From contig NZ_CP095855.1 in NCBI RefSeq assembly GCF_023100805.1, positions 7,667,001-7,731,000 on the forward strand: 64,000 nucleotides of DNA. Reading direction: 5' to 3'. The notes beneath the pieces are model-generated. The model saw only the letters and a program-made list of their open reading frames with translations. It was not told the DNA's origin and ran no database searches. Shown piece by piece: positions 1-64,000 of the stretch (within the stretch, counting starts at the first letter, position 1; the number at the start of each line of letters is the position of its first letter). Source of the DNA: Chitinophaga filiformis. GTDB lineage: Bacteria > Bacteroidota > Bacteroidia > Chitinophagales > Chitinophagaceae. Both the position numbers and the translations under genes were made by a program.

Positions 1-318
1 TTCCAGTATACGGTCCAGCGCTGCCATACCTTTCTCAGGACTGGAAAATGTCTGTGATTCCATTTTAACCCCCAGCCGTTTGCATACTCTCTTGAATATA
101 GCACCCGGCACCACCCGATAAGTTGTACCCGGAACACCGTTCACCTTTACAAAAGGCAGATGACCGAAGAAAATACCGGCTCCTATACCAAACGCCATCG
201 GTTCACTGATATGTAAACCGTAATGGCGGAAGATATTTGAAATAACCCCACTCTCACAATGGGCAGTTTGCTCGTGGCTGAACTGAATATCACTCATAAC
301 TTCCAGTACCTCATCCAT
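1..318 (-). CDS. BtrH N-terminal-domain protein (partial, C-terminus beyond window)
   Basis: About 106 codons are visible before the frame runs off the left edge. The N-terminus carries the motif AHCESGVISNIFRHYG (residues 19-34), followed by a Ser-Glu-Pro and a glycine-rich stretch. This is typical of the BtrH N-terminal family, whose namesake moves an acyl group from an acyl carrier protein during butirosin biosynthesis through a papain-like Cys/His site; Cys21 would be the nucleophile. The ATG at 318 gives the longest sensible protein; Met8 (294) is an alternative. It is 61 bp behind the 132-residue gene, on the same strand, and continues the darA-darB cluster. An acyl-transfer step in flexirubin assembly is inference. 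Confidence 0.75.
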   Translation of the reverse strand, partial: MDEVLEVMSDIQFSHEQTAHCESGVISNIFRHYGLHISEPMAFGIGAGIFFGHLPFVKVNGVPGTTYRVVPGAIFKRVCKRLGVKMESQTFSSPEKGMAALDRILE

Positions 319-379
319 TTGGATATAATTTATTGAGCGTCCTGCGGGAACTGGTCCTGCAGGATCTGTTTACGCTTGA

Positions 380-778
380 TTATCTGATATTTTTCAATTC
401 CTGTACGCTGATCTTGAATGCTGCCGCATACTTGCGCAACATTTTATCGTTCAGCTTATTAAAAACGGCTGGTTTCATATGGCGTTTTACCTGCCACTGG
501 AACTTACCTACATAACTGGCCAGTAATGGCAGGTCCATGATGGTCTTCTCCATGTAGTACACTACCGGACTGACTTCACCCGCCAACACCTGCGCCCTGG
601 CTTTTTCCACACGTTCATTGATCTCTTCCCACGCCTGCTTCATCGCTACATTCTCAGGCTCCCAGCCTACACTGGTTACCGGTACGTACTGACCCGCATT
701 GTCGGTGGCATAAAACAACTGTTTGAAAGTACCTTCATGCATGTTGTCACCATCCTGGGGAACTTCCTCTTTTTTCAT
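380..778 (-). CDS. Small cluster protein with HTH-like C-terminus, function unknown
   Basis: A 132-residue protein with no signal peptide or membrane segment. I do not recognise a named family. The first half is acidic and polar. The second half (about residues 75-132) has the length and hydrophobic spacing of a lambda-repressor-type helix-turn-helix, ending LRKYAAAFKISVQELKNI, which resembles the last two helices of that fold. It sits between darB and the BtrH-like gene on the same strand and is probably co-transcribed with the latter. It could be a regulator of the pigment cluster or a small scaffold protein; sequence alone does not decide. The ATG at 778 is the only early start. Confidence 0.7.
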   Translation of the reverse strand: MKKEEVPQDGDNMHEGTFKQLFYATDNAGQYVPVTSVGWEPENVAMKQAWEEINERVEKARAQVLAGEVSPVVYYMEKTIMDLPLLASYVGKFQWQVKRHMKPAVFNKLNDKMLRKYAAAFKISVQELKNIR

Positions 779-927
779 GTGTATTATGTTTGAGCCAAAT
801 TTACATTTATATTATATATCATATACCAAAAAAGAAAGGAGCTTACGCCCCCTCTTAATGATGTATTTGTAATTCGTCTGATGTTCGATGGCGTTGATCC
901 GCATTCACAACGTGCATCCGGTTTGAC

Positions 928-982
928 GTCCCCCGGGTTTACAACCCGGGGCTACAAACACGTAACCCCTGGCGGGTTATGT
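928..982. repeat. Solo REP-like double-hairpin element
   Basis: Two adjacent inverted repeats. The first has arms CCCCGGGTT (931-939) and AACCCGGGG (943-951) around a 3-base loop. The spacer CTACAAACACG follows, then a second hairpin with arms TAACCC and GGGTTA (963-979). The same design and the identical spacer recur four times in the array at 48961-49620. Double-hairpin extragenic elements of this type are typical of REP sequences mobilised by RAYT (Y1-type) transposases. It lies in the 264-bp gap between darB and the 132-residue gene; nothing else in the gap looks coding. Confidence 0.75.
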
Positions 983-1042
983 CCGAGTGCTGTTGTTATG
1001 CCTCATATTCAAACGCCAGATCAATCAGGATTTTCCGATATT

Positions 1043-2179
1043 TTATACCACTGTAAGATGTGCGTAGGCATATGAGAATCTTGCGCTTTCAGGCACCATC
1101 ATTACAATGGTCTGTCCTTTTTTCAGCATATTATTATTCATCAGCTCTTCCAGCATGAAATAAGGAGACGCAGTACCCACGTTACCCACTTTCGTCAGGT
1201 TGGTAAACCATTTTTCCTGTGGAATAGGCACTCCCAGGCGGGTGATCTCTTCATCTATTTTAAAACGGAAGAACTCAGAAGATAGGTGTGGCAGGAAATA
1301 ATCCAGCTTATCGAGGTCGATATTATGCCGCTCTACCAGCTCTTTCCACATTTTTGCGCCGGACGGAACAATGTTCTTTCCCAGCAGGCGGGTATCCTGT
1401 TTAAAGGAGAATACGCTATGCTGCGCCCACTCTTCCGGTTTCATATCGATCCAGCCTTTGGTGGAACCGTCTTCGTTTTTGATGGAACCTGCATACATAC
1501 AGGTTTCCAGTTCATGCGCGTAAGAGGCTATTTCCACCCAGTCTACACGCAGGGAAAGACCGGTTTCATTAGGCTTATCCTGGAACAGGGCTGCACTGGC
1601 GCCATCGGAAAGCATCCAGCGGAGGAAGTCCTTTTCAAAAGCGATGATCGGATTATCTTCCAGTTGTTTCAGGTTCTCAGTTTCAGGCTGGAACTTCTCT
1701 GCCAGCATCCAGCTGGAGAATTTCTCGGAGCCGGTACTTACCGCATTGCTGGTGTTACCGCATTTGATGGACATCCAGGCATATTTAAATGCCTGCATGC
1801 CTGCTGCACAGGCGCCTGTGGCGGCTATTAACTCTACCGGCTGGCATTTCAGCAATCCATGCACCATGGCGGCATGGTTAGGCAACAGCTGATCGGGTGA
1901 AGTTGTACCACATGCCAGCAATTGCATTTTACTGATAGGGAATTTATCATCAAACAGATTGTTTACAGCCGCGGCTGTCATTTCAGCGTTCGAATGAGTC
2001 GATTTACCTTCCTTATCCAGTGAATAATAACGTGTTTTGATCTTATTATTTCCCAGAATTCTCAGCCGGGCGCGGGAAGGTTTTCCATCCACCATGCCCA
2101 AAATGCTTTCCATTTCATCATTCCCTACAGGCTCATTTGGCAAAAATTTAGATAGCCTTGTAATATAAACTTCCTTCAT
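1043..2179 (-). CDS. darB: Beta-ketoacyl-ACP synthase III family enzyme, DarB-like
   Basis: A 378-residue thiolase-fold protein. The catalytic triad of KAS III enzymes is visible: Cys124 in ATGACAAG, His298 in FLPHLSSEF and Asn333 in KVGNVGTASPY. In Bacteroidota this longer KAS III form works with DarA: DarB joins a beta-ketoacyl thioester to a second acyl unit, and DarA helps cyclise and aromatise the product to a dialkylresorcinol, part of flexirubin pigments. darA lies upstream on the same strand across a 357-bp gap, so darB may have its own promoter. Family membership is firm; the precise DarB role rests on the neighbouring darA. Confidence 0.88.
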   Translation of the reverse strand: MKEVYITRLSKFLPNEPVGNDEMESILGMVDGKPSRARLRILGNNKIKTRYYSLDKEGKSTHSNAEMTAAAVNNLFDDKFPISKMQLLACGTTSPDQLLPNHAAMVHGLLKCQPVELIAATGACAAGMQAFKYAWMSIKCGNTSNAVSTGSEKFSSWMLAEKFQPETENLKQLEDNPIIAFEKDFLRWMLSDGASAALFQDKPNETGLSLRVDWVEIASYAHELETCMYAGSIKNEDGSTKGWIDMKPEEWAQHSVFSFKQDTRLLGKNIVPSGAKMWKELVERHNIDLDKLDYFLPHLSSEFFRFKIDEEITRLGVPIPQEKWFTNLTKVGNVGTASPYFMLEELMNNNMLKKGQTIVMMVPESARFSYAYAHLTVV

Positions 2180-2536
2180 TTGAAATAGATTCCTGTTTTT
2201 TTTGATGCCTATCCTCCTTTAAAGACCGGCTATTGATTTACAATGGTATGTTATCAGTGCAACGCGTGGCCTTTCCTGCAGACAGGTCATCTTCCCATTT
2301 ACGTATGTAACCTGGTTATATGATGTCCGGTTAGCCCTTCCTGAATCCGTCCGATGCCGGCAAATCGTCCCCGTTTACTCGTTATATGCATGTCCGATTT
2401 GCCCCTCTTCTATCCTTTTGAATACACAAACGCCCGTAAATATAGAATACTCTACGGATATTACCGTAAAACAGTCCATTACATGTTGTCCCGGATAATA
2501 ATTATACGATAAGCATTACATGACCGACGGCTGGAC
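2180..2536. other. Intergenic gap between darA and darB
   Basis: 357 bp without a credible gene on either strand. The gap is long for two genes of one pathway, so it probably holds a separate promoter for darB, but I could not pick out a clear TTG-N19-TAnnTTTG match or a terminator hairpin. Confidence 0.5.
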
Positions 2537-3457
2537 TTAGCGCAGATGTACCCCTTTATAATACTCAACGTCCTCCTGGAGCTGTTTCTTATTTAACGCC
2601 AGCTTGAAAACAGATGTTATTTTGGCTATAGGCGATAATACAAAAATACCAATCAGCAGTAATCCCCTGTACATTGTAACTCTTCCCTGGCGTTCCGGCG
2701 CTCCCGGACCTCCTTTAGCGCTGATGAATTCAGACCAGTAACGGAAAGCCCTGATACCTCTTCCTTCCAGCAGGATGAGATTAGGCAACAGGTCAATAGC
2801 GCCTAATTCCAGCAGTTGTGGCTGCAAGGCATCCCACTCCCTGGTTTCCAGCACTTTAGCTATCGGTTGTGCAAACCGTACTGATTCAACTATATCTTTT
2901 TCCTGTACACCTGCAGGCGGTAACAGGGCTGTTGCCTCTTTTTTTCCTTTGAACTGCCATCTTAATACCGTGATCAGCGCCACCAGGTTTGGAGAAGTAT
3001 CTTTCAGCACAATGTTACCCACCAGTTTCGCTCCTGCTTTCTGCAGATATTCCTTTACTCTTTCCTGCGCATTCAACCACATATTGCGACAGCCCATCAG
3101 CGTGATAACAGGTTTGCCTTTCAGCAGGCGGCCTGCTATTTCACTCTGCAAAAATGCTGCCGTAGGTTGAGATGGAGACAGGAACCAGGGTTGGTAAGCC
3201 AGGATAACAAGATCAAAATGTTCATCCGGGTTCACTTTCAGCGGCGCAATACCTCTTGGACGCCCTAACACCGTTTCCGGCATTGTATCATAAAAAACCT
3301 GTTTTTTCCATGGGAACTCAAATGGTTGCAATGGCTTCAATTCTTCATATACAATGGTTGCTTTATCCTGTAAAGGGCCAAGCACTGTATCAATGATTCT
3401 TTTCAGTTGTCCCGTTTGTGTATAATATACAACCAGGATCTTAGGTCGTTCAATCAT
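2537..3457 (-). CDS. darA: Dialkylresorcinol condensing enzyme, flavodoxin-like DarA
   Basis: A 306-residue protein starting with a flavodoxin-like strand-loop, ILVVYYTQTGQLKRI (residues 7-21), where a flavodoxin would bind FMN phosphate. Further alpha/beta elements follow, with LVILAYQPWFLSPSQP and KPVITLMGCRNMW as landmarks. A hydrophobic stretch near residues 262-282 (RGLLLIGIFVLSP) could be membrane associated. This matches the Bacteroidota DarA group, which acts with a DarB-type ketosynthase to make the dialkylresorcinol half of flexirubins. Position next to a KAS III gene supports this. The 650 bp upstream is non-coding, so a cluster promoter probably lies there. Confidence 0.85.
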   Translation of the reverse strand: MIERPKILVVYYTQTGQLKRIIDTVLGPLQDKATIVYEELKPLQPFEFPWKKQVFYDTMPETVLGRPRGIAPLKVNPDEHFDLVILAYQPWFLSPSQPTAAFLQSEIAGRLLKGKPVITLMGCRNMWLNAQERVKEYLQKAGAKLVGNIVLKDTSPNLVALITVLRWQFKGKKEATALLPPAGVQEKDIVESVRFAQPIAKVLETREWDALQPQLLELGAIDLLPNLILLEGRGIRAFRYWSEFISAKGGPGAPERQGRVTMYRGLLLIGIFVLSPIAKITSVFKLALNKKQLQEDVEYYKGVHLR

Positions 3458-4108
3458 AAAAGGAATAGGAGGTTCAACAATATTGAAGGCGTAAACTTAC
3501 GAAAAACAATATTAGGCAAAAGTATTTTTTTTGTTATATGAATGAGGGTCGTTCATAAAGGGTATCGATAAATCGACGTGATAAAATGGTTTGAGGTTTG
3601 GAAAGCAAGCTTGCATGTTCAGTCCATCTAAGGTCCAGGTATTATATTGAGCCGATACCAAAATGATATTTAGAGGTCATCTCAATATCCGTTTGATATA
3701 TAAATGCCCTTATTATGCCCTCTTAATATCGTTTTAGTACCGTTATAGTAAGCCGACTGTAAGCCGGAAGCAGCCTATCTGAATACTACAAAATGGGTAC
3801 CTGTTCTGTATAGCGTTATGCTATCATTGGGGTAGTTCGCGAATGCTGAAAGCCGTCCGTTTCGGGAATGATATGCATGGGGCGAGGGATAATTCAGGAA
3901 ATAGTTCGCCTGTTCGCGGCAGGTTTAATGCTCCCGGATAATTCTTATTACAAAACTGAATGTGGGGAAAGTGGGGCTTGTGCCTTAGCCAGGTACTGCC
4001 ATATCCTCTGCATTTGTTTACAGCAGTACCGTGGCCAAAGGACTTAATGAGTTGTTTAACAGGTACAAAGATGCTGCTTTGTACAATAACATAACTGTTA
4101 AAGAGAAC
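3458..4108. other. Intergenic region with one imperfect stem-loop
   Basis: 650 bp with no credible gene. One strong imperfect hairpin occurs at 3983-4041: GCCAGGTACTGC (3988-3999) pairs with GCAGTACCGTGGC (4023-4035) with a single bulged base, and short outer pairs extend the stem. It lies about 70 bp beyond the methyltransferase stop, but no T-run follows on the minus strand, so it is not a typical terminator. The octamer TAGTTCGC occurs twice (near 3835 and 3904). Confidence 0.5.
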
Positions 4109-4777
4109 TTAAAATTTTATTCCGCGTAAACAAATGTTCTCAAATTCCACCATCGTACTGCCGTCAGCCGACATTCTGGGCGTTTCCATCGCAGTATGCA
4201 CGGCAACATCCCTGAATCCGTTTGCTTCCAGCAACGCTTTGGCATCTTCTTCGTTATACAAGGTAAAACCATGGGCGCTGAAAGGTAATTGCTGCATGGT
4301 ATCACGGGAACGGATGCCCAATACCAGCTCTCCACCGGTAGCTAATACACGGTGTATGGATTTAAGGGCCACTGCAGGTTCGTCCCAGAAATACAGCACA
4401 TTCACAGCAAATACCTTCGTAAAGGTCCCTGCTGCAAATGACATTTCCTCTGTTCTGCCCAGGTAAAGCTGCACGCTGCCCTCCGAAATACGGGCCTGAT
4501 TTTCCCGGGTGGCTTCTGCCACCATTGTCTCAGACATATCGAGGCCGGTGTACCGGATCGTGGCTTCTCTTTCAAAGAGTGCAGGAATGAAATGACCATT
4601 CCCAAAGCCTATTTCCAGTATCCGGTCCCCTGGTTTTATTCCCAGGCAATTGAGCACCATATCATAAAGCGCTGCATTCGACTTGTTCATTGCAAAGCCC
4701 ACCTTTATCCCATTTTCTCCTTCCGGCCTGCGTAACTGGCTGGCCACGTCCCCGGCGCTCATTGCTGGCTTCTCCAT
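4109..4777 (-). CDS. Class I SAM-dependent methyltransferase
   Basis: A 222-residue cytosolic protein. Motif I, ILEIGFGNGHFIP (about residues 54-66), is the SAM-binding loop. An acidic residue after strand 2 (TGLDMSETM) contacts the SAM ribose in this fold, and VFAVNVLYFWDEP corresponds to motifs II/III. This places it in the Methyltransf_11/25-type group of small-molecule methyltransferases. The substrate cannot be read from the sequence. It stands alone, with non-coding DNA downstream and the GIN-domain gene 68 bp upstream on the same strand, so co-transcription with that gene is possible but not indicated by function. Confidence 0.85.
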   Translation of the reverse strand: MEKPAMSAGDVASQLRRPEGENGIKVGFAMNKSNAALYDMVLNCLGIKPGDRILEIGFGNGHFIPALFEREATIRYTGLDMSETMVAEATRENQARISEGSVQLYLGRTEEMSFAAGTFTKVFAVNVLYFWDEPAVALKSIHRVLATGGELVLGIRSRDTMQQLPFSAHGFTLYNEEDAKALLEANGFRDVAVHTAMETPRMSADGSTMVEFENICLRGIKF

Positions 4778-4845
4778 AATACCGTGTCTGTTTACGTTAC
4801 TTTAAGATGATCCTGCGTTATATTATTGAACAGAGCTGGTCAGCG

Positions 4846-5562
4846 CTAGCTCTTCCGTACGGACCCTGAACCAGCTACTTTGGAACTCACTTCCGGGTTG
4901 CCTTTATATCTTACATCGCCCGAACCTGCGATCTTCGCTTCCAGCTTCACGCTGGCATGTACGTCTACATTACCGCTGCCCGCGATGCTTATTTCAGCAT
5001 TTTCAGAATGCAGGTCGCCGCCCTCGAAATTACCGCTGCCTGCAAGGCTGATTTCCAGGTCTTTCGTTTCGCCGCTCAGTTTAATGTTGCCGGAACCGGC
5101 TGAAGATGCCTCTACTTCGGGGCTGTTCACCGCGCCGTCGATATTACCGCTGCCGGATAGTTTCAAACGTACCCCATCATGGTTTTCCAGTGTATTGGTA
5201 ATGTGTATGTTACCCGAGCCGGCGAGCGACAGATAATTTACGTCAGGAGCAGTCAATTTTATCTTGATGCCTTTATGGGTTTTTACGGAGACATGGTCCT
5301 TCAGGTCCACTACCAGCTCATTTCCATGCAGTTCAAGCCGCACATATTGAATTATGTTGTCTTCGGCCTCTATCACTGCCGGCTGGGCGGGGCCCTGCGT
5401 GAATTCGATATCCATCGATCCTTTCAGTACTACTTTTTCATAGTCGCCCACAGAACGGGTTTCCGTTGTCACGTTTCCACTGCCGTTAATACGCTGACCG
5501 TCGCAACTGTATTGGCTTACAAGCAATAGAGCAATAGCAGAAAAACAAATGATCTTCTTCAT
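4846..5562 (-). CDS. Secreted GIN-domain protein (DUF2807, head domain)
   Basis: A 238-residue protein with an N-terminal signal ending near Cys20 (VSQYSCDG), possibly a weak lipobox. The rest is built from short repeats carrying (A/S)GSGN-like turns about every 17-20 residues, at least seven of them, which predicts a right-handed beta-helix. This is the DUF2807/GIN domain, common in Bacteroidota as an exported domain of unknown function, sometimes annotated as an autotransporter adhesin head. No outer-membrane domain is fused. Its ligand or partner is unknown. The domain call is firm; any adhesion role is inference. Confidence 0.88.
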   Translation of the reverse strand: MKKIICFSAIALLLVSQYSCDGQRINGSGNVTTETRSVGDYEKVVLKGSMDIEFTQGPAQPAVIEAEDNIIQYVRLELHGNELVVDLKDHVSVKTHKGIKIKLTAPDVNYLSLAGSGNIHITNTLENHDGVRLKLSGSGNIDGAVNSPEVEASSAGSGNIKLSGETKDLEISLAGSGNFEGGDLHSENAEISIAGSGNVDVHASVKLEAKIAGSGDVRYKGNPEVSSKVAGSGSVRKS

Positions 5563-5660
5563 AAGGGTAATATTTGTGTTGGGTTGTAAAATGGCGATTT
5601 ATACACATGTATTTTACGAATATAAGAACAATCATCTACAGACTATTCCCATTTTCAAAC

Positions 5661-5690
5661 TTGGGATTTCATATTTGGCCTTTATCTTTG
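5661..5690 (+). promoter_or_regulatory. guaA promoter (Bacteroidota primary-sigma type)
   Basis: TTG at 5661-5663, exactly 19 bp, then TATCTTTG at 5683-5690, a full match to the Bacteroidota -33/-7 consensus. The predicted transcription start falls only a few bases before the guaA ATG at 5698, so the message would be leaderless or nearly so. Confidence 0.7.
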
Positions 5691-5697
5691 CACCACC

Positions 5698-7236
5698 ATG
5701 ACAGAAAAGATACTTATACTAGACTTTGGCTCTCAATATACGCAGCTGATCGCGCGCAGTATCAGGGAGTTGAATATTTATTGCGAAATCAAGCCTTGTC
5801 TTCAGCCGGTACAATGGGATGATACAGTTAAAGGCATTATTCTCTCCGGTAGTCCGTTCTCAGTGAACGATGCCGGTGCACCTACCGTTGACATTGCTGC
5901 CATGGCGGCAAAAGTTCCTGTACTGGGTGTCTGCTATGGCGCGCAGCTTACAGCAAAGGTATTTGGTGGCGAAGTAGCCAAAAGCTCCATCCGCGAATAT
6001 GGCCGCGCGTTTATGGAACATGATAACAAGGAAGAAAAGCTCCTGTATGATATCTCTTCCCGCAGCCAGGTATGGATGAGCCACTCAGACACTATCGTGC
6101 GTATGCCCGAAGGATTTGAGATCATCGCCCATACCGACAACATCCCGGTAGCGGCCTTCAAATCTGAGACCGTGGCCAAACACCCTATCCTGGGCCTGCA
6201 GTTCCACCCGGAAGTGACCCACTCCCTGGAAGGTAAACAGCTGCTCCGCAACTTCCTGGTGCACGTCTGCGGATGTAAACAGGACTGGACACCTGCAGCT
6301 TTTGTTCAGGAAACAGTTGATAAGATCAAGGCGCAGGTAGGCGACAAAAAAGTAATAATGGCGCTCAGCGGCGGCGTAGACTCTACCGTGGCAGCCGAAC
6401 TGATACACAAAGCGATAGGAAGCAACCTGTATTGCATATTCGTGGATAACGGCCTGCTCCGTAAGAACGAATTTGAAACTGTACTGGATTCCTATAAACA
6501 CATGGGCCTGAACGTAAAGGGCGTAAATGCCAAAGATCTCTTCTACGGAGAACTGAAAGGTGTAAGCGATCCTGAGAAAAAACGTAAGATCATCGGCCGT
6601 CTGTTCATTGAAGTATTCCAGCAGGAAGCAAACCAGCTGAAAGATATATCCTTCCTGGGTCAGGGTACTATTTACCCGGATGTGATAGAATCCGTTTCTG
6701 TAAACGGACCTTCTGTTACTATCAAATCCCATCACAACGTGGGCGGTCTGCCGGAAAAGATGAACATGGGACTGGTAGAGCCACTGCGTTTCCTTTTCAA
6801 AGACGAGGTAAGGCGCGTAGGCCGTGAAATAGGCATCAGCGACATCTTCCTGGGCCGTCATCCTTTCCCTGGTCCGGGTCTCGCTATCCGTATCCTGGGT
6901 GAGATCACCCCTGAGAAAGTAGCTATGCTGCAGGAAGCAGACGCGGTATATATCGACGGGCTCCGTGAAGCAGAACTGTACGATAAAGTATGGCAGGCAG
7001 GTACCATCCTGCTGCCGGTACAAAGCGTAGGGGTAATGGGAGACGAAAGGACCTATGAATTCACCGTAGCTCTCCGGGCAGTAACCTCTGTTGACGGTAT
7101 GACCGCCGACTGGGCACACCTGCCATATGAATTCCTGGCAAAGATGTCTAACGACATTATCAATAAAGTGAAAGGTATTAATCGAGTGGTATACGACATC
7201 AGCTCCAAACCACCGGCTACTATCGAATGGGAATAA
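5698..7236 (+). CDS. guaA: GMP synthase (glutamine-hydrolysing)
   Basis: A 512-residue two-domain enzyme converting XMP, glutamine and ATP to GMP, the last step of de novo guanine nucleotide synthesis in the cytosol. The N-terminal class I glutamine amidotransferase has nucleophile Cys79 (GVCYGAQ) and His170/Glu172 (LQFHPEV). The ATP-pyrophosphatase P-loop SGGVDST is at residues 224-230. The C-terminal dimerisation domain holds [13 protein letters not shown] and ends in KPPATIEWE, the usual terminus. Length is normal. It is preceded by a consensus promoter and followed by a strong hairpin, so it is a single-gene unit. Confidence 0.98.
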
Positions 7237-7253
7237 TTCCCTGCGCTATGAGT

Positions 7254-7309
7254 AGAAACGCTTAACACTGAGTACTTTATACATTCTCATCTCAGTGTTA
7301 AGCGTTTCT
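7254..7309 (+). terminator. Long perfect inverted repeat after guaA
   Basis: Arms of 19 bp (7254-7272 and 7291-7309) pair perfectly around an 18-base loop, only 18 bp after the guaA stop. The T-rich tail is short (TTGTTC). It probably acts as a terminator between guaA and the lipoprotein gene, though the long loop is unusual. Confidence 0.65.
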
Positions 7310-7350
7310 TGTTCAACGCCCGGGAACGATTTTTGTAATTAATCATCGCT

Positions 7351-8676
7351 ATGAGTAAATCCAAAATATGCAGTCTGATGGTCACTGCCTGTGCACTGAC
7401 CATTCTGCTGTCTGCCTGTTCGCTGTTCAAAAGCAGTAGCAGCAGCACCCCCACTGCTCCGCCAACAACTGTCACAAAACCTAAAGAGGACGAAAAGAAA
7501 AAGGATGAGAAAAAGAATGATGAAAAAGCAGCCCCTTTCAACGTACCGGCATTTGCCCGTGAAGTGAAAAAAAGCTCCTACAACATTGCACTCTTTGCTC
7601 CCCTGTATCTTGACTCCGTTTTCACAAATGGTACAGAACTTTCCGGTCGCACGTTGCCCCGTTATGTATTACCCGGCCTTGATTTTTACGAAGGCGCCCA
7701 GCTGGCGCTCGACAGCCTGCAACAGCAGGGTGTAAAGCTCAATGTACACGTATATGACAGCAAATCCAGGGCTAACAGTGTCGATAACCTGATAAGAAAT
7801 AAATCGCTGGACAGCGTTGACCTCATTATTGCAGCGGTAAGCTCTCCCGAGATCCAGGAGCTCAGCAACGTAGCCCGTCAGAGAGAAGTGAACCTGGTGT
7901 CTGCCACTTATCCCAATGATGGCGGCATCACCGCCAATCCCTTCCTGCTGATCACCAACAGCATGCTCCGGACACATGGAGAAGCCCTTCAGCGTTACCT
8001 GCAGGAAGCATTTGCTACTAAGAACATCCTGCTGTTCCATCGTAACAGCGCCTTCGAAAAACGCCTTGCCGCCGATTTCAAGGCCGATTATGAGAAAATG
8101 CAAAATCCTAAAAAATCACACATCCGCGAGGTGATCTGGAGTGATGCCATGACAGACGGAGAATTGTCGCAGTTCCTGCTGGCCGACAGACCGAACCTCT
8201 GTATCATTACCGCCCTGGACGAGGCCAATGCAAAGGCCATCCTGCGCAAACTCAGCGTACAGACAGGTACTTATCCTATCCAGGTATACGGTATGCCTAC
8301 CTGGGATATCATGAAGTTCAAAGAACCTGAGTTCAAGGATATGCAGATTTACTATACGTCTCCTTACTTCAACGATAAGACCAACGCTTACAGCCGTTAT
8401 ATCACCGATTATTTCAAGCGCATCTACAAATCCCGTCCGTCTGATATGGCCTTCAAAGGATTTGAGCTGACCTGGTATTTCGTAAAACAGCTGAGCGATA
8501 AAGGGGTTTACTTCAATGGTAGCCTGAACGATCCTTCTAAAAAAGTGTTCAACAATCTTAATTATCAGCCGGTATATCTGAAAGATGGTGCTACTATGCC
8601 TGATTATTTTGAAAATAAGAACATCAACATCATACAAAAGAACGATAGCAGCGATGTAAGGATGAATTTCCAGTAA
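7351..8676 (+). CDS. Periplasmic-binding-protein-like lipoprotein (PBP type 1 fold)
   Basis: A 441-residue lipoprotein: signal peptide with lipobox LLSAC (Cys23), then a Ser/Thr/Pro and Lys/Asp/Glu-rich linker to about residue 60. The rest resembles type 1 periplasmic binding proteins of the Peripla_BP_6/Leu-Ile-Val class, opening NIALFAPLYLDSVF, with GLDFYEGAQLALD as a typical helix. There is no neighbouring ABC permease, so it is unlikely to serve a standard importer; related stand-alone proteins in Bacteroidota may sense ligands or act on the envelope. It follows guaA, but the hairpin between them suggests separate transcription. Substrate unknown. Confidence 0.85.
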   Translation: MSKSKICSLMVTACALTILLSACSLFKSSSSSTPTAPPTTVTKPKEDEKKKDEKKNDEKAAPFNVPAFAREVKKSSYNIALFAPLYLDSVFTNGTELSGRTLPRYVLPGLDFYEGAQLALDSLQQQGVKLNVHVYDSKSRANSVDNLIRNKSLDSVDLIIAAVSSPEIQELSNVARQREVNLVSATYPNDGGITANPFLLITNSMLRTHGEALQRYLQEAFATKNILLFHRNSAFEKRLAADFKADYEKMQNPKKSHIREVIWSDAMTDGELSQFLLADRPNLCIITALDEANAKAILRKLSVQTGTYPIQVYGMPTWDIMKFKEPEFKDMQIYYTSPYFNDKTNAYSRYITDYFKRIYKSRPSDMAFKGFELTWYFVKQLSDKGVYFNGSLNDPSKKVFNNLNYQPVYLKDGATMPDYFENKNINIIQKNDSSDVRMNFQ

Positions 8677-8703
8677 ACATGACTGTGGTTCCTTTTAACG
8701 CAA

Positions 8704-8742
8704 AGAGGGTGTCCGTTAACAGCGGCGCCCTCTCTGTTTTTT
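8704..8742 (+). terminator. Rho-independent terminator
   Basis: Hairpin AGAGGGTGTCCG / CGGCGCCCTCT (8704-8733, imperfect stem, loop TTAACAG) followed by a T-run at 8737-8742. It ends the lipoprotein transcript. Confidence 0.85.
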
Positions 8743-9339
8743 CCGCCATTCCTTTTAGCCCCTAGCCATAACTACCTCCGACAAAAAAGACGTTTCGTTC
8801 CTGCAATAGCATGGTGCCGGATCTGTGTCTAACATGTATAAGCAGCCTGGATCCGGGTGGATATTAAAATCCCCGGCGGATAGACGAATAAACCAGAACG
8901 GCACCGTGTTATATATTGTAACGTTACAGGAGTATGGATTTGATGTATAATCCAGGGACAATGCCTTACACCCCAAAAAAGGATGCCTCCGATATCGGGA
9001 CATCCATTTTCATTAAATGTGACTGAGGGGGGTTACATTGAGGATTCGAGACCGGGGTAATAATGCAGATAGTAATTTTGTGTTGCTCTTTACTATATAG
9101 TCTGTGAAAGTGCTTAAATCTTCGCGCTATAATACAAATTTCTCCTGCTTTCTCATCCCGAACTCCACCCCGACCCCACACCAGGAGCTGTTGAAACGCA
9201 CACACACCACACAAAAACATCAACACCACAGCCAATTTAAAGGAATTTTATACTTTTTTTGAAGGATTTCGGCAGCAATGTCAAAATAATATCAAAACTC
9301 ACCTTCATCACGCATGAAAATTGCATACTTTGCTTTCAT
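8743..9339. other. Intergenic region without recognisable genes
   Basis: About 600 bp between the terminator and the exonuclease start. Open frames here are short, with composition unlike the neighbouring genes. I see no tRNA, repeat or clear promoter. Confidence 0.5.
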
Positions 9340-10365
9340 ATGCAGGTATTACAGTTTACGGACAAGGGTATTTACTGCCCGGCAGGAGATTTTTACATTG
9401 ATCCCTGGCAACCTGTGGAACGGGCTGTTATTACCCACGCCCATTCCGACCACGCCAGGTATGGTAATAGACACTATCTCTGCCATCATGATAGCGTTCC
9501 TCTTTTGCAGTTGAGGCTCGGGCAGGATATCAGCGTGCAGGGCGTCGCCTTCGGCGAAAATATCCGTTATAACGGCGTCACAATTTCCCTGCATCCTGCA
9601 GGGCACATTATCGGGTCAGCACAGGTGCGGGTACAGCAGGAAAACGAGGTATGGGTGGTGAGCGGCGACTATAAAGTGGAAAACGACGGCATATCGGGGC
9701 AGTTTGAGCCGGTTCGCTGTAATACATTCATTACAGAATGCACCTTTGGACTTCCCATCTACAACTGGCAGCCACAGGGCGTCATCTTCAGTAACATCCG
9801 GCAGTGGATACAGGACAACCAGGCGGCGGGCAAGAACAGCGTGTTGCTGGGTTACAGCCTGGGAAAGGCCCAGCGGCTGTTGTACCATCTCCGTGACGCC
9901 ACCCCACAGATCTGGGCGCATGGGGCCATCTATATTCCTCATCAGTTACTGAGAGAAAAAGGCTGGGACCTGCCGGAAATCCAGCGTATCACACCGGAAA
10001 CACCGGCATCTGTCTATAAGAACAATCTTATTATCGGCCCTCCTTCTGCAGCAGACAGCTCGTGGATGCGCCGGTTCAATCCATACGCCCTTGGCGTGTG
10101 CAGCGGGTGGATGCAGGTACGGGGCCATATGCGCCGTCGTAACGCCGATGCCGGTTTTGCCTTGTCAGACCATGCCGACTGGACAGGCCTGCTACAGGCC
10201 GTGAAAGCCACCGGCGCTGAGAAGGTATATACAACCCATGGCTTCAGCAGTGCCTTTGCCCGTTACCTGACAGAAAACGGGATACCTGCACAGGAAGTGA
10301 AAACAGAATATGGTGATATGGATGAAGAGGCAGGAATGCCCGAAACCATCGCTAACGATCAATAA
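9340..10365 (+). CDS. Ligase-associated DNA exonuclease (metallo-beta-lactamase fold)
   Basis: A 341-residue protein with the metallo-beta-lactamase signature HAHSDH (His33, His35, Asp37, His38), which binds the metal pair, and downstream beta-CASP-like elements (GYSLGKAQRLLYHL, SDHADW). It belongs to the ligase-associated exonuclease family (SNM1/Artemis-like) encoded with bacterial ATP-dependent ligases. The frame extends upstream to 9259, but family proteins begin close to MQVLQFTDKGIYCPAG, so the ATG at 9340 is chosen. The ligase gene starts 8 bp after its stop, indicating an operon for DNA end processing and sealing. Confidence 0.9.
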   Translation: MQVLQFTDKGIYCPAGDFYIDPWQPVERAVITHAHSDHARYGNRHYLCHHDSVPLLQLRLGQDISVQGVAFGENIRYNGVTISLHPAGHIIGSAQVRVQQENEVWVVSGDYKVENDGISGQFEPVRCNTFITECTFGLPIYNWQPQGVIFSNIRQWIQDNQAAGKNSVLLGYSLGKAQRLLYHLRDATPQIWAHGAIYIPHQLLREKGWDLPEIQRITPETPASVYKNNLIIGPPSAADSSWMRRFNPYALGVCSGWMQVRGHMRRRNADAGFALSDHADWTGLLQAVKATGAEKVYTTHGFSSAFARYLTENGIPAQEVKTEYGDMDEEAGMPETIANDQ

Positions 10366-10373
10366 CACCAGGT

Positions 10374-11963
10374 ATGAAAGAATTTGCCGCACTGATAAGA
10401 ATATTGAGCAACAGTACCAAGACCAATGAGAAACTGGATGCGCTAAGCCGGTACCTGGCTGCTGCAGATGCTCCTGACCGCCTCTGGGTGCTGGCATTGT
10501 TCACCGGCAGGCGGCCCAAACGTACCGTCAACGCTACCCAGCTTAGCACCTGGTGCCTGCAGATGACGGGTTTACCCGCCTGGTTATATGAAGAGTGTTA
10601 TCATACCGTGGGGGACCTTGCTGAAACGATCGCCCTCCTGTTGCCGCCAGGTAAAAGCCTCTCTGCCCATCCTTTGCATTACTGGGTAGAACAGCTCATA
10701 CAACTTGAAAAAGCGGACGAAAGCACCAAACAGACCTTCATCCTCAGGGCATGGGAAGAACTCGATACCAGTGAAAGATTTGTGTTCAATAAACTGATCA
10801 CCGGTGGCTTCCGCATTGGCGTGTCGCAGCAAACGATGGTGAATGCCCTGGCAAATACCTACAACATTCCCGCTGCTACTATCTCACATATGATCAGTGG
10901 GAACTGGGACCCGCAGCAGACCACCATCGAGGCCCTGCTCAGTGAAAACATTACAGAAGCTGATGCTTCCAAGCCCTTCCCTTTTTACCTGGCTTATGCC
11001 CTGGAAGCCGATCCGGCAGAACTGGGCGCGCCCGAACAATGGCAGGCGGAATGGAAATGGGACGGCATCCGCGGACAGATCATCAAACGCAACGGACAAT
11101 TGTTCGTATGGTCCCGCGGCGAAGAGCTCATCACCGACAAGTTCCCCGAATACCAGCCCTTGCTGGAGCTGCTTCCCGAAGGCACCGTGCTGGATGGGGA
11201 GATCCTCACATTTGCGAACGGCGCCCCCCTGCCTTTTCAGACATTGCAGACCCGCATAGGGCGGAAGAACGTGACCCGCAAACAACTACAGGAAGCTCCT
11301 GTGGCTTTTCTCAGCTATGACCTGCTGGAATGGGAAGGACAGGATATACGTACAACCGCATTGCAGGAACGCCGGATACTTTTGGAACAGGTGGTGGAAC
11401 AGATCAATCACCCTACCCTTCGCCTTTCGCCCGCTATTACCTTCCACGATTGGGATGAACTGGCCAGTTTCAGGTTGCAGGCCAGGGAAAAAGGCAGCGA
11501 GGGCCTGATGCTGAAGAAACTGGATTCCATGTACCAGGTAGGCCGCAAACGGGGCGACTGGTGGAAATGGAAGATAGATCCGCTCACGGTAGATGCAGTA
11601 ATGATCTATGCACAGAAAGGACATGGCCGCCGCTCTAATCTGTATACCGACTACACTTTCGCCGTCAGGGATGGCGATCAGCTGGTGTCTTTTGCCAAAG
11701 CTTATTCCGGCCTGACAGACAAAGAGATCAATGAAGTGGACAACTGGGTCAAAAAGAACTCGTTAGAAAAATTTGGCCCGGTAAGGACCGTGAAACCGGA
11801 ACTGGTGTTTGAGATCGGCTTTGAAGGAATTGCCGCCTCCAACAGGCATAAGTCGGGCGTGGCACTACGCTTCCCCCGTATACTTCGCTGGCGGAAAGAC
11901 AAACCACCTGCAGAGATCAATACCCTGGAGGATTTACAGCAGCTACTACGAACACATAAATAA
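10374..11963 (+). CDS. ATP-dependent DNA ligase of the bacterial repair cluster
   Basis: A 529-residue ligase. The adenylation motif EWKWDGIRG contains the nucleotidyl lysine (Lys228). Other ligase motifs are LDGEIL, EGLMLKK and WWKWKIDPLTVDAVMIYAQ (motif V region). An N-terminal helical DNA-binding domain precedes the catalytic core, and an OB-fold domain follows. This is the ligase form that travels with a metallo-beta-lactamase exonuclease, an Lhr-like helicase and PdeM in bacteria; the group is linked to DNA damage responses. No Ku gene is present, so classical NHEJ is not implied. The partner helicase and nuclease are displaced about 4 kb downstream. Confidence 0.93.
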   Translation: MKEFAALIRILSNSTKTNEKLDALSRYLAAADAPDRLWVLALFTGRRPKRTVNATQLSTWCLQMTGLPAWLYEECYHTVGDLAETIALLLPPGKSLSAHPLHYWVEQLIQLEKADESTKQTFILRAWEELDTSERFVFNKLITGGFRIGVSQQTMVNALANTYNIPAATISHMISGNWDPQQTTIEALLSENITEADASKPFPFYLAYALEADPAELGAPEQWQAEWKWDGIRGQIIKRNGQLFVWSRGEELITDKFPEYQPLLELLPEGTVLDGEILTFANGAPLPFQTLQTRIGRKNVTRKQLQEAPVAFLSYDLLEWEGQDIRTTALQERRILLEQVVEQINHPTLRLSPAITFHDWDELASFRLQAREKGSEGLMLKKLDSMYQVGRKRGDWWKWKIDPLTVDAVMIYAQKGHGRRSNLYTDYTFAVRDGDQLVSFAKAYSGLTDKEINEVDNWVKKNSLEKFGPVRTVKPELVFEIGFEGIAASNRHKSGVALRFPRILRWRKDKPPAEINTLEDLQQLLRTHK

Positions 11964-12048
11964 ATAAGGAACTTTGAAGGAATATTGAAGCTAATTAGTA
12001 TATTGTACTTAATTTTGCTTTTGAAACGGAACATTATTCTATACTAAT

Positions 12049-12552
12049 ATGAATAACCTGGGAAATAACAAAAAAGATAACGCAACTGAAAATATTGCGC
12101 TGGATGAAAAGGATATTGCTATCCTCCAGTTGCTGGAGGAAGATGCCAAGATGACCATCCGTGATCTGGCAGCAAAACTGAACCTGAGCGCAACTCCCGT
12201 TTATGAACGTATCCGTAAAATGGAACAGGCAGGCGTTATCAGGCAGTATGCTGCCATTGTTGATCCCAGTAAGATTGATAAAGCCCTTACCGTACTATGC
12301 TATATCTCCCTGAAAGAGCATGGTAAAAAAGCAGGTAGTAAATTTATCAAAGAGATCACCTCTTTCCCTGAAGTGATGGAATGTCTCAACATTTCAGGCC
12401 AGTTTGATTTCATGCTGAAAGTGCAGGTAAAAGACATGCTTGCCTATCATGAATTCAATGTAAACAAACTGGGCGAGCTGGATAATATCCGTCACATGGA
12501 AAGTGTGTTCGTGATGTCAGTGATCAAAGCTACACACAGGGTGGTATATTAA
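12049..12552 (+). CDS. Lrp/AsnC family transcriptional regulator
   Basis: A 167-residue regulator. The N-terminal winged HTH (about residues 19-70: ILQLLEEDAKMTIRDLAAKL then LSATPVYERIRKMEQAGVI) is followed by an RAM/effector domain with GQFDFMLKVQV. The family senses amino acids or related small molecules and binds DNA as dimers to octamers. A TAATTTTG -7-like element lies at 12010-12017, with a TTG 22 bp before it, giving a leader of about 25 nt. It is convergent with the next gene, with only 4 bp between stops. Targets are unknown. It sits inside the split ligase cluster, but no functional link is visible. Confidence 0.92.
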   Translation: MNNLGNNKKDNATENIALDEKDIAILQLLEEDAKMTIRDLAAKLNLSATPVYERIRKMEQAGVIRQYAAIVDPSKIDKALTVLCYISLKEHGKKAGSKFIKEITSFPEVMECLNISGQFDFMLKVQVKDMLAYHEFNVNKLGELDNIRHMESVFVMSVIKATHRVVY

Positions 12553-12556
12553 CTGC

Positions 12557-13144
12557 TTACAATTTCCTTAGGCCCTCATAACCGGGAAAGAGAATATAGG
12601 TATTGATATCTTCACCCTTAGGATGTACCGTAATGGCAGTACATAGCTGCTTACCGCCTTTCTCCGTTGTCATCTCAAATGCAATGCCTGCTTTACGCAC
12701 ATCATACAATATGATCTTCCTGCTTTTCTGTTTATCCTGGTATTGTGCCACGACCTTGATAGCGGGAAATAGTTTTTTCACTTCTATATAAGAGCTGCCT
12801 ACCCGCAGTCCTTTTTCCGTTGTAAAGGAAGAAGTATTCACACGGATCTGCTTCACTACCATTGCCTCCTTACCGTTTGTTTCTTCTCTTACGGAATAAA
12901 CAGCCAGGTATCTGCTGGAGTCGATACTCTTATCTTTTTTGTGGCTATACCAGATGCTCCATGCCTTTCCCATGGCAGCGTCTCCGCCATCGGCGGGTCC
13001 CAGCGCCGCAGCCATATCATCTGCGGTAGCGCCTATTTTTGAGTTTCCTATATACTGCCCGGGTTCTATTCTCCAGGCTGTCTGTGCCATTGCCGGTGCT
13101 ATCATCAGCAGAAATGCCGCCCCTAAAAAGTAAAGGTGTTTCAT
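12557..13144 (-). CDS. Secreted protein of unknown function
   Basis: A 195-residue protein with a clear signal peptide (MKHLYFLGAAFLLMIAPAMA, cut before QTAW). The mature part contains a repeated-looking theme, GQYIGNSKIGATADDMAAALG and GLRVGSSYIEVKKLFPAI, resembling short beta/alpha units found in small Bacteroidota exported proteins. I do not recognise the family. The frame extends to 13186, but the signal peptide fixes the ATG at 13144. It is divergent from the LD-carboxypeptidase, with starts 71 bp apart, and convergent with the Lrp gene. Confidence 0.75.
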   Translation of the reverse strand: MKHLYFLGAAFLLMIAPAMAQTAWRIEPGQYIGNSKIGATADDMAAALGPADGGDAAMGKAWSIWYSHKKDKSIDSSRYLAVYSVREETNGKEAMVVKQIRVNTSSFTTEKGLRVGSSYIEVKKLFPAIKVVAQYQDKQKSRKIILYDVRKAGIAFEMTTEKGGKQLCTAITVHPKGEDINTYILFPGYEGLRKL

Positions 13145-13215
13145 AGTTGTTCTTTTATGCAAAGAAAGACAAAAAACACGCCACATCGCTTATAAATTAT
13201 GCTTACATTAATGTT

Positions 13216-14262
13216 ATGAATCGTAAGCACTTCCTGTCAGCACTGGCCACCGCAGCAGGACTCACCACATTGCCGGCGCTCGCCCGTTTACAACAGGCCG
13301 CCGCAGCCCTGCAGCCACATGAAGAAAGATTATTGATCCCGCCTTACCTCAGGCCCGGCGATACTATTGGTATCACCTGTCCTGCAGGACACATCACTAT
13401 GGAAGAAATAAAACCAGCTATCAACATCATACAAAGCTGGGGCTTTAAAATACGTGTAGGCAATACTGTTAATAAAACTGATTTCAGCTTCGGAGGCACC
13501 GACGAGGAACGCCGGCAGGATATGCAGGATATGCTGGACGATTCCGCCATTAAAGCGATCATGTGCGCCCGTGGCGGTTATGGAAGCGCACGTATCGTAG
13601 ATCAGCTGGATTTCTCCAGCTTTGTGCAACAACCTAAGTGGATCATCGGTTTTAGTGATATTACGGTACTACATTGTCATATTAATCGCCTGTATGGTAT
13701 TGCCACCTTACACTCAAAAATGTGCAACAGTTTCCCGGATGATTTCAGTAAGGCTGAACCTATTGTACAACAAACTATTTCTTCTATCAGGGATGCGTTG
13801 TCTGGCCAGCAACTGCACTATACCACTTTCTCTGATTCCCGCAACCGAACCGGCGCCGCGAAAGGCGTTCTCGCAGGCGGTAATCTTTCAATGATCCAGA
13901 GTGTGCTTGCTACTAACTCAGAGCTGAATACCATTGGCAAGATCCTTTTCCTCGAAGAAGTAGGGGAATATCTTTACAGCCTTGACCGCATGTTCAACAG
14001 CCTTCAACGCGCACATAAGCTGGACAATCTTGCAGGATTGATCATTGGTGGCTTTAACCGCATCAAACCTGATGACCCGGGCGAAGAATTTGGCAGGACA
14101 GTATATGACATTGTGATGGAGAAAGTGAAGGATTATACATACCCGGTGTGCTTTGGTTTTCCCGTGGGACATCAGAAAGATAATTATGCACTGAAATGCG
14201 GAGTGATGCATCAGTTGACGGTTGGGAAAGAAGAGGTGACACTGGATGAGTTGAGGAACTAA
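13216..14262 (+). CDS. LD-carboxypeptidase (peptidase S66), exported
   Basis: A 348-residue member of the MccF/LdcA family, which removes the terminal D-Ala from peptidoglycan tetrapeptides during cell-wall recycling. The nucleophile is Ser147 in IIGFSDIT; the glycine-rich CARGGYGSARI precedes it, and LFLEEVGE and GFPVGHQ supply the Glu and His of the triad. The N-terminus MNRKHFLSALATAAGL is a signal or Tat-like sequence without a clear twin arginine, so it probably acts outside the cytosol, unlike LdcA of E. coli. The in-frame upstream part from 13147 lacks signal features, hence the ATG at 13216. Confidence 0.9.
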   Translation: MNRKHFLSALATAAGLTTLPALARLQQAAAALQPHEERLLIPPYLRPGDTIGITCPAGHITMEEIKPAINIIQSWGFKIRVGNTVNKTDFSFGGTDEERRQDMQDMLDDSAIKAIMCARGGYGSARIVDQLDFSSFVQQPKWIIGFSDITVLHCHINRLYGIATLHSKMCNSFPDDFSKAEPIVQQTISSIRDALSGQQLHYTTFSDSRNRTGAAKGVLAGGNLSMIQSVLATNSELNTIGKILFLEEVGEYLYSLDRMFNSLQRAHKLDNLAGLIIGGFNRIKPDDPGEEFGRTVYDIVMEKVKDYTYPVCFGFPVGHQKDNYALKCGVMHQLTVGKEEVTLDELRN

Positions 14263-14277
14263 GCGGCTATCTGACAT

Positions 14278-14313
14278 CTTTTTCCGGATTTTTTTAAAAA
14301 AAATCCGGAAAAA
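14278..14313 (+). terminator. Rho-independent-type hairpin
   Basis: Long AT-rich stem with a CCGGA core: TTTTTCCGGATTTTTTT pairs with the matching A-rich arm ending TCCGGAAAAA. It lies about 16 bp after the LD-carboxypeptidase stop, and the symmetry means it could work on both strands. Confidence 0.75.
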
Positions 14314-14410
14314 CGCTTGACTCTTACCTGTCACCCCCAGCCCATGTCACTAATCCCATACTTGCTTTTCCTCCCCCTTCTCCCTATCTTACAGCATCGA
14401 ATTCCCTTCC

Positions 14411-15127
14411 ATGAAAGCACACATCACTGTACTGGTATTTTGCATCGCAATCCTTACATCCTGCAAAAAAGATGACAACGTCCATGTCATGCAGGAAGGC
14501 ACCTATAACAACAGGAAACTAGCCACTGCCGGCCCTGTTACGCTGTACGTCGGCAACAAAACCATTACTGAACATACTTTTATCCACGCCTTCCTTGAAA
14601 GAAGGATCAGCAGCTGGCTGGCGGATAGCACCTTCAGGGAACAGCCCGGGATCAACATACCGTTTATCTTTACTTCGGTAACCATCCAGGGAGACTTTGC
14701 CTATTACACATCAGATCCGGGCAACAGCTACCAGGATACTTTCCGCATCAACCCTCTTTCTGCCAATACAAGACTGCTTGCAGCCAATAGTGAATCTATT
14801 ATAAAACCTACTGTGGCTGGAGAATTAAGCTGTTTGAATGTGGCAAAGTATGTACGCCGTAATCCGCCCACATATGCATGTAGCTACTTCAATTATCCCA
14901 ACAGCTACTGCACCGGCCATAAACTAATGCAGCTGAATGTAGAGAGCGATTACCTGGTGATACCGGTATTGACATATTACTTCGCCCGCCCTATTGCTCC
15001 CGGTATCGTTTGTCATACTTACGAGCGTTACATCAGCGATGATTTTAATAAGGATATTCTTGGTAAATTACGTCCGGAAGATACACTCGCCGTACAAACC
15101 TATTTTGTAAAACTCTATAAGCAATAA
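14411..15127 (+). CDS. Lipoprotein of unknown function, first of a tandem pair
   Basis: A 238-residue lipoprotein with signal and lipobox AILTSC (Cys18) followed by KKDD, a typical Bacteroidota lipoprotein start. It is a paralogue of the next gene. Shared blocks are PVTLYVGNKTITEHTFIHAF against PVTLYTKDKVITDVAFIQAY, GELSCLNVAKYVRRNP against GELSCSNVGINIRRHP, and a C-terminal DTLAVQTYFVKLY against DTLLVQTRMLVLE. Four cysteines in the C-terminal half are positioned alike in both proteins and may form disulfides. I do not recognise the family and infer only an envelope location. Confidence 0.8.
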   Translation: MKAHITVLVFCIAILTSCKKDDNVHVMQEGTYNNRKLATAGPVTLYVGNKTITEHTFIHAFLERRISSWLADSTFREQPGINIPFIFTSVTIQGDFAYYTSDPGNSYQDTFRINPLSANTRLLAANSESIIKPTVAGELSCLNVAKYVRRNPPTYACSYFNYPNSYCTGHKLMQLNVESDYLVIPVLTYYFARPIAPGIVCHTYERYISDDFNKDILGKLRPEDTLAVQTYFVKLYKQ

Positions 15128-15137
15128 TCCTGTATTT

Positions 15138-15842
15138 ATGAAACCATCCATGTTACTGATTTGCGCGCTGCTACTTTGTCCTGGCTGTGAGAGCGATGAC
15201 GCGGCTCCTTACCCGACCGGCAATTATGAAAGCGTTGCCAATATTAAAAATGACCCGGTAACATTGTATACAAAAGATAAGGTCATTACAGATGTTGCTT
15301 TTATCCAGGCTTATCTTGAACGCAACCAGGTATATGGTTTCTTTGATCTGACAGCCGGTACAGCGGAATCTCCCATACATGTAACATTCGACAACAGGGT
15401 CTCCGACAGCGTCTATTTCAGATCAGTATCCGGCAATAGTGCGCTTGAATTGATCTTTAACCAGGTGTACTATGATAACAATGCAGCTATATTACTGGGT
15501 CGCGACAGCTTACCGGGATTCCCGGCCGATGACGGTGAATTGAGCTGTTCAAATGTCGGCATTAATATCCGCCGGCATCCGCTGCTTACCTTCTGCGATG
15601 CTTCAGGCATGCCGGGTGCATTGGTATGTAAAACAAGATACCGGATGCCGGTAGCAATGGAAGGCGATCGTCTTTCCCTTCCTGTTATCAGTTATCGCTT
15701 CAGCACCAGGACAAGTAATGCGAATTGTGCTTCGGGAGAAAGGTATGCTTATGGGTATTTGAACGCTGATGCCTTAAAAACGATACATACGCAGGATACA
15801 CTGCTGGTGCAGACAAGAATGTTAGTTTTGGAGAGGAAATAA
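15138..15842 (+). CDS. Lipoprotein of unknown function, second of a tandem pair
   Basis: A 234-residue lipoprotein with signal and lipobox LLCPGC (Cys17) followed by ESDD. It starts 10 bp after its paralogue ends, so the two are co-transcribed and probably arose by tandem duplication. Identity is concentrated in the N-terminal DPVTLYTKDKVITDVAF block, the GELSC...RRHP block and the C-terminal strand; the middle has diverged. Cysteines after GELSC (TFC, LVC, NANC) match those of the first copy. Function unknown. There is no obvious terminator before the helicase gene 230 bp downstream. Confidence 0.8.
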   Translation: MKPSMLLICALLLCPGCESDDAAPYPTGNYESVANIKNDPVTLYTKDKVITDVAFIQAYLERNQVYGFFDLTAGTAESPIHVTFDNRVSDSVYFRSVSGNSALELIFNQVYYDNNAAILLGRDSLPGFPADDGELSCSNVGINIRRHPLLTFCDASGMPGALVCKTRYRMPVAMEGDRLSLPVISYRFSTRTSNANCASGERYAYGYLNADALKTIHTQDTLLVQTRMLVLERK

Positions 15843-16074
15843 ACAGGAAGTACATACAGGCCGCTAAACATAATAGTAGCTCAATATGAATCAGACTTTC
15901 AGCCGGAAAGTTCAGCGCCCGGTTCCACGTTATTTTTTGTATATTTAGTTTGTCCTTAACCCTTTTTATGTCGCATTCCCGTATTGGGCGTTGTCCTTTA
16001 TAGTATCGCACCATAATTCGCCCCGCTCATCTGACCATTGACATGTCTTTGTTTTTCCCTAATTTCATCACCTG

Positions 16075-18537
16075 ATGAAAAACAAAGCGCGCGGATGGCA
16101 AGTGATAACAGAATGGCTCGCTGCACATGACAGGAAGCCTTTTGCTTTCCAGGAAGAAGCCTGGGAGCATTACCTGCAAGGCAGATCAGGCCTTGTAAAC
16201 GCCCCTACCGGTTACGGTAAAACCTTCTCTCTCTTCCTGGCGGTGGTGATCGACTGGATCAATAAACACCCGAAGGATTATCAGCAGAAAACAAAGAACG
16301 GCCTGCAAATGATGTGGATCACTCCGCTACGCGCATTGGCAAAAGATATTGCCCGCGCCATGGAGGAAGTACTGCAGGAACTTAATATGTCCTGGCAGGT
16401 TGGTATACGCAGTGGGGACACCCCTATTTCTACCCGTCAGCAGCAAAAGAAACAGATGCCGGAGATATTGATCATCACACCGGAAAGCCTGCACCTGCTG
16501 ATGGGACAAAAAGAATATGCGAAGGTCTTTACACACCTGACAACAGTGGTGGCAGATGAATGGCATGAACTACTGGGCAGCAAGCGTGGGGTAATGGTGG
16601 AACTGGGCCTCAGCCGGCTCCGTGGTCTGGCAAAGAAGGCAGGGCGACCTCCCCTGAAGGTATGGGGCATCTCGGCCACTATCGGCAACCTGGAAGAAGC
16701 GCTGGATGTCTTATTGGGCCGGCCGGACCCGGAGGCGGTGATCATACGCGCCAGACTGGGCAAGAAGATAGAACTGCAAAGCATCCTGCCGGATGAGATC
16801 GAAAAATATCCCTGGGCAGGCCACCTGGGTACCAGGTTGCTCTATAAAGCCCTGCCGGTGATCATGAACAGTCAGACCACCCTCATATTTACAAACGTCC
16901 GTTCACAAACGGAGATCTGGTACCAGGAAATATTGCGCCAGTGCCCTGAACTGGCGGGCGCTATTGCCCTCCATCATGGCTCTATCGATGCGGAGCTCCG
17001 GGTATGGGTGGAAGAAGCCCTGCACACCGGCGTGCTGAAAGCAGTTGTATGCACCTCCAGTCTTGACCTGGGCGTAGATTTCAGGCCTGTGGACACGGTG
17101 ATACAGGTGGGTAGTCCGAAGGGAGTAGCCCGTTTCCTGCAGAGAGCCGGCAGAAGCGGTCACCAACCCGGCGCCACCAGTAAGATCTGGTTCCTGCCCA
17201 CACATAGCCTTGAACTGGTGGAGGCAGCGGCATTGAAGGCGGCGATGGAAGAACAGCTGGTAGAGAGCCGCCTGCCCGTTCTACTGGCCTTTGACGTGCT
17301 ACTGCAATACCTGATGACGCTCGGCATCTCAGATGGTTTTCATGCGCCTGAAATATGGGAAGAAGTGACGGGGACTTTCTGTTTCCGTGATATGACGGAA
17401 GATGAATGGGCCTGGATATTATCTTTTCTGTCTACCGGTGGAGAAGCGCTGTATAGCTACGATGAGTTCAAAAAACTGGAAAGGGAGGGCGATTTCTTCA
17501 TCTGTCGCAGCCGTATGCTGGCCATGCGGCACCGCCTGCACATCGGCACCATCGTGAGCGATGCCATGCTGAAAGTGAAGTTCATGAGCGGAGGCTTTAT
17601 TGGTATGATCGAAGAATGGTTCGTTGCACGCCTGCAGCCGGGCGATGCTTTTAGCCTGGGAGGACGCACACTCGAATTTGTGATGATCAAAGATATGACG
17701 GTGCTGGTGCGCAAGTCGGCCGCCAAACGGGCCATTGTGCCCAGTTGGATGGGAGGACGGCTTCCTCTTTCTGCCAATCTCGGAAAGATATTACGCCGCA
17801 CTTATAATGAGGCACTATCCGGCAAATCGGATATGCCGGAGATCAAAATATTGCAACCGCTGTTCGACTTACAGGAGCAATTGTCGCATATACCGAAAGA
17901 CAATGAGCTGCTCATTGAAATGATCCATACCCGCGACGGTTATCATATGTTCGTCTATCCTTTTGAAGGACGACTGGTGCATGAAGTGATGGCTGCCCTG
18001 CTGGCCTACCGTATCAGTAAGCGCCAGCCCATTACCTTTTCAATGGCGATGAACGATTACGGGTTTGAGCTGCTTTCCGATCAGCCAATTCCTGTCAGCG
18101 ACGGAGACGTGCACGATCTGTTTTCCCTTGAGAACCTGAGCAATGACCTGCAGGCCAGTGTGAACTCCACAGAAATGGCCCGCCGTAAGTTCAGGGATAT
18201 TGCTGTCATTGCCGGCCTGATATTCCAGGGTTACCCTGGTAAGCACAAAGCCAGTCGTCACCTGCAATCGTCTGCCTCCCTGCTGTTCAACGTGTTCAGG
18301 GACTACGATCCGCAGAACCTGCTGCTGCGGCAGGCATTCAATGAGGCCTTCTTCTACCAGATGGAAGAGGCACGTCTGAGGGAAAGTCTGGAGCGTATTT
18401 ACAACAGCGATATTATTATTACAGCGCCTGAGGCATTGACACCATTCTGTTTTCCGATCAAGGTAGACAGTCTCCGCGAAGAGCTCACCAGTGAAAAACT
18501 GGAAGACAGGATCAAAAAAATGCGTCCGCAGATATAG
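16075..18537 (+). CDS. Ligase-associated Lhr-like DEXH-box helicase
   Basis: An 820-residue superfamily 2 helicase. Motif I is NAPTGYGKT (residues 42-50), motif II is DEWH in VVADEWHELLG, motif III is ISATIGN, and motif VI is FLQRAGRSGHQPG. An Lhr-core C-terminal region follows, giving the length expected for the ligase-associated helicase group. It acts in DNA damage response with the ATP-dependent ligase, exonuclease and PdeM. Its gene is 33 bp before pdeM, forming an operon, but it is separated from the ligase gene by about 4.1 kb of unrelated genes. ATPase and unwinding are expected from the motifs. Confidence 0.93.
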   Translation: MKNKARGWQVITEWLAAHDRKPFAFQEEAWEHYLQGRSGLVNAPTGYGKTFSLFLAVVIDWINKHPKDYQQKTKNGLQMMWITPLRALAKDIARAMEEVLQELNMSWQVGIRSGDTPISTRQQQKKQMPEILIITPESLHLLMGQKEYAKVFTHLTTVVADEWHELLGSKRGVMVELGLSRLRGLAKKAGRPPLKVWGISATIGNLEEALDVLLGRPDPEAVIIRARLGKKIELQSILPDEIEKYPWAGHLGTRLLYKALPVIMNSQTTLIFTNVRSQTEIWYQEILRQCPELAGAIALHHGSIDAELRVWVEEALHTGVLKAVVCTSSLDLGVDFRPVDTVIQVGSPKGVARFLQRAGRSGHQPGATSKIWFLPTHSLELVEAAALKAAMEEQLVESRLPVLLAFDVLLQYLMTLGISDGFHAPEIWEEVTGTFCFRDMTEDEWAWILSFLSTGGEALYSYDEFKKLEREGDFFICRSRMLAMRHRLHIGTIVSDAMLKVKFMSGGFIGMIEEWFVARLQPGDAFSLGGRTLEFVMIKDMTVLVRKSAAKRAIVPSWMGGRLPLSANLGKILRRTYNEALSGKSDMPEIKILQPLFDLQEQLSHIPKDNELLIEMIHTRDGYHMFVYPFEGRLVHEVMAALLAYRISKRQPITFSMAMNDYGFELLSDQPIPVSDGDVHDLFSLENLSNDLQASVNSTEMARRKFRDIAVIAGLIFQGYPGKHKASRHLQSSASLLFNVFRDYDPQNLLLRQAFNEAFFYQMEEARLRESLERIYNSDIIITAPEALTPFCFPIKVDSLREELTSEKLEDRIKKMRPQI

Positions 18538-18570
18538 TTTGAGAGAGATACAGTAGTTTTACCGGAGATT

Positions 18571-19218
18571 ATGGAGGAAGTGATTTACAGACACCAGGAC
18601 CAGACCTGGCATTTATCGGCCCACCGGGCTATTTTCTGGAAAGAAGAACAGGCGCTGATCGTGTCTGACCTGCACCTGGGTAAATCCGCCCATTTCAGGA
18701 AAGCAGGAATAGCCGTTCCTGCCAACATCGGGCAAGACGACCTGTACCGCCTGCAGTTGCTGATTACTGCCTATAACCCCTCCCAGATCATTATTGTAGG
18801 AGATATGTTCCACAGCCGGGAGAACAATGACGTGCCTTACTTTAAACTCTGGCGTCAGCAATTTGCACATATCCGTTTCAAACTGGTAAAAGGCAATCAT
18901 GATATATTGCCTGCCGCTACCTATGAAGCGCTGAACGTCGAGGTGTTTGATACGCTGATCATCCGCGATATTCATTTCATACATGAGCCCTGCTCGGAAG
19001 AAGATGCAGCGGGGTATACTTTCTCGGGGCACCTGCACCCGGGGATCGTTGTTGCCGGCGCGGGACGGCAGCGCTTACGCCTGCCCTGTTTCTACTTCGG
19101 CAGGCATTGCAGCATTTTACCCGCTTTCGGGCGCTTTACGGGCCTCGCCATGCTGGAGCCAGCTGTTGATGAGGCAGTATTCGTTATCGCTGAAAATAAC
19201 GTCTTAAAAGTCAATTAA
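18571..19218 (+). CDS. pdeM: Ligase-associated metallophosphoesterase PdeM
   Basis: A 215-residue calcineurin-like phosphoesterase. Metal ligands are visible in SDLHLGKSAHF (Asp33, His35), VGDMFHSREN, KGNHD and SGHLHPG. The motif SDLHLGKSAHFRKAGIAVP near the N-terminus is characteristic of the ligase-associated group, predicted to act as a DNA endonuclease or phosphodiesterase with the helicase and ligase. The helicase lies 33 bp upstream and the deacetylase-fold gene overlaps its stop by one base, so all three are translated from one message. Confidence 0.92.
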   Translation: MEEVIYRHQDQTWHLSAHRAIFWKEEQALIVSDLHLGKSAHFRKAGIAVPANIGQDDLYRLQLLITAYNPSQIIIVGDMFHSRENNDVPYFKLWRQQFAHIRFKLVKGNHDILPAATYEALNVEVFDTLIIRDIHFIHEPCSEEDAAGYTFSGHLHPGIVVAGAGRQRLRLPCFYFGRHCSILPAFGRFTGLAMLEPAVDEAVFVIAENNVLKVN

Positions 19219-20117
19219 TGCTGGTTGCCTACGATCCCATATATGCACATCCCTTACCCGAAGGTCACCGGTTCCCTATGTTGAAATATGAGCTTATTCC
19301 TGCGCAACTTTTAAGGGAAGGTGTGATCACCGATAAACAGCTGCATACACCGGCTCCTTCAGATGAAGCGACCATCCTGCTTACACATACGCCCGGCTAC
19401 TGGTATAAGCTACAGCATCAGACCTTGTCTGACAAAGAGCAGCGCCGTATCGGCCTGCCCCAGTCACCTGCGCTGACGCTACGTGAGATCGTGATCTGCC
19501 AGGGAACAATAGATTGTGCGCTGCACGCGCTGGATCATGGTGTGGCATTGAATGTAGCGGGTGGCACGCACCACGCCTTCGCAGATCATGGAGAAGGTTT
19601 CTGCCTGCTGAACGATTTTGCTGTTGCTGCCAATTATCTGCTGCAGCAAAAGCTGGTGAAGCAGGTGCTGATCATCGACCTGGATGTGCATCAGGGAAAT
19701 GGCACGGCAGCTTTATTTGCGGGCCGGCCGGATGTATATACCTTCAGTATGCATGGTGCGCATAACTATCCTTTTCACAAGGAAATATCCGACTGGGATG
19801 TACCCCTGCCCGATGGTATGCACGACGACGATTATCTTCGTACACTGGCTGATTGCCTGCCGGTCTTGATGGATAAAGTAAAGCCTGATTTTGTGTTCTA
19901 TCTGTCGGGAGTGGATATCCTGCAAACTGACCGTTATGGTAAGCTGAAGGTCACTCCGCAGGGTTGCAGAAAACGGGATGAGCTGGTATTCCAGGCGATG
20001 AAGCAACATGATATTCCCTGCGCAGTGGCAATGGGCGGCGGGTATTCAACACATATCCGGGATATTGTGAATGCGCATTGCAATACGTTTAAGGCAGCGG
20101 CGGAGATATTCGGGTAA
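19218..20117 (+). CDS. Histone deacetylase-fold amidohydrolase
   Basis: A 299-residue arginase/deacetylase-fold enzyme. The zinc-site signature DLDVHQGNGTAALF is present, with the tandem-His region GGTHHAFADHGEGFC and the C-terminal MGGGYS. The family removes acetyl or similar acyl groups from amines. The ATG overlaps the pdeM stop by one base (TAATG), so it is translationally coupled to the repair cluster; whether it deacetylates a repair protein, a polyamine or another substrate cannot be said. Its stop is 2 bp from that of the convergent gene. Confidence 0.92.
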   Translation: MLVAYDPIYAHPLPEGHRFPMLKYELIPAQLLREGVITDKQLHTPAPSDEATILLTHTPGYWYKLQHQTLSDKEQRRIGLPQSPALTLREIVICQGTIDCALHALDHGVALNVAGGTHHAFADHGEGFCLLNDFAVAANYLLQQKLVKQVLIIDLDVHQGNGTAALFAGRPDVYTFSMHGAHNYPFHKEISDWDVPLPDGMHDDDYLRTLADCLPVLMDKVKPDFVFYLSGVDILQTDRYGKLKVTPQGCRKRDELVFQAMKQHDIPCAVAMGGGYSTHIRDIVNAHCNTFKAAAEIFG

Positions 20118-20119
20118 TA

Positions 20120-21091
20120 TCAGATCTTGCTGTTTGTCAGATCAACCAATGACCAACCATGTCCGTTTACATCTCCCGCTCCTGAATTTTTAATCCAGTC
20201 TCCGCTCGCATCATTGCCCCTTACAGGACTAAGGTGCGGCAATCCGCCTACGCTTTCAATACCTAACCTGGCTTCATACAGGCCGACAGATATAGGAGTA
20301 GGCGGCGCCTGTTGAGTTGTAGCATTGTTATTGTAGTGTGAGTCCGGAAGGGACTGAATACTGCTGTTAGTACCGGCGTCTCCTATATAATAATTGGAAC
20401 TGGAAGCATCGATGTACTCTATGAGATCATTAATGGCATCTACGCAGATTTCGGCTGCTGTTTTTAGCGGAGTGGCATTAGTAGCACTATCCCGGATATT
20501 TTTCAGTAATCCGATACACATCACCTGAGTAGCGGGGTCCCTGTGGGTCAGCCATTTTATCCATGATTCATGCTCATTATATGCAGCCACTTTAGTGCTC
20601 ATATTGGCATAGTGTACCAATGTATTTTCGACATCGTCGATTGAGTTTTTATGGCATACTGCAGCACTGTTGTTACTGAGGAAGTTATTATGACGCAGTT
20701 CATTCAGTGCCTTTTTTTTACCCATACCATGCAGGATGCTTTCAAGTGCATTCATTGCCCCATGGGTAAAGATGTCATCGATAATTGCTTCCTGTACAGG
20801 TTTAGTAGTCCGTTTAGCAGGTCTGCCGCTTGTGCCTACTACACTGCTCTTGGTGGTGTCTGTCTCTACCGGCCATCTCTGGGCTACTGAATTTCCCGTC
20901 GCCTGTAGTTGTAACACTGCGGCCCCGGATGCTTTCATTTGAACCGCCTTTTGCGATGCTCTGTCCGCAATATCTCCCCTATTGAATTGTAAAGGAGATA
21001 CTGCGGGTAAAGCGATACCCGCGGAAGATCTATCGATGGCAGCTGCTGCTCTGGAATTGGAAGAAGGATGGGCTTTCTGTTGTTGTTGCAT
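20120..21091 (-). CDS. Protein with eCIS-cargo-like leader, function unknown
   Basis: A 323-residue protein with no signal peptide. The N-terminal 70 residues are Gln/Ala/Ser-rich and contain GIALPAVSPLQF followed by AVQMKASG and VLQLQATG. To me this resembles the leader of Bacteroidota DUF4157-type proteins that travel with contractile injection systems, but the DUF4157 metallopeptidase part (HEAWH) is absent. The central part is helical; the C-terminal 80 residues are Gly/Ser/Asn-rich and end in a compact GHGWSLVDLTNSK. The frame is open to 21169, but MQQQQKAH at 21091 fits the leader best. A toxin, cargo or binding role is inference only. Confidence 0.65.
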   Translation of the reverse strand: MQQQQKAHPSSNSRAAAAIDRSSAGIALPAVSPLQFNRGDIADRASQKAVQMKASGAAVLQLQATGNSVAQRWPVETDTTKSSVVGTSGRPAKRTTKPVQEAIIDDIFTHGAMNALESILHGMGKKKALNELRHNNFLSNNSAAVCHKNSIDDVENTLVHYANMSTKVAAYNEHESWIKWLTHRDPATQVMCIGLLKNIRDSATNATPLKTAAEICVDAINDLIEYIDASSSNYYIGDAGTNSSIQSLPDSHYNNNATTQQAPPTPISVGLYEARLGIESVGGLPHLSPVRGNDASGDWIKNSGAGDVNGHGWSLVDLTNSKI

Positions 21092-21293
21092 GATAAGGAA
21101 TGATTGATTAGCCGATGTCCGACATATCGTCGTAACACCAGGAGATGCAAATGCTGTTATGCAATGCATACATTAATATACGAAATTAATCAATTCTTCA
21201 CCCTGACAACCTACGGGGAAAATAACAATACTATCTCTGCCGCTATACTTACAGCGTTCCTCTACACAAACAACAATATCTTTGGGTTTATGC

Positions 21294-22046
21294 TTAATCC
21301 TTGATCCGCTTCTTCAGCATGCTCACCTGATCCTGCAGATGGCTCACCATATCAGCCAGGTGATTTACACTCAGGCGACTTTGCTGACCTGTTTTGCTGA
21401 TGACAGCATCTGACTGCCAGAGTTCAAGGACTTCATCCATACCAACCGCATAGGGTTCATATTGCGGATTATCTGACACCAGTGTGATCTTTCCTTTAGT
21501 GCGGTTGCTTTTAAGCACACGTTTATAAACAATGCCCTCACGGCTGGTCACCACTACATAGGCTTCATTGTTGCGGATCTCTTCCCAGCCATCTACTTTG
21601 TGGCAAACGATCACTGATCCGGACGGAGTGGGTAACATAGAATCTCCTGCGATCTCGAATGCCCTGTAGCTGCCTGCACCCATCATAGGGAGCGTGAAAG
21701 TGTTCAGTTCTTCAATGAATTCATCATCGTTGTAGCCAGCCAGGTATCCTGCCGCAGCTTTTACAGGTACGAACTCTATCTGCTGACGATCATTCGCCAT
21801 CTTCTGCTGTCTGCGTTTTTCCAGGAAACTCTCTTTCTGGGAACCTACATCACGACGTAATAAGTCATCAATGGATATACGGAACATATCACTGACCAGT
21901 TCGAGCACTTCTGTGCGGGGTTCTGCACGTTCTTCTTCGTAAGCGCCCAACAGGGAACGTTTGATCCCTAATTTATCAGCAAACTCCTGCTGCGTCCAGC
22001 CTTTCTGCTTGCGCAGGAATTTTAAATTGCGGCATACTACTGACAT
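21294..22046 (-). CDS. LexA-like repressor: XRE helix-turn-helix plus S24 autoprotease
   Basis: A 250-residue regulator. The N-terminal Cro/CI-type HTH spans about residues 4-60 (LKFLRKQKGWTQQEFADKLG). The C-terminal S24 domain has the full self-cleavage set: scissile Ala99-Gly100 in VKAAAGYL, nucleophile Ser136 in AGDSMLPT, and Lys175 in IVYKRVL. The intervals (36 and 39 residues) nearly match those of LexA, so RecA-stimulated autocleavage is likely. A coiled C-terminal tail follows. Two palindromes at 22049-22083 lie directly upstream, one over its predicted -7 element, implying autorepression. Matching sites precede dinB. Non-canonical LexA proteins of this architecture are known in Bacteroidota. 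Confidence 0.93.
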   Translation of the reverse strand: MSVVCRNLKFLRKQKGWTQQEFADKLGIKRSLLGAYEEERAEPRTEVLELVSDMFRISIDDLLRRDVGSQKESFLEKRRQQKMANDRQQIEFVPVKAAAGYLAGYNDDEFIEELNTFTLPMMGAGSYRAFEIAGDSMLPTPSGSVIVCHKVDGWEEIRNNEAYVVVTSREGIVYKRVLKSNRTKGKITLVSDNPQYEPYAVGMDEVLELWQSDAVISKTGQQSRLSVNHLADMVSHLQDQVSMLKKRIKD

Positions 22047-22048
22047 AA

Positions 22049-22083
22049 TCTAAATAATTTAGTACGTTACTAACAAAATTAGC
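22049..22083. promoter_or_regulatory. Tandem operator pair and promoter of the XRE/S24 repressor
   Basis: Two 15-bp palindromes: TCTAA-ATAAT-TTAGT (22049-22063) and ACTAA-CAAAA-TTAGC (22069-22083), centres 20 bp apart. On the minus strand TAATTTTG (22081-22074) fits the -7 element, with TTTG (22106-22103) as -33 at 21-bp spacing. The second palindrome therefore covers the repressor's -7 box. The same motif pair occurs at 23487-23520. Confidence 0.75.
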
Positions 22084-22157
22084 ATATAATTTTTATAATT
22101 ACCAAATATATTCCGGTCAGCTTAACTTATTTTTGCCCGTAAATCCAACTCAATATT

Positions 22158-22607
22158 ATGCATAACACGTTGTTAATTATTCACTCGCTGTTAAGGTGGG
22201 CAATCGTACTGACAGGATTATGGGCCGTGATCCGTGCATTGAAGGGCGTTAGTAGTAAATCACCTTACACCGCCGCAGATAAAAAAGCAGGTCTTTTCTT
22301 CATGATCTTCCTGGATACACAATTGCTGATAGGCTTACTGCTTTACTTTGTAACCAGCGCATTCGGACTTAAAGCTTTTCAGGAATACGGAGGTGAGGTG
22401 ATGCGTAACGGCGGGCTTCGTTATTATGCAGTTGAACATGTATTTGTTGCTATCGTAGCCATTGCACTGGTGCACATCGGACGTGCCAAGGTGAAAAAGA
22501 CGGCACAGGATGCACAGAAACATAAAACTTCCCTGATCTTCTTCGCCCTTGCATTGATCATACTGGCAACACGCATTCCATGGGAAAGAGGTCTGCTGGG
22601 CTACTAG
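22158..22607 (+). CDS. Four-helix membrane protein, possible haem-binding
   Basis: A 149-residue integral membrane protein with four predicted transmembrane helices (about residues 3-28, 44-70, 90-110, 124-142). Histidines His9, His94 and His106 fall within helices, as in small b-type cytochromes; the N-terminal HSLLRW and the EH pair in the third helix look conserved in character. I do not recognise a characterised family. It is divergent from the LexA-like repressor and shares its operator region, so it may be under the same control; the operators are 75-109 bp from its start. A terminator follows it. Confidence 0.75.
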   Translation: MHNTLLIIHSLLRWAIVLTGLWAVIRALKGVSSKSPYTAADKKAGLFFMIFLDTQLLIGLLLYFVTSAFGLKAFQEYGGEVMRNGGLRYYAVEHVFVAIVAIALVHIGRAKVKKTAQDAQKHKTSLIFFALALIILATRIPWERGLLGY

Positions 22608-22641
22608 TATAATACTCATCACACTATATTTCATAAAAGTG

Positions 22642-22676
22642 AAGGCTGTCCACTTAAGGTGAACAGCCTTTATTTT
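22642..22676 (+). terminator. Rho-independent terminator
   Basis: AAGGCTGT-CCAC / GTGA-ACAGCCTT stem (22642-22670) with a small loop, followed by TATTTTTA. It separates the membrane protein gene from the convergent SdpI-like gene. Confidence 0.85.
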
Positions 22677-22705
22677 TATATGTGACCACTAAAACACCTG
22701 ATCCC

Positions 22706-23380
22706 TTATCCCTTGTCCGTATTGAACAGGCGGTAAGAATAAATATAAGGCAGCGCTGCCAGGATACCTCCTGTAAAGATCAGCAAAAAGGTACCTGTTA
22801 CTACCGGCAGGAAGAATCCTGCAATGATCATAACAATCCCGGTACACAACCAGAGGTTTCCCGCAAAAGCATGCGTTTCGCGCCAGATATCGTCGCTCTT
22901 CAGCGTCCAGGGCGTTCGTACGCCAATGAAATAGTTCGGCTCAAGCCGCCTCAGGTAAATACCTATCACCCCGATCAGTAATCCCACTCCCGTAAACACC
23001 CAGCGCTCTATCACAAACGGATGGCCCTGACTGGCCATAAAAATGATAGCCGCGGTAAAAATTGCCAGGTAGATATGGATCATGAAACGGATCTGGTAGT
23101 ACTTCCTGTGAAATACAGTCATATCCTTGTGGTGAATATCCGGCTCATCCACATGCGGAATGTACCGGAACAAAAAATATAACAGCAGATTAGTAAAGAA
23201 CAGGAACGTCATCAGGAGAAGAAAGTCACTTTTGGCACCCACCCGCTCGGCAACACCGCCTACGCTGAAATTAGTCGGCATAACGTCTGGCAGGGAAGGC
23301 CAGATAATTCCCAGATAGATCATGGGTACTATCAATAACAACAATAACAACAGTTCCTGGCCAATATCAGGCTTTTTCAT
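22706..23380 (-). CDS. SdpI/DUF1648-type membrane protein
   Basis: A 224-residue protein with about six membrane helices. The N-terminal part resembles DUF1648 (LPDVMPTNFSVGGVAERVG), and the C-terminal part carries the SdpI signature NYFIGVRTPWTLKSDDIW. In Bacillus, SdpI gives immunity to a killing factor and signals to a repressor; most Bacteroidota members have no assigned role. The upstream in-frame part to 23413 is not membrane-like, so MKKPDIGQE at 23380 is chosen. The operator pair at 23487-23520 lies between this gene and dinB, so control of this gene is also possible. Confidence 0.85.
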   Translation of the reverse strand: MKKPDIGQELLLLLLLIVPMIYLGIIWPSLPDVMPTNFSVGGVAERVGAKSDFLLLMTFLFFTNLLLYFLFRYIPHVDEPDIHHKDMTVFHRKYYQIRFMIHIYLAIFTAAIIFMASQGHPFVIERWVFTGVGLLIGVIGIYLRRLEPNYFIGVRTPWTLKSDDIWRETHAFAGNLWLCTGIVMIIAGFFLPVVTGTFLLIFTGGILAALPYIYSYRLFNTDKG

Positions 23381-23481
23381 GAGAAAGTGTTTTGTTTGAA
23401 AGTAAGTTGACAAATACTGTACCCGCTTACGGCACCCTTATAATTAACCATTATCCCCTCCAATTTGTTATTGACTGGTTA

Positions 23482-23520
23482 TTTGTACTAATATTATTAG
23501 CACAAACTAAAAATATTAGT
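23482..23520. promoter_or_regulatory. Tandem operator pair upstream of dinB
   Basis: Two 15-bp palindromes: ACTAA-TATTA-TTAGC (23487-23501) and ACTAA-AAATA-TTAGT (23506-23520), centres 19 bp apart. The first is extended by TTTGT/ACAAA to arms of 12 bp with one mismatch (23482-23506). Same motif and spacing as at 22049-22083. It lies 140 bp before the dinB ATG and 106 bp before the SdpI-like gene. I could not place a convincing promoter for dinB. Confidence 0.72.
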
Positions 23521-23659
23521 AAATTCGCTCCGGATCGTATAGTACATGGGCGATGGTCCGTGGACAGGCAATGCCCTCATAGCCTATGTCATACACATGC
23601 CGCCCGTCCATAGACTGTTTCCTGTGTACTATTCATCACCTGAACCATTACCGTAGCTT

Positions 23660-24874
23660 ATGATTTCTTTGCAGCACAGGTCCATTGCTCATTTCGACAT
23701 GGACAGCTTCTTCGTATCAGTAGAATGCAGGGATGACAACAGCCTGAAGGGGAAACCATTGCTGATAGGAGGTATGAGTGATCGTGGTGTAGTAGCCTCC
23801 TGTAGCTATGAGGCCCGCCGTTATGGCATCCATTCCGCTATGCCCATGAAAATGGCGCTGAAACTATGTCCCCACGCTATCGTCAGAAGAGGGGATATGG
23901 AGAAATACAGCCAGCTCTCCCGCGAAGTCACCGAACTCATAGCCGATAAGGCGCCGCTTTACGAAAAGTCTTCCATAGATGAATTTTACCTGGACCTGAC
24001 CGGCATGGACAAATTCTTCGGTTCCATGAAATGGACAGCAGAACTACGCCAGCACATCATGCGGGAAACACAGTTGCCTGTTTCTTTCGGACTGGCTTCC
24101 AACAAAATGATCTCGAAAGTAGCTACCAATGAAGCCAAGCCCAACGGACAAATGGAGATCCTTTTCGGCGAAGAAAAAGCTTTCCTGGCCCCTATGCCGG
24201 TGGAAAAACTACCCATGGTGGGTAAAGAAACAGCCGGTCAGCTAAGACGTCGTGGGGTGGAAACAGTGAAAACACTGAGCGAAATACCCGTTAATCTGCT
24301 CGAAGCATGGCTGGGGAAGAATGGCATCTCCCTGTGGAACAAAGCCAATGGTATTGACGAATCTCCTGTTGTGCCATATCATGAACAGAAATCTATCTCT
24401 ACAGAAAATACCTTCTCTTCCGATACCATCGACATGCAGTTCATTCATGCAGAATTGGTACGGATGACAGAAAAGATCGCCTTCGAACTGCGCCAGCAAA
24501 ACAAACTCACCGGTTGCGTTACCGTAAAGATCCGCTATTCAGACTTTGAAACTGTTACCAAACAAATGACTATTCCCTATTCTGGCAGTGATCATATACT
24601 ACTTGAAAAAGTGAAAGAGCTTTTTAATAAACTCTATGACCGGCGGCTCCTGATCCGTCTGATAGGTGTACGTTTCAGTCACCTGGTACAAGGCAATTAC
24701 CAGATCAGCCTGTTCGACGATACACAGGAAATGATCGCACTCTACCAGGCTATCGACAATATTAAAAACCGGTTCGGATGGCAATACCTGATGAAGGGTA
24801 CCAATGCAGTACCGCCTGCAAAAAGGGGAACCGTACGAAAACCGGATATCATGCCTTATCCTAAAGTGAGATAA
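23660..24874 (+). CDS. dinB: DNA polymerase IV (Y-family translesion polymerase)
   Basis: A 404-residue Y-family polymerase. Catalytic acidic residues are Asp13 (and Asp15) in HFDMDSFF and Asp107/Glu108 in SSIDEFYLD; the steric-gate region is FFVSVECRD. The C-terminal little-finger domain holds QISLF (348-352), a beta-clamp-binding pentapeptide. It copies past lesions at low fidelity. dnaE starts 12 bp after its stop, so the two form an operon like the imuB-dnaE2 mutasomes of other bacteria, although here the catalytic residues of the Y-family member are intact, unlike ImuB. A LexA-like operator pair lies upstream. Confidence 0.95.
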   Translation: MISLQHRSIAHFDMDSFFVSVECRDDNSLKGKPLLIGGMSDRGVVASCSYEARRYGIHSAMPMKMALKLCPHAIVRRGDMEKYSQLSREVTELIADKAPLYEKSSIDEFYLDLTGMDKFFGSMKWTAELRQHIMRETQLPVSFGLASNKMISKVATNEAKPNGQMEILFGEEKAFLAPMPVEKLPMVGKETAGQLRRRGVETVKTLSEIPVNLLEAWLGKNGISLWNKANGIDESPVVPYHEQKSISTENTFSSDTIDMQFIHAELVRMTEKIAFELRQQNKLTGCVTVKIRYSDFETVTKQMTIPYSGSDHILLEKVKELFNKLYDRRLLIRLIGVRFSHLVQGNYQISLFDDTQEMIALYQAIDNIKNRFGWQYLMKGTNAVPPAKRGTVRKPDIMPYPKVR

Positions 24875-24886
24875 ACGCCTGCTGAT

Positions 24887-27832
24887 ATGTATCTCAACTG
24901 CAAATCCTTCTTCAGCCTGCGCTATGGTACTATTGATACGAAAGACCTGGTCAGGATTGCCCGTGAAACAGGCGTTACATCTCTTGCGCTAACCAATATC
25001 AACATCACATCCGATACATGGAACTTCGTAAAGGAATGCCAGGAACAAGGCATTAAACCTATCATAGGTCTCGAATGCAGGAACGGACACGAGCTGAAAT
25101 ACATTCTGCTGGCGCGCGATATGGAGGGATGGTTCTATATCAACCGCTTCCTCTCCGATCATCTGCATAAAGCACTTCCCTTCCCCGACCGTGCCCCGGC
25201 CTTTCCCGGTATATTTGCCATCTATGCCTGGGGAACCCTGCCATTGCATGATCTGCATGCACATGAACTGTTAGGCATCCGCCGCCGCGAGATCAATAAA
25301 CTGTTCCGCGTAGATACCATGTCCTACCAGCACAAACTCGTTATACTGCAACCTGTCACTTTTCAGGATACCGATCATTATGAACTGCATCGTGTATTGC
25401 GCGCTATCGATCAGAATATCCTCATCAGTCAGCTGCTGCCACATACCACCGCCCAGGCAGACGAACAGTTCCTGCCGCCGGCCATATTGTTTGAGAGCTT
25501 TGAACAATATCCGCATATCATCAGCAATACAGTGCGGGTGATGGATGCCTGCCAGATCGACTTCAACTTTAAAACACCCCGCAACAAAAAACATTTTACA
25601 AACAGTGAGGAAGAAGACCATGCGCTGCTCAGGCAATTAGCATATGAAGGCATGCTGAGACGTTATGGCCCCGACAATGAAGAAGCAAAAGCGCGCATTG
25701 AAAAGGAACTGGGTGTTGTGCAGGAACAGCATTTTGATTGTTATTTCCTCATCACCTGGGATATCATCCGCTATGCGCAGGAAAGAGGCTTCTTCTATGT
25801 GGGCCGTGGTAGTGGCGCTAATTCTATTATCGCGTACTGCCTGAAGATCACAGACGTTGACCCCATAGAACTGAATCTTTATTTCGAAAGATTTCTCAAT
25901 CCTTATCGCAGATCTCCTCCCGACTTTGATATCGACTTCTCATGGCGGGACAGGGATGAGATCATTGACTATGTTTTCAACAAATATGGCAACGTACATA
26001 CAGCCCTGTTGGGTACGGTTACTACGTTTCAACAGAATGCAACCATCCGGGAACTGGGCAAGGTATATGGTCTTCCAAAACACGAAATAGATAAAATACT
26101 GGACACGCCTTTCCAACCCGATCTCACGGGCGATAGTGTGCAGCGGAATATCCTGCGCTACAGCCAGCTGATGTCGGGCGCAAAGGCATTTCCCAATCAT
26201 CTTAGCATCCACGCAGGCGGTATCCTCATCAGTGAGGCGCCCATTCATCAGCACTGCGCTACTTATATGCCACCCAAAGGCTTCAGCACGGCACAACTGG
26301 ATATGCACCAGGCAGAAGCTATCGGGTTGTTCAAATTCGATATACTTAGTCAGCGGGGCCTCGGTCATATCAGGGACTCCCTGGCCATTATCAAAGAAAA
26401 TAAAGGCATAGATATCGACATCCATGATGTAAAAGCATTCATGCAGGATCCACGTGTACAGCACGAGCTGAAAACAGTGAATACCATTGGCTGCTTTTAT
26501 ATTGAATCGCCCGCCATGCGGCAGTTGTTACAGAAATTGCAATGTGAAGACTATCTCACGCTGGTAGCCGCCAGCTCTGTAATACGGCCAGGCGTAGCGC
26601 AATCAGGTATGATGCGGCAATATGTGCACAACTACCGTAACCAGGACAAGGTAGTATACCTGCATGAAATTGTGAAGCAGGTATTAAGCGAAACATTCGG
26701 CATCATGGTATACCAGGAAGATGTGATCAGGATCGTGCATGAATATGCTGATATGGACCTTGCCGATGCTGACATCCTGCGCAGGGCTATGGCAGGGAAA
26801 TACCGCGGACAGGGAGACTTTCAGAAAATAGAACAGCAGTTCTTCACGAACTGTAAACGGCTGGGAAGACCTGACGATGTAACAAAGGAACTCTGGCGGC
26901 AGATTGCCAGCTTCTCCGGCTTCTCTTTTTCAAAGGCACACTCGGCAAGCTTTGCAGTGGAGAGTTACCAGAGCCTTTTCCTGAAGACTTATTTCCCTGC
27001 GGAGTTTATGGTAGCAGTTATCAACAACTTCGGCGGCTTTTATAACAGGGAACTGTACTTTCGTGAATTACATAAGACCGGTGCTATCATTAAAGCACCC
27101 TGCATTAATAACAGTGAATACTATACGAGAATAACAGGCAACACGGTGTATACCGGCTTCATTCATATTGAAGGACTGGAAGAAAAATGGATGCAGGAAG
27201 TACTGGAAGAACGTACATTGTACGGTGCTTTCGAGAACCTGGAAGATTTTGTTGCACGTGTTGCGCCACCGCCGGAACAACTGGATATACTGATAAGAAT
27301 AGGCGCTTTTAATTTTGATGCGCATACCAAAAAAGAATTGCTGTGGAAGAGCAGCCTGCTGCTGAGAAAAAGGGCGCCGCATGCAGAACATATACAACCC
27401 TTGTTCCGGGAGCAGGTACCCGAATGCCAGTTACCAATGTTATCGTATCATGAGCATGAACATGCATTCGAAGAAATTGCATTGCTGGGCTTTCCCTTAT
27501 GCTCTCCCTTTGATATTCTTCAACATGACCAGCAGGGATATGTTCCTGCGAAGCGTTTTAAGGAGCATAAAGACAAGCTTATTTCCACACTGGGATACCT
27601 GGTGTGTACGAAGGGAATTTATACCAGCAAAGGCATTCCTATGAGCTTTGGCACCTTCATGGATGTAAACGGCGATTTTATTGACACCGTACATTTCCCC
27701 GATATCCTCAAACAATATCCTTTTCAGAAAGGAGGTTTTTATATACTGCAGGGAAAGGTGACAGCCGAGTATGATGTGTATTCAATTGAGGTGAGCTACA
27801 TGCGGAAGATCGGCTACTTTGAAGATAAATAA
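24887..27832 (+). CDS. dnaE: DNA polymerase III alpha-like (second DnaE, mutasome type)
   Basis: A 981-residue C-family polymerase, shorter than replicative DnaE (about 1160). Catalytic aspartates are in PDFDIDF (Asp346, Asp348, Asp350), with GRGSGANSI before it and the FSFSKAHSASFAVESYQ palm/finger motif later. The N-terminal PHP domain has lost its metal ligands: the usual HxHSxxS reads LNCKSFFS, and TDH reads TNI. The C-terminus keeps an OB-like domain but is truncated compared with replicative enzymes. Coupled to dinB (12-bp gap), it is most likely an error-prone polymerase induced on DNA damage rather than the main replicase. Confidence 0.92.
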   Translation: MYLNCKSFFSLRYGTIDTKDLVRIARETGVTSLALTNINITSDTWNFVKECQEQGIKPIIGLECRNGHELKYILLARDMEGWFYINRFLSDHLHKALPFPDRAPAFPGIFAIYAWGTLPLHDLHAHELLGIRRREINKLFRVDTMSYQHKLVILQPVTFQDTDHYELHRVLRAIDQNILISQLLPHTTAQADEQFLPPAILFESFEQYPHIISNTVRVMDACQIDFNFKTPRNKKHFTNSEEEDHALLRQLAYEGMLRRYGPDNEEAKARIEKELGVVQEQHFDCYFLITWDIIRYAQERGFFYVGRGSGANSIIAYCLKITDVDPIELNLYFERFLNPYRRSPPDFDIDFSWRDRDEIIDYVFNKYGNVHTALLGTVTTFQQNATIRELGKVYGLPKHEIDKILDTPFQPDLTGDSVQRNILRYSQLMSGAKAFPNHLSIHAGGILISEAPIHQHCATYMPPKGFSTAQLDMHQAEAIGLFKFDILSQRGLGHIRDSLAIIKENKGIDIDIHDVKAFMQDPRVQHELKTVNTIGCFYIESPAMRQLLQKLQCEDYLTLVAASSVIRPGVAQSGMMRQYVHNYRNQDKVVYLHEIVKQVLSETFGIMVYQEDVIRIVHEYADMDLADADILRRAMAGKYRGQGDFQKIEQQFFTNCKRLGRPDDVTKELWRQIASFSGFSFSKAHSASFAVESYQSLFLKTYFPAEFMVAVINNFGGFYNRELYFRELHKTGAIIKAPCINNSEYYTRITGNTVYTGFIHIEGLEEKWMQEVLEERTLYGAFENLEDFVARVAPPPEQLDILIRIGAFNFDAHTKKELLWKSSLLLRKRAPHAEHIQPLFREQVPECQLPMLSYHEHEHAFEEIALLGFPLCSPFDILQHDQQGYVPAKRFKEHKDKLISTLGYLVCTKGIYTSKGIPMSFGTFMDVNGDFIDTVHFPDILKQYPFQKGGFYILQGKVTAEYDVYSIEVSYMRKIGYFEDK

Positions 27833-27847
27833 CAGCGCGTATAAACG

Positions 27848-27879
27848 ACAAAGGGTACATCAGAAGATGCACCCTTTGT
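27848..27879. terminator. Bidirectional terminator between dnaE and lysC
   Basis: Stem ACAAAGGGTACATC / GATGCACCCTTTGT with one mismatch and a 4-base loop, between convergent genes. Moderately T-rich sequence follows on the plus strand. Confidence 0.75.
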
Positions 27880-27903
27880 GGTTTATAATATACTTTCCAG
27901 CGC

Positions 27904-29226
27904 CTATTCCAGGTTGAACAAACCTTTATTCAGCAGCTGTAATGTTTTCTCTTTGTACTGACCGCCTATCAGGATAGAAATGTTATGACGGCTGCCTCCA
28001 TAAGAGATCATACGCAATGGCACTTCATTCAGCGCATCAAACAGTTTCTTCAGAATAGAGGGTGTAGCTGCCACTTCATTACCTACAATAGATACGATGG
28101 TCTGGTGATGATCCAGTTCCACAGAACCGAAGGGCTGTAACTCTTTCAGCAGCTGATCCAGGTTAGGTGTATTCTCTATTGTCAGCGACACGGCTACCTC
28201 AGAGGTAGTGATCATATCAATTGGCGTACGGTATTTTTCGAACACTTCGAAGATCTTACGGAGGAAACCGTAAGCCAGCAGCATACGGCTGGATTTGATC
28301 TTGATAGCGATGATACCATCTTTGGCCGCAATAGCTTTTACACCGTCTCCGCTGGGCAGTTCAGTGATGATGGTACCCTTTGCCTCCGGCTGCATGGTGT
28401 TCAGCAATTTCACAGGGATGTTGAAATGCTGTGCAGGCCAGATGGATGCCGGGTGAAGGATCTTAGCGCCGAAATAAGCCAGTTCCGCGGCTTCGTCGAA
28501 AGACAGTTGCTCGATCGGGAAGGTTTTCTTTACTACCCTTGGATCGTTGTTGTGCATACCGTCTATATCTGTCCAGATCTGTACTTCGCTGGCCTGGATG
28601 GCAGCGCCGATCAGGGAGGCAGAATAGTCGCTACCCCCACGTTTCAGGTTGTCTACTTCACCTTTTGCATTACGGCAGATGTAACCCTGGGTGACGAAGA
28701 TGTTCTTACCCTTGTTCTTTTCCAGCAGGTTACCCAGCTTGATCTTGATCTTCGGGATTTCAGGTTCTTCATATTCATCGATGCTCATAAAGTCCAGCGC
28801 CGGCAGCAATACGGCGTCTACACCGGCTTCTTCCAGGTATATGCTGAACAGGCGGGTGGACAACAGTTCGCCTTGTGCCAGTATATCCTTGTTCAGGGCC
28901 TCGTTAAAAGATATCTTAAGAATGATGTTCAGGAACTCGAAATGTTCGTCAACAACAGCAGCAGCCTTGGCGCGTGAGGCGTCCTGCTTGACCAGGGCCT
29001 CGCAAAAAGTTCTGTAATGTGCTTCCAGCTTGTCTATCTGGCCTTTTGCCTGTTCTTTTTTACCCTCGGAAAGGGATTGCCCGATTTCTACCAAAGCATT
29101 GGTAGTACCGGATAATGCGGACAACACTACTATTTTAGGAGTATTATCAGCAGTCACCAGACTGGCCACGGCATGCATACGTTCCGGTTTACCTACAGAC
29201 GTACCACCAAATTTTAAGATCTTCAT
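27904..29226 (-). CDS. lysC: Aspartate kinase
   Basis: A 440-residue monofunctional aspartokinase making aspartyl phosphate, the first step to lysine, threonine and methionine. The N-terminal KFGGTSVG binds ATP phosphates; KRGGSDYSASLI and EVQIWTDIDGM are further kinase motifs. Two C-terminal ACT domains (from about residue 290) suggest feedback control by an amino acid. Length is normal, and it is not fused to homoserine dehydrogenase. It is monocistronic to judge from the terminator downstream and the 78-bp gap to the unrelated upstream gene. Confidence 0.95.
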   Translation of the reverse strand: MKILKFGGTSVGKPERMHAVASLVTADNTPKIVVLSALSGTTNALVEIGQSLSEGKKEQAKGQIDKLEAHYRTFCEALVKQDASRAKAAAVVDEHFEFLNIILKISFNEALNKDILAQGELLSTRLFSIYLEEAGVDAVLLPALDFMSIDEYEEPEIPKIKIKLGNLLEKNKGKNIFVTQGYICRNAKGEVDNLKRGGSDYSASLIGAAIQASEVQIWTDIDGMHNNDPRVVKKTFPIEQLSFDEAAELAYFGAKILHPASIWPAQHFNIPVKLLNTMQPEAKGTIITELPSGDGVKAIAAKDGIIAIKIKSSRMLLAYGFLRKIFEVFEKYRTPIDMITTSEVAVSLTIENTPNLDQLLKELQPFGSVELDHHQTIVSIVGNEVAATPSILKKLFDALNEVPLRMISYGGSRHNISILIGGQYKEKTLQLLNKGLFNLE

Positions 29227-29304
29227 TGCTGTTGAATTGTTATATGTTTGACGCTACAAGATATTGAGCTTAAAAAGCCGCAAGTTCGTGTGTTTATGGC
29301 GACT

Positions 29305-30378
29305 TTAAAAATCCAATTTAAATTTTCCTGCTACTTCCTGCAGATCTTTCACCACGGGGTCCAGTAAGGGAATGCCCGCAGTTCTTCTCTCCTTCTCCAT
29401 TTCCCTTTCAGGATCGCCTGGTATGAGCACCTGTTCGCCCGCTACAGGCTTTGCCTGGCGGAAACGGGTGATCCATTTGTCCATGTGTTCCTTGAACTCA
29501 TCTGCCGGACGGAATGCATCCACCCTCATTGCTCCCAGGAAATGCCCCAGGCCCTCTCCTACCGGATCGGGCGCCAATGGCAGGAAGCTCACGAAAGGCG
29601 GCGCCCAGGGCCCGTAATTGGCGCCGGAGAGCACTGCAGAGAAGATGTCCACGATCGCTCCCAGGCAATATCCCTTATGACTGCCGTGGTCACGGTCGCC
29701 ACCCAGTGGCAGCAAGGCGCCTCCGGACTTCAGTTCATGTGGGTTAGTGCTGGAATGACCGTCCTTATCCTGGATCCAGCCGGTAGGCGCTTCCTGGCTT
29801 TTCCGCTGCAGGATCTCCAGTTTACCATTGGCAGCCGTAGTAGTGGCAAAGTCGGCCACGAAAGGCGGCTGCTCTTTGGCAGGTATGGCTACCGCAATGG
29901 GGTTGGTGCCCAGCATACGCTCTGTGGCGAAGGTGGGGGCCACCAGGGGGCTGGCGTTTGTCATCGCCATCCCGATCATGTCCTTCTCCAGGGCCATCAT
30001 TGCATGCTGGCCAGCTATACCAAAGTGATTGGAATTCTTAACGCTTACCCAGCCGCTGCCCACTGCAGCCGCTTTCTCAATAGCCACTTTCATGGCAAAG
30101 GGCGCTACTACCAGTCCGAGACCGGCGTCGCCGTCTACAACCGCCGTACTGGGCGTTTCATGTACCACGCGTACATTCGGCGTAGCATTGATCCTGCCGG
30201 CCTCCCACAACCGTACATAACCCGTCAGACGGGCTACGCCATGGGAATCTATTCCCCGCAGATCTGCAGATAACAATACTTCGCTGGCGGTGTCGGCATC
30301 CTGAGGAGGACACCCCATTTTTATAAATACTTCCCTGGTAAATTCCCGCAGATGGGGATAGGAGAATGTCTGACTCAT
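29305..30378 (-). CDS. Ldh-family NAD(P)-dependent oxidoreductase (malate/L-lactate dehydrogenase type 2)
   Basis: A 357-residue protein of the Ldh_2 family, unrelated to Rossmann-fold lactate dehydrogenases. Typical motifs are DLRGIDSHGVARL near residue 38, NSNHFGIAG with the active-site His, and GTNPIAVAIP. Relatives oxidise malate, L-lactate, ureidoglycolate or 2,3-diketogulonate; the substrate is not fixed by the residues I can see. The region near DRDHGSHKGY binds the nicotinamide cofactor in the family. Gene neighbours (lysC, DUF3467) give no clear pathway. Confidence 0.9.
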   Translation of the reverse strand: MSQTFSYPHLREFTREVFIKMGCPPQDADTASEVLLSADLRGIDSHGVARLTGYVRLWEAGRINATPNVRVVHETPSTAVVDGDAGLGLVVAPFAMKVAIEKAAAVGSGWVSVKNSNHFGIAGQHAMMALEKDMIGMAMTNASPLVAPTFATERMLGTNPIAVAIPAKEQPPFVADFATTTAANGKLEILQRKSQEAPTGWIQDKDGHSSTNPHELKSGGALLPLGGDRDHGSHKGYCLGAIVDIFSAVLSGANYGPWAPPFVSFLPLAPDPVGEGLGHFLGAMRVDAFRPADEFKEHMDKWITRFRQAKPVAGEQVLIPGDPEREMEKERRTAGIPLLDPVVKDLQEVAGKFKLDF

Positions 30379-30435
30379 TGTTACTTAAATCCTGTTTCCT
30401 GTATGGTTTCCGTTCAGCGTTTCAAAAAAGAACGA

Positions 30436-30750
30436 TTATGCCTGTGCAGTTGGCCCGCCAAAGTTCATGGGCAGGGAAACAGGATCCTGGTCCTGAATGG
30501 CGCCATGCACAGATTCATATTTCTTGATATTGTCCACCAGGGCTCTCATGAAGCGCTTGGCGTGCTGAGGAGTCAATATAATGCGTGATTTTACCTTCGC
30601 CTTGGGCAAACCGGGCATCACGTTTACGAAATCCACTACAAATTCGGCATTGGAATGGGTGATGATAGCCAGGTTGGCATACACACCTTCCGCTATTTCC
30701 TCGCTCAACTCAATATTAAGCTGATTCTGTTCTTCCTGCTGATTTTCCAT
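30436..30750 (-). CDS. DUF3467 domain protein
   Basis: A 104-residue soluble protein of the DUF3467 family, recognisable by GVYANLAIITHSNAEFVVDF and the later RIILTPQHAKRFMRAL. The family is widespread in Bacteroidota and related phyla and has no assigned function. There is an acidic, Gln-rich N-terminus and no signal peptide. It is separated by 57 bp from the downstream oxidoreductase on the same strand. Confidence 0.88.
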   Translation of the reverse strand: MENQQEEQNQLNIELSEEIAEGVYANLAIITHSNAEFVVDFVNVMPGLPKAKVKSRIILTPQHAKRFMRALVDNIKKYESVHGAIQDQDPVSLPMNFGGPTAQA

Positions 30751-30777
30751 ATTATTTTGCTTTTGCGGTACAAATGT

Positions 30778-30811
30778 AAAAAAGAGACCTTAAAATGAAA
30801 GGTCTCTTTTT
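30778..30811 (-). terminator. Terminator of the first susC-susD operon
   Basis: Stem AAAAAGAGACCTT / AAGGTCTCTTTTT with an 8-base loop. On the minus strand the second arm runs into T's. It lies 30 bp beyond the susD stop. Confidence 0.85.
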
Positions 30812-30840
30812 CAAACGTCGGTACAAGGAAGTAATACGGT

Positions 30841-32187
30841 CTATTGAGCATCCCACCATACCCGGCGTGTCAGCCTGGTGTTGGCAGGCGTATTGGTATT
30901 GTAACGTACCTCGCTGCTGGGATAGAACAATGATCTTGGCAACTGCCCCCCCAGTACATTGCCCGGAGTAGCCGTCAAAGCTGGCAAACCCGTTCTGCGC
31001 CAGTCGGTCCATACCTCAGGGCTTAAGAACAGGGCTATATACTTCTGGGTCATGATGTCAGCGAGCGTAATATTGGCCGCGGTCTTCTCCACCTCTGTCA
31101 GATAGGACGCATTGTTGATGGTCCTGAGCAGATTGGCCCTCACTGCTTCATTGTAGGCTGCTGCTGCCTCCGCGTTATTTCCGTTCCGGAATTGCAGTTC
31201 CGCTTCAATGAACTTCACCTCATCATAAGACATAAAGTAAACCGGGGAGTTAGCAGAACCGTATAAGGGGCCCAGCGAACTTGGATCGGAAGGATCAAAA
31301 TACACTGCATACCTCGGATCATCGGCGGCAGACATAATATCATTGAGGTGACCGGTAAAGATGATATCGGCACGCTGGGTATTGAACTGGTACCAGGGCG
31401 CCTGCGTAGTGGTGGCGCTGCTGCCGACAAATTTGACAAAAGCGCCCTCACCGGCTTCAAAGCCCTTAGCCGCTTCTGCCAGTGCTTTGGCCGCAGCTGT
31501 ATTATCCACCTTTACAGTATGCAGGTAAAATTTGGCCTTCAGCGAATGAGCAAACCTGAGCCATTTTTCCAGATCGCCCTCAAACAGGAGGTCGTCATTG
31601 GTACCCGGCTGGAAAGCGCTGCCATCATCTACTTCAAGGTCGGCAATAGCCTCATCGAGCAAGCGGTGCAGCTCGGCATAAATGGACTGCTGGTTGTCAT
31701 ATTTCGGCTGTGTATTGACCAGACCCTTGAAAGCTTCTGTAAATGGTACATCTCCCCAGAAGTCAGTCACCTGCCCAAGGTCATTCGCCATCATTATTTT
31801 GCCCACAGCGGCATAGTGCTTTTGCCCGGCTGTAGTGGCAATAGATATCAACGTATCAATATTTGTCATGATAGCACCATAGAAGCCGGCATACCACATG
31901 TTGTCCACATCATCGGGCGTGATATTATACAAATCAGCACTGGCCGACTGGTTGGCAGCGCCTGTTACCTGTTGCATAAAGATAGACGGGAAACGGGAAG
32001 CATCTCCACCCCAGGTGTAAGCGCTCTGCAGGATCACCCCTGGTAGCAGGGACGACGCGGTTGGATTCTTTAACTGAGAGGGGTCATCATTGATGCCATT
32101 ATAGAAATAATCCTTCCTGCAGCCCTGCGAGATGGCCAACAGAAATATTATTGACAGTAGATATTTAGTAATCCGTAACATGGTCAT
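30841..32187 (-). CDS. SusD/RagB-family outer-membrane lipoprotein
   Basis: A 448-residue surface lipoprotein with lipobox AISQGC (Cys23) in a typical signal. It shows the SusD-like_2 type N-terminus (NGINDDPSQLKNPTASSLLPG) and TPR-like helices (AELHRLLDEAIADLE). SusD proteins form the lid of a SusC barrel and bind the substrate outside the cell. It starts 13 bp after the partner susC ends. No glycosidase or peptidase is adjacent, so the nutrient is unknown. Met1 or Met3 may be the start. Confidence 0.92.
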   Translation of the reverse strand: MTMLRITKYLLSIIFLLAISQGCRKDYFYNGINDDPSQLKNPTASSLLPGVILQSAYTWGGDASRFPSIFMQQVTGAANQSASADLYNITPDDVDNMWYAGFYGAIMTNIDTLISIATTAGQKHYAAVGKIMMANDLGQVTDFWGDVPFTEAFKGLVNTQPKYDNQQSIYAELHRLLDEAIADLEVDDGSAFQPGTNDDLLFEGDLEKWLRFAHSLKAKFYLHTVKVDNTAAAKALAEAAKGFEAGEGAFVKFVGSSATTTQAPWYQFNTQRADIIFTGHLNDIMSAADDPRYAVYFDPSDPSSLGPLYGSANSPVYFMSYDEVKFIEAELQFRNGNNAEAAAAYNEAVRANLLRTINNASYLTEVEKTAANITLADIMTQKYIALFLSPEVWTDWRRTGLPALTATPGNVLGGQLPRSLFYPSSEVRYNTNTPANTRLTRRVWWDAQ

Positions 32188-32200
32188 TCGTTTTAAAGGG

Positions 32201-35200
32201 TTAGAATTTAAACTTAAAATTCAGGCCATAGCTGGAAGTACCGGGTATATTGAAGTAATCAATACCCTGTGCATTGGTAGCCCCCGTCAGGCTGGTTTCA
32301 GGATCTATGCCCTTATACGGAGTCCATATGATGATGTTACGGGCAAATCCGCTAACAGTAATGGCTTTGACGAACCTGGAGTTCTTAAACTTATCTGCCG
32401 GAAAATCGTAGGACAAACTCACTTCACGCAATTTCACAAAAGAGGCATCATCTATAAATGTTTCTGTCTGTGCACCAAAACCACCACCATTTCCAAGGTA
32501 CCAGGCTTCATCCAGTGGCACTGCGGTTGAATTGACCGCACCACCGCCCGGTTTTTCAGCACCACCCTCGTTATGTACGATCTCACCCGCATCGTTCAGG
32601 TGTCCCATCACACCGGGGAATACCTGTTGCTTTCCCCTGTCTATTGTATAATAGGAAGTACCAATAGCCTGGAGCGATCCGCGTGTACCGTTCCACAGGT
32701 CACCTTTATGCTTCCAGTCCACCAGCGCATACAATGAGAATCCTTTATAGCTGAAAGTATTGCCGATACCCATCAGGAACACCGGGTTGGGGTTCCCCAC
32801 CTTCCTCTGTTCTGTAGACACCACCGGATAACCGAAGTCATCGGGATTGTCACTGATAACGATACGGCCCTGCGGATCTCTCTGCCAACCATAAGCATAG
32901 ATAATACCAGCAGGCTCATTCGGCAGATGCGCTATCACCGTACCGGTAAACCCGTTCACTGTTACCTGGTTGATGCCCGGAGCCAGTGCCAGTACCTTGC
33001 TGCGGTTCATGCTATAGTTTACAAACATATCCCAGGTAAAGGCCTTGTCAGCGATTGGCTTGGCGCTCAGGGTAATTTCCAGACCATTGTTCCTGATAGA
33101 AGCAGCGTTCAGGTTAACATACTGGTATCCGGCAGAACCTGCTATAGGAGCCCTTACCAGCAGATCGGTACCTTTGGTGTGGTAACCGGTCGCATCAATT
33201 CCAAAACGGTTGTTGAAGAACTGTAACTGTATACCTGCCTCATAAGAGAGGGTCTTTTCAGGTTTCAGGTTGGGGTTGCCCAATACGTTGTTTAAAGAAA
33301 AGCTACCTTTTCCGTCATACGGGAAGGAGACACCTGTAGTATAGCCATCCGGATAAGTGGTAGGCACGGAGAAAGATTTCGTCAGGAAAGACCCCGGATC
33401 TTTACCTACCTGGGCTATTGATAACCTGATCTTACCAAAGCTGAGCACATCTCCCCCCTTCAGGGCGCCAAGTTCTGTAAATACAAAACCTAAGCTGGCT
33501 GATGGATAGAAGAAGCTGTTGCTGCCCGGCGGCAGGGTGGACGACCAGTCATTACGCCCCGTCACTTCGAGGAACAACATTGACTGATAATCGAAGTTTG
33601 CATCAAAATAAAGCGATATTCTCCTGTAAGGAGTAACGTAGTTGTATGATTTCTGTACGGTTGCGTTACTGATATTATCATATCCCGGAGAAGTCAGACC
33701 ATCGCCCTGTACATACAGTTCATCCAATTTGCGTGAGTACAGGTTATTACCTACCCTGAGGTTTACCCTGAAATCTTTCGAAACCTGTTTGTTGTAGGTC
33801 ACGATCGCGTCTGAGTTCACACTTTTATAAGTGTACCTGTCGTCATACAGACGACCGCCGTTATAGGCGCCGGATTGTATTTCATAGTACTGGTGACGGT
33901 TATCACTATATATGTCCGTACCAATACGATAGGTCAATGTGAAGTCTTTTATAAAGTCATAATCCACCTGCAGGCTTCCTATAATACGGTTCACTGCAGT
34001 AGTGTAAGGGTTATTATTGATAGTCCAGTAAGGATTATCGTATATACCATTCCGGTAAGAACGCTGTAGACCGTTGGAGAACAGGTAAGTCCTGGGGTCG
34101 TCTGCGGCCAGTCCTCCATTAGAGTTATCAAAAGTAATAGGCGTTCTCGTTAAGCCCAGCATGATACCAGACAGGTTACTACCATTTTGTGGCATACTAC
34201 CGTTGGTAACGTTGAAATTAAGGTTAGCCGATGTCCTTATTTTTTCAGAGATTTTCAACTGTCCGGCCAGTGCGATAGCTGTACGTTGCTGGTACTGCAG
34301 CGGTACAATGGAGTTCTGGTAGTTGTGGGAAACAGACATGCGGTAAGTAGCTGCTTCGGTACCACCTGTAAATGACAGGCTATTATTATAGGTAACGCCC
34401 GTTCTCCAGAAATCCTTGGTGTTATCGTACGGAACGAATTTGATGTTGGCGTTGGGATTGGAAGCGCCCACCACGTCGCCATGGAAATCATATTCATTTG
34501 GGGTACCTGTCCAGAACAGGGTGTCAATATTGGCTCCCCAGGAATAGCGGGTAGTGGAAGTGAATGGCGCCAGTTTGCCACCTGTCCCTTTGGAAAATTG
34601 TTTCTGGATCTTTGGCAACCTGTTCACCACATCAAAGGAAACGCCTGTACTAAAATCTACACTGACCTTACCTGCCTTACCTTTTTTAGTAGTAATGATA
34701 ATAGCGCCATTGGCGGCGTCAATACCATAAATTGCGGCGGCGGCGGGGCCTTTCAGTACGGAAATGCTTTCAATGTCGTCCGGATTGATATCCGCGCCAC
34801 GGTTAGTATTTGTAGCCCCCTGCAGGAGATTGTTTGTTGCATCGGCAGGGTCGCCGGAATAGTTCTGCGAGTTATCCACAGGAATACCATCTATTACAAA
34901 AAGGGGCTGGTTATTACCGGTCAGGGAGTTCGTACCCCTGAGCTTTATGAAAGTAGAAGCTCCGGGCGTACCACCTGAACCAATTACCTGCATACCGGCC
35001 ACCTTCCCCGACATGGCCCTGAGCGCATCGCCCTGGCTGGCCTTTACGAGGTCGTCGCCCTTTACGTCCTGTACAGCATATCCCAACGCTTTTTTCTCAC
35101 GTTTGATACCTATACCGGTAACTACTACTTCCTGTAAGTTTTTGTTGTCCTGTGTCAGTGTAATGTCATAGGAAGTAGCGGCGCCCACAGGAATTTCTTT

Positions 35201-35437
35201 AAGTGTAAAACCCACGCTTCTGACTTGCAGAACGTTGTTATTACCGTCTACCACTAATCGGAAATTACCGTTCTGGTCGGCGGTAGTACCTTTATTGGTA
35301 CCCTTTATCTGGACAGTGGCATAAGGTATGGGAACCCCATCGGTTCCTGTCACCTTACCTGTCACTTCACGCTGTTGTGCGTAAAGTCCTGTCATTAAAC
35401 AACTAAGAATTAACAAGCACAGTAAATGTTTTAGCAT
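32201..35437 (-). CDS. SusC/RagA-family TonB-dependent receptor
   Basis: A 1078-residue outer-membrane TonB-dependent transporter. It has a signal peptide to about residue 20, a carboxypeptidase-like regulatory domain (residues 25-105, VTGKVTGTDGVPIPYATVQI), a plug with LFVIDGIPVDN and VLKGPAAAAIYG, and a 22-strand barrel ending in Phe (LNFKFKF). It imports a ligand captured by the SusD protein encoded 13 bp downstream. There is no STN domain, hence no sign of direct anti-sigma signalling. A conserved AT-rich leader block precedes the ATG. Confidence 0.95.
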   Translation of the reverse strand: MLKHLLCLLILSCLMTGLYAQQREVTGKVTGTDGVPIPYATVQIKGTNKGTTADQNGNFRLVVDGNNNVLQVRSVGFTLKEIPVGAATSYDITLTQDNKNLQEVVVTGIGIKREKKALGYAVQDVKGDDLVKASQGDALRAMSGKVAGMQVIGSGGTPGASTFIKLRGTNSLTGNNQPLFVIDGIPVDNSQNYSGDPADATNNLLQGATNTNRGADINPDDIESISVLKGPAAAAIYGIDAANGAIIITTKKGKAGKVSVDFSTGVSFDVVNRLPKIQKQFSKGTGGKLAPFTSTTRYSWGANIDTLFWTGTPNEYDFHGDVVGASNPNANIKFVPYDNTKDFWRTGVTYNNSLSFTGGTEAATYRMSVSHNYQNSIVPLQYQQRTAIALAGQLKISEKIRTSANLNFNVTNGSMPQNGSNLSGIMLGLTRTPITFDNSNGGLAADDPRTYLFSNGLQRSYRNGIYDNPYWTINNNPYTTAVNRIIGSLQVDYDFIKDFTLTYRIGTDIYSDNRHQYYEIQSGAYNGGRLYDDRYTYKSVNSDAIVTYNKQVSKDFRVNLRVGNNLYSRKLDELYVQGDGLTSPGYDNISNATVQKSYNYVTPYRRISLYFDANFDYQSMLFLEVTGRNDWSSTLPPGSNSFFYPSASLGFVFTELGALKGGDVLSFGKIRLSIAQVGKDPGSFLTKSFSVPTTYPDGYTTGVSFPYDGKGSFSLNNVLGNPNLKPEKTLSYEAGIQLQFFNNRFGIDATGYHTKGTDLLVRAPIAGSAGYQYVNLNAASIRNNGLEITLSAKPIADKAFTWDMFVNYSMNRSKVLALAPGINQVTVNGFTGTVIAHLPNEPAGIIYAYGWQRDPQGRIVISDNPDDFGYPVVSTEQRKVGNPNPVFLMGIGNTFSYKGFSLYALVDWKHKGDLWNGTRGSLQAIGTSYYTIDRGKQQVFPGVMGHLNDAGEIVHNEGGAEKPGGGAVNSTAVPLDEAWYLGNGGGFGAQTETFIDDASFVKLREVSLSYDFPADKFKNSRFVKAITVSGFARNIIIWTPYKGIDPETSLTGATNAQGIDYFNIPGTSSYGLNFKFKF

Positions 35438-35455
35438 AACGGTTCGGATTTATTT
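35438..35455 (-). promoter_or_regulatory. Conserved leader block before susC start
   Basis: Directly before the ATG, minus strand reads AAATAAATCCGAACCGTT. It resembles the blocks before the second susC (AAATCTAAATCGTTT) and before a small frame at 40665 (AAATCTAAATCGTAAT). Possibly a translation-initiation element. Confidence 0.35.
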
Positions 35456-35627
35456 TATACACCGGAGAGGTGCGTGAATAAAACAATGTCCTGAGGAGTA
35501 TGGCCCGATATGTCGTTTTACGAATTTCTTGCGTTAATTAAAATCCAAGCTTAGTTTTTCTGTTGATTGATTTACAAGGGGTTCTCCTGTATAACAAAAA
35601 TGAAGGGGTTGGGTTCAGTGGATTAAC

Positions 35628-35660
35628 AAAAAAGCCCTCCTCAAAACTATTGAGGAGGGC
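35628..35660 (-). terminator. Terminator of the second susC-susD operon
   Basis: Perfect 11-bp stem GCCCTCCTCAA / TTGAGGAGGGC (35634-35660), followed on the minus strand by six T's. It ends the transcript from 40376. Confidence 0.9.
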
Positions 35661-35716
35661 CTTGTTATCAATTCTAAATCTTGTGCAGCTACAGCTTTTG
35701 TCTATTCGGGAGTTGA

Positions 35717-37153
35717 TTATTTATCCCAGAATATTTTTGTTGTCACTTTATCGCCATCGCCACCCAGATCTTTAGCTGCTTTGTCATAATTAGCTTTGTT
35801 CAGATTCTGTTCAGAAACAGGATAAGTGAAGCGTACAGGCCATGCACTTCTTGCAGTAGGACCAGGTACGAATACAGGGTAATCAAGTCTTCTTGCTTCT
35901 ACCCATGCATCAAAACCACGGTTGTACAATGCGATCCATTTCTGCAGACCTATTTTCTGTTTGTAAGTACCTGTAGCTGTTGCATATGCCACGGAAGGCT
36001 GAGCCAGGTAGGCAATTGCTTCAGCTGCGGTACCACCCCAGGAAATGATGGAGTTGGTGATAGCGTTGTTGTAGTGAGTTGCAGCAACACCTGTTAACAG
36101 ACCTCTTTCGATAGCTTCTGCACGCAGGAACTCTATTTCGGAATAGTCGATAAATACGCCTGGCAGATCTTTTCTTTCCAGTTTATCGCCCGGATGAGAG
36201 TATGCAATGTAAGAGCCTTTGGTACCATATTTTAATCCTATAAACTGACCACCCACTGTAGTGAAGAACTGACCGATCCTTGGGTCGTTCAGCGCCTTCA
36301 GCTGATCAATGATCAGAGTGGTAGCATTAAAGTCATGACGACCGCTCTGCACCAGGTCTTCCCACAGCGGGTTGGTATTTGGCGGAACGGTTGAATAAGG
36401 AAATCTCGCGTATTCGCCCTGGATATTGAAAGCCTTAGGATCTGCCGCAGTAACAGCAGCAGCAGCCTTATCCGGCGCTACGTCTACCAGGGTCATACCT
36501 AATCTGAATTTCAGAGAGTTGCCAAACTTGATCCAGCTGTTGATTTCATCATCAGCGAAGAGCATATTGGCGGCGTCAAAACCTCCGGCACTTGCATCGA
36601 AAGATGCCAGGGCTGCATCCAGGCGGGTAAGCAGGTCAGTATAGATGGTCAAACCGTCTTCATATACCGGGAACAGGTTGTCAATATCCAGTGATTTGCT
36701 GTAAGGTACATTACCGAAAGTATTTACAGCCACTGAAGTAGCGAAAATTGACATGATCTCGATCTGAGCCAGCTGATTCTTTTTAGTAGCAGCGCTGATG
36801 GATGCATCACCCTGTACTACTTTTTTCGCCTCGTTCAGATCTTTCAGTACATCTGTATAAAGTGCGCTCCACACCGCGTCAGGAATGCTCCTTTTGATCA
36901 GGTTGTAGTTGGACTCATCCAGGTAAGTGTTCTCTGTCCATTGTTGTACGATCAATCTGTAAACGTTCAGATTCACACTTGTACTGGTCAACAGGTCAGC
37001 CAGTTCTTTGGTTGCACTCGCATACAGTGCAGAACCAGCTACTACCTCCGGTTTCTTCACATCATTGTTAAGTGAAGTGAGGTCTTTGGTGCAGGATACT
37101 GTCGAAACCATACCTGCTATAGAGAGTGATGCGTATAAGAATATTCTTTTCAT
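35717..37153 (-). CDS. SusD/RagB-family outer-membrane lipoprotein
   Basis: A 478-residue lipoprotein with lipobox VSTVSC (Cys21), then a SusD-like helical body. The C-terminal QKWIALYNRGFDAWVEARRL and the final DKAAKDLGGDGDKVTTKIFW are typical of the SusD-like_2 group. It forms the lid of the SusC barrel encoded 28 bp upstream. A perfect terminator follows. Like the other pair, it has no neighbouring degradative enzyme; a peptide or protein substrate is as likely as a glycan. Confidence 0.93.
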   Translation of the reverse strand: MKRIFLYASLSIAGMVSTVSCTKDLTSLNNDVKKPEVVAGSALYASATKELADLLTSTSVNLNVYRLIVQQWTENTYLDESNYNLIKRSIPDAVWSALYTDVLKDLNEAKKVVQGDASISAATKKNQLAQIEIMSIFATSVAVNTFGNVPYSKSLDIDNLFPVYEDGLTIYTDLLTRLDAALASFDASAGGFDAANMLFADDEINSWIKFGNSLKFRLGMTLVDVAPDKAAAAVTAADPKAFNIQGEYARFPYSTVPPNTNPLWEDLVQSGRHDFNATTLIIDQLKALNDPRIGQFFTTVGGQFIGLKYGTKGSYIAYSHPGDKLERKDLPGVFIDYSEIEFLRAEAIERGLLTGVAATHYNNAITNSIISWGGTAAEAIAYLAQPSVAYATATGTYKQKIGLQKWIALYNRGFDAWVEARRLDYPVFVPGPTARSAWPVRFTYPVSEQNLNKANYDKAAKDLGGDGDKVTTKIFWDK

Positions 37154-37181
37154 TTTACTTTTTTTGAGTTTAATTCACCTA

Positions 37182-40100
37182 CTAGAACCTGAATCTTACG
37201 TTAGCACCAAATGTTCTTGTAGAAGGATAGCTACCGCCGATATAACCCTGATAGTTACCGGAGCTGATAGCATCATCAGGATCTGCATAAGGCAGATTTT
37301 TGTGGATGATCCAGAGGTTTCTGCCGATCAGGGAGAAGTCGATACCTTTGAAAGGCGCCATACGTTTTGTCAGAGATGCCGGCAGTGAGTAGGTCAATGA
37401 TACCTCACGCAGTTTCACATAGCTCGCATCGTATACGAATGCTTTATCAGGATTGGATACGTAACCATATGTTCCGTATTCGTTTGCGATCCTTGTAGTG
37501 TTAGGTTTACCATCAGCGGTTACGCCAGGTACAATGATACCACCGGATTTGCTATCGCCTGTGAGCGGAGCCCTTGACTCATTACCCAGGTCGTTTTTAC
37601 CAACTGTTTCAGGCAGGATACCTGTTGCCAGGCCATAGTACATATCCAGGGAGAACAGGTCGCCACCTTTACGTACATCAACCAGGAAGCTCAGGGATAC
37701 GTCTTTATATTTCAGTGTGTTGGTGATACCGCCGATCCAGTCAGGATTTGCGTTACCGATGATGTTGTTGGAAGTAGGAGAGATCTCATAGTATCCATCA
37801 GCGTCAACCAGTTTCTGGCCTTTTTCATTGTATACATAGTCAGTACCGATGATAGTACCATAAGGTTTACCCACAGAAGCATTGACGGTAATGTTACCAG
37901 GGAAGCTTGCAAGCTGCAGTGTGCTGATACCAGGTAAGGATTTCACCTTGTTACGGTTACGTGACCAGTTCAGGTTAACGTTCCAGGAGAAGTCTTTGGT
38001 CTTAACCGGAGTACCGAAAACTGACAACTCAATACCCTGGTTCTGGATATCGCCGGCGTTGATCACTTTGTAGTCAAAACCAGTTGCAGTAGATACCGGC
38101 AGTGGAACGATCTGGTCTACAGTGTTCAATCTGTAGTAAGTCGCGTCAAAACCAAGGCGGTTTTGCAGGAAGGACATTTCCAGACCTGCTTCAAAGCTTT
38201 TTGTACGCTCTGATTTCAGGTTAGGATTGTATTTGGTTCCATCAACAGATGCCAAAGGAGTACCGTCGATACCTGTAAGTACCTCGTAGTAGTTTTTGGT
38301 GTACAATGCAGGAGCCGGGCTACCTACTTCAGCGTAGTTCACCCTTACTTTACCGCTTGACAGCCATGTAGCCTGTGGCAGCAGTTTAGAGAATACGAAA
38401 CCTAAGGAAGCTGCCGGATAGTAGTAGCTGTTGTTGCTCTTGGGTAAGGTAGAAGACTGATCTCTTCTTACAGAGAGGTCGAGGAATAATAATTCTTTGT
38501 AACCCAGGTTAGCTGAAGCGAATATACCGTCTACTTCTTCAAGTGTAGCGATTTCGGTTGGCGCTTCCATAGGGTTGGCAGTGTTCAGCAGTGCATACAG
38601 ACGAGGGATCAGCAAACCACCATTTGTTTTAGAAAGGATGGAATTGTTCTTGGTCCTTCTGACGTTACCACCGAGAATACCTTTGAAAGTCAGGTTCTCA
38701 GAGATATTCTTATTGAAATTCAGCATCAGGTCGTAGTTATACTCGCTGAAAGTATGTTCATATCTCTGGTACTGAGACACGTCGATTGAACCAATTGCGA
38801 TCCTTTCCTCCTGCATTTCATTGTAAGTATCCAGCGACACACGGCCCAATACGTTCAACCAGTCGGTCACATTGTAGTTCAGCGCGATGTTGCCGAAGTT
38901 ACGTGTACGGTGATCGTTTTCATAGTTCTCATATCTTGTCCAGTATGGGTTATCCCAGTATGCGGGAGCAAGGCTGCCAGGATACTGCTGGTTCCAGGTG
39001 ATGTTCTTCATCTCCTTTTTGTAAGCCGCTTCCTGGTCTTTCACGTCAATGTTGGTTTCCCACCACTGCCTGAAGTTGGTCATCAGGTTCTTGGAATCAT
39101 AACCAGTACCATAACGGCCCTGGCCTTTGATCAGCGAAGTATTTACTGATGCACTGGCAGTCAGTTTGGAAGTCAGGTTGTAAGAAGAGCTGAAGTTGAT
39201 CAGGTCTTTACCGATGCGGCTGTTAGGCATGATACCCTGGTCAACGCTCTTGGTGTATCCCAGTTTGAAATTACCTCTATCGCTACCACCATCGATCACA
39301 GCACTGTTGCTGGTACCAACGGCAGTTTTGAAGAAGTGAGTAGCATCATTTGCAGCTGCTGTATAAGGCCTTTTTTTACCGTAGTTTGGTGAACCTTCAT
39401 AGAAGGAATCCCAATGATAAACCATCAGGTTTGGATCGAATTTAGGACCATAAGAAGCATCATCTACGGTATTCACGATCTTGTCAACAGTGCCGTCGCC
39501 GTCGATATCTTCTTCAAACCAATAGTCGCCGTAACCAGCACCATAGTCTTTCTGATATTTTACGAAAGTGCTTTTATCTACTTTACCGATGTTAACGCCG
39601 CTGTTCACGGTAACGTTCAGACCACGGTTACCTTTTTTGGTAGTGATCATCACAACACCGTTAGAGGCACGTGAACCGTACAACGCGGTAGCAGCTGCAC
39701 CTTTCAGTACGCTCACAGATGCGATATCATCCGGGTTGATATCTGCAGCAGCGTTACCATAGTCATAACCAGAACGGCCGGTACGCTGATCTTTACTGTT
39801 TGTGTTTGAGTTATCTACGGGCACACCATCCACAACGAATAATGCCTGGTTGTTACCAGTCAGTGATTTGGCACCACGCAGTACGATATTGGTGGAACCA
39901 CCCAGGGTATTGTTTTTGCGGATTTCCAGACCGGATACTTTACCGGACAGGGAAGTTACCACATTCGCATCTCTGGTCCTGTTCAGCTCTTCCGCATTTA
40001 CGATCTGAGCTGAATAAGGAAGTTCGTTTTTATTTCTTTTAACGTTCAAAGCGGTTACAACAACCTCCTGGAGGTTCTGATCGTCATTCTTTAGTGATAT

Positions 40101-40376
40101 GGTCAGGCTCGCATTTCCACCTACAGCAATATCCTGAGCAACATAGCCCACACTTCTAACAATCAATACCGCATTGCTGCCATTTACATTCAGTTTGAAA
40201 TTTCCGTCCTGGTCAGAAGTGGTTCCGGTATTTGTCCCTTTGACTTGAATTGTAGCGAATGGTATAGGTAAACCATCTGCTCCGGTGACCTTCCCCGAAA
40301 CCTGACGTTGTTGAGCATACGTCAGCGTAGCGCTCACCATAAGCACGTTGAAAAAGAGTAACGCTCTTTTCTTCAT
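37182..40376 (-). CDS. SusC/RagA-family TonB-dependent receptor
   Basis: A 1064-residue TonB-dependent transporter. The signal peptide MKKRALLFFNVLMVSATLTYA is followed by the regulatory domain (VSGKVTGADGLPIPFATIQV), a plug (LFVVDGVPVDN, VLKGAAATALYG) and a large barrel ending in FGANVRFRF. The frame continues to 40400, but the signal peptide fixes the ATG at 40376. It pairs with the SusD gene 28 bp downstream. The N-terminal 120 residues closely resemble those of the other SusC here, while the barrels differ, so the pairs import different ligands. Confidence 0.95.
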   Translation of the reverse strand: MKKRALLFFNVLMVSATLTYAQQRQVSGKVTGADGLPIPFATIQVKGTNTGTTSDQDGNFKLNVNGSNAVLIVRSVGYVAQDIAVGGNASLTISLKNDDQNLQEVVVTALNVKRNKNELPYSAQIVNAEELNRTRDANVVTSLSGKVSGLEIRKNNTLGGSTNIVLRGAKSLTGNNQALFVVDGVPVDNSNTNSKDQRTGRSGYDYGNAAADINPDDIASVSVLKGAAATALYGSRASNGVVMITTKKGNRGLNVTVNSGVNIGKVDKSTFVKYQKDYGAGYGDYWFEEDIDGDGTVDKIVNTVDDASYGPKFDPNLMVYHWDSFYEGSPNYGKKRPYTAAANDATHFFKTAVGTSNSAVIDGGSDRGNFKLGYTKSVDQGIMPNSRIGKDLINFSSSYNLTSKLTASASVNTSLIKGQGRYGTGYDSKNLMTNFRQWWETNIDVKDQEAAYKKEMKNITWNQQYPGSLAPAYWDNPYWTRYENYENDHRTRNFGNIALNYNVTDWLNVLGRVSLDTYNEMQEERIAIGSIDVSQYQRYEHTFSEYNYDLMLNFNKNISENLTFKGILGGNVRRTKNNSILSKTNGGLLIPRLYALLNTANPMEAPTEIATLEEVDGIFASANLGYKELLFLDLSVRRDQSSTLPKSNNSYYYPAASLGFVFSKLLPQATWLSSGKVRVNYAEVGSPAPALYTKNYYEVLTGIDGTPLASVDGTKYNPNLKSERTKSFEAGLEMSFLQNRLGFDATYYRLNTVDQIVPLPVSTATGFDYKVINAGDIQNQGIELSVFGTPVKTKDFSWNVNLNWSRNRNKVKSLPGISTLQLASFPGNITVNASVGKPYGTIIGTDYVYNEKGQKLVDADGYYEISPTSNNIIGNANPDWIGGITNTLKYKDVSLSFLVDVRKGGDLFSLDMYYGLATGILPETVGKNDLGNESRAPLTGDSKSGGIIVPGVTADGKPNTTRIANEYGTYGYVSNPDKAFVYDASYVKLREVSLTYSLPASLTKRMAPFKGIDFSLIGRNLWIIHKNLPYADPDDAISSGNYQGYIGGSYPSTRTFGANVRFRF

Positions 40377-40391
40377 AAACGATTTAGATTT
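40377..40391 (-). promoter_or_regulatory. Conserved leader block before second susC
   Basis: AAATCTAAATCGTTT directly before the ATG. The 13-mer AAATCTAAATCGT recurs exactly before the ATG at 40665, and a diverged copy precedes the first susC. Confidence 0.4.
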
Positions 40392-40829
40392 AATTGACAA
40401 TAAAAAAATTAGTCCCGAGGCTTGCTAATTGGCATAGCACAGACTATACAAGCCCCTAACTTGCAAAAACCACTTTATGTTTACTATAAATTTTGTTGTT
40501 GAAATAACCATCCGGGGTGAAGGCGGCAAGAACCTGGATGGTTGTTTGCAGTACGGAATGACACTCCTCTATCTTACCAACGGAAATGGAATACCGTCGA
40601 GCACAGGTTGACATTGTTGTATCTCTTGCAGTAAGACAGGAAAAAGAGATTCCGACCTCTTTCATATTACGATTTAGATTTTGGTTGAGGCCCACAATTT
40701 AGAGATTTTTTTTCCTCCCATCCAAGAAAAATTTAACCTTTTTTTAAGAGAGAAAAAAAATAACATATGTACATCTATATTTCCCAAATAAATATCGAAT
40801 AAAATTTAACATTGTTTCCTTTTCCCTTC
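40392..40829. other. Intergenic region with one doubtful small frame
   Basis: Between the second susC and the HHH protein gene. A 69-codon minus-strand frame (40456-40665) begins with an ATG preceded by the same 13-mer as the susC start, but its product (MKEVGISFSCLTARDTTMST...) resembles nothing I know and has no coding-like composition. The part from 40690 to 40829 is very A/T-rich with homopolymer runs. It probably holds the susC promoter. Confidence 0.4.
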
Positions 40830-42836
40830 CTAAAATGAGTATTGCAGCTGACAATATATGAACCTGGACCTGTTACCTGTTACTTCATCCCAGCCATTTC
40901 CAATGCTGCTTACCCCGCCATATACTGTTTGCTGATAGCGTAACCAGTATGTCAGTCCTTTCTTCATTTTCCAGCGTATGCGGCACTGATACTGATGCCC
41001 CTCCCCCGACAGGCGGGATACCCCATATTCATACAGCATACCCGATGTAATGGCATACATGCTCTCCGCCTCCCCCGTTACAAACATGGTATATCTTACA
41101 TATAATTGCAGCGGCCAGCGGGTACACTGGTAAAGCAGCTCCTGGAACAGAAGAAAACCCCGCTGCACGGCACCATCTACCCTGTGCCGGCTCAGCTCCA
41201 CCCTGTTTTTTACAGTGAAGCCTCCTTTCGCTCCCAGTTTTGCCTGCAGTCGCCAGCTTTGATGGTATACCTGTACAGGCGGCGGCAGGAAGGATACATC
41301 ATCCTTCCCATCCTGCTGTTTAACGGTGTAATTGTAGCGGAGAAAGATCTCCGTTTGTTTATCAGGTGTATAGCTTACCGTTGCCAGCAGGTCCCTTCCG
41401 CCTCCCGGCGCCGATGAACGGTATTGCAGCCAGGGAAAACGGAAGCGGTCTGCATAGGCTTCTATTTTCAGACGAGCATTCACTTTCAGACTGATCCCGG
41501 TGTAAATGCCGTTCTCATTGACAGGTTTATAAAACTCACCCCAGGCATCTGCGTAAAGAGATTGGTAGGCCCTGTTATAATTGCGGTAAAGCAACACCAT
41601 ATCAACATCTGCACTAAGGCTGGCCAGTAAACCACTGATGAAAGCTGTTTTCCCATTGCCGCTCATAGCCCCTTCACCAAAGAGATGCAGCCCTTTCCAG
41701 CTGGCTTCATAGTCTGCACTGAAGCCTTGCAGTGTCTTACCTTCAAACGCAAAAAGCTGGTAGGGAGCCGTACCTTTCTCTACTGGCCGGGAAAATTGAT
41801 GTTGTATCACATTAAATCCCGCTTTCCAGTCCCGGCCTGTTACCGTGACGTTGCCGCCTAAAGTAAATTGTTTCAGCGTATGCCGTTTAGCCAGTTCTGC
41901 CAGGGAGCGGTGATAGCCGCTATTCTCCGTAATACTGCCATCCAGCATGCGGGAAGAAAGGAATGCCGTGCCCTCCCATTTTCCCTGTGCTAAAGTGACA
42001 CCAGCACCGCGGTAGAAGTTGTATTCCCCCGCCGAGGCATAGGGCTTTAACAGTTCGCTTTCCCGTTTCACCTGCATGACGGCAGCCCCTTTGCCAAAAG
42101 CCAGCGACTGCCAGTTCAGCAAGCCCTGTCCCATGTTCACAGTAAAGTCGCCCAGGGCCAGTGCCCTGATCCATTTATACTGTCTTATAAACACATGTAT
42201 GTTGTAGCAATCAAACCCCTGGCGCTGGGCGCCCCTGAAGAAGGCTTCTCCTGCATCTTTCTCCATTACAAGTCCCCAGCTCATGTACCGGGGGAAATTA
42301 TACCGGTACCGCAGCAGCAACCTGTCAGGGCTGCCCAGGTAATGTGCAGCCGTGCTGTCGGTATGCCGATATCCCCTGCTGGTTTCCAGTTGCCGGCCAT
42401 AGCGGAAAAGCAGGGTATGATCGCCTCTCTTCAAATAGTCTTTCAACGTATACTGCGGCTCCAGTCCACTGCCGGCACGCACATAAGGTAATATGCTCCG
42501 GATCAGCGGTTCGTCCCAGCCGGGTACTGCCTGTAGTTCATAAATGCTGAGCAGCTTCCCCATTTGCTGCCGGTATGCCAGGAACTGGCGGATCTGAATG
42601 GGAGACAACAGGCCCAGTGATTGCAGGGCTTTCACATCGGCAGTGTTCAGGTCAATTTTCCGGCGTGTATATCCCTGAAGCTGTTGCCAGTGACCATCAT
42701 CTTCAGGTATATGATCCGCATTTGCTGCGTATCCTTCCAGGCGGCTTTCGGCCACGGCACTCATTTCGGGCTCCGGCTGCTGAGCATAACTGTCTGCGTA
42801 AAAGAACAGGAGCAGAAGTAGTATTATTGTTGTCAT
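40830..42836 (-). CDS. Helix-hairpin-helix outer-membrane beta-barrel protein
   Basis: A 668-residue exported protein. Signal peptide MTTIILLLLLFFYADSYA, then two or three ComEA-like HhH units (about residues 55-120: KIDLNTADVKALQSLGLLS and LLSIYELQAVPGWDEPLI), then a long region of alternating strands ending in Phe (FIYCQLQYSF), as in outer-membrane barrels. HhH motifs normally bind DNA, so a DNA-related role at the envelope is conceivable but unproven. The frame stays open to 43163, but that part is made of degenerate repeats and precedes the only good signal peptide, so the ATG at 42836 is preferred. Confidence 0.75.
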   Translation of the reverse strand: MTTIILLLLLFFYADSYAQQPEPEMSAVAESRLEGYAANADHIPEDDGHWQQLQGYTRRKIDLNTADVKALQSLGLLSPIQIRQFLAYRQQMGKLLSIYELQAVPGWDEPLIRSILPYVRAGSGLEPQYTLKDYLKRGDHTLLFRYGRQLETSRGYRHTDSTAAHYLGSPDRLLLRYRYNFPRYMSWGLVMEKDAGEAFFRGAQRQGFDCYNIHVFIRQYKWIRALALGDFTVNMGQGLLNWQSLAFGKGAAVMQVKRESELLKPYASAGEYNFYRGAGVTLAQGKWEGTAFLSSRMLDGSITENSGYHRSLAELAKRHTLKQFTLGGNVTVTGRDWKAGFNVIQHQFSRPVEKGTAPYQLFAFEGKTLQGFSADYEASWKGLHLFGEGAMSGNGKTAFISGLLASLSADVDMVLLYRNYNRAYQSLYADAWGEFYKPVNENGIYTGISLKVNARLKIEAYADRFRFPWLQYRSSAPGGGRDLLATVSYTPDKQTEIFLRYNYTVKQQDGKDDVSFLPPPVQVYHQSWRLQAKLGAKGGFTVKNRVELSRHRVDGAVQRGFLLFQELLYQCTRWPLQLYVRYTMFVTGEAESMYAITSGMLYEYGVSRLSGEGHQYQCRIRWKMKKGLTYWLRYQQTVYGGVSSIGNGWDEVTGNRSRFIYCQLQYSF

Positions 42837-42865
42837 TAAGCTCCGCTTGCAGTTCCTGTCCAGGT

Positions 42866-43180
42866 ACCTTACCATGAATGATGACATCATTACTTTAGTA
42901 GTCACACGATTGCAATGGCAGCGATCATACCGGCTTATGGATGCTGAGGCCCTCGTCACGCTGATGGCCAGGCAATCGCTATTGCAGCTGTAATAGCTCA
43001 TCGCAGACAACGACATCATCATCGCTTTAACGGTTGCATCAACATGATTTTTCCTATAATGCCAGATTGCAGACAACAACCTCGCTGTCGCGTTAACCAG
43101 CACGCAACTGAAGATGTAATGCCCCTTTGATAATATTCTCATTGCCGCCGCTTTAATTGCCATACAATTGCGGTTGCCGG
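42866..43180. repeat. Degenerate tandem repeats of 60-66 bp
   Basis: Five diverged units start near 42876, 42939, 43003, 43069 and 43129. Best-conserved words are GCAGACAAC(A/G)AC, CATCAT, CGC(T/G)TTAA and GCAATTGC-like ends. The last unit overlaps the 3' end of the gene at 43139-43957. All units keep one plus-strand phase but are broken by stops, so this looks like decayed or non-coding repeat DNA filling the gap before the HHH gene. Confidence 0.5.
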
Positions 43181-43957
43181 TGTGAGCCCTAATTGCGGAT
43201 GATGACTCGCGGAAAGCTGTATATACAGCTGCTGCAGTGAAATACCAATAGCCGCACTATTGAGCTGCGGATCAGTACAGATCCCAAGCTGCAGGGACAA
43301 CTGTTTTATAATACGATACTCACACATCACTTTGGTAAGTGTTGCAGCATCCGTCTCCTGTGTTACAGCTATACTCAATAGAAAGGCAGGCCTTACTTCA
43401 TATCCCAGGCCGGCACTGTAAATAGCAGGCACCTTATTTTTACCCAGGCTTTGAGCGCTGCCTGCGGTGGGATTAAATACATGTAATCCCATATGCAGCT
43501 GTGACGTGAGATGCATGAGGCATCCCAGCTCAAAAACAACAGTAGCCGTTGTGGTGTATTGCGGAATGAACTCCGACAGATAATCCGCCTGCATGCCAAT
43601 ACTGAAGCGGTCTCCCAGGGTTCTGCCATATGACAGGCCTATGACCTGCCGCCTGTAATCAGTGTATCCGGATTGCTGTAAATGCAGTCCAAAACCACCA
43701 TGCCTGACAGGCACCGCCAATGCGGCATTATGTGTGCTAATGGCCTTTAAAAGGAAACGCCGCTCTGTGATTATCCCTGCAGTCACCACAGGTATATAGG
43801 CCAGCGCAGCCTGGTTTTGCAGGGCGGTCAATAAGTGATGGAAGTTCCGGCTATAGGTACCGGCAAAGGGCTGCTTATCGACAGACAGCCAAACAAGTTG
43901 TGCGCAGATAACTGCCGTGCACATTGTACAGGCAATGGTCGCAATGATTTTTTTCAT
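43139..43957 (-). CDS. Probable outer-membrane beta-barrel protein, unknown family
   Basis: A 272-residue protein with a signal peptide (MKKIIATIACTMCTAVICA, then QLVWL). The mature chain is rich in alternating strands with glycine and aromatic residues (HGGFGLHLQQSGYTDYRRQV, RFSIGMQADYLSEF), consistent with a 10-14-strand barrel similar in style to PorP/PorV-type proteins, but I cannot place it in a named family. It lies upstream of the HHH barrel gene on the same strand, and the two may work together. Its 3' end overlaps the degenerate repeats. Confidence 0.7.
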   Translation of the reverse strand: MKKIIATIACTMCTAVICAQLVWLSVDKQPFAGTYSRNFHHLLTALQNQAALAYIPVVTAGIITERRFLLKAISTHNAALAVPVRHGGFGLHLQQSGYTDYRRQVIGLSYGRTLGDRFSIGMQADYLSEFIPQYTTTATVVFELGCLMHLTSQLHMGLHVFNPTAGSAQSLGKNKVPAIYSAGLGYEVRPAFLLSIAVTQETDAATLTKVMCEYRIIKQLSLQLGICTDPQLNSAAIGISLQQLYIQLSASHHPQLGLTPATAIVWQLKRRQ

Positions 43958-44030
43958 TTGCTTAAAATGATTGTGGATTAGTTAGTTTTTCAAGGGGAAT
44001 GTTACGTGGTGCGGGTCAACGTGTTAACAA

Positions 44031-44059
44031 ACAAAAATCTCCTCACATGTGTGAGGAGA
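44031..44059 (-). terminator. Terminator of the deoxynucleoside kinase gene
   Basis: Perfect 10-bp stem TCTCCTCACA / TGTGAGGAGA (44038-44059), followed on the minus strand by TTTTTGTTTG. Confidence 0.88.
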
Positions 44060-44106
44060 CAATATTAGGAAATTAATCTTTATTTAAAAAAACTATATCG
44101 TAATGA

Positions 44107-44742
44107 TCAGAACAGACCATATAACTGAGAGTCTATTTTTGATATGATCTCACCCAGATCTTCTTCGCTTTCCGGGAATTTATTCTTGTCGATATCTATG
44201 ATCAGCAGCGGTCCTTCCGAATATTTTTCTATCCAGTTGTTATAATATTCGTTCAGTCTTTTCAGGTAATCCAGGCGGATATTTTCTTCATATTCCCTTC
44301 CTCTTTTCTGGATCTGTGCTACCAGTGTAGGCACAGATGCACGCAGATAGATGAGCAGGTCCGGCGGTTTTACCATGGACTTCAGCGTTTCGAAGAAGTT
44401 GAAATAATTATCGAAATCGCGCTTGGTCATCAGTCCCATTTCATACAGGTTGGGCGCAAAGATGTGCGCATCTTCGTAGATGGTACGGTCCTGGATCACG
44501 ATCTCATTTCCATTCTGGATATCGAGTAGCTGTTTCAGACGCCCGTGCAGGAAGTATACCTGCAGGTTGAACGACCAGCGTGGCATATCTTCATAAAAAT
44601 CATTGAGGTAAGGATTATGCTCAACATCTTCGAACTGGGGCACCCATTTATAGTGTTTTGACAGCAGCTCAGTCAGTGTGGTTTTTCCGGCGCCAATGTT
44701 TCCGGCTATAGCTATGTGTTTGATCTTGCTTTGTTTTGCCAT
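44107..44742 (-). CDS. Deoxynucleoside kinase
   Basis: A 211-residue P-loop kinase of the dNK/deoxyguanosine-deoxyadenosine kinase family, phosphorylating salvaged deoxynucleosides. The P-loop GNIGAGKT is at residues 14-21. QDRTIYEDAHIFA corresponds to the family's (E/D)RS substrate motif, and the lid region is rich in Arg (QKRGREYEENIRLDYL). The upstream in-frame start at 44763 adds seven residues not seen in the family, so MAKQSKIKHI at 44742 is chosen. Which base it prefers is not clear. A perfect terminator follows. Confidence 0.9.
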   Translation of the reverse strand: MAKQSKIKHIAIAGNIGAGKTTLTELLSKHYKWVPQFEDVEHNPYLNDFYEDMPRWSFNLQVYFLHGRLKQLLDIQNGNEIVIQDRTIYEDAHIFAPNLYEMGLMTKRDFDNYFNFFETLKSMVKPPDLLIYLRASVPTLVAQIQKRGREYEENIRLDYLKRLNEYYNNWIEKYSEGPLLIIDIDKNKFPESEEDLGEIISKIDSQLYGLF

Positions 44743-44885
44743 GATAATATCAGGGGTCACCAATCATTCAATTGCAGCCGGCTGGTGGCAGCAAGTAATT
44801 AGTAGACAACCTAAAATTTACAAATTATTTGGTTATCAATCGAAAAAACTTGCTACCACTTGCCATGCGGCATTATAACGAGTGA

Positions 44886-45890
44886 TTAATAGTAGTGAAT
44901 TCCAATGAGTTTCCTCGCTTGTTGCAAAGTTTGTGCCGCACTTTCCCTGGCTTTTTCCGCGCCTTCTTTCATGATACGGTTCAGGTAAGTCGGATCGTTC
45001 TGTAAAGCGAATGCTTTCTCCCTGATGGGGGCGATAAAATTCACCATGTCATCTCCCAATTGCTTTTTCATATCTCCGTAACGGATAGTCTGATTATCGT
45101 AGGTATCGCGGAAATGCTTGATCACATCCGGGGTGCTTACCTGTTCCATCAGCAGGAAGAGGTTTTCTATTGTTTCCGGCATGGGCGATCCTGGTCCTCC
45201 GGTTCCGCTGTCAGTCTTCGCTTTTTTCATTTTTTCCCGGATCAGTTCATCTGAGTCTGAAAGGTACAGCGTAGCCATCTGGTTTTCGCTCTTACTCATT
45301 TTACCCTTGCCATCCAAACTCGGTATCTTAACAAGGTTATCTCCAAAGTTGAATGCTACAGGTTCAGGGAACAGCTCACCATAACGGTTGTTGAAACGCT
45401 GTGCATAATTGCGTGCCATTTCCAGGTGCTGTTCCTGATCTTTACCTACCGGTACTTTCACAGCACGATGAATGAGTATATCTGCACTCATCAGTACAGG
45501 ATAAGTCAGCAGCCCTGCGTTCACATTTTCCGGCTGCAGGCGCACTTTATCTTTAAAGGTGGGTACTTTTTCAAGTTCCCCCTTATAAGCCATCATATTG
45601 AGTAACAGATACAGTTCTGCGATCTCGGGAACGTCGCTCTGTACGTACAGGGCCACCTTTTCAGGGTCCAGGCCGGACGCAATATTTTCTGCCAGCACGC
45701 GGAAAACATTGGCGCGCAGGTCTTTAGGATCAGGATGGGTGGTAAGGGAATGCCAGTCAGCTACAAAAAAATAACAGTTGAATGTTTCCTGCATCCTGAT
45801 GTAGTTGCGGATAGCGCCAAAATAATTGCCTAAGTGTAAATACCCGGTGGAGCGGATACCGCTCACCACTATTTCTTTTGATGTAGCCAT
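44886..45890 (-). CDS. trpS: Tryptophanyl-tRNA synthetase
   Basis: A 334-residue class I aminoacyl-tRNA synthetase charging tRNA-Trp. The HIGH-like motif reads HLGN (residues 19-22) in GYLHLGNYFGAIRN, and the KMSKS motif is intact in GKGKMSKSENQM. VGKDQEQHLEMARN is typical of bacterial TrpRS. Length is normal. An in-frame extension to 45920 exists, but MATSKEIVVSG at 45890 is the usual start. It is divergent from gatC. Confidence 0.96.
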   Translation of the reverse strand: MATSKEIVVSGIRSTGYLHLGNYFGAIRNYIRMQETFNCYFFVADWHSLTTHPDPKDLRANVFRVLAENIASGLDPEKVALYVQSDVPEIAELYLLLNMMAYKGELEKVPTFKDKVRLQPENVNAGLLTYPVLMSADILIHRAVKVPVGKDQEQHLEMARNYAQRFNNRYGELFPEPVAFNFGDNLVKIPSLDGKGKMSKSENQMATLYLSDSDELIREKMKKAKTDSGTGGPGSPMPETIENLFLLMEQVSTPDVIKHFRDTYDNQTIRYGDMKKQLGDDMVNFIAPIREKAFALQNDPTYLNRIMKEGAEKARESAAQTLQQARKLIGIHYY

Positions 45891-45998
45891 AATGGGGTGC
45901 AAAATAAGGAATTTGCCCATTATGGACTATCGACTATTTAAGGTAACTTTAACGCGGACCATGTCCAATATTTATTATTTTTTCATTTAATTTGATTT

Positions 45999-46289
45999 AT
46001 GGAAGTGAATGAGATGCTGGTACAGCAACTGGCAGACCTGGCAAGGCTCGAATTCAGCGAACAGGAGAAAAAAGAGATCCAGGGAGATCTTCAGCGGATG
46101 ATCACCTTTGTGGAGAAACTGAATGAGCTGGACACAACTCACGTAAAACCATTATTACATCTGACGGCGGACAGAAACGTGCTGAGAGAAGATACTGTAG
46201 TCCCTTCCATAACCCGGGAAGAAGCTTTAAAGAATGCCCCCGCTGCCAACGAGCAATATTTCAAAGTGCCGAAAGTTATCAAGAAATAG
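45999..46289 (+). CDS. gatC: Asp/Glu-tRNA amidotransferase subunit C
   Basis: A 96-residue GatC, the small subunit that stabilises GatA in the GatCAB complex; the complex converts Glu-tRNA(Gln), and in many bacteria Asp-tRNA(Asn), to the correct amide. The family signature LADLARLEFSEQEKKEIQGDLQRM is covered by residues 11-34, and the C-terminal FKVPKVI is typical. gatA and gatB are not nearby, which is common. It precedes an ABC ATPase gene by 25 bp, probably sharing a transcript without shared function. Confidence 0.93.
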   Translation: MEVNEMLVQQLADLARLEFSEQEKKEIQGDLQRMITFVEKLNELDTTHVKPLLHLTADRNVLREDTVVPSITREEALKNAPAANEQYFKVPKVIKK

Positions 46290-46314
46290 ATCAACCTTGT
46301 AATGCTATAAATCT

Positions 46315-47040
46315 ATGCGCCCAAATTCCGTCATCCATTTGGAACATATCCGTAAAAGCTACTTCATTGGCAAAAATGAACTACCCGTACTGAAAGGTAT
46401 TGACCTGGACATTTTTAAAAATGAGTACGTAGCGCTGATGGGCCCTTCAGGCTCCGGCAAATCCACGCTCATGAACATGCTGGGCTGCCTTGATACGCCT
46501 ACCAGCGGCAGGTATATACTGAGTGGTCATGACGTAAGCAAAATGGAAGATGATGCCCTGGCAAGGGTACGCAACAAGGAGATCGGGTTCGTATTCCAGC
46601 AGTTCAACCTGATGCCACGTCTCAGCGCACTGGAAAACGTGGCCGTTCCACTGATCTATGCCGGTATCTCCAAAAAGGAACGGGAAGACAAAGCCCGGTT
46701 CATGCTGGAAAGGGTAGGTCTTGGACAGCGTTACAAACATAAACCCAATGAACTTTCCGGTGGTCAGTGTCAGCGTGTGGCCATTGCCCGCGCCCTGGTC
46801 AATGATCCGTCCCTGATACTGGCAGATGAACCTACCGGTAACCTGGATACCAAGACCTCTATTGAGATCATGGAAATATTCGGAAAAATACATGCTTCCG
46901 GCAATACGGTGGTGCTTGTAACCCATGAGGAGGATATAGCAGCCCATGCCCGCCGCGTAGTGCGCCTTCGTGACGGCCTGATAGAGTCTGACAGGAAGAA
47001 TGAGGAAGTACTCGAAGACACCGTAAAATCCAATCAGTAA
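46315..47040 (+). CDS. ABC transporter ATPase, MacB/LolD type
   Basis: A 241-residue ATPase. Walker [10 protein letters not shown] (about residues 43-51), Q-loop [10 protein letters not shown], signature LSGGQ with [10 protein letters not shown], Walker [13 protein letters not shown] and switch His in VTHEED. The sequence is of the MacB-like ATPase class that works with FtsX/MacB-type permeases in export or lipoprotein release, but no permease gene is adjacent. A charged C-terminal tail (residues 220-241) is extra. It is 11 bp before the adenosyltransferase gene; these may share an operon. Confidence 0.93.
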
Positions 47041-47051
47041 ACCGTTCACTG

Positions 47052-47615
47052 ATGTCATTTAAGATCTACACCAAAACAGGCGATCAGGGTAAAACAGCCC
47101 TGATCGGAGGTACCAAAGTGCCTAAAAGTGACCTTCGCATAGACGCCTACGGTACAGTAGACGAGCTCAATTCCTACATTGGCCTGGTAAGCGACCACCT
47201 GTCTGCCTATGACGATACGGTGACCCTGCTGCGGGAGATCCAGGACCGTCTTTTTACGATCGGCTCTTCCCTGGCCTGCGATCCAGAGAAGGATACCAAA
47301 ATGCGTATTCCCGACCTCCATGCGGCCGATATTACATTGCTGGAAAATAATATAGATAAGATGAATGAAGTGTTGCCGGAAATGAAGTCATTCATTATTC
47401 CCGGTGGCCATGTAACAGTATCTACCTGCCATATTGCGCGCTGTGTATGCCGCAGGGCGGAGCGCCTCTGTGTGGGACTGCAGGAGCAGCAGCAGTTCAT
47501 TGAACCGCTGGTGCTGCAATATCTGAACCGGCTGAGCGATTATCTGTTTGTACTGGCCCGCTGGGCAGGGCACCAGTTACAGGTGGCGGAAATACCCTGG
47601 AAGGCAAGGATGTAA
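47052..47615 (+). CDS. Cob(I)alamin adenosyltransferase, PduO type
   Basis: A 187-residue enzyme transferring adenosine from ATP to cob(I)alamin to form adenosylcobalamin. N-terminal KIYTKTGDQGKTALIGG (ATP-binding), DELNSYIGL in the first helix pair, and the C-terminal CRRAER and LNRLSDYLFVLAR motifs are diagnostic of the PduO trimer family. Cytosolic. No cobalamin riboswitch or other B12 gene is visible nearby. Confidence 0.94.
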   Translation: MSFKIYTKTGDQGKTALIGGTKVPKSDLRIDAYGTVDELNSYIGLVSDHLSAYDDTVTLLREIQDRLFTIGSSLACDPEKDTKMRIPDLHAADITLLENNIDKMNEVLPEMKSFIIPGGHVTVSTCHIARCVCRRAERLCVGLQEQQQFIEPLVLQYLNRLSDYLFVLARWAGHQLQVAEIPWKARM

Positions 47616-47685
47616 AGTACGTTTTATCCGTGCCTTAACCAGCCTTTGACCAGCCGTTACCCAGCCTTTGTCCCGGACTTGAAGG

Positions 47686-48348
47686 CTATGACTGCTCCCC
47701 TACTATTCCCCCGTCTTTCATTACCAATTGCCTGTCGCTCATCGGAGCAAGCTCTTCGTTGTGGGTAACAATGATAAAGGTCTGCTGGAACTTATCCCGC
47801 AATTCAATGAACAGCTGATGCAGTTCCCGGGCATTTTTAGAGTCCAGGTTGCCCGTAGGTTCGTCGGCCATGACAATATCCGGCTGGTTGATCAGGGCCC
47901 TGGCTACCGCCACGCGCTGCTGCTCCCCTCCCGATAACTGGTTGGGCTTGTGTTCCAGCCTGTCTGACAGGCCCAGGGTCTCCAGCAGGAAGGCTGCCCT
48001 TTCTTTTACCGCCGCTTTGCGGGTACCCGCAATATACCCGGGGATACAGACGTTTTCTAAAGCAGTAAACTCCGGTAAAAGGTGGTGAAACTGAAAGATG
48101 AAACCCATATGTTTGTTCCTGAAATCAGCCAATGCGTTCCCTTTCAGCAGTCCCAGGTTAGTGTTATTCAGCCAGATTTCGCCGGAACTGGGGGTATCCA
48201 GCGTTCCGAGTATATGCAAAAGCGTACTTTTGCCAGCACCGGAAGACCCTACGATAGTAACGATCTCCCCTTTGGATACAGATATGCTTACACCTTTCAG
48301 GACGTGTAAGTTGGAATAATTTTTGGTAAGATTGCGTGCGGTTAGCAT
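47686..48348 (-). CDS. lolD: Lipoprotein-releasing ABC ATPase
   Basis: A 220-residue ATPase. Walker A GSSGAGKST, signature LSGGEQQRVAVARAL, Walker [12 protein letters not shown] and His in VTHNEE. FIFQFHHLLPEFTALENV is the characteristic LolD sequence, so it probably powers release of outer-membrane lipoproteins from the inner membrane with LolC/E-type permeases encoded elsewhere. A TTG two codons upstream (48354) extends the frame, but ATG at 48348 (MLTARNLTKNY) is the likely start. It is convergent with the adenosyltransferase gene. Confidence 0.92.
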   Translation of the reverse strand: MLTARNLTKNYSNLHVLKGVSISVSKGEIVTIVGSSGAGKSTLLHILGTLDTPSSGEIWLNNTNLGLLKGNALADFRNKHMGFIFQFHHLLPEFTALENVCIPGYIAGTRKAAVKERAAFLLETLGLSDRLEHKPNQLSGGEQQRVAVARALINQPDIVMADEPTGNLDSKNARELHQLFIELRDKFQQTFIIVTHNEELAPMSDRQLVMKDGGIVGEQS

Positions 48349-48386
48349 ACTCAAAGAAAAGTAATTAACCTTTAAAATAGTAATAG

Positions 48387-48416
48387 TTGTTTATTTCAAA
48401 TTAAATAATACTTTTG
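48387..48416 (+). promoter_or_regulatory. Promoter of the DUF2795 gene
   Basis: TTG at 48387-48389, exactly 19 bp, then TACTTTTG at 48409-48416, a full match to the Bacteroidota primary-sigma consensus. The predicted leader is about 28 nt. Confidence 0.7.
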
Positions 48417-48447
48417 CGAAAATTCAGAAAGTAAAAATTTCGATAAC

Positions 48448-48669
48448 ATGTACTGGACCTTAGAATTAGCTTCATACCTGGAGGATGCTCCATGGCCAGC
48501 TACGAAAGACGAATTAATAGATTACGCCATCCGCTCCGGTGCACCGATTGAAGTGATAGAGAACCTGCAGGAACTGGAAGACGAGGGGGAAATTTATGAG
48601 GGAATAGAAGATATTTGGTCTGATTACCCGTCGCAAGACGACTTTTTCTTCAACGAAGATGAGTATTAG
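48448..48669 (+). CDS. DUF2795 small acidic protein
   Basis: A 73-residue, highly acidic protein (YWTLELASYLEDAPWPATKD at the start; tail DDFFFNEDEY). It fits the DUF2795 group, a short helical fold common in Bacteroidota with no assigned function. It has a consensus promoter and its own terminator, and no coupling to neighbours, so it is a real monocistronic small gene rather than a chance frame. Confidence 0.88.
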   Translation: MYWTLELASYLEDAPWPATKDELIDYAIRSGAPIEVIENLQELEDEGEIYEGIEDIWSDYPSQDDFFFNEDEY

Positions 48670-48725
48670 ACGGATTATTTTCCATTATTGTTGCCTCAGC
48701 AATTCGCCTATGCTTAAAAAGTTTA

Positions 48726-48759
48726 GCCGTTCCTTTTCTTAGGAGGAACGGCTTTTTTT
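48726..48759 (+). terminator. Terminator of the DUF2795 gene
   Basis: Stem GCCGTTCCT / AGGAACGGC with a 9-base loop (48726-48752), followed by seven T's. Confidence 0.92.
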
Positions 48760-48960
48760 ATATCCTGATCAGTAATATCATACATGATCAGTAGTAGCAG
48801 CACGGAGTGAACTGGAATTGTATGCCCCGAAAAGATGTCCTTTTCCTCACTACGCATCTGGAACCCAGGTGTGTTTTCATGTAATTAAATTATGTAGGTA
48901 TCATTTGCCGCGGATGATTCATTCAACCTGTGTGAAAAACGGTGTTGGTATGTGTTATGC

Positions 48961-49620
48961 CGGGGCCCCCGGGGTTGTCACCTGCACACGGGGCCCGGGG
49001 TTGTCACCTGCACACGGGCCCCCGGGGTTGTCACCCCGGGCTACAAACACGGGACTCCTGACGGAGTCTATTGTCGTTTGTTAATGACGTTTGTTATAAA
49101 TAGATATACGTGGCAACCGTATATGGGCCGGGGTTGTTCCCGCATATGGCGTCCCCGGTTGTCACCTGTACACGGATCCCGGGGTTGTCACCTGCACACG
49201 GGGCCCCGGGGTTGTCACCCCGGGCTACAAACACGGGACTCCTGACGGAGTCTATTGCCGTTTGTTGATGATGTTTGTTATAAATGGATGTACGTGGCAC
49301 CCGTATATGGGCCGGGTTGTTCCCGCATATGGCGTCCCCGGTTGTCACCTGCACACGGGTCCCGGGGTTGTCACCTGCACACGGGTCCCGGGGTTGCCAC
49401 CCCGGGCTACAAACACAGGACTCCTGACGGAGTCTATTGCCGTTTGTTGATGACGTTTGTTATAAATGGATATACACGGCGACCGTATATGGGCCGGGTT
49501 GTTCCCGCATATGGCGTCCCCGGTTGTCACCTGCACACGGGTCCCGTGGTTGTCACCCCGGGCTATAAACACCGGGACTCCTGACGGCGTCTATTGCCGT
49601 TTTGTTGATGACGTTTGGCG
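48961..49620. repeat. Nested tandem array of REP-like hairpin elements
   Basis: Four higher-order units whose CTACAAACACG-type core begins at 49041, 49225, 49407 and 49563 (periods 184, 182 and 156 bp). Each core follows a GC hairpin (CCCGGGGT / ACCCCGGG) and precedes ACTCC-TGAC-GGAGT. Inside each unit are shorter repeats of about 26 bp (GGTTGTCACCTGCACACGGG...), two in units 1-3 and one in unit 4, which explains the shorter last period. A GTATATGGGCCGGG...CCCGCATATGG segment joins the units. Frames inside are repeat translation, not genes. A solo relative is at 928-982. The 200 bp before the array holds nothing recognisable. Confidence 0.9.
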
Positions 49621-49650
49621 CAACCACATCGGTCAGGACCGGATTATAAA

Positions 49651-49688
49651 TAAAGAAGCCGTGAAAAGGAGTATTCCTCTTCACGGCT
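49651..49688 (-). terminator. Terminator of fabI
   Basis: Stem AGCCGTGAA / TTCACGGCT (49657-49688), followed on the minus strand by TCTTTATTTATAA. It lies 24 bp beyond the fabI stop and marks the end of the repeat array. Confidence 0.85.
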
Positions 49689-49712
49689 CTTCAATTATGT
49701 TATACGACTTGA

Positions 49713-50525
49713 TTATTTTTCCATCTGCTCAATTACCTCTGCGGATACACCGGTAAATGAGAAACCACCATCATGGAACAGGTTCTGCATAGTTACCATT
49801 TTGGTCAGGTCAGAGAACATTGCGATACAATAGTCAGCACACTGTTGTGCGGTAGCGTTACCCAGCGGGCTCATTTTTTCTGCATAGCCAATGAAACCAT
49901 CGAAACCTTTCACACCGCTACCGGCAGTTGTTTTGGTAGGAGACTGGGAGATGGTGTTCACACGTACTTTCTTCTTGAAACCATAGTGGTAACCGAAGCT
50001 GCGTGCTACTGACTCCAGCATGGATTTGGCATCTGCCATTTCGCTGTAGTCAGGGAACACTCTCTGGGCAGCGATGTAAGTCAGCGCTACTACAGAAGCC
50101 CATTCATTCAAAGCATCCAGCTGGTATGCAGTCTGCAGTACACGGTGCAGGGACATAGCAGAAATGTCGAATGTTTTGTGAGAGAAATCGTAATCCAGGT
50201 CGGTATAAGATCTGCCTTTACGCATATTGATACTCATACCCACAGAGTGCAGTACGAAATCTATTTTGCCGCCAAAATGCTCCATGGATTTAGTGAAAAG
50301 GTTTTTCAGATCATCCATATTGGTAACATCAGCGGGTATAACAGGAGCCTTACACAATTCAGCCAGTTTGTTGATCTCTCCCATACGTAATGCTATAGGA
50401 GCATTGGTCAGCACAATTTCGGCGCCTTCTTCCACACAACGTAATGCTGTGCTCCAAGCCATAGACTTCTCGTCCAACGCACCAAATATGATACCTTTTT
50501 TTCCTTTTAATAAGTTATGAGCCAT
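49713..50525 (-). CDS. fabI: Enoyl-ACP reductase (NADH)
   Basis: A 270-residue short-chain dehydrogenase reducing trans-2-enoyl-ACP in the last step of fatty-acid elongation. The FabI catalytic pattern is present: Tyr160-x6-Lys167 in PDYSEMADAK, with the additional Tyr150 in LTYIAAQRVFP. N-terminal GKKGIIFGALDEKSMAW binds NADH. The frame begins three codons earlier at a TTG (50534), but ATG at 50525 (MAHNLLKGKKG) is the expected start. A TATTTTTG -7 element lies at 50555-50548, about 20 nt before the start. It is a potential triclosan target like other FabI proteins. Confidence 0.95.
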   Translation of the reverse strand: MAHNLLKGKKGIIFGALDEKSMAWSTALRCVEEGAEIVLTNAPIALRMGEINKLAELCKAPVIPADVTNMDDLKNLFTKSMEHFGGKIDFVLHSVGMSINMRKGRSYTDLDYDFSHKTFDISAMSLHRVLQTAYQLDALNEWASVVALTYIAAQRVFPDYSEMADAKSMLESVARSFGYHYGFKKKVRVNTISQSPTKTTAGSGVKGFDGFIGYAEKMSPLGNATAQQCADYCIAMFSDLTKMVTMQNLFHDGGFSFTGVSAEVIEQMEK

Positions 50526-50606
50526 TGGGTTCAAAAATTAATTTCGGCAAAAATAGCTGTTATAGTTGAAAAAAAAAGATTAATTGAAAAGCGATCAATT
50601 GATTAG

Positions 50607-52256
50607 CTATTTCACCAGCTCCCTTGCATTTTCCAGCGCCGCTGCCGTAGGCTTCTCCCCGCTCAGCATCTGGGCAATTTTATTGATGCGCTCTTCCCTT
50701 GTCAGCAGCCTCACATTGGTAGTTACCTTACCATCACGGGCGTCCTTGAACACAAAGTAGTGGGCGTCTGCCTTGCCGGCAATCTGCGGCTGGTGGGTGA
50801 TGCAGATGATCTGGTGACCGCGGGCCATATCTTCCATGATAAAACTGACCTGACGGGCCGCTTCCCCGGAGATACCAGTATCAATTTCGTCGAATATCAG
50901 GGTTGGCAGGGCTACTGACCGGGCTACCAGCGATTTGATGCATAACATCAACCTGCTCAGCTCACCACCGGAGGCCACCTTCCTGATTGGCGCGAATTGT
51001 CCGCTTTTATTGGCGTCGAAGAGGAATTCGATAGTGTCCTGTCCGTAAGGGTTCAGCCCTCCCTGTGCAATGGAGGCCTTCAGGCGGGCATTCGGCATAC
51101 CTACCTGTGCCAGCAGGGCGTTCACCTTTTCTTCAAAAGGCCCCGCAGCTGCCACACGTGCAGCCGTGATCGTATCAGCCTGCTGCTGCAGGTCGGCCCG
51201 CAATACTTCCAGTTCAGCTTCCAGGGCTGCCAGCTTTTCATCCATGTTCAGTGCACCTTCCACGCTATTGGTCAGCTTCTCCTGGATCTGTAACAGTTCT
51301 GCCGTTGTCTGCACACCATGCTTTTTCAGCAGTTTATAGCCTGTTGACAGCCTTTCGTTCACCAACTCTATACGGGCACCATCAAACTGCACCTGATCGT
51401 TCATATGGCCTATTTCTGACGAAATATCCTGTAGTTCCACATAGGCCGACTGCAGCCTTTGCGCTACCGCCGGAGCGTCTTTATGGAAAGCTGCCAGGGC
51501 CTGTATGGAAGACTGTATCTGTTTCAGTTGCTGAAGGATGGGTTGTTCATCTTCATTCAGCTGGAAATATACACGGCTCAGCGTGTTACGGATCTCTTCC
51601 GCATGGCTTAATACCTTCAGTTCTGCGTCCAGCTCTTCGATCTCGTTAGATGCGAATGCCGCATCCGACAGCTCATCGAGCAGGAACTTATTATAGTCCA
51701 GCTCCTTATTGGCGCTGTCCCGCTGGTCTTTCAGCTGCTTCAGCTGTCGCTGTACCTGTGAATAGCGCTGGAACTGCTGCTGGTATTGTTGCATTACCGC
51801 AGGCTGGTTTACCAGCGCATCGAGTACTTCGCGCTGGAAATCGGACTTTTCCAGTTCCAGCGTATCAAACTGCTGATGGAGGTCTACCAGGTACTGGCTT
51901 AACTCTGTAAGCTGGTTCAGATTAACAGGTGTATCATTGACAAATGCACGCGACTTCCCGGCAGCACTGATCTCCCTGCGGATGATCAGCTGATCTTCCA
52001 TATCCAGCTCGTACTGCTGAAAGAAAGCCGCCACCTGCGATTTTTTAACTTTAAATGCACCCTCTATCACACACTTTGCTTCTTTGTCAAGCAGCATTCC
52101 AGGGTCAGCACGCTCTCCCAATATTAATGACAATGCACCCAGCACGATCGACTTACCGGCCCCTGTTTCCCCCGTAATTACATTCAGGTTACCGGAGAAA
52201 TCCACCTCCAGGTGGTCAATGATCGCGTAATTCTTGATAGTTAGTTTCTGTAGCAT
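50607..52256 (-). CDS. recN: DNA repair protein RecN
   Basis: A 549-residue SMC-like ATPase for double-strand-break repair. Walker A GETGAGKSIVLGAL is near residue 30, coiled-coil arms occupy the middle (about 150-360), and the signature/Walker B LPTLIFDEIDTGISG and H-loop CITHQPQIAG are near the C-terminus. The frame is open to 52355, but the added 33 residues are hydrophobic and unlike the family; MLQKLTIKNYAIID at 52256 is the conserved start. No LexA-like ACTAA-N5-TTAGT site is visible upstream, so it may be outside that circuit. The TPR gene is 88 bp upstream. Confidence 0.95.
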   Translation of the reverse strand: MLQKLTIKNYAIIDHLEVDFSGNLNVITGETGAGKSIVLGALSLILGERADPGMLLDKEAKCVIEGAFKVKKSQVAAFFQQYELDMEDQLIIRREISAAGKSRAFVNDTPVNLNQLTELSQYLVDLHQQFDTLELEKSDFQREVLDALVNQPAVMQQYQQQFQRYSQVQRQLKQLKDQRDSANKELDYNKFLLDELSDAAFASNEIEELDAELKVLSHAEEIRNTLSRVYFQLNEDEQPILQQLKQIQSSIQALAAFHKDAPAVAQRLQSAYVELQDISSEIGHMNDQVQFDGARIELVNERLSTGYKLLKKHGVQTTAELLQIQEKLTNSVEGALNMDEKLAALEAELEVLRADLQQQADTITAARVAAAGPFEEKVNALLAQVGMPNARLKASIAQGGLNPYGQDTIEFLFDANKSGQFAPIRKVASGGELSRLMLCIKSLVARSVALPTLIFDEIDTGISGEAARQVSFIMEDMARGHQIICITHQPQIAGKADAHYFVFKDARDGKVTTNVRLLTREERINKIAQMLSGEKPTAAALENARELVK

Positions 52257-52344
52257 AAGGAGTATTGGAAATACGAATATATCACATTGGATTATTCCGC
52301 AAATTAATACACATATTACGAACTGTATTTGCGTAGTGACAGGC

Positions 52345-53832
52345 TCAACCACCATTTAAACGTTGCAAGCCTGCCTTCGCCCGCTGATCGAGTGAATTTT
52401 TATAGTCGTGTCCTTTCATATCCAGACAGGCCTGGTAGCATTTCTGCGCCTTCGTCTTATCATTCCTTTTCTCGTAGATATATCCCATCTGTAAAGAAGC
52501 TCTCGCCGCAAAGTATTCCGGCCTGTTGGCTCCCGTTCTCACCGTTACCTCATACATGATAATGGCATTGTCGTCCTGGCCCATTTCATCATAGATACGC
52601 CCCAGGCGGTAAGCATATTCCAGCTTTTCTTCCATTGACCCGAAATCAGCTGCCTTCTTCGTTTGCAACAATTTCAGCGCATCCTGGAAATAACCGCCAT
52701 CGCTCAGCAAACGGGCCTTTAGTAAAAGTGCATTCGGCCATTTACCGCTTTTGGCGTCTTTTAATGCCTGCTTGTCTGCATCGGTTTCCGTATTTCCCCT
52801 GCTGAGGATCATGTTACGGTATTTATTGGCGGCATCCATATTACCATGCAGGTAATAATACCAGCTAAGGCGTTGCAGCCCTTCCTTGAGGTAAAACTTT
52901 CCTTTAAACCGGTCAACGAATTTCAGCAGATAGACATTGGCATCTTCATCCTGCCGGCACAGTTTCAATTGTCCCAGCAGGTAATATACATACGGGATCT
53001 CTTCATACTGTACACTGTCATTGCGCTCTGTCAGCACTTTAATACCCAATGAGGCCTTCTGGTTATTCATCGCAATATTGGCCACCATCAGGGCAAAGAG
53101 GTAGTTATTCTTCGTATCCAGCTTATACTTCTGGATAAACCCCCATACGTCTTCCGGCTTGTTCTCTATGAACAATTTCAGGTAGCAGTAATAATAACAG
53201 GCTTCCTCTCTGAATAACCTGGCCACTTCCGTATTACTGTCTATCACCTGCTGCACCAGCTGCATACCTTCACGGATGCTTCCTTTCATGCCAAGTGTAT
53301 TGGATATCCAGCGGAAACCTTCAGGAATGGTACCAAAAACAGTTTGCATAGATCCCGCCAGCATGTTGTTGGGCAGGAACTGGGGAAATTTCTTCTGGTT
53401 GTCTTTTAACAACAGGTATGCCTTACGGATGTCCCATACGGCATCCCAGCGTTCACTAAACTTTACACGGATCATTCCCCACTGGAAACGGATCGCTGCC
53501 TGGGTGTAGAGATAATAAGGTGAGTTGGAAGGCCCTTCTTCCATGCGTGCAAGCCGTTCGGCCCTCAGAGGCTTTCTCTGCGCATACAATGCCGGGTCTT
53601 CATTAAAGAAGAGCGTAAAGAAATCTGTATAATTTTCCAGGAAATACGGGATGAGGTTGTCGGGGTTCGCCTTTTTCTCCTCTTCCAACAGGGCAGTTCC
53701 GGCGTCGAGGCGCAGCTGCATGATAGCGTCATAGGCTTGCTGACAACGGATATTGAAGTCGAAAACCTTTTGCCGTGCTGTTACCGAAAACGAAATACTT
53801 AAAATGAATGCCAGCAGGAATGATGTGCGCAT
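52345..53832 (-). CDS. Exported TPR-repeat protein, unknown role
   Basis: A 495-residue protein with an N-terminal signal peptide (MRTSFLLAFILSISFSVTA). The rest is all-helical, with recognisable TPR units in the C-terminal half (EEKLEYAYRLGRIYDEMGQD, YFAARASLQMGYIYEKRNDK). It probably acts as a periplasmic scaffold. A TATCTTTG -7-like element lies directly before its start (53844-53837), with no clear -33. It precedes recN on the same strand; shared function is not evident. The family is common in Bacteroidota but uncharacterised. Confidence 0.82.
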   Translation of the reverse strand: MRTSFLLAFILSISFSVTARQKVFDFNIRCQQAYDAIMQLRLDAGTALLEEEKKANPDNLIPYFLENYTDFFTLFFNEDPALYAQRKPLRAERLARMEEGPSNSPYYLYTQAAIRFQWGMIRVKFSERWDAVWDIRKAYLLLKDNQKKFPQFLPNNMLAGSMQTVFGTIPEGFRWISNTLGMKGSIREGMQLVQQVIDSNTEVARLFREEACYYYCYLKLFIENKPEDVWGFIQKYKLDTKNNYLFALMVANIAMNNQKASLGIKVLTERNDSVQYEEIPYVYYLLGQLKLCRQDEDANVYLLKFVDRFKGKFYLKEGLQRLSWYYYLHGNMDAANKYRNMILSRGNTETDADKQALKDAKSGKWPNALLLKARLLSDGGYFQDALKLLQTKKAADFGSMEEKLEYAYRLGRIYDEMGQDDNAIIMYEVTVRTGANRPEYFAARASLQMGYIYEKRNDKTKAQKCYQACLDMKGHDYKNSLDQRAKAGLQRLNGG

Positions 53833-53919
53833 GAAACAAAGATATCTGATTATTAACTCCGGGCCTATCTAACCAAATTCCAAACCAAATTTTAACACTT
53901 CCTTTCCGGCCTGAATGTA

Positions 53920-53946
53920 AAAGTCCCGGCATAAAGCCGGGACTTT
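53920..53946 (-). terminator. Terminator of the nif3-like/zinc-ribbon operon
   Basis: Perfect 11-bp stem AAAGTCCCGGC / GCCGGGACTTT with a 5-base loop, 33 bp beyond the zinc-ribbon stop. On the minus strand it ends in TTTTA. Confidence 0.85.
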
Positions 53947-53978
53947 GCTATATTATTTAAATGAGGTATATCGCACTA

Positions 53979-54731
53979 TTAGATAGTCACGGTTGCGTCC
54001 AGGTCATTATCAACCAGGATACGGCCACAATGCTCGCAAACGATGATCTTCTTACGCTGACGGATCTCAGCCTGGCGTTGAGGAGGAATAGCGTTGAAAC
54101 AACCCCCACAGGAATCGCGGGAGATGGTCACCACAGCCAGACCATTGCGGTAGTTGGTGCGGATCTTCTCGTAAGCTGCCAGTAAACGGGCTTCTACTTT
54201 GGTGCGGGCTTCGTCGCTCTGCTTGCGGAAAGCTTTCTCTTCTTTCTCGGTCTCAGCGATGATCTTTTCCAGCTCACCTTTCTTGTGCTTCAGGTTAGCC
54301 TCCTTGTCAGCGATCAGTCTCTTGGCGCTATCCAGGTTACGGCTCTTGTCCTTCACCTCTTCGTTCGCATCTTTAATATGCTTCTCAGCCAGTTTGATCT
54401 CCAGCGACTGCATTTCGATCTCTTTGGTGATAGCTTCGAACTCACGATTATTCTTAACGTTATCCTGTTGCTTCTCGTATTTCTTCATCAGGGCCTCTGA
54501 CTCTTTAATCGCCGCCTTCTTGTTGGCAATAAAGTCCTGGATGCCACGGATTTCGTCCTCTACATGAGACAAACGGGTGTTCAGCCCTTCGATCTCATCT
54601 TCCAGATCCTTTACTTCCATTGGCAACTCTCCCTTCAACACCTGGATCTCATCCAGTCTGGAGTCCATCTTCTGTAGCCTAAGTACAGACGCCAATTTTT
54701 CTTCTACGGAGTATTCTTTTACAGTAGCCAT
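53979..54731 (-). CDS. Coiled-coil protein with C4 zinc ribbon (DUF164/zf-RING_7)
   Basis: A 250-residue cytosolic protein. Residues 10-190 form a long charged coiled-coil hairpin. The C-terminus has a four-cysteine ribbon, CGGC ... CEHCGRILV, with about 20 residues between pairs. This is the C4-type zinc ribbon family (CT398/FlgZ-like), which has been linked to RNA polymerase sigma-54 or secretion in other bacteria; its role in Bacteroidota is not known. It begins 8 bp after the Nif3-like gene, so the two form an operon, an arrangement common across bacteria. Confidence 0.92.
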   Translation of the reverse strand: MATVKEYSVEEKLASVLRLQKMDSRLDEIQVLKGELPMEVKDLEDEIEGLNTRLSHVEDEIRGIQDFIANKKAAIKESEALMKKYEKQQDNVKNNREFEAITKEIEMQSLEIKLAEKHIKDANEEVKDKSRNLDSAKRLIADKEANLKHKKGELEKIIAETEKEEKAFRKQSDEARTKVEARLLAAYEKIRTNYRNGLAVVTISRDSCGGCFNAIPPQRQAEIRQRKKIIVCEHCGRILVDNDLDATVTI

Positions 54732-54739
54732 GTATGTTT

Positions 54740-55834
54740 TTATAAGTAATTTACCGGATTTGTACGAATTGTAGATTTAAGAGGCGCAAAATTAGGGAAT
54801 TTTTCGGTCAATATATGATAAAATAATTCAACCGTAAACTGCTCGCTCTCGAAATGTCCTACATCCGCTATAACTATTTGATTTTCAGCATCGAAAAATT
54901 CATGGTATTTAAAGTCGGCTGAAATATAGGCATCTGCCCCTGCTGATATTGCCTTTTTCAGGAGAAAACTGCCCGCTCCCCCGCAAAGAGCCACTTTTTT
55001 AACGGGCCTTCCCCTCAGTGGCGTATACCTCACACATCCCGTGTCGAACTGCTGTTTCACCCAGCGCAGGAAAGTTTCCTCGTCCATCGGCTCTTTCAGG
55101 TATCCGACCAGCCCCGAGCCTACCTCTCCATATGCATTTTCCAGCTTCACGATATCGTAGGCCACTTCTTCATACGGATGACTGTCATGTAATGCCTTTA
55201 TCACATATTGTTCCAAATATACAGGAAATATCACCTCTACCTTTGTTTCCGCTTCGTAGTGACGTTCTCCCACCTTGCCCACATAGGGATTGGTGCCTTC
55301 TCCTCCCCTGAAAGTCCCTGTACCTTCTCCATTGTAACTACACTCGCTGTAAGCGCCAATATGTCCGGCACCGGCTGCAAAGAGGGCAGTGCGTACCTTT
55401 TCGGCATCTGCCTGTGGCACAAATGTATAAAGCTTGCGCAGCAACTCTCTCTTGGGCGATAATACACTGCAATGCTGCAAGGCCAGCTTCCGCGCCATCA
55501 TCTCACAGACCCCGTTCCTTACATTATCGAGGTTGGTATGGGCGGCATAAACAGCGATGTCATTTTTGATGGCTTTAATAGCCACCCTTTCCACATAGTT
55601 ATTACCATTGATCTTTTTCAGTCCGCCGAAGACAATGGGATGATGGGCCACCACCAGGTTACATTTCCTGGCAATCGCCTCGTCTATTACGGCTTCGGTA
55701 GCATCCAGCGTCAGCAACACACCGGTAAGCTCCCAATCGGGGCTGCCAAAGAGCAGTCCGGCGTTGTCATAACTTTCCTGGTATTGTAATGGCGCGAATG
55801 CCGCTATAGTATTGGTTATATTCCTGATCTTCAT
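54740..55834 (-). CDS. Nif3-like dinuclear metal-centre protein
   Basis: A 364-residue member of the Nif3/YbgI family, hexameric toroids with a two-metal site. Ligands are visible in VVAHHPIVFGGLK, HTNLDNVRNGVCE and the C-terminal DVGHFESEQFTVE. The middle (about residues 125-230) is the PII-like insertion found in the longer form. Often annotated GTP cyclohydrolase 1 type 2, but the true activity is unsettled. Co-operonic with the zinc-ribbon gene; divergent from the M32 peptidase. Confidence 0.93.
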   Translation of the reverse strand: MKIRNITNTIAAFAPLQYQESYDNAGLLFGSPDWELTGVLLTLDATEAVIDEAIARKCNLVVAHHPIVFGGLKKINGNNYVERVAIKAIKNDIAVYAAHTNLDNVRNGVCEMMARKLALQHCSVLSPKRELLRKLYTFVPQADAEKVRTALFAAGAGHIGAYSECSYNGEGTGTFRGGEGTNPYVGKVGERHYEAETKVEVIFPVYLEQYVIKALHDSHPYEEVAYDIVKLENAYGEVGSGLVGYLKEPMDEETFLRWVKQQFDTGCVRYTPLRGRPVKKVALCGGAGSFLLKKAISAGADAYISADFKYHEFFDAENQIVIADVGHFESEQFTVELFYHILTEKFPNFAPLKSTIRTNPVNYL

Positions 55835-55876
55835 ATCGACGGTAATTTACCCCTACTTTTGCACAAAATCAAAAGC

Positions 55877-57391
55877 ATGGCACAGACCTCATCTACAGTA
55901 AGCCAATACGAAGCCTATAAGGGAAAGATGCAACAGATCGCAGATATCCGGAATGCGATTGCCGTACTTAGCTGGGACCAGGAAACCTACCTGCCGGAGA
56001 AAGGAGCCGCCTTCCGCGGGCAACAGATCACAACCCTCAGCTCCCTTGCGCATGAATTGTTCACTTCCCCGCAGCTGGGAGACCTGCTGGAAACTCTTGA
56101 CAAGGAAAAACAAACACTGGATACCGTAGCCGCAAAGAACATTACTTTGTCGCTGGAAGATTACCAGAAGAATAAAAAATACCCTGCCAGCTTTGTGGCA
56201 GAAATGTCGCAAACCACCAATGAATGTTATCATGCCTGGATCAATGCCCGGAAAGAAGGCAACTATGCTGTTTTTCAGCCGGTGTTGAACAGGATGGTGG
56301 AACTGAAACGACGGGAAGCCGACATCCTGGGTTATGAAGGCCATCCTTACAATGCCCTGCTCAACGAGTACGAGAAGGGGGCTACCACTTCCATGCTGGA
56401 TAAGATATTCAGCGATGTTAAAACAGCGCTGACTCCTTTGCTGCGTAGTATTGAACAAAGGCCACAGGTGAAGAAGGACTTCCTGCACCTTCATTATGAC
56501 AGGAACCGTCAGTGGGAATTCGGCATACAATTGCTGAAAGCCATGGGCTACGATATGGCGGCGGGACGGCAGGACGTGTCAGAACATCCGTTCACGACCA
56601 GCTTCAGTCCCCAGGACGTAAGGGTGACCACCCGTATCGATGAAAATGACTTCGGGAATATGACCTGGAGCTGTATTCATGAAGGAGGCCATGCCCTGTA
56701 TGAACAGGGACTTGATACAGCCGCTTACGGATTACCGGCCGGTGAGGCGGCCAGCCTGGGCATCCATGAATCACAATCCAGGTTATGGGAGAATAATGTG
56801 GGCCGCAGCCTGGTATTCTGGCAGCATCATTACCCGCAGTTGCAGCAGTTATTCCCTGATAACCTGGGCAATGTAAGCCTGGAGGATTTTTACAGGGCCA
56901 TTAACCTGGTACAGCCATCCCTTATCCGTACGGAAGCTGATGAACTGACCTATCATTTCCATGTGATGGTGAGATACGAAATTGAGAAAGGATTACTGGA
57001 TGGAACCTACCAGACGAAAGACCTTCGTGAAATCTGGAATTCCTACTATAAGGAATTCTTGCATGTAACGGTTCCTAACGACACCCAGGGTGTTTTACAG
57101 GATATCCACTGGTCGCATGGCAGCTTCGGTTATTTTCCCACCTATTCCCTCGGCAGTTTTTATGCAGCACAGTTCTTTACGACTGCACAACAGCAGATCC
57201 CCGGACTGACCGGGCAGATCGCCGGCGGTAAATACGATGCCCTGCTCAACTGGTTACGCCAGCAGGTGCACCGGCATGGCCGCTACTATACTTCGAATGA
57301 ACTGTGTGAGAAAATAACCGGTGAGCCCTTGAATTTCAAATACTTCCTGGAGTATGCCACCCAAAAGTTCGGTGACATCTACGGCCTATAA
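55877..57391 (+). CDS. Carboxypeptidase Taq (peptidase M32)
   Basis: A 504-residue metallocarboxypeptidase. The zinc motif HEGGH (residues 268-272, CIHEGGHALYEQG) and downstream HESQSRLWEN are both hallmarks of family M32, which trims C-terminal residues except proline in the cytosol. No signal peptide. A TACTTTTG element (55854-55861) could be the -7 box. The frame also allows a start at 55859, but MAQTSSTVSQYEAYK at 55877 fits the family. Its last 6 bp overlap the convergent rhodanese gene. Confidence 0.95.
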   Translation: MAQTSSTVSQYEAYKGKMQQIADIRNAIAVLSWDQETYLPEKGAAFRGQQITTLSSLAHELFTSPQLGDLLETLDKEKQTLDTVAAKNITLSLEDYQKNKKYPASFVAEMSQTTNECYHAWINARKEGNYAVFQPVLNRMVELKRREADILGYEGHPYNALLNEYEKGATTSMLDKIFSDVKTALTPLLRSIEQRPQVKKDFLHLHYDRNRQWEFGIQLLKAMGYDMAAGRQDVSEHPFTTSFSPQDVRVTTRIDENDFGNMTWSCIHEGGHALYEQGLDTAAYGLPAGEAASLGIHESQSRLWENNVGRSLVFWQHHYPQLQQLFPDNLGNVSLEDFYRAINLVQPSLIRTEADELTYHFHVMVRYEIEKGLLDGTYQTKDLREIWNSYYKEFLHVTVPNDTQGVLQDIHWSHGSFGYFPTYSLGSFYAAQFFTTAQQQIPGLTGQIAGGKYDALLNWLRQQVHRHGRYYTSNELCEKITGEPLNFKYFLEYATQKFGDIYGL

Positions 57392-58054
57392 CTTGTCATA
57401 TACACCCTGTTTCCGCCACACTTCCCTGCCATCCCTGTAAAGAATAAAAGTAGGCAGGGAAGTGGCGTTTATAGCCTGCATCACCTCACGGTCACGCCCT
57501 CCGTCCACCTTCAGCAGGCGTACTTTCCTGTTTTCTTTCAGATATGCCTGTATAACAGGCTCCATTTTCCGGCAGGGAGGGCACCATTCAGCGCCCACAT
57601 CTACCAGCACCTCACCGGTGGCTATGGCGTTGTGGAAAGTATCTACGCTCATCTGCTGCTGGTCTGCCGCACCTTCCACAGGCAATCCGGCCTGCTTCCA
57701 GGCATTGATCCCTCCTTTGAGCTCAATGACCTCCCTGAAACCATTTTCCCGCATCCACTTTGCCGCTGCGGCGCTTCTCCCGCCGCTTAAACAATACACG
57801 TATATAGTTTGTTGTTTGTCAAGGTACTTTACCCGTTCGAGGAACTCTGGTTTTTTCGTATAATCAGCCTGCAATGCATGATGCAAATGACCGGTATTAA
57901 ATTCTCCGGCTGTCCTTACATCAAATACCTGTGCATCTTTTTTTTCTATAGACTGCTGAAATACAGGCACATCGACCTGCTGCCCGCTTACACTACTCAC
58001 TACTGAAATAAGTAAACCTACCAGGGCCACGTATGTATAATATTTATAAATCAT
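57386..58054 (-). CDS. Rhodanese-thioredoxin fusion, exported
   Basis: A 222-residue periplasmic protein. Signal peptide to about residue 24 (SVSG, then QQVDV). Rhodanese domain at residues 28-125 with active Cys88 in YCLSGGRS; thioredoxin domain at residues 135-222 with WCPPC (157-161) and cis-proline in SLPTFILYR. This combination suggests sulfur-transfer or thiol-redox work in the envelope. The two active sites could act in sequence, but no partner is encoded nearby. It overlaps the M32 peptidase gene tail to tail by 6 bp. Confidence 0.93.
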   Translation of the reverse strand: MIYKYYTYVALVGLLISVVSSVSGQQVDVPVFQQSIEKKDAQVFDVRTAGEFNTGHLHHALQADYTKKPEFLERVKYLDKQQTIYVYCLSGGRSAAAAKWMRENGFREVIELKGGINAWKQAGLPVEGAADQQQMSVDTFHNAIATGEVLVDVGAEWCPPCRKMEPVIQAYLKENRKVRLLKVDGGRDREVMQAINATSLPTFILYRDGREVWRKQGVYDKL

Positions 58055-58275
58055 ATTTTTGCTATATATTGTTGAGCTTGTGCATCCGTAATTGTTCGTT
58101 AAGTGCTGAGTTGGAATAACTTGTGTTACTGGGACAGCCCCTGAACTGTTTGTGCAAAGTTTACGTTTTAATTTTTACGGATCAGCATTTATTCGTATTA
58201 TTTTTATTTATTATTTTTTACACTTTATTTTTCACCCTGTGCTGACGTCCAATAGACAACGGCCATATCCGGAAA

Positions 58276-61200
58276 ATGAAACACCAGTACCTACGCCAAT
58301 TTACGCACTTCTGGTATGCTCTGTCATGCTTTATAGTGCTTTTTCTGCTTTCAGGCGCAAAAGCGCAAGCGCAGAACACTGTAGCTTTTACCGCCGACAA
58401 CTGGAGTGGTTGCGGAGCAGTGTTCGTTCAATTTTTAAATCAGTCCAGCCCCGTCGGTTCAGCCTCCTGGGACTTCGGGGACGGAGGCGCAACATCCACA
58501 TTATGGAATCCAACACGTTCTTTTAACCGACCTGGCAATTTCACAGTGACACTTACGGTTACTTTCCCCAACGGGCAGGTAAGTTCCACCCAACATGTGG
58601 TGAGTGTATACAATAAGCCGACGGTTGCTTTTGCTACCTCGCCGGTGACTAATTGTACGCCGCTGAATGTAACATTCACCGACCAGTCAACAGCCGGAGA
58701 TGGCAGCATCTCGAGCATCAGCTGGGACTTCGGGGACGGTAACGGAGCTACCGGTTCTACTACCTCCCACACGTACGACAAGGGAGGCAGCATTGTGGCC
58801 ACGTCAATTGTTACCAACAGTTTTGGCTGTACAAACAGCGGATCAACAACGCTGCAGATAAAGGCTAGCCCGCAGGTATCATTTACAAGCAACAACCAGG
58901 GAGGATGCCGTATACCAACGACTGTCAATTTTACCAATACTACCAGTGTAAATACAGTGGGCGCTCCACCGGCCATTAGCTATTTATGGGATTTTGGTGA
59001 CGGGACTACCAGTACGGCCCAGCATCCAAGCCATGATTATACCGGCACAGGAACGTTTGACGTAAAACTGACGGCCACCACTGCAGACGGTTGTTCGCAA
59101 ACCTATACTGCGCCAAGATATATCACCGTAACTACTGCCACAGCAAATTTTACCATTCAGCAGGCGTGTACCAATGCCAGTGCAACCTTCACCAACACGA
59201 CGCTACCGGCTCCCGTATCTGCTACATGGACTTTCTCTGATGGTACTGTACAGAACTCAATAAACGCCGTAAAAAGCTTCACTGTAGCGGGGCCCTATTC
59301 CGTTACACTGAAATCTATCTCAGCGGATGGCTGTGAGGCTACCGTTACAAGGAACTTCACTATTTCAGCTCCGCCGACCATCAATTTCACCATGAACCCG
59401 ACAGCCGCCTGCGCTGTGCCGGCCAATGTACGGTTCACCACTTCCGGCGCCGGCGCTACCAGCTGGGCATGGGATTTTGCAGATGGCACTACCAGCAACT
59501 TACAGAACCCCGTACACAGCTTCGCGGCAGAGGGTACCTACAATGTGAAAGTGATAGCTACAAGTGCCGGGGGATGTATAGATTCTGCCGTTAATTCAAT
59601 TACCATAAAGAAGCCGACACTTGCCATCACCGGTACCAGCAGAGGTTGTATACCGCTGAATGCAACTTTCGGCACCACCATCGTAAGCCCTGACCCTGTA
59701 GTTTCATATCTGTGGGATTTTGGAGACGGTACCACTTCTACCGCTGCTACCCCATCACATGTGTACAATACGCAGGGCCGCTATACTGTCAACCTGACCA
59801 TTACCACCCAGACAGGTTGTACACAGACAGCCACCTACGATGTAAGAGCCGGCAGTCCTATCAATGTTGACTTCACCGTCGATGCGACACAGGGTTGCCA
59901 GCCAACAATATTCAGGTTTACCGATCTCTCTACACCTGCTGTAGCCGGCCTGACATACCAGTGGACATTTGAGGAGAACGGTAGCGCTGCAGGCACTTCT
60001 GCGGTTAGAAATCCTACCTATGTTTTCAATACCATCGGTATGCACGATGTGACACTGACCGTTACCAATAATGGTTGCTCACGATCAGTGACGAAAACCG
60101 ACTATATTGAAACACTTGCGCCGATAGCTGACTTCGCGATAGGCACTGTTGATTGCGCCAATCCTTTCGTGCGCGTATTTACTGATGAAACCAACTGGGG
60201 AACCGGCCCTGTTGGCACCTATTCATGGGACTTCGGCGATGGTACCACCGCTAATATACCGTCTCCTTCACATACCTATACTGCAGATGGTACTTACACT
60301 GTTGTGCTGAGCGTATCCAACGGTACCTGTACCTCCACTTTCTCGGCCATAGTAAGGGTGATCACACTAAAACCGGTGATCCACGCTACCCCGAATGTGC
60401 TTTGCCTGGGTACTTCTACATCACTCAGCGTAGATCCTTTCCCTCCCGGTACCATCACTTCCTTCAGATGGAATTTCGGAGATGGAAGAACCGGTAGCGG
60501 TACCAGCAGACCGGTGGTTACTTACAGAAATGCAGGCTCTTACGATGTTGTGTACACAGCCAATGACGTGAATGGTTGTCCGCACGTTTCCGATCCACTG
60601 AGAGTGGAGGTAAACGGTTCTGTATCAAATTTCACTATCGATCCGCGCCAGTGTAAAGACCAGCCGGTTACATTTAACGACCAGTCTACCACCCGCGCCG
60701 GCAATACGATCGTTTCCTGGACATTCGATTTTGGTGACGGTACAGCTCCGGTAGTTTATAATACCCAGCCACTGGGCATCACCCATACTTACAGCGTAAC
60801 TGATACCTTCCAGGTAATACTCACAGTAGTGGACAACACAGGTTGTCAGGACACATCTATCCAGCAGGTTGTCATTCCCGACATCACAGCCGGCTTTAGC
60901 GCAAAAAGCAATATTGCCTGTCTGAATGTACCGTTCCAGTTTGATAACTCTTCTGTGACTGAGCCACTGACCTATGCATGGACATTCGGAGATGGCGGTA
61001 CCAGCACAGACAGGGATCCGGCGCATATTTACACCGCACCCGGAACATATACTGTGACACTGGATATAACAAGCCCGAACGGTTGTACTGCTAACGTATC
61101 TGTAACTGACTTCCTGAAAGTGCCTAATCCGATCGCTGACTTTACCTTCCCGAATGTAGCGGGAGATATCTGTCCGCCGGTACAGGTACAGTTCACCAAC

Positions 61201-63147
61201 CGCTCTACCGATTACGTGAAGACTTCATGGGATTTCGGAGACGGTAGCGCATCAGACGAAGACAATCCTTTACATAACTATATCAGGCCTGGCACCTTCC
61301 CTGTTACCTTAACGGTTTATTCTGAAGGTGGTTGCGCCAGCCCTGTTGCAGGACCGAAAGACATCGTCATAGCAGGTCCTGACGGTACCTTTACCGTAAC
61401 GCCTCAATCAGGTTGCTGGCCGCTGACGGCTTCCATGACAGCTGTATCAGCCACTGCACAGCGCTTCATATGGGACTTCGGGGACGGTTATTCCGTACGT
61501 ACCACCACTCCTGCTTCTCCATCCTATACTTACCAGAAAGAAGGGATATACTACCCGGTAGTATTGCTGGAAGATGCGCGTGGATGTACAGTACCTGCAG
61601 CAGGCAATCCGAAAATAACGGTAGACAGGATCACCCCTGCCTTCAGTGCAGATGTGACCCAGGCCTGCGATGGAGGAACCGTAGTATTCAGCGATTCCAC
61701 CAAAGGCGTTTCTATGGCCGACAGCCTGGCCGCTACCTATGCATGGGACTTTGGTGTGTCTGGCCGCACAGACGACGTGTCCACCATTCCTAACCCGACT
61801 TTCATTTATACTGCACCGGGTACATATACCGTAACATTGACAACTACCAGCTATTATGGCTGCGTGAAGGATACCACCATGCAGATAGAGATAGAAGCAA
61901 AACCTGACGCCCAGATAGCGCCGGTTACACCTGTCTGCGTCGGTCAGCCGATACAGCTGGTGGGAACAGACACGAGGAACCTGCCAGGTACTACCTGGAA
62001 CTGGACCGCCAACAATCAGCAATACAATGTACAGACACCGCCGGCCATTACTTATCCACAGGCAGGCACTTACCCGGCACAATTGATCATCACCACTGCC
62101 AGCGGCATCTGTAGCGATACCGCCACCCAGAATGTACAGATAATGGACTTCCCAACCCTGTCGCCAACGCCGGTTGCTGCCAGCATCTGCCGCGGCCAGT
62201 CTGTTACATTGCAGGCAAATACGCAGGCTGGTGTGGACATTACCTGGACAGACTATAACATTTCCGACGTCAAAAGTGCTTCTCCGGTTGTCACACCTGA
62301 TATGGACACTACCTATCATATAGTAGTGGTGAACACCGCCGGTTGCAGCGCAGAAGGAGATGTGAAGGTAACCGTATCACAGCCATTCACCATGCAGGGC
62401 GTAAATGACGGGGATATCTGTCCGGGAGGAGCCGTACAGTTACATGCAGAAGGTGCAGTTAGTTATAAATGGATCCCCGCCACAGGCCTGAATAAGTCGG
62501 ATATTGCCAACCCGCTGGCTACTCCCGATTCTACCATTACCTACCAGGTAGTAGGCTTCGGCAACGATAATTGCTTTACCGATACCTTGTCTGCCACCGT
62601 GACCGTACATCCTGCTCCTGTTGTGAATGCAGGTGCGGATATGGAAGTGCCGACCGGTACAGTGGTACAGTTACCGGTAACGGGCAGCAGCGATATTACA
62701 CAAATAGAATGGTGGCCGGCCAACTCGCTGAGTTGCGTGGACTGCCTCACACCGATAGCTACACCAAGAGAAAACACCACCTATCATGTAAAAGTGACAA
62801 ACGCTTATGGCTGTACCACCCTTGACGATGTTACCATCAGCCTGGTATGTTCATCGAGCGCTATCTTCCTGCCGAACACATTCACACCGAACAGTGACGG
62901 CGCAAACGACATCTTCTACATCAGGGGTAAGGGCGTAAAAACTGTCAAGTCTTTCAGGATATACAACCGTTGGGGCCAGCAGATATTTGAAAGGACCAAC
63001 TTTAGTGTAGAAGATCCGGCATATGGATGGGATGGTCGTGTGAATGGCCAGCCAGTGAATCCGGACGTGTTCATTTACGTAGCAGAACTGGTTTGCGACT
63101 CAAACGAAACTTTCACCCTTAAAGGAAATGTAATGCTGGTCAGGTAA
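58276..63147 (+). CDS. Giant PKD-repeat surface protein with type IX (type B) C-terminal domain
   Basis: A 1623-residue secreted protein. Signal peptide ends near KAQAQ. About fifteen PKD-like domains follow, most with a (S/A/L)WDFGDG-type strand and an HxYxxxG(T/x)YxVxL end (residues 35-1290). Three shorter Ig-like repeats with DTTYH/STITYQ/NTTYHV follow. The last 90 residues (IFLPNTFTPNSDGANDIFYI, then SFRIYNRWGQQIFE) are the CHU_C/gliding-type domain recognised by the type IX system. It resembles SprB-class adhesins. A porP/sprF gene starts 53 bp downstream and is the usual partner for export or anchoring. Two PKD units lack the canonical aspartates. Confidence 0.93.
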   Translation: MKHQYLRQFTHFWYALSCFIVLFLLSGAKAQAQNTVAFTADNWSGCGAVFVQFLNQSSPVGSASWDFGDGGATSTLWNPTRSFNRPGNFTVTLTVTFPNGQVSSTQHVVSVYNKPTVAFATSPVTNCTPLNVTFTDQSTAGDGSISSISWDFGDGNGATGSTTSHTYDKGGSIVATSIVTNSFGCTNSGSTTLQIKASPQVSFTSNNQGGCRIPTTVNFTNTTSVNTVGAPPAISYLWDFGDGTTSTAQHPSHDYTGTGTFDVKLTATTADGCSQTYTAPRYITVTTATANFTIQQACTNASATFTNTTLPAPVSATWTFSDGTVQNSINAVKSFTVAGPYSVTLKSISADGCEATVTRNFTISAPPTINFTMNPTAACAVPANVRFTTSGAGATSWAWDFADGTTSNLQNPVHSFAAEGTYNVKVIATSAGGCIDSAVNSITIKKPTLAITGTSRGCIPLNATFGTTIVSPDPVVSYLWDFGDGTTSTAATPSHVYNTQGRYTVNLTITTQTGCTQTATYDVRAGSPINVDFTVDATQGCQPTIFRFTDLSTPAVAGLTYQWTFEENGSAAGTSAVRNPTYVFNTIGMHDVTLTVTNNGCSRSVTKTDYIETLAPIADFAIGTVDCANPFVRVFTDETNWGTGPVGTYSWDFGDGTTANIPSPSHTYTADGTYTVVLSVSNGTCTSTFSAIVRVITLKPVIHATPNVLCLGTSTSLSVDPFPPGTITSFRWNFGDGRTGSGTSRPVVTYRNAGSYDVVYTANDVNGCPHVSDPLRVEVNGSVSNFTIDPRQCKDQPVTFNDQSTTRAGNTIVSWTFDFGDGTAPVVYNTQPLGITHTYSVTDTFQVILTVVDNTGCQDTSIQQVVIPDITAGFSAKSNIACLNVPFQFDNSSVTEPLTYAWTFGDGGTSTDRDPAHIYTAPGTYTVTLDITSPNGCTANVSVTDFLKVPNPIADFTFPNVAGDICPPVQVQFTNRSTDYVKTSWDFGDGSASDEDNPLHNYIRPGTFPVTLTVYSEGGCASPVAGPKDIVIAGPDGTFTVTPQSGCWPLTASMTAVSATAQRFIWDFGDGYSVRTTTPASPSYTYQKEGIYYPVVLLEDARGCTVPAAGNPKITVDRITPAFSADVTQACDGGTVVFSDSTKGVSMADSLAATYAWDFGVSGRTDDVSTIPNPTFIYTAPGTYTVTLTTTSYYGCVKDTTMQIEIEAKPDAQIAPVTPVCVGQPIQLVGTDTRNLPGTTWNWTANNQQYNVQTPPAITYPQAGTYPAQLIITTASGICSDTATQNVQIMDFPTLSPTPVAASICRGQSVTLQANTQAGVDITWTDYNISDVKSASPVVTPDMDTTYHIVVVNTAGCSAEGDVKVTVSQPFTMQGVNDGDICPGGAVQLHAEGAVSYKWIPATGLNKSDIANPLATPDSTITYQVVGFGNDNCFTDTLSATVTVHPAPVVNAGADMEVPTGTVVQLPVTGSSDITQIEWWPANSLSCVDCLTPIATPRENTTYHVKVTNAYGCTTLDDVTISLVCSSSAIFLPNTFTPNSDGANDIFYIRGKGVKTVKSFRIYNRWGQQIFERTNFSVEDPAYGWDGRVNGQPVNPDVFIYVAELVCDSNETFTLKGNVMLVR

Positions 63148-63200
63148 GCCATACCTGCCAGCATTCATCAAAACCATATGAATATTAAAAACTTGCCAGC

Positions 63201-64000
63201 ATGAGAATGAATTGTAGAAACCTGTTAGTGGCACTGTGCCTGTGCGGCACACAATCACTGGTAGCACAGGATATACACCTGTCCCAGTTTTATGAAACTC
63301 CGATCTTACGTAATCCGGCCCTCATAGGGCTGTTTAATGGAGACTATCGTATCCAGGCCGTATACAGAAATCAATGGAACAGCGTTACCATACCATACCA
63401 GACAGGCGCATTAAGTGCCGAGATGAAGTTCCCGGTAGGAAGTAGTGAGGACTTCGTGACTGCCGGTATCCAGTTCACGTACGACAGGGCAGGCACTGCC
63501 CGCCTGCAGTCGGTACAGGCATTGCCGGCTGTCAATTACCACAAGTCCCTGAGCCAGGACAAAAGCATGTTCCTGTCGGTGGGCTTTACCGGTGGTATAG
63601 TGCAGCGCCAGTTCGATGCTACCAAACTGACCTTCAACAACCAATATACCGGCGGCCAATACGACCCTACGGCGCCTACAGGCGAAGAGGGCCGGCTGGC
63701 ACTGCGCGGATATTCTTACCTGGACGCAGGCGCAGGTATCAGCTTCAATAGCACCCTCGGTGCAGATGAGCAGGTTACCTATTACCTGGGCGCCGCCCTG
63801 TTCCATTTTAACCGTCCAAAGCTGTCCTTCTTTAAGGATGCGACCATTGCCCTGGATCCCAAGTTCACCGTTAACGCGGGCATTACCTTCCCGCTGCAGG
63901 AAAGGCTGAAATTCATCGCCCAGTACAATGAGATCCACATGGGCGCCTATTCAGAATACCTGGGTGGTGCATTGCTGGGTTACAGCCTGTACGACGACGG
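63201..64000 (+). CDS. PorP/SprF family outer-membrane protein (partial at window end)
   Basis: 266 codons are visible and the frame is open at the right edge. A signal peptide (CLCGTQSLVA, then QDIHLSQFYETPILRNPALI) and the following NPALIGLFNGDYRIQAVYRN are diagnostic of the PorP/SprF family. The body is a predicted beta-barrel of glycine/aromatic strands. SprF-like proteins help secrete or attach type B CTD proteins such as SprB; here it follows the giant PKD protein by 53 bp, a conserved pairing in Bacteroidota. The full length (about 300-340 residues) would end just outside the window. Confidence 0.93.
   Translation, partial: MRMNCRNLLVALCLCGTQSLVAQDIHLSQFYETPILRNPALIGLFNGDYRIQAVYRNQWNSVTIPYQTGALSAEMKFPVGSSEDFVTAGIQFTYDRAGTARLQSVQALPAVNYHKSLSQDKSMFLSVGFTGGIVQRQFDATKLTFNNQYTGGQYDPTAPTGEEGRLALRGYSYLDAGAGISFNSTLGADEQVTYYLGAALFHFNRPKLSFFKDATIALDPKFTVNAGITFPLQERLKFIAQYNEIHMGAYSEYLGGALLGYSLYDD

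What the first reader, a model, noticed from the sequence alone, without database searches (positions are those of the whole stretch)
22049..23520. Matched tandem operators link a LexA-like XRE/S24 repressor to dinB-dnaE
Two regions each carry two copies of a 15-bp palindrome ACTAA-N5-TTAG(T/C): 22049-22063 (first base T), 22069-22083, 23487-23501 and 23506-23520. Centres are 20 and 19 bp apart, about two helical turns, and in each pair one copy ends in C and one in T. One copy covers the predicted -7 box of the repressor gene. The repressor keeps Ala-Gly/Ser/Lys at LexA-like spacing. Together this predicts a self-regulating damage switch with cooperative binding of two dimers. Non-canonical LexA proteins are known in Bacteroidota; whether this motif is described I cannot check.
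Basis: partly seen in the sequence, partly recalled or inferred. Interest (0 to 1): 0.82.

Follow-up and report, generated by a model that had tools for sequence, protein, structure and literature searches.

The report
Paired operators of Bacteroidota SOS repressor
The paired palindromes are binding sites of an already described DNA-damage (SOS) repressor of Bacteroidota, and comparing many genomes shows that coming in closely spaced pairs is a conserved habit of the repressor's own gene and of its error-prone DNA polymerase targets.

Summary
In detail: four CTAA-N5-TTAG palindromes form two pairs (20 and 19 bp) upstream of an XRE/S24 repressor gene and of dinB-dnaE. The 8.26-Mb genome (genus Chitinophaga by its relatives) holds exactly five such pairs (0 in the backwards control): before lexA, dinB-dnaE, imuA-imuB-dnaE2, a PA0069-type radical SAM gene and the UDG-linked radical SAM gene. 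New, as far as searched, is the pairing rule. 80 of 80 lexA relatives and 44 of 46 dinB loci have two perfect sites at gene-specific spacings; recA has one in 29 of 30 genus genomes. Outside the family, 28 of 47 lexA homologues keep a pair (0.19 expected), mostly at 17 or 22-23 bp, also where half-sites have diverged. Spacings of 17-24 bp suggest neighbouring dimers but speak against a strict two-turn face; cooperative binding is unproven. A 2H-phosphoesterase gene has a perfect site in 30 of 30 genus genomes and looks like an unlisted regulon member.

The parts
21294..22046 (-). lexA: non-canonical LexA, XRE/CI-type HTH plus S24 peptidase domain, 250 aa
   Evidence: Pfam HTH_3 and Peptidase_S24; catalytic residues invariant in 81 of 81
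22049..22063 (.). proximal operator of lexA (CTAA-N5-TTAG at 22050-22062)
22069..22083 (.). distal operator of lexA (CTAA-N5-TTAG at 22070-22082)
22074..22081 (-). -7-like box TAATTTTG of lexA, inside the distal operator
   Evidence: read; conserved position in 49 of 49 Chitinophaga loci
23487..23501 (.). first (upstream) operator of dinB-dnaE
23506..23520 (.). second operator of dinB-dnaE
23520..23527 (+). -7-like box TAAATTCG of dinB, directly after the second operator (one mismatch to TANNTTTG)
   Evidence: read; a perfect box at this place in 27 of 47 Chitinophaga pairs
23660..24874 (+). dinB, Y-family polymerase (Pol IV type)
   Evidence: Pfam IMS, NCBIfam PRK02406 above its cut-off
24887..27832 (+). 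dnaE-type DNA polymerase III alpha, 12 bp after dinB, probably in one operon
   Evidence: Pfam DNA_pol3_alpha, PHP; TIGR00594 above its cut-off

Best explanation
This is the SOS switch of a Chitinophaga species. The repressor is a non-canonical (CI-like) LexA whose dimers bind CTAA-N5-TTAG. At its own gene and at dinB-dnaE, imuA-imuB-dnaE2 and two radical SAM repair genes, two dimers sit side by side over or next to the -7 box and block RNA polymerase. After DNA damage RecA filaments trigger self-cleavage at Ala99-Gly100, dimers leave the operators, polymerases and repair genes are made, and the repressor gene is released too so that the system can reset. Shown here: sites, pairs, targets, conservation, catalytic residues. 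Shown by others in relatives: binding and induction by mitomycin C. Inferred: cleavage and repression in this species, and that pairing gives tighter repression. I put true cooperativity at about 0.5: the short, narrow range of spacings is best read as neighbouring dimers that touch with some flexibility, rather than as a fixed two-turn face.
For: Domains and catalytic residues. Five pairs in the genome, 0 in control, each before a gene of a known SOS group. Pairs in 60 of 60 genus genomes, 262 against 9 in the control. Two perfect sites in 80 of 80 lexA loci and 44 of 46 dinB loci. Family: 52 of 55 exact pairs at 19-24 bp out of an allowed 13-43. At dinB the gap sequence varies (25 distinct in 47) but its length is 5 or 6. 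Outside the family 28 of 47 lexA homologues have a pair, 0.19 expected. Published binding and induction in relatives (PMC8565304).
Against: No binding, cleavage or expression data for this species. Spacings of 17-24 bp span most of a helical turn, which weakens a rigid contact model. In the published EMSA on P. actiniarum recA, changes to one dyad abolished binding, so binding of that probe did not need a second site. 19 of 47 homologues outside the family show no pair, and exact pairs there are at background (27 against 25). In other genera of the family recA has a pair in 3 loci, so paired versus single is not a fixed property of the gene. Related genomes are not independent samples.
Confidence: 0.88

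Rival explanations
1. Two independent sites without contact: the second operator only raises the chance that at least one dimer covers the promoter, and spacing is set by the need to overlap or flank the -7 box.
For: At lexA the -7 box lies inside the distal operator in 49 of 49 Chitinophaga loci, and in many 23-bp pairs outside the family a TANNTTTG-like stretch fills the gap. Spacing is not tied to one helical face.
Against: At dinB the box lies after both operators, yet the gap length is still 5 or 6 while its sequence varies. Spacings above 24 bp are nearly absent in the family (3 of 55), although a promoter would have room for them.
Confidence: 0.4
2. The repressor is a prophage-type regulator whose operators at dinB are incidental.
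For: The HTH is closest to phage and mobile-element repressors in NCBIfam, below cut-off, and in solved structures.
Against: Orthologues with paired sites in 80 of 80 examined loci; the other genomic pairs stand before repair genes; published SOS role of the group (PMC8565304).
Confidence: 0.02
3. Chance palindromes in A+T-rich intergenic DNA.
For: Single sites with one mismatch are no more frequent than in shuffles; single perfect sites with an A/T core number 24 in the genome against 19 in the control.
Against: Pairs: none in 100 shuffles, none in the genome control, conserved across the genus.
Confidence: 0.005

Closest known systems
Non-canonical LexA of Bacteroidetes, CTAA-N5-TTAG group (PMC8565304; abstract, sections 12, 14, 15, 18, 19 and passages read)
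   Same: Repressor architecture, operator motif, self-regulation, regulon with dinB, imuA-imuB-dnaE2, radical SAM, UDG-linked genes, recA and radC; Chitinophagaceae named as having large regulons; two or more sites noted in several promoters
   Different: The sections and passages read give no spacing rule for paired sites, no single-versus-paired contrast and no 2H-phosphoesterase gene; its supplementary tables could not be read here
Canonical E. coli LexA and its own promoter
   Same: S24 self-cleaving SOS repressor; E. coli K-12 lexA has two SOS boxes at -45 and -24, 21 bp apart, close to the -36 and -16 here
   Different: Winged HTH and CTG-N10-CAG operators (recalled); no match of the repressor here to the LexA equivalog model
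Colicin gene operators of E. coli (PMC2994835; passages read)
   Same: Two LexA dimers at one promoter, linked there to tight silencing
   Different: Overlapping boxes on plasmid toxin genes; here the two sites are separate
Lambda CI (recalled, not tested)
   Same: S24 repressor with CI-type HTH that binds neighbouring operators cooperatively at slightly varying spacing
   Different: Phage switch; cooperativity is not shown here, and a C-terminal heptad tail is present

Membership tests
Non-canonical LexA of Bacteroidetes (CTAA-N5-TTAG group) | XRE/CI-type HTH N-terminal domain plus S24 C-terminal domain | tested here: met
   Pfam HTH_3 1.8e-13 and Peptidase_S24 7.2e-10, both above cut-off
Non-canonical LexA of Bacteroidetes (CTAA-N5-TTAG group) | Scissile Ala-Gly and Ser-Lys dyad | tested here: met
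   A99-G100, S136, K175 invariant in 81 of 81
Non-canonical LexA of Bacteroidetes (CTAA-N5-TTAG group) | CTAA-N5-TTAG in its own promoter and before SOS genes | tested here: met
Non-canonical LexA of Bacteroidetes (CTAA-N5-TTAG group) | Extra C-terminal alpha-helix | tested here: inconclusive
Non-canonical LexA of Bacteroidetes (CTAA-N5-TTAG group) | Falls in the published clade with the P. actiniarum protein | not tested
   No tree was built with the published sequences
Non-canonical LexA of Bacteroidetes (CTAA-N5-TTAG group) | Specific binding and induction by DNA damage | not testable with these tools
   Needs EMSA and RT-qPCR or RNA-seq
Canonical LexA (TIGR00498) | Match to the LexA equivalog model | tested here: not met
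   TIGR00498 is not among the 9 NCBIfam families matched at E <= 0.001

The most novel reading that the evidence does not exclude
In Chitinophaga, and in part across Bacteroidota, SOS repressors use a two-grade operator code: two operators at a gene-specific, length-conserved spacing of 17-24 bp, bound cooperatively by two dimers (perhaps joined through the C-terminal heptad tail), for the repressor itself, mutagenic polymerases and radical SAM repair genes, against a single operator for recA and a 2H-phosphoesterase gene. The pair at lexA persists while the half-sites drift, and E. coli lexA reached the same tandem arrangement with an unrelated DNA-binding domain.
Probability: 0.4. Interest if true: 0.55.

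Novelty: new member of a known kind. Interest (0 to 1): 0.4.

Why it matters
It places this genome in a described SOS system and adds a testable rule: which genes get two operators, and how far apart. If pairing means tight silencing, DNA alone would predict which genes are held back until damage is severe, in a phylum whose SOS control was described only in 2021 (PMC8565304). It also gives a comparison with E. coli lexA, whose repressor has a different DNA-binding domain but the same tandem arrangement.

Tried and rejected
Strict two-turn phasing: rejected, spacing runs from 17 to 24 bp. A small upstream ORF in the dinB leader: rejected, its start codon is not kept in all of the six relatives printed. 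A general excess of single sites in the genome: not found (24 against 19), so single-site targets are claimed only where conservation across genomes was tested. Pairs confined to Chitinophagaceae: suggested by exact pairs (27 outside the family against 25 in the control), then rejected for lexA, where degenerate pairs are common. Paired versus single as a fixed property of the gene: not upheld, recA has a pair in 3 loci of other genera of the family. Linking the heptad tail to pairing: could not be tested, structure prediction was off, and tails of varied sequence occur outside the family too. Rfam: no match at E <= 1 in 21200-24000. Correction: an earlier count said 11 of 13 single-site family lexA loci have a one-mismatch partner; recounting one search gives 10 of 13.

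Full report
Observation. As single sites with up to one mismatch they are not unusual in the window (12 found, 12.95 expected). As pairs they are: 2 in the window and none in 100 shuffles; 5 in the 8.26-Mb genome at any gap from 0 to 30 and none in the backwards control.

Targets in this genome. The five pairs stand before the repressor gene; dinB-dnaE; an ImuA-like gene (NCBIfam ImuA E 1.7e-17, 63.9 bits, below the cut-off of 150) followed by an IMS-domain polymerase gene and an error-prone DnaE gene; a PA0069-family radical SAM gene whose ATG follows the pair by 4 bp; and the UDG-linked radical SAM gene followed by a TIGR03915 putative repair gene. Of 24 single perfect sites with an A/T core, 10 belong to the pairs; the backwards control has 19. 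Among the 14 others, by inspection of flanking ORFs, sites precede recA, uvrA, radC and a 2H-phosphoesterase gene, also a SWIM-domain, a metallo-beta-lactamase-fold and a SocA/Panacea-domain gene; conservation was tested for recA, uvrA and the 2H-phosphoesterase gene only.

Organism.

Known system. PMC8565304 (abstract, sections 12, 14, 15, 18, 19 and passages) describes these repressors as non-canonical LexA, the CTAA-N5-TTAG operator, binding by EMSA, induction by mitomycin C, and a regulon with dinB, imuA-imuB-dnaE2, splB, UDG-linked genes, recA and radC, with large regulons in Chitinophagaceae among others. [quoted passage not shown] In its main text 'cooperativ', 'two sites', 'multiple sites', 'tetramer', 'RNA ligase', 'phosphoesterase' and 'uvrA' do not occur. 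In the paper library one paper, this one, holds LexA with this motif string, none holds Chitinophaga, LexA and SOS as whole words, and none holds LexA, 'tandem operators' and 'cooperative'. Absence is claimed for these searches only.

The pairing rule in the genus and near it. One search kept the best 80 of 142 relatives of the repressor; 80 of 80 have exactly two perfect sites within 200 bp upstream, spaced 20 (34), 21 (2), 22 (12), 23 (21) or 24 (11) bp. dinB was found in 46 of these 80 loci: 44 have two perfect sites at 18 (29) or 19 (15) bp, 1 has one, and 1 has none within 320 bp, although one search shows a pair further out in that locus (L029). In 30 genus genomes (loci) the PA0069 gene has two perfect sites in 28 and one in 2, spacing 21 in 26 of 28; both exceptions have a degenerate partner at 21. 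recA has one perfect site in 29 and none in 1; 2 of the 29 have a one-mismatch neighbour at 18-24 bp. uvrA has one in 9 and none in 21. The 2H-phosphoesterase gene has a perfect site in 30 of 30 (28 one, 2 two; 9 of the 28 have a one-mismatch neighbour at 18-24 bp). Genus-wide there are 262 pairs in 60 of 60 genomes against 9 in the control; of the 75 pairs whose sequence was listed 73 lie at 18-23 bp. Family-wide there are 55 pairs in 35 of 60 genomes against 7; 52 of 55 lie at 19-24 bp. Of 113 pair rows classified (some are one pair seen in two overlapping loci), 77 had a recognised SOS-type gene next to them: lexA 29, PA0069 15, imuA 11, dinB 11, dnaE 4, recA 3, UDG-linked radical SAM 3, radC 1; 36 were not recognised by that script, among them truncated dinB and lexA loci, UmuD-like genes and 2H-phosphoesterase genes.

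Beyond the genus. In 60 family genomes 56 have a homologue at E <= 1e-20, some of them distant. I examined upstream DNA of the best 30: 16 have two perfect sites, 13 one, 1 none within 250 bp; 10 of the 13 have a one-mismatch partner at 22-24 bp. In a class sample of 198 genomes exact pairs outside the family are at background, 27 against 25, 10 of the 27 at 17-24 bp, p 0.13. But upstream of 47 lexA homologues from outside the family (27, 20), 20 have a perfect site, and 17 of these 20 have a partner within one mismatch at 17-24 bp, 0.26 expected from shuffled flanks. Allowing diverged half-sites (CTA-N7-TAG twice, at most one mismatch in the twelve fixed bases, any spacing from 13 to 40), 28 of 47 have a pair, 0.19 expected; spacings are 23 (17), 17 (7), 22 (3), 20 (1); 19 have none. 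In many of the 23-bp pairs a TANNTTTG-like stretch fills the gap. Related sequences are not independent, so the chance figures are a guide only.

Geometry and mechanism. In 49 of 49 Chitinophaga lexA promoters the -7-like box begins one base inside the distal operator; of 47 second pairs in the same loci (45 before an identified dinB), 27 have a perfect box directly after the second operator, the window one with a mismatch. The pair's place relative to the promoter thus differs between genes while the two operators stay close, and at dinB the gap sequence is free (25 distinct in 47) but its length is 5 or 6. I read this as selection for neighbouring dimers; the range of 17-24 bp speaks against a rigid two-turn contact. 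The repressor's tail has Val or Leu at positions 227, 230, 234, 237, 241 and 244 in 80 or 81 of 81 sequences and mostly Ile, Leu or Met at 248, a heptad pattern like a short coiled coil; whether it joins or stabilises dimers is unknown.

Comparison. E. coli K-12 lexA has two SOS boxes at -45 and -24, 21 bp apart, and colicin genes have two overlapping boxes linked to very low basal expression (PMC2994835, passages). The Acinetobacter UmuDAb operator, of another S24 repressor, shows signs of two binding sites (PMC11332147, passages). The Deinococcus damage regulon includes a 2'-5' RNA ligase gene, ligT, in the recA operon (PMC5552922, passages), so a 2H-family protein in the regulon here would be a parallel.

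Verdict. An already described SOS switch, correctly spotted from sequence alone; the conserved operator pair and its gene-specific spacing are the added value, and cooperativity is the open test.

Noticed in passing
window 23528-23659 (+): The dinB leader (about 130 nt) of this clade can form one long hairpin: 7 related sequences, 96.6 percent of cells paired, 6 pairs changed on both sides against 2.6 in shuffles (3 of 500 reach it); folding z -2.5 in the window and -5.2 to -7.8 in five relatives. Eleven leaders of other clades give z -0.7 to -2.9, and many species have leaders under 60 nt. No Rfam match.
   Followed up: partly
own genome 6907501-6908106 (-), L125:99-707; relatives L344-L373: A 2'-5' RNA ligase superfamily (2H phosphoesterase) gene has a perfect CTAA-N5-TTAG site within 250 bp upstream in 30 of 30 genus genomes, and pairs stand before such genes in other genera; not named in the main text of PMC8565304.
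   Followed up: partly
L171, L175, L219, L224, L238, near position 1500: In several Chitinophaga a 23-bp pair stands about 140-160 bp before a 445-aa class protein with weak TPR matches and no recognised repair link.
   Followed up: no
L209, L217, L222, L227, L235, near position 1500: UmuD-like genes directly after 22-23 bp pairs in other Chitinophaga; the L235 protein is above the cut-off of the polymerase V autoproteolytic subunit model; the others were judged by eye.
   Followed up: partly
window 16075-19218 (+): Ligase-associated DEXH helicase and PdeM endonuclease genes (TIGR04121, TIGR04123 above cut-off) lie about 2 kb from lexA; no operator pair there.
   Followed up: no
window 22158-23413: Two membrane-protein genes (one without a Pfam match, one SdpI/DUF1648) lie between lexA and dinB; the lexA-dinB neighbourhood is kept in most Chitinophaga loci (dinB found in 46 of 49).
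   Followed up: no
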